From a candidate division TA06 bacterium SM23_40 (lineage in GTDB: Bacteria; LJUI01; SM1-40): 9,073 nucleotides of DNA. Shown in pieces: positions 1 to 9,073 of this stretch (positions within the stretch are counted from its first letter, which is position 1; each line of letters begins with the position of its first letter). The translations under genes were made by a program, and so were the position numbers. The stretch spans positions 1-9,073 of the forward strand of contig LJUI01000184.1 of NCBI GenBank assembly GCA_001303705.1, read 5' to 3'. The notes under the pieces are model-generated. The model worked only from the letters and a program-made list of their open reading frames with translations. It searched no databases and was not told the DNA's origin.

Positions 1-1
1 G

Positions 2-433
2 GCACACCTTGTGTTCGTCAATATGGGCGGAGGCCCTAAGGTGGGCTTTCATGAAAGGGGAAACACGCCCTGGTACCGGGCGATGTGCGATCTCAAGTGC
101 GATGCCGAAGGTGATTCGAGTATTGCCAATCCGCCTGACTGCTTCGCCACGATGAACTACACCATCTTCTACCCGCACCCGCTGGGGGACAGCGCACGCT
201 TTCACGCATGGGCGAGCGTCGTAGATCGAGCTGATACGGCCGATACCTCATATGGAGACGGTCGTATCCCTCTCTGGAAGTTCATGCAGTGCTGCGGGTT
301 CAGTGCCTCGGACGTCTCGTCGCAAGGAGGTGCGGGCAGCCGTCTCCTCACAGCGGAGGAGTTGCGCTATCTTACGAATCTCACGCTGCAGCACGGCGCG
401 AAAGGGCTTCTCTACTGGCGAGCCAACGCCTAG
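2..433 (+). CDS. Glycoside-hydrolase-like secreted protein, upstream part (5' cut by window, ends at in-frame TAG)
   Basis: The frame is open from position 2 to the TAG at 431-433, so the true start lies before the window. The last ~60 residues look like the end of a TIM-barrel glycoside hydrolase: a P-L-W-K-F-M-Q strand, a T-A-E-E-L-R helix, then the strand HGAKGLLYW. The GAKG-hydrophobic-YW pattern is usual in the last strands of GH-A-clan-like and agarase-like barrels. The exact GH family and catalytic residues cannot be named, because most of the barrel is outside the window. The reading frame continues without shift past the TAG into a sensible protein (434-2086), so this and the next entry are most likely one interrupted gene. 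A single base change at the TAG would join them. The family call is inference; the continuity of frame is seen directly. Confidence 0.7.
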   Translation, partial: AHLVFVNMGGGPKVGFHERGNTPWYRAMCDLKCDAEGDSSIANPPDCFATMNYTIFYPHPLGDSARFHAWASVVDRADTADTSYGDGRIPLWKFMQCCGFSASDVSSQGGAGSRLLTAEELRYLTNLTLQHGAKGLLYWRANA

Positions 434-2086
434 GAGCGGGGTTTCTTTTCTGGTTCGACCTCTCCTGACTCGACGCATTGGCACGCCGGGCTGCTGGCCG
501 AGAACGGGATTCCGTTTGATGCGCCATACGAGGAGTACGTCTACTATCGCGAGCACCACCGGTACCGCGATCCCAACACCCTGAAGCCATTCTCCCCCGC
601 ATCGTTCGATCCATTCACGGATTCGCTCCCCACAAGGCCAGACTCCCTGACGGAAGACTACTATCTGTGGAAGTACGAGCCCTATGCCCGACGGTTCAAT
701 GCCCTCAAGGATATCACTGCCGATGTGCATCGTATAGGATACTGGCTTCTGGGACTCTGGAGGGCGGATGAACAGCACGTTACGATTAGCCCGTTGGGAG
801 TAGAGCCGGGTAACCTGACCGACGTCCCCTCGATCGTGGCCATGACGGGTAATCTCAACGGCGAACGCGAGATCGGGTCTACTTGGGCCTACTACGTGAA
901 TCCTGACTTCCATCCAGACTACAGTCCGCTTTCGTGCAGCGTCAACATAGGCATCTCCTGGCCCGTTACAATGCCGGACACAGACTACGAGTGGGTGCTT
1001 GATTATGGCTCTCGGCGATTGCGGCAGTGCAATGCCGATTCGCTCAGCGGATCAGGCGAGGAGCGGAAGCTCTGGATCAGCTTCGAGACAAGTCTCGAAA
1101 CAGGTGCCGGTGAACTCGTGGAAGCCTTCATGGACACCACTCCTGCAGTACGCGACTTTGTAATCACCGAGTCGGACATCTACTTCATGAGCCCACCCGA
1201 AACTACGGAGAACGACACGCTAAGATCGTGGCTTGGAGTATTCCCTACTGAGTTGGATTTTGTCGAAGGGGAAACCGTAGAGTTGTGTGCCAAGATCTTC
1301 AACATAGGCTTCACTTCATCTGATAGCGTGATTGTGATCTTTTACGATGGGGACCCTCGCGACTCAATCGTACAGATTGGCTGGACAGACGTTGCCCTCC
1401 CCGCGTTGACAGGGACAGACTCGAGCATGGCGATTGCTCACAAGCCGTGGTACTTGACCGCCGGCAGCGCGGGACCACATGACATCCATGTGGTCGTGAA
1501 TCATCAGTATGTACTCACCGACGGTGGTTCCACGCCGAACTACTATCTCTCCGAGAGAGACTCATCGAACAACCATGCCCATGCACCGCTCTATGTCTAT
1601 CCTCTCGACTATGCGACTGAGGAGTTGGAAGACCCTTGGGACATGGACGAGGTCGGGGGTTACAGCTGGCTCACGCCCGACATAGACACGGTTGTCGGCG
1701 CCATATCCTACCCCACAGATTCGATCAGTGGGGTGTGCGAACTACAGGTTGACTCACTGACCGATTCTATGCAAGTTTACCTGCATGTTGGCTCTCCGAG
1801 GAACTACATCTATACGGATTCGTTTGACATCTTTCGGGCGCGGGTCTATGTCAGTGATTCGTGTTCGTTGCAGGTCTTCTGGTACGACGCTTATTCCGAA
1901 GAGCAGCGTCTGCCTGAGTCGCCACAATTCATCTATCTGCGCCCAAACAGATGGAATATAGTACGAGAGGACTTGAGTGAGGGCGACTGGGGGGAAACGG
2001 TAGCCATCGATAGATTCGGTTTTGTGATCTATGCGAATGCCAATGATATGATAAGGCTAAGCTGGGTTAAGTTGACTAAGGAATAG
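434..2086 (+). CDS. Continuation of the interrupted glycoside-hydrolase-like protein: CARDB-type Ig domain and C-terminal beta-sandwich
   Basis: This is the same frame as the preceding segment, giving about 550 residues to the TAG at 2084-2086; another in-frame TAG follows two codons later. No ATG, GTG or TTG occurs in frame until GTG 725. The stretch from 434 to 725 still reads as good protein (ERGFFSG, FDAPYEEYVYY, YLWKYEPYARRFNALKDI), so independent initiation at 725 would discard real sequence. About 1241-1610 resembles a CARDB domain: EGETVELCAKIFNIG, then VIFYDGDP, then a closing S-N-N before a hydrophobic strand. About 1620-2083 (EDPWDM to LSWVKL) is beta-rich and aromatic, like a carbohydrate-binding jelly-roll. 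No FlgD-like tail is present, unlike the genes at 4099 and 5969. The likely role is extracellular polysaccharide binding or hydrolysis. A pseudogene, a base error or readthrough are all open. Confidence 0.7.
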   Translation, partial: ERGFFSGSTSPDSTHWHAGLLAENGIPFDAPYEEYVYYREHHRYRDPNTLKPFSPASFDPFTDSLPTRPDSLTEDYYLWKYEPYARRFNALKDITADVHRIGYWLLGLWRADEQHVTISPLGVEPGNLTDVPSIVAMTGNLNGEREIGSTWAYYVNPDFHPDYSPLSCSVNIGISWPVTMPDTDYEWVLDYGSRRLRQCNADSLSGSGEERKLWISFETSLETGAGELVEAFMDTTPAVRDFVITESDIYFMSPPETTENDTLRSWLGVFPTELDFVEGETVELCAKIFNIGFTSSDSVIVIFYDGDPRDSIVQIGWTDVALPALTGTDSSMAIAHKPWYLTAGSAGPHDIHVVVNHQYVLTDGGSTPNYYLSERDSSNNHAHAPLYVYPLDYATEELEDPWDMDEVGGYSWLTPDIDTVVGAISYPTDSISGVCELQVDSLTDSMQVYLHVGSPRNYIYTDSFDIFRARVYVSDSCSLQVFWYDAYSEEQRLPESPQFIYLRPNRWNIVREDLSEGDWGETVAIDRFGFVIYANANDMIRLSWVKLTKE

Positions 2087-2185
2087 TGTTAGGGGCTGCC
2101 GCAGTGTGTGTTTAGGCGGTAGCTGCCTATCGAAGAGCACTTCGAATTGACCGAGCGGAGAGGCGGCAATCGAGGCCCGGGACAT

Positions 2186-2221
2186 CCACCGCGCAAGGAG
2201 GGTCCGAAAGGTGCGAGGTGG
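2186..2221 (+). ncRNA. Candidate structured RNA hairpin with a GNRA tetraloop
   Basis: CCACC-G-CGCA (2186-2195) pairs with TGCG-A-GGTGG (2212-2221), giving nine base pairs around one G-A mismatch. Inside the loop, CC-GAAA-GG (2204-2211) makes a two-pair stem closed by a GNRA tetraloop. The loop also holds AAGGAGGG, so the fold would expose or trap a Shine-Dalgarno-like sequence. CACCGCGC (2187-2194) can pair instead with GCGC-T-GGTG (2293-2301), inside the loop of the downstream terminator, a possible antiterminator or pseudoknot. It does not match riboswitch cores I know. The GGTCC-GAAA-GG stretch only loosely recalls the SRP RNA tip and lacks its AGCAG strand. Chance pairing in GC-rich DNA is possible. 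Confidence 0.25.
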
Positions 2222-2280
2222 CCAAGGAGGTCTTGGGAGAGAGTTCTGTAGCGCTCTAGTACAGGATGAATTCTCAGGGG

Positions 2281-2319
2281 ACGACACCTGTCGCGCTGGT
2301 GAGGGTGTCGTTTCTTTTT
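2281..2319 (+). terminator. Rho-independent terminator
   Basis: ACGACACC (2281-2288) pairs perfectly with GGTGTCGT (2304-2311) across a 15-nt loop and runs straight into TTTCTTTTT. It lies about 195 bp after the stop of the interrupted gene ending at 2086 and 190 bp before the gene at 2511. It therefore probably ends the upstream transcript and separates the two units. The long distance from the stop leaves room for a structured 3' UTR or leader. Confidence 0.75.
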
Positions 2320-2510
2320 GTCCAGTTGGATTTGCACGAACGCCGGTCGGCGCGGACACCGGTCGGAGGTATCGGCGTAGAGTGAAACCAGGCAGCCCGC
2401 TCAGATGGGCGTCTGAAAGGAGAGGGGGTGATCGCTTGCTGACAAGGATGGCATCTTCAGAGCTGAGGTTCGCAGGATCTTTTTCACCATTGGACCGGGA
2501 GGGAGTGCCA

Positions 2511-3185
2511 ATGCTGAGCACCAGGGTAGTTCCAGGATTGCTTCTCTCCCTGCTCTGCATTTGCCTGTGCATCGCGGGGACCGAAGCAGGCGAAATGTAT
2601 TTCTACGCATCAGGCTATGCCAACGGCTATGTGGCCAGCTATGACTCGACCTGGGATGGCGCACGTCAGGCCACGACAGGGGACGTGGTGGGGTTCGACT
2701 ACATCAATGTGGGCGTCGAGAAGGATACTGCTCAGTACATCATCGAGCGAGGCTTCTTGCGATTCGATACAAGTAGACTCCCTGACGTGACCATCAACAA
2801 TGCGGAGGTCCGTCTCTGTGTCTACTACCTCTCGGACTCGATCACGATCTCGGATTCGATCTACACGTGCGGAGGCACCCAGAGCGATTCGCTGGTGCTG
2901 GCTGATTTCAACAACTTCGTTGGCTGGCACAGCGGTAGTAGTGCCTACAACGGGCCCATAGTAGGCCGCTTTGCCTGGGCAGACCTGGAGGTAGACAGCT
3001 GCATAACGTACACCCTGAGCGCGGCCGCGTACCCGTCGATATATGGGGGCAACCCGAAGGGAGCCTTGTTGACCGATGTCGATTTCTGTGACAACGAGCC
3101 AGCAGTAAGTGACGGAGACTTCGTCAGATTCTACGGTCCTGGCGCTTCCACTTCACAAAAGCCGCGGTTGAAGGTGGAGTGGTGA
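2511..3185 (+). CDS. Secreted DNRLRE-like beta-sandwich protein
   Basis: The product is 224 residues. The ATG at 2511 is chosen because GGGAGGGAG (2497-2505) sits five bases upstream and the product opens with a signal peptide: a short basic start, a hydrophobic LLLSLLCICLCIAG core and likely cleavage after TEA (about residue 26). The mature part follows the pattern of DNRLRE / CBM96-like domains found in cell-surface and carbohydrate-binding proteins: an opening strand YFYASGYANGYV, a central E-R-G-F-L-R-F-D-T-S-R-L-P motif (the family's R-LLRFDLS-LP block), then INNAEVRLCVYY and a later W-A-D-L strand with a final KPRLKVEW strand. The reading runs from one signal peptide to one domain with no extra modules and no sorting tail. 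The family assignment is by pattern only; the ligand is unknown. A cysteine-rich signal region might suggest a lipoprotein, but no true lipobox is present. Confidence 0.75.
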   Translation: MLSTRVVPGLLLSLLCICLCIAGTEAGEMYFYASGYANGYVASYDSTWDGARQATTGDVVGFDYINVGVEKDTAQYIIERGFLRFDTSRLPDVTINNAEVRLCVYYLSDSITISDSIYTCGGTQSDSLVLADFNNFVGWHSGSSAYNGPIVGRFAWADLEVDSCITYTLSAAAYPSIYGGNPKGALLTDVDFCDNEPAVSDGDFVRFYGPGASTSQKPRLKVEW

Positions 3186-3383
3186 GACGGGGCAGAGATC
3201 CGAAGGGAGACCACGTGATGCGCAATTAGGGGATCTTCGCTCCCTGATCCATAGCTCCTCTCGCCCGACATGCCATAGCATACAAGGTCCGAGTATTCGC
3301 TCTTCTGCTGATTAAGAGAGGGCCGAAGAACTCCCGATAGTCTCCGCGCTGTAGAGGATCCGAGAGGGAGAGGTGGCGTTGAC

Positions 3384-3599
3384 TTGAAGGGCGTGTTCAC
3401 AATCGAGTACGGAAGTTATGATGCCGGTGAGTTCGTGCTGAAGGTTGCGGAGAGGGACATAGTTGCAGTTGTCGACGTGCGTCTGCGTTCTGTGGATCGG
3501 CAGCGGCTCTGCATCGGGAGGCCATCGTGGATGGGCCACCCTTTTGTGTTGACCTCTCAGGGGAAGCGTACTATTATGGTGGTGCACGAGGTCGACTGA
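3384..3599 (+). CDS. Small hypothetical protein, 71 residues, TTG start
   Basis: A TTG start at 3384 is preceded by GAGAGGGAGAGG (3362-3373) at about ten bases, a plausible ribosome site. The product is soluble with no signal or membrane segment, rich in beta-forming residues (KGVFTIEYG, ERDIVAVVDVRLR, KRTIMVVHEVD) and ending 34 bp before the tRNA gene. The alternating hydrophobic pattern and balanced composition look more protein-like than the surrounding random frames. I recognise no family and assign no function. The non-ATG start and short length leave real doubt. Confidence 0.4.
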   Translation: MKGVFTIEYGSYDAGEFVLKVAERDIVAVVDVRLRSVDRQRLCIGRPSWMGHPFVLTSQGKRTIMVVHEVD

Positions 3600-3633
3600 G
3601 CAGCCCTCATTTCCTCGTCCGTGGGTCCATTGC

Positions 3634-3727
3634 GCGCCTGTAGCTCAGCCGGACAGAGCAGCGGATTTCTAATCCGAGCGGATTTCTAATCCGCCGGTCG
3701 GGGGTTCGAGTCCCTCCAGGCGCGCCA
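3634..3727 (+). tRNA. tRNA-Arg(UCU) with a tandemly duplicated anticodon arm
   Basis: All cloverleaf parts are visible. Acceptor GCGCCTG (3634-3640) pairs with CAGGCGC (3717-3723), followed by discriminator G and encoded CCA (3725-3727). The D arm is GCTC/GAGC (3643-3659). The T arm is GGGGG-TTCGAGT-CCCTC (3700-3716) and the variable loop CGGTC (3695-3699). Between D arm and variable loop are two anticodon arms. Arm 1 is at 3661-3677, four pairs plus a G-A mismatch. Arm 2 is at 3678-3694, five pairs. Both loops are TTTCTAA with anticodon TCT (3668-3670 and 3685-3687), read as Arg for AGA/AGG. The gene is 94 nt; deleting one 17-bp unit gives a textbook 77-nt tRNA. Whether the 94-nt form is functional, processed, dead or an assembly error cannot be seen. 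AGA and AGG codons are used in the genes here, so the cell needs this activity from some locus. Confidence 0.85.
3660..3693 (+). repeat. Perfect 17-bp tandem duplication inside the tRNA gene
   Basis: The unit AGCGGATTTCTAATCCG occurs at 3660-3676 and again, without gap or mismatch, at 3677-3693. The identity stops exactly at both edges (3659 differs from 3676, 3677 differs from 3694). It covers the anticodon arm plus the preceding linker A. The unit is itself a near-palindrome, so both copies can fold separately or pair with each other. Confidence 0.95.
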
Positions 3728-3738
3728 GCATTTGCTGG
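3725..3738 (+). terminator. Weak hairpin overlapping the tRNA CCA end
   Basis: CCAGC (3725-3729) pairs with GCTGG (3734-3738) across ATTT, followed by GTTTGAG. The hairpin begins in the CCA tail and lacks a proper T tract, so it may be a poor terminator, a processing landmark or chance. Confidence 0.2.
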
Positions 3739-4098
3739 GTTTGAGAGGTAGACCGTTTCAGAGGGACGGCTCTGCCTCCTTCTCTTCTTGGTGCGCCTTG
3801 TCGTTTGTGCAGGTCTGCGGAAAGGCTCTCATCTCAGAGCGACTGATCTCTCATGCGGTATGGAAACGTTGGGCCTCTGGGGTATCGTCTCGAAACCTCT
3901 GGACAGATCCGTGCCGGTCGTCTATTCTGAGTGCTGCCGTGGGTCGGGGATCTCGCCTCGATCGGCCTGCCCTGATCGGCGGAGTGTAAGCAATCAGTTC
4001 GGCCATCTCGAGCCCGGAAACCGGAGGTGGGGCAGGGATATTCTCCAAGCGCTGTAGTCGGGCATAGCCACGACATGTTGCAGAGAGAGGAGAGAGGG
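3728..4098. other. 371-bp stretch between the tRNA and the first repeat protein, no gene seen
   Basis: The open frames here (for instance 3732-3989 and 3788-4057) are rich in Trp, Cys, Arg and Ser, lack ribosome sites and show no domain pattern, so I treat them as random. The direct repeat GATCGGC occurs twice around 3959-3980 and a short CCGG-AAA-CCGG inverted repeat near 4015-4025. The only clear functional signal is the purine-rich ribosome site just before 4099. I see no convincing promoter or RNA motif. Confidence 0.4.
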
Positions 4099-5862
4099 AT
4101 GAGACCATTGGTGTTCGTGTTGGCGTTGCTGGTGCCCTTGACGGCAGGCGCTCAGATCATCTCGTTCGAACGCACTTATGGTGGGACAGAATCCGATGCT
4201 GGCTATTCGGTCGTGCAGGTTGCCGATGGGGGGTACGTCGTCGCCGGATATACGAAATCGTTCGGGGCGGACTCATCGGACATGTTGTGCTTCAAGGTTG
4301 ATGCAGTGGGCGACCCGGTATGGACGCGGCTGTACGCCGCCTCCCTTCAGGAGAGAGCCTTTTCGCTCGCGCAGACAGACGACGGGGGATTCATACTCGT
4401 GGGTCACACAGCCTCGTATACCGCACCCCCCCCGATCTGGGCTGATGTCTATGTGGTCAAGACAAACCAGTGGGGGGACACTCTTTGGACGTGCACCTAC
4501 GGCGGGGTGGAGGTCGATGAAGCCCAATCGGTTGCGCAGACGGCTGACGGAGGGTATATCATCGCAGGTAGCACCTTCTCATTCGGCGCTGGCGGTTACG
4601 ATGTCTGGCTGATCAAGACCAACTCGAACGGTGACACGGCATGGACGCGTACCTACGGCGGCCCTGACCGCGATAATGGATATTCAGTTGCTCAGACGGC
4701 TGATGGAGGATATCTCATTGCCGGAATGACAGACTCGTTCGGCGCCGGCGGCAATGATGTCTATCTGCTCAGGGCCGACAGCTTGGGTGACACGCTGTGG
4801 ACGCGCACCTATGGCGGGATTGGCTCCGATGTCGGGCGGTCGGTCGCACAGACAGGTGATGGAGGATACATCATTGCAGGATCAACTTTGTCGTTCGGCG
4901 CCGGCGGCACCGACGTCTATCTGGTCAAGACCGACTCGAATGGTGACACAGCGTGGACCCGCACCTTTGGGGCGGGTCTGCACGACAGTGGCTATTCGGT
5001 GGCTCAGACGGATGATGGGGGGTATATCGTCGCGGGTAACAGCGAATCCTTCGGCGTCGGCAGCAACGATGTCTGGCTGCTCAAGACCGATTCGAGCGGA
5101 GACACGGTCTGGACGCGCACCTACGGGGGGACGGGCTACGATGCTGGCGAATCAGTCGCACAGACGGCTGATGGAGGGTACATCATCGCCGGATCGACGC
5201 AATCCTTCGGCGCCGGCAGCAACGATGTCTATCTGATCAAGACCGACGCTAATGGGCAGGTCGGGGTGAACCATGCCCCGGATCTTGTCGATCAGGCGGA
5301 TACGACAGTTGCCGAGAATCAGTATCTGACATTCACGCTGGAGGCGATTGATCCGGACGGCGATAGCATCTTCTTCTTCTCTCCCGACCTGCCGGAGGGG
5401 GCGGCGCTCAATTCGCTCACCGGTCATTTCTGGTGGACGCCCACCTATGCTCAATCCGGTCTGTATACGGTGACGTTCATCGCGACCGACCTGGGGTATC
5501 CGGCCCTGTCTGATACGGAGCAGACGGACATTACGGTCACCGATGTTGTGGGGGTGGCAGATGATGAGGATGAGCTTGGCTCACTGGCGCAGTATCTTGC
5601 GCAGAATCGACCCAACCCGTTCGGGTCGTCGACCACGATCTCCTACTCCCTCAAAAGGCGGGGGCCGGCAAGTGTAGCCGTATACGACATCCGCGGCGCC
5701 CTCGTGCGTGAGCTCGTAGATGAGACGGTTGCTGCCGGGGTCCATCGAGTGATCTGGGACGGGCGCGACGGTCAGGGAAGAGAGGTCGGCTCAGGCATCT
5801 ACTTCTGTCGGCTCGAAGCCGGTGCGTTTACTGAAACGAGACGGATGGTCTTGTTGCACTGA
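4099..5862 (+). CDS. Secreted seven-repeat predicted beta-propeller with Ig-like and FlgD-like (T9SS type A) C-terminal domains
   Basis: The product is 587 residues. ATG 4099 is chosen because a purine-rich site (4083-4098) precedes it and a signal peptide follows (MRPLVFVLALLVPLTAGA, cleavage before Q19). Residues 26-387 are seven repeats of about 52 residues, each with TYGG, a D-x-G-x-S-V-A-Q-T turn, DGGY-hydrophobic-AG, SFGAG, DVYL-KTD and GDT-x-WTR. Seven blade-sized units suggest a closed seven-bladed propeller (inference). About 391-490 is a putative-Ig / cadherin-like domain (VAENQYLTFTLEAIDPDGD, TGHFWWTP, GLYTVTFIATD). After an acidic DDEDE linker, about 500-587 is a FlgD-like domain (QNRPNPFG, VAVYDIRG, VIWDGRDGQG, GSGIYFCRLEAG, tail TRRMVLLH), used as an outer-membrane export and sorting signal in T9SS-type bacteria. 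Its role is probably surface display or secretion; the ligand is unknown. It is the intact partner of the gene at 5969. Confidence 0.85.
   Translation: MRPLVFVLALLVPLTAGAQIISFERTYGGTESDAGYSVVQVADGGYVVAGYTKSFGADSSDMLCFKVDAVGDPVWTRLYAASLQERAFSLAQTDDGGFILVGHTASYTAPPPIWADVYVVKTNQWGDTLWTCTYGGVEVDEAQSVAQTADGGYIIAGSTFSFGAGGYDVWLIKTNSNGDTAWTRTYGGPDRDNGYSVAQTADGGYLIAGMTDSFGAGGNDVYLLRADSLGDTLWTRTYGGIGSDVGRSVAQTGDGGYIIAGSTLSFGAGGTDVYLVKTDSNGDTAWTRTFGAGLHDSGYSVAQTDDGGYIVAGNSESFGVGSNDVWLLKTDSSGDTVWTRTYGGTGYDAGESVAQTADGGYIIAGSTQSFGAGSNDVYLIKTDANGQVGVNHAPDLVDQADTTVAENQYLTFTLEAIDPDGDSIFFFSPDLPEGAALNSLTGHFWWTPTYAQSGLYTVTFIATDLGYPALSDTEQTDITVTDVVGVADDEDELGSLAQYLAQNRPNPFGSSTTISYSLKRRGPASVAVYDIRGALVRELVDETVAAGVHRVIWDGRDGQGREVGSGIYFCRLEAGAFTETRRMVLLH
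4174..5259 (+). repeat. Seven tandem ~156-bp coding repeats
   Basis: Units start at about 4174, 4330, 4495, 4651, 4807, 4963 and 5119. Five of the six spacings are exactly 156 bp (52 codons); unit 2 is 165 bp, with three extra codons beside a C8 tract. The last unit stops after the KTD strand at about 5259. DNA similarity between units is high in the GATGGAGG(A/G)TA, TTCGGCGCCGGC and GATGTCTATCTG segments, so unequal recombination could change copy number. Confidence 0.85.
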
Positions 5863-5914
5863 TGCGAATGAGGTCGCTCCGCAAGACGAGACGGATGGTG
5901 CTGTTGCGCTAATG
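5836..5914 (+). repeat. 50-bp-offset direct repeat: gene 3' end plus a second C-terminal tail remnant
   Basis: The stretch 5836-5864 (end of the FlgD-like domain, stop and two bases) is repeated at 5886-5914 with 25 of 29 identical bases. The second copy reads K-T-R-R-M-V-L-L-R-stop in frame 3, with its stop exactly 50 bases after the real one. The same arrangement, with the same offset, follows the second paralog at 7243-7321. The spacer GAATGAGGTCGCTCCGC is identical in both places. Confidence 0.8.
5862..5912 (+). other. Possible 16-codon mini-ORF coupled by TGATG to the upstream stop
   Basis: The ATG at 5862 overlaps the TGA of the repeat protein and reads MRMRSLRKTRRMVLLR to TAA 5910-5912. 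The counterpart after the second paralog has TGA directly after its first ATG but keeps MRSLRETRRMILLR from 7275. Changes in the last codons (CTG/CTA, CGC/CGA) are synonymous. Translation is not demonstrated; the simplest reading is a relic of a duplicated C-terminal tail. Confidence 0.25.
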
Positions 5915-5968
5915 TCATTTGACCCTATGAGGCAGCAGGCAGAACGGATTCCGCAGGGAGGAGAGACT

Positions 5969-7048
5969 ATGAGAGCGCTGACACTTCTGCTGGTTCTGCT
6001 GGTTCCGCTGACGGCGAGCGCCCAGATCACATTTGAGCGCACGTATGGGGGACCCTGGAAGGACAAGGGCTATTCGGTCACGCAGACTGATGGGGTATAT
6101 GTTGTCGCTGGACACACCTATTCCTTTGGCCCAGGCGGCTCTGCCGTCTGTCTGATCAGGACTGATGCATGGGGCGACGCGTTGTGGACGCGTACCTACG
6201 GCGGCTCAGGTCATGATTGTGGCTATTCGGTTGAGCAGACGAATGATGGAGGATACGTCATCGGTGGGTACACCAGTTCGTTCGGCGCAGGCAGCTATGA
6301 TGCATATCTGGTCAAGACAGATGCAACGGGCGACACGGTCTGGACGCGCACCTATGGCGGTTCGGGCGAGGAGTACGGTGAATCAGTCAAGCAGACGGGT
6401 GATGGTGGGTACGTGATTGCCGGGCACACCGACTCCTTCGGGGCAGGCAACGACGATGTGTATCTGATCAAGACAGACGCGACGGGGGACACGGTCTGGA
6501 CGCGCACCTACGGCGGGTCAGACGATGATTATGGGTATTCGGTTCAGCAGACAGGCGATGGTGGCTACATCATCGCCGGATACTCCGCATCCTTTGCCCC
6601 GAACAACGAACTTGTCTACCTTATCAGGACTGATGCATTGGGCGACACGTTGTGGACGCGCACGTACGGCGGGCTAGGCGAGGATCACGGGTATTCGGTT
6701 GAGCAGACGGGCGATGGCGGCTACGTCATAGCTGGATACACCGAGTCTTTCGGCGGAGACGGCGAGGTCTATCTGATCAGGACTGATGCATTGGGCGACA
6801 CGTTGTGGACGCGCATTTATGGTGGGTCGTATGTGGATGAGGGATTTTCGGTTGGTCAGACGACTGATGGTGGGTACATCATTGCCGGATCCAACGAATC
6901 GGTCCTCACGGGCAATATCGAGGTCTACTTGATCAAGACGGATGCTGATGGATATGTGCAGATCGGCGGGGATTCTTATGAGATCGGCCTGAGTACCAGT
7001 ACCTTGCCCAAAACCATCCTAATCCGTTTGGCTCGGTCACAACGATAG
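5969..7048 (+). CDS. Secreted six-repeat predicted beta-propeller, frameshifted before its FlgD-like domain
   Basis: ATG 5969 follows GGGAGGAGAG (5956-5965) and opens with MRALTLLLVLLVPLTASA (cleavage before Q19), nearly the same signal peptide as the gene at 4099. Six repeats of 51-52 residues start at about 6041, 6194, 6350, 6506, 6662 and 6815 with the same TYGG, DGGY, SFG, YLI-TD and GDT-WTR marks. Unlike its neighbour it has no Ig-like domain: the last repeat runs directly towards the sorting tail. As written, the frame leaves the true protein at about 6991, adds a meaningless LSTSTLPKTILIRLARSQR end and stops at TAG 7046-7048. The lost tail continues in frame 1 at 6991-7269. Adding one G to CTGAG near 6991 restores G-L-E-Y-Q-Y-L-A-Q-N and a 433-residue protein. 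It is 106 bp from its paralog and probably transcribed with it. Confidence 0.8.
   Translation: MRALTLLLVLLVPLTASAQITFERTYGGPWKDKGYSVTQTDGVYVVAGHTYSFGPGGSAVCLIRTDAWGDALWTRTYGGSGHDCGYSVEQTNDGGYVIGGYTSSFGAGSYDAYLVKTDATGDTVWTRTYGGSGEEYGESVKQTGDGGYVIAGHTDSFGAGNDDVYLIKTDATGDTVWTRTYGGSDDDYGYSVQQTGDGGYIIAGYSASFAPNNELVYLIRTDALGDTLWTRTYGGLGEDHGYSVEQTGDGGYVIAGYTESFGGDGEVYLIRTDALGDTLWTRIYGGSYVDEGFSVGQTTDGGYIIAGSNESVLTGNIEVYLIKTDADGYVQIGGDSYEIGLSTSTLPKTILIRLARSQR
6041..6960 (+). repeat. Six tandem ~156-bp coding repeats
   Basis: Units of 153, 156, 156, 156, 153 bp and a final partial unit match the repeats at 4174-5259 at protein level. The GGCGACACGTTGTGGACGCG segment is nearly identical in several units, so recombination within this gene and with the upstream paralog is easy. 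Confidence 0.8.
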
Positions 7049-7269
7049 CCTACTCGCTGGCAGGTCCGACAAAGGTCAGGGTGGCCGTGTACGACATCCA
7101 GGGTGCTCGTGTGCGAGAATTGGCATCCCGTGCCGCCTCCGCTGGTTTGCATCAGGTGGTATGGGACGGGCGAGACGGTCGTGGGATAGAGGTAGGCTCC
7201 GGCATCTACTTCTGCCGACTGGAGGCCGGCGAGTTCACCGAGACGAGACGGATGGTGTTATTGCGCTGA
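6991..7269 (+). pseudogene. Out-of-frame FlgD-like (T9SS type A) domain of the preceding gene
   Basis: Frame 1 from about 6991 reads EYQYLAQNHPNPFG, then TTIAYSL, VRVAVYDIQGARVREL, VVWDGRDGRG, GSGIYFCRLEAG and ETRRMVLLR to TGA 7267-7269. This matches the C-terminal domain of the gene at 4099 nearly position for position. There is no ribosome site or start before it, so it is not an independent gene. It is the end of the 5969 gene displaced by a one-base loss. The domain looks intact, with no stops and conserved key residues, so the shift is either recent or an error in the sequence. Confidence 0.8.
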
Positions 7270-7321
7270 TGTGAATGAGGTCGCTCCGCGAGACGAGACG
7301 GATGATTCTATTGCGATAATT
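7243..7321 (+). repeat. Second copy of the 50-bp-offset 3'-tail repeat
   Basis: 7243-7271 (tail and stop of the displaced domain) is repeated at 7293-7321 with 23 of 29 bases identical. The second copy reads E-T-R-R-M-I-L-L-R-stop in frame 3 with TAA 7317-7319, exactly 50 bases after the TGA. It is the counterpart of 5836-5914. The shared block ends shortly after 7321, which marks the edge of the duplicated segment. Confidence 0.8.
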
Positions 7322-7742
7322 TCCCCTCTTTCGTGCGGGAAGCTGCCACGGAGACGGGGTGAGATTTCAATCATCGATGTGGCTGGTGCTCTTCGACTGG
7401 ATATGCGAAGAGCACCTCGTCTTCCTTCGAGAGCATTCTCGTGCTGGTCAAACGGGTCGAACGTTCCCAGAAACCACTCGACAATTCCATTCATTCAGTG
7501 TAGTCTGTCTGAAGTCACGATACGCTGATGGACACTGCCAGGGACGTACCTAGGTTTTGAAGGTTATTGGGATAATAGGAATGTACCGAGGCTCGCTGGT
7601 GTGCGGAAGAAGGATGGAGGGCTGGATGTCAGTACTGTCGGAGCGAAGGGTCAGCATTACTTTCTTGAGAGATGCACGCTCGGGGCGCCTCCGGTCAGAC
7701 GGTGGCAGGGTGGCAATCGAGAGCCAGAGGAGGGAGCGACAA
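7320..7742. other. 423-bp non-coding stretch between the repeat protein and the lipoprotein gene
   Basis: No frame here has a ribosome site with a protein-like product. It contains two adjacent hairpins (7385-7441). A GATAAT at 7571-7576 could be a -10 element, but no -35 sits at the right distance (the TTGAAG at 7557 is only eight bases away). A strong ribosome site closes the stretch at 7726-7736. The 10-mer CGAAGAGCAC in the first hairpin also occurs at 2131-2140. Confidence 0.4.
7385..7441 (+). terminator. Two adjacent hairpins, possible terminator for the repeat-protein pair
   Basis: GGTGCTCTTCG (7385-7395) pairs perfectly with CGAAGAGCACC (7406-7416) around a 10-nt loop, an 11-bp stem. 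A second hairpin, CGAGA-GCAT-TCTCG, follows at 7428-7441. The tail between them (TCGTCTTCCTTCG) is pyrimidine-rich but not a clean T run. The hairpins could end the transcript from 4099/5969 in either direction or protect its 3' end. The long perfect stem is unlikely by chance; the role is inference. Confidence 0.45.
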
Positions 7743-9073
7743 ATGAGGAGCGTTATTGGGAAGTTTGTGGCGCTGGCCTCACTTGGTCTGCTGGCGCTCG
7801 CTCTCGCAGGCTGCACGAGTGGAGCGAAGCTGCGCAGGGCTGAGGTCGCGGAGAGGATGGCGGAAGGTGATCTCGACAAGACGTTCTCCATCAGTGTCGA
7901 TCCTCGGATGGAGCTTCTGGGAGTCGTTCAGCATTTCACTTCCTGGGCACCAGGAGGGCACATCAAGAGCGAGACAGCGTACAAGAGCGATATCGACGAC
8001 TATTTCGGGGAGTTCAGGAATCACCGGGCCGTGGCCTGTGTGGAGAGCCTTGTCGCGGCCGGTTTCACGCATGATGCACCTGTTCGATTCATGCTCCATC
8101 ATCACGATCCGCCTGAGTTCGTGCAGCACACTCCCTACTCGGAGTACCTGGTGAACAGAGCAGGGGGCGAGGAGATCTTGACCGAGCTGGCTGATGCGCT
8201 CAGGGATTTCGCCCGCCAGACGAACTTCATGGCCTTCTACCGTTCACATGCGCCCCTGTACGACATCCACGTGGCGGAAGTGGAAGCACTACTCAGCGAG
8301 AAAGACTACGTGCAAGCCCTGGAAGATTTCTTTGGTGAGTCGGCGATTGGCTATCACGTGATCCTCCCGCCCCTGTTTGCAGGGGGGTACGGGCCAGCGA
8401 TCAGGAGGGAGAAAGGCTGGGATCTGTACGCCGTGATCGGCCCCTGTGCTCTCAGAGGCGAACGTGTCACCTTTGCCTGTCTCGGCTACCTGGAGAGCAT
8501 AATGCTTCACGAGTGGAGCCACTCTTTCGTCAATCCACTGGTCGATCAGAACTACGACCTGTTCAGCAAATCTGAGGGATTGTACGATCCCATTCGCGGG
8601 ATGATGACGAGTCAGGCCTATCCCACCTGGAGGATTGCACTGTACGAGCATGTGGTGCGGGCTTCTGAGATCAACATCAGAGCCACCCTGTACGATGGCT
8701 TCGACAAGAATGTGTCACTTCAGGTCCAGGAAGGCAAAGGGTTCTGGTATGTCAGCTACATCGACAGCCTGCTGGATCTATATCAGATCCACCGGGAGGA
8801 CTACCCGACCTTCGCTGAGTTCATGCCTCTTATCGCCGCTGGGCTAGGCGAACTCTCGGTCGATGAGCTACCGGAGAGGATAACTGCCTTTGCGGGGCCC
8901 TTGAGCGGTGTCTTTCCGCGTGCGCGGTGTATCTATCTCGTCCGTCCTACGGCTGTCGATGAGGAACTCGTCGGCGGGATCGGTGGAGAGCTGGAGGGCT
9001 TCACGCACTTCCTCGCTTCTTTTCAGATGGAGTCCCACATTGTGAGCGATACCGAAGCCCTGGACATGAACTG
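7743..9073 (+). CDS. Lipoprotein zinc metalloprotease-like protein, probably DUF4932 family (3' cut by window)
   Basis: The frame is open from ATG 7743 to the window edge, at least 443 residues. AGAGGAGGGAG (7726-7736) lies six bases upstream. The start is a lipoprotein signal: MRSVIGK, a hydrophobic stretch, then lipobox L-A-G-C with Cys24. Thr at +2 suggests outer-membrane retention by the usual rule. Residues 256-260 are HEWSH, an HExxH zinc site with catalytic Glu257, followed by SFVNP. About 42 residues on, YEHVVRA (Glu302) is a good candidate third zinc ligand. The HExxHxFVNP plus E-x-(V/I)-V-R-A pairing is what I recall for DUF4932 proteins of FCB-type bacteria. The N-terminal region (about 45-200) is helical with no recognised motif. 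It is likely a periplasm- or surface-facing peptidase; the substrate is unknown. The protein call is firm, the family name moderate. Confidence 0.8.
   Translation, partial: MRSVIGKFVALASLGLLALALAGCTSGAKLRRAEVAERMAEGDLDKTFSISVDPRMELLGVVQHFTSWAPGGHIKSETAYKSDIDDYFGEFRNHRAVACVESLVAAGFTHDAPVRFMLHHHDPPEFVQHTPYSEYLVNRAGGEEILTELADALRDFARQTNFMAFYRSHAPLYDIHVAEVEALLSEKDYVQALEDFFGESAIGYHVILPPLFAGGYGPAIRREKGWDLYAVIGPCALRGERVTFACLGYLESIMLHEWSHSFVNPLVDQNYDLFSKSEGLYDPIRGMMTSQAYPTWRIALYEHVVRASEINIRATLYDGFDKNVSLQVQEGKGFWYVSYIDSLLDLYQIHREDYPTFAEFMPLIAAGLGELSVDELPERITAFAGPLSGVFPRARCIYLVRPTAVDEELVGGIGGELEGFTHFLASFQMESHIVSDTEALDMN

What the first reader, a model, noticed from the sequence alone, without database searches (positions are those of the whole stretch)
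3634..3727. tRNA-Arg(UCU) gene with two complete anticodon arms
A perfect 17-bp tandem duplication places two identical UCU anticodon arms in series between the D arm and the variable loop; everything else is canonical, including the encoded CCA. Removing either unit gives a normal 77-nt tRNA, so the ancestral form is clear. A mature 94-nt five-arm tRNA would be very unusual. If real, it could be inactive, cut back by an unknown processing step, or work with altered decoding (for example frameshifting). Many 17-nt excision registers give the same product, so a splicing-like repair cannot be told apart by sequence alone.
Basis: partly seen in the sequence, partly recalled or inferred. Interest (0 to 1): 0.85.

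Follow-up and report, generated by a model that had tools for sequence, protein, structure and literature searches.

The report
tRNA gene with doubled anticodon arm
In the genome of an uncultured bacterium, the only arginine tRNA gene found for the codons AGA and AGG carries its codon-reading arm twice in a row; if the assembly is right, this cell either reads these codons with an unusual five-arm tRNA or carries a freshly damaged copy of a gene it needs.

Summary
Window 3634-3727 is a tRNA-Arg(UCU) gene with a perfect 17-bp tandem duplication of nt 26-42 (3660-3676/3677-3693). Everything outside it is intact, including A20, C35, U36, encoded CCA and a promoter-like site. One correction: only the second arm has all five pairs; the first ends in a G.A mismatch.

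No other tRNA-Arg(UCU) was found in the 89.8%-complete genome. Its other tRNAs are single-copy once a probable contaminant contig is set aside. AGA/AGG make up 2.4% of codons and fall at conserved arginines, so the function is needed. RtcB and the tRNA-splicing endonuclease were not found, which weakens a splicing-like repair. The duplication is absent from all ~30 tRNA-Arg(UCU) genes of other phyla read here. A five-arm covariance model found no second case in about 1,180 genomes, and a pattern scan of the GTDB R220 collection found none.

Most likely this is a recent duplication of one hairpin. If the gene works, the first arm probably decodes while the second sits where class II tRNAs carry their long variable arm; engineered tRNAs of that shape are active. 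An assembly or strain artefact, or an inactivated gene with an unseen good copy, cannot be excluded: one contig, no reads, no relatives.

The parts
3634..3727 (+). tRNA-Arg(UCU) gene, 94 nt including encoded CCA
3634..3659 (+). 5' acceptor strand, T8-A9, D arm (nt 1-25), with G18G19 and A20 (arginine identity base, general knowledge)
3660..3676 (+). first copy of the 17-nt unit (nt 26-42); anticodon TCT at 3668-3670; 4 pairs plus G.A
3677..3693 (+). second copy of the 17-nt unit; anticodon TCT at 3685-3687; five pairs with C43 at 3694
3695..3699 (+). five-nucleotide variable loop CGGTC (nt 44-48)
3700..3716 (+). T arm GGGGG-TTCGAGT-CCCTC, five pairs
3717..3727 (+). 3' acceptor strand, discriminator G73 and encoded CCA
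3549..3577 (+). promoter-like site TTGACC-17-TATTAT (10 of 12), about 57 nt upstream of the tRNA; 0.1 expected in the region
   Evidence: consensus match only

Best explanation
A recent slippage or template-switch event duplicated exactly one anticodon arm (nt 26-42) in the sole detected tRNA-Arg(UCU) gene. The 94-nt transcript keeps an intact acceptor/T/D core and end processing. At least part of it folds as a five-arm tRNA: one arm (probably arm 1, which forms first during transcription) docks under the D stem and reads AGA/AGG, while the other sticks out at nt 43/44, where class II tRNAs carry their long variable arm. ArgRS still finds A20, C35 and U36. Shown: the sequence, the intact core, no second UCU gene found, the need for AGA decoding. 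Inferred: transcription, folding, charging, decoding.
For: The tRNA core, CCA and promoter-like site are intact. No other UCU gene turned up in 2.88 Mb; apart from CAU, the remaining set is single-copy outside contig C142. AGA is 9.3 and AGG 14.5 per thousand codons, and they fall at conserved Arg positions, e.g. AGA at DnaK 460, RpoB 318 and 398, MnmG 515 (read by eye). The duplication adds one clean arm with both 7-nt loops kept. At 94 nt the gene is about as long as this genome's own tRNA-Ser genes (87-93 nt). Engineered tRNAs with an anticodon-arm hairpin as variable arm are active in E. coli (PMC7590224). The contig belongs to this genome: paralogs at up to 78% identity on many other contigs, and the tRNA encodes CCA like nearly all native ones.
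Against: No second case was found: none in about 1,180 genomes with the five-arm model, and none in a UCU pattern scan of the GTDB R220 collection, so such duplications seem strongly selected against. In silico the two arms prefer to fuse into one long hairpin that buries both anticodons (-41.0 against -36.1 kcal/mol). Variable-loop aptamer insertions into ordinary tRNAs left only marginal activity (PMC7590224). There is no transcript, read or relative evidence.
Confidence: 0.38

Rival explanations
1. Assembly, library or strain-mixture artefact: the duplication is absent, or in a minority, in the living population.
For: One 9-kb contig in a 189-contig, 89.8%-complete draft; the same contig carries an in-frame UAG and a 1-nt frameshift in other genes; no second case anywhere.
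Against: A 17-bp tandem unit needs reads that span the junction at any usual k-mer length, and a 34-bp array fits easily in one short read (general knowledge); the junction is clean; other short perfect tandem duplications occur in the genome.
Confidence: 0.27
2. Recently inactivated gene: the extra hairpin spoils the tRNA, and a normal tRNA-Arg(UCU) lies in the missing part of the genome.
For: Several expected tRNAs (His, Leu-UAA, Leu-CAG, Thr-GGU) are also missing from the draft; neighbouring genes are broken; the fused fold hides both anticodons.
Against: Native tRNAs other than CAU are single-copy once C142 is set aside, so a second UCU gene is not expected; no decay elsewhere in the tRNA and the two units are identical.
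Confidence: 0.22
3. The 94-nt precursor is cut back to 77 nt by a splicing-like excision of 17 nt between the two equivalent loops.
For: In the fused fold the two anticodons face each other in a 3x3 loop, so equal cuts and ligation would give the exact normal tRNA.
Against: Duplicated hairpins tend to have this geometry anyway; in silico duplications of other tRNAs fold better as one fused unit in 26 of 62 cases. RtcB and tRNA_int_endo were not found, and the fold is not a bulge-helix-bulge. Other RNA ligases were not searched for.
Confidence: 0.05
4. Remnant of an integrated element that used the anticodon arm as its attachment site.
For: Integrases often target tRNA genes (general knowledge).
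Against: No integrase recognised in the window, no other copy or fragment of this tRNA in the genome, and nothing lies between the two units.
Confidence: 0.03

Closest known systems
Ordinary bacterial tRNA-Arg(UCU), 77 nt
   Same: Acceptor, D and T arms, A20, anticodon loop, CCA; about 30 genes from other phyla were read here.
   Different: All of those have a single anticodon arm; this one has an extra 17 nt.
Class II tRNAs (Ser, Leu, Tyr) with a long variable arm
   Same: Extra hairpin between the anticodon arm and the T arm if arm 1 is used; total length 94 against 85-93 nt in this genome.
   Different: The extra hairpin is a copy of the anticodon arm, followed by a normal 5-nt variable loop; arginine identity.
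Engineered allo-tRNAs with a pseudo-anticodon arm as V-arm (Mukai 2020, PMC7590224)
   Same: Two anticodon-arm hairpins in one tRNA, in series.
   Different: Synthetic, on an allo-tRNA chassis with a 9/3 acceptor branch and a true V-arm stem; the two anticodons differ.
Arabidopsis chloroplast tRNA-Ser(GCU), reported as having 'two anticodon arms' (PMC10228390)
   Same: The phrase and the idea of two decoding arms.
   Different: As far as the text read here shows, the second 'arm' lies within an ordinary long tRNA-Ser of 88 nt and reads a stop codon; no tandem duplication is described.
Intron-containing archaeal and eukaryotic tRNAs
   Same: Extra sequence near the anticodon.
   Different: No bulge-helix-bulge and no splicing endonuclease or RtcB found in this genome.

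Membership tests
tRNA (Rfam RF00005) | score above the gathering cut-off with acceptor, D, anticodon and T arms | tested here: met
   58.2 bits against 29; ARAGORN agrees
Class II tRNA | variable region of more than 10 nt forming a stem-loop | tested here: inconclusive
   If arm 1 is the anticodon arm the region after it holds a 17-nt hairpin plus 5 nt, but the anticodon type is not Ser, Leu or Tyr and the hairpin is a duplicate
Allo-tRNA / tRNA-Sec-like | 12- or 13-bp acceptor branch in a non-7/5 arrangement (8/4, 9/3, 8/5) | tested here: not met
   The acceptor branch is 7/5
BHB intron-containing tRNA | bulge-helix-bulge at the splice sites | tested here: not met
   The fused fold is 7 bp, 3x3 internal loop, 5 bp, 4-nt loop
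BHB intron-containing tRNA | tRNA-splicing endonuclease and ligase in the genome | tested here: not met
   PF01974 and PF01139 not found; the genome is 89.8% complete
tRNA pseudogene | decayed core or missing conserved bases | tested here: not met
   All stems and conserved bases outside the duplication are intact
tRNA pseudogene | not transcribed or not charged | not testable with these tools
   No expression data

The most novel reading that the evidence does not exclude
A natural, working five-arm tRNA: the mature 94-nt tRNA-Arg(UCU) with two anticodon arms in series is the cell's only reader of AGA. It switches between isomers in which either arm decodes, and may be partly mischarged with serine because it combines G73 with a variable-arm-like hairpin.
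Probability: 0.3. Interest if true: 0.75.

Novelty: new variant of a known kind. Interest (0 to 1): 0.45.

Why it matters
If the 94-nt tRNA works, it shows that the ribosome, ArgRS and EF-Tu tolerate a second anticodon arm in a natural tRNA, which I found described only for engineered tRNAs and one loosely similar chloroplast report, and it shows a one-step path from a class I tRNA towards a class II-like shape. If it does not work, it is a clean example of damage to a needed tRNA gene in a draft genome. Both readings can be tested with a single cloned gene.

Tried and rejected
Chance repeat: rejected. Contamination of the contig: rejected by paralogs elsewhere in the genome and by the encoded CCA; a tetranucleotide correlation of 0.84 is low but about equals that of contig C42 (0.85), which carries the same gene family. 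Integration-site remnant: no fragments of the tRNA elsewhere. Recoding of AGA/AGG to another amino acid: conserved Arg positions argue against it. Recoding of UAG: same-frame stops between coding-like segments look in good part like adjacent genes, and UAG ends 70 of 199 long genes. Same duplication elsewhere: pattern hits in genome and viral collections are not tRNAs. Splicing: the enzymes were not found. A first energy script had the T stem shifted by one base; the corrected values are. One survey search reached a phylum with a single genome and added nothing.

Full report
OBSERVATION. The stretch 3634-3727 reads GCGCCTG TA GCTC AGCCGGACA GAGC [AGCGGATTTCTAATCCG][AGCGGATTTCTAATCCG] C CGGTC GGGGG TTCGAGT CCCTC CAGGCGC G CCA. 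The bracketed 17-mers are identical. ARAGORN calls one tRNA-Arg(TCT) over the whole 94 nt with the anticodon at position 35, that is, using the first arm. Rfam's tRNA model matches at 58.2 bits, with 18 extra nucleotides placed inside the anticodon loop. The acceptor stem has 7 pairs, the D stem 4 and the T stem 5; CCA is encoded. Collapsing the repeat gives an ordinary 77-nt tRNA. The base before the first unit (C) differs from the last base of the unit (G), and the base after the second unit (C) differs from its first base (A), so the duplicated unit is uniquely nt 26-42. As a result the first arm closes with G27.A26' instead of G27-C43 and has four pairs; the second has five. The unit length equals a whole anticodon arm, so the duplication adds one clean hairpin.

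CHANCE AND BACKGROUND. In 336 kb sampled from 20 contigs of the same genome I counted five perfect tandem duplications of period 10-60 bp. At that rate about 0.05 would be expected in all tRNA genes of the genome. The event belongs to a normal class of mutation but is unexpected at this place.

GENOME CONTEXT. The window lies on contig 2 of a draft genome of 2.88 Mb in 189 contigs, 89.8% complete and 1.3% contaminated. No other genome of its phylum appeared among the relatives searched. Contig 2 belongs to the genome: its DUF5122/FlgD_ig protein has paralogs on many other contigs at up to 78% identity. Nearly all tRNAs of the genome encode CCA, as this one does; the exceptions are four on contig C142 and one tRNA-Arg(TCG) on contig C104. 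A genome-wide Rfam search gave 43 tRNA genes. The others include Arg anticodons ACG, CCG and TCG, and none has TCT. A direct search with the 94-nt sequence found no other copy or fragment of this tRNA. The apparent redundancy of tRNA-Thr(CGT), Gly(GCC), Pro(CGG) and Pro(GGG) comes from contig C142, whose tRNAs lack CCA and lie beside a tyrosine recombinase and a type I restriction system; it is probably a contaminant. Without it, only CAU is present twice. His, Leu-UAA, Leu-CAG, Thr-GGU and Arg-CCU tRNAs were not found, in line with roughly 10% missing sequence, so an unseen second UCU gene is possible but not expected.

NEED FOR THE FUNCTION. AGA and AGG make up 9.3 and 14.5 of every thousand codons in 199 long genes. 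In DnaK, MnmG and RpoB of this genome many of these codons align with arginines conserved in solved bacterial homologues, for example AGA at DnaK 460 (the A-P-R-G motif), RpoB 318 and 398 and MnmG 515; the non-Arg positions vary among Lys, Asn, Gln and others, with two Ser in MnmG (compared by eye). So the cell needs a tRNA that brings arginine to AGA.

OTHER GENOMES. About 30 tRNA-Arg(UCU) genes from other phyla, fetched, have one arm. I built a covariance model of five-arm tRNAs from 21 ordinary tRNAs with an in-silico doubled arm plus the window. The window scores 96.6 bits; the best of the other matches, nearly all ordinary tRNAs, 80.3. Searches of 386, 395 and 398 genomes found no further match above 81.2 bits, and the few listed below the window are 77 nt long. 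Their sensitivity is limited: only about ten candidates per genome were scored in full, and the only positive control is the window itself, which also belongs to the model's training set. A pattern for a doubled UCU loop followed by a T arm, run over the GTDB R220 collection of 84,980 species, gave 49 hits and over IMG/VR 50 hits; the flanking sequences show that none is a tRNA. The tool warns that records of this same genome may be left out.

STRUCTURE. With standard RNA energies the five-arm cloverleaf has -36.1 kcal/mol and the collapsed 77-nt cloverleaf -31.7. A version in which the two arms fuse into a single long hairpin has -41.0. The fused form hides both anticodons in a 3x3 internal loop. 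Two things may work against it in the cell: arm 1 is complete before arm 2 is transcribed, and anticodon-loop modification (such as t6A37, general knowledge) would disfavour U-A pairs in the loop. Neither was tested. If arm 1 is used, the second hairpin leaves the tRNA where class II tRNAs carry their long variable arm, and the total length is close to this genome's tRNA-Ser genes (87-93 nt). If arm 2 is used, the first hairpin is an insertion between the D stem and nt 26, for which I know no parallel.

PROCESSING. Excision of 17 nt between equivalent points would restore the normal tRNA. But RtcB and the tRNA-splicing endonuclease were not found, the fold is not a bulge-helix-bulge, and duplicated hairpins tend to offer this geometry anyway. 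Other RNA ligases and anticodon nucleases were not searched for.

LITERATURE. A review of natural non-canonical tRNAs does not contain the word stem 'duplicat' in its main text (PMC7609411). Engineered allo-tRNAs carrying a tRNA-His anticodon arm as variable arm are active in E. coli (PMC7590224), while aptamer insertions into the variable loop of a few ordinary E. coli tRNAs gave only marginal activity (cited in the same paper). A chloroplast tRNA-Ser(GCU) has been described as having two anticodon arms (PMC10228390), but within an 88-nt tRNA-Ser. SerRS recognises a long variable arm together with G73 (PMC7609411); this tRNA has G73, so mischarging with serine is a testable side prediction, not a finding.

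VERDICT. The sequence feature is real in the assembly and was correctly described, apart from the unequal arms. What it does is not settled by sequence. I put 0.38 on a recent duplication in a gene that still works at least partly as a five-arm tRNA, 0.27 on an assembly or strain artefact, 0.22 on an inactivated gene with a normal copy unseen, 0.05 on processing back to 77 nt and 0.03 on an integration remnant. The lack of any second case and the absence of relatives hold the interest at a middle value.

Noticed in passing
window 431-433: An in-frame UAG interrupts an otherwise open frame from 11 to 2086; it looks like a nonsense mutation in a large, probably exported protein.
   Followed up: partly
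window 6990-7050: A frameshift (about one base) separates a DUF5122 repeat protein (5822-7048) from its FlgD_ig tail (7081-7269); its neighbour paralog (4027-5862) is intact.
   Followed up: partly
L091 (contig C142) 6170-6604: Four tRNA genes without encoded CCA, beside a tyrosine recombinase and a type I restriction system, in a genome whose tRNAs nearly all encode CCA: probably a contaminating contig.
   Followed up: partly
L104-L111 and other contigs: A large expanded family of DUF5122 / FlgD_ig proteins, 109 matches across the genome; tRNA genes on C2, C5, C42 and C128 lie on the same contigs as members of it.
   Followed up: no
L087 (contig C5) about 1636: Another in-frame UAG between two coding-like segments of a repeat protein (158 and 470 codons), with no obvious restart.
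   Followed up: no
L009 (contig C104) 1498-1574, minus strand: tRNA-Arg(TCG) appears to be followed by CCT instead of CCA, unlike the other native tRNAs.
   Followed up: no
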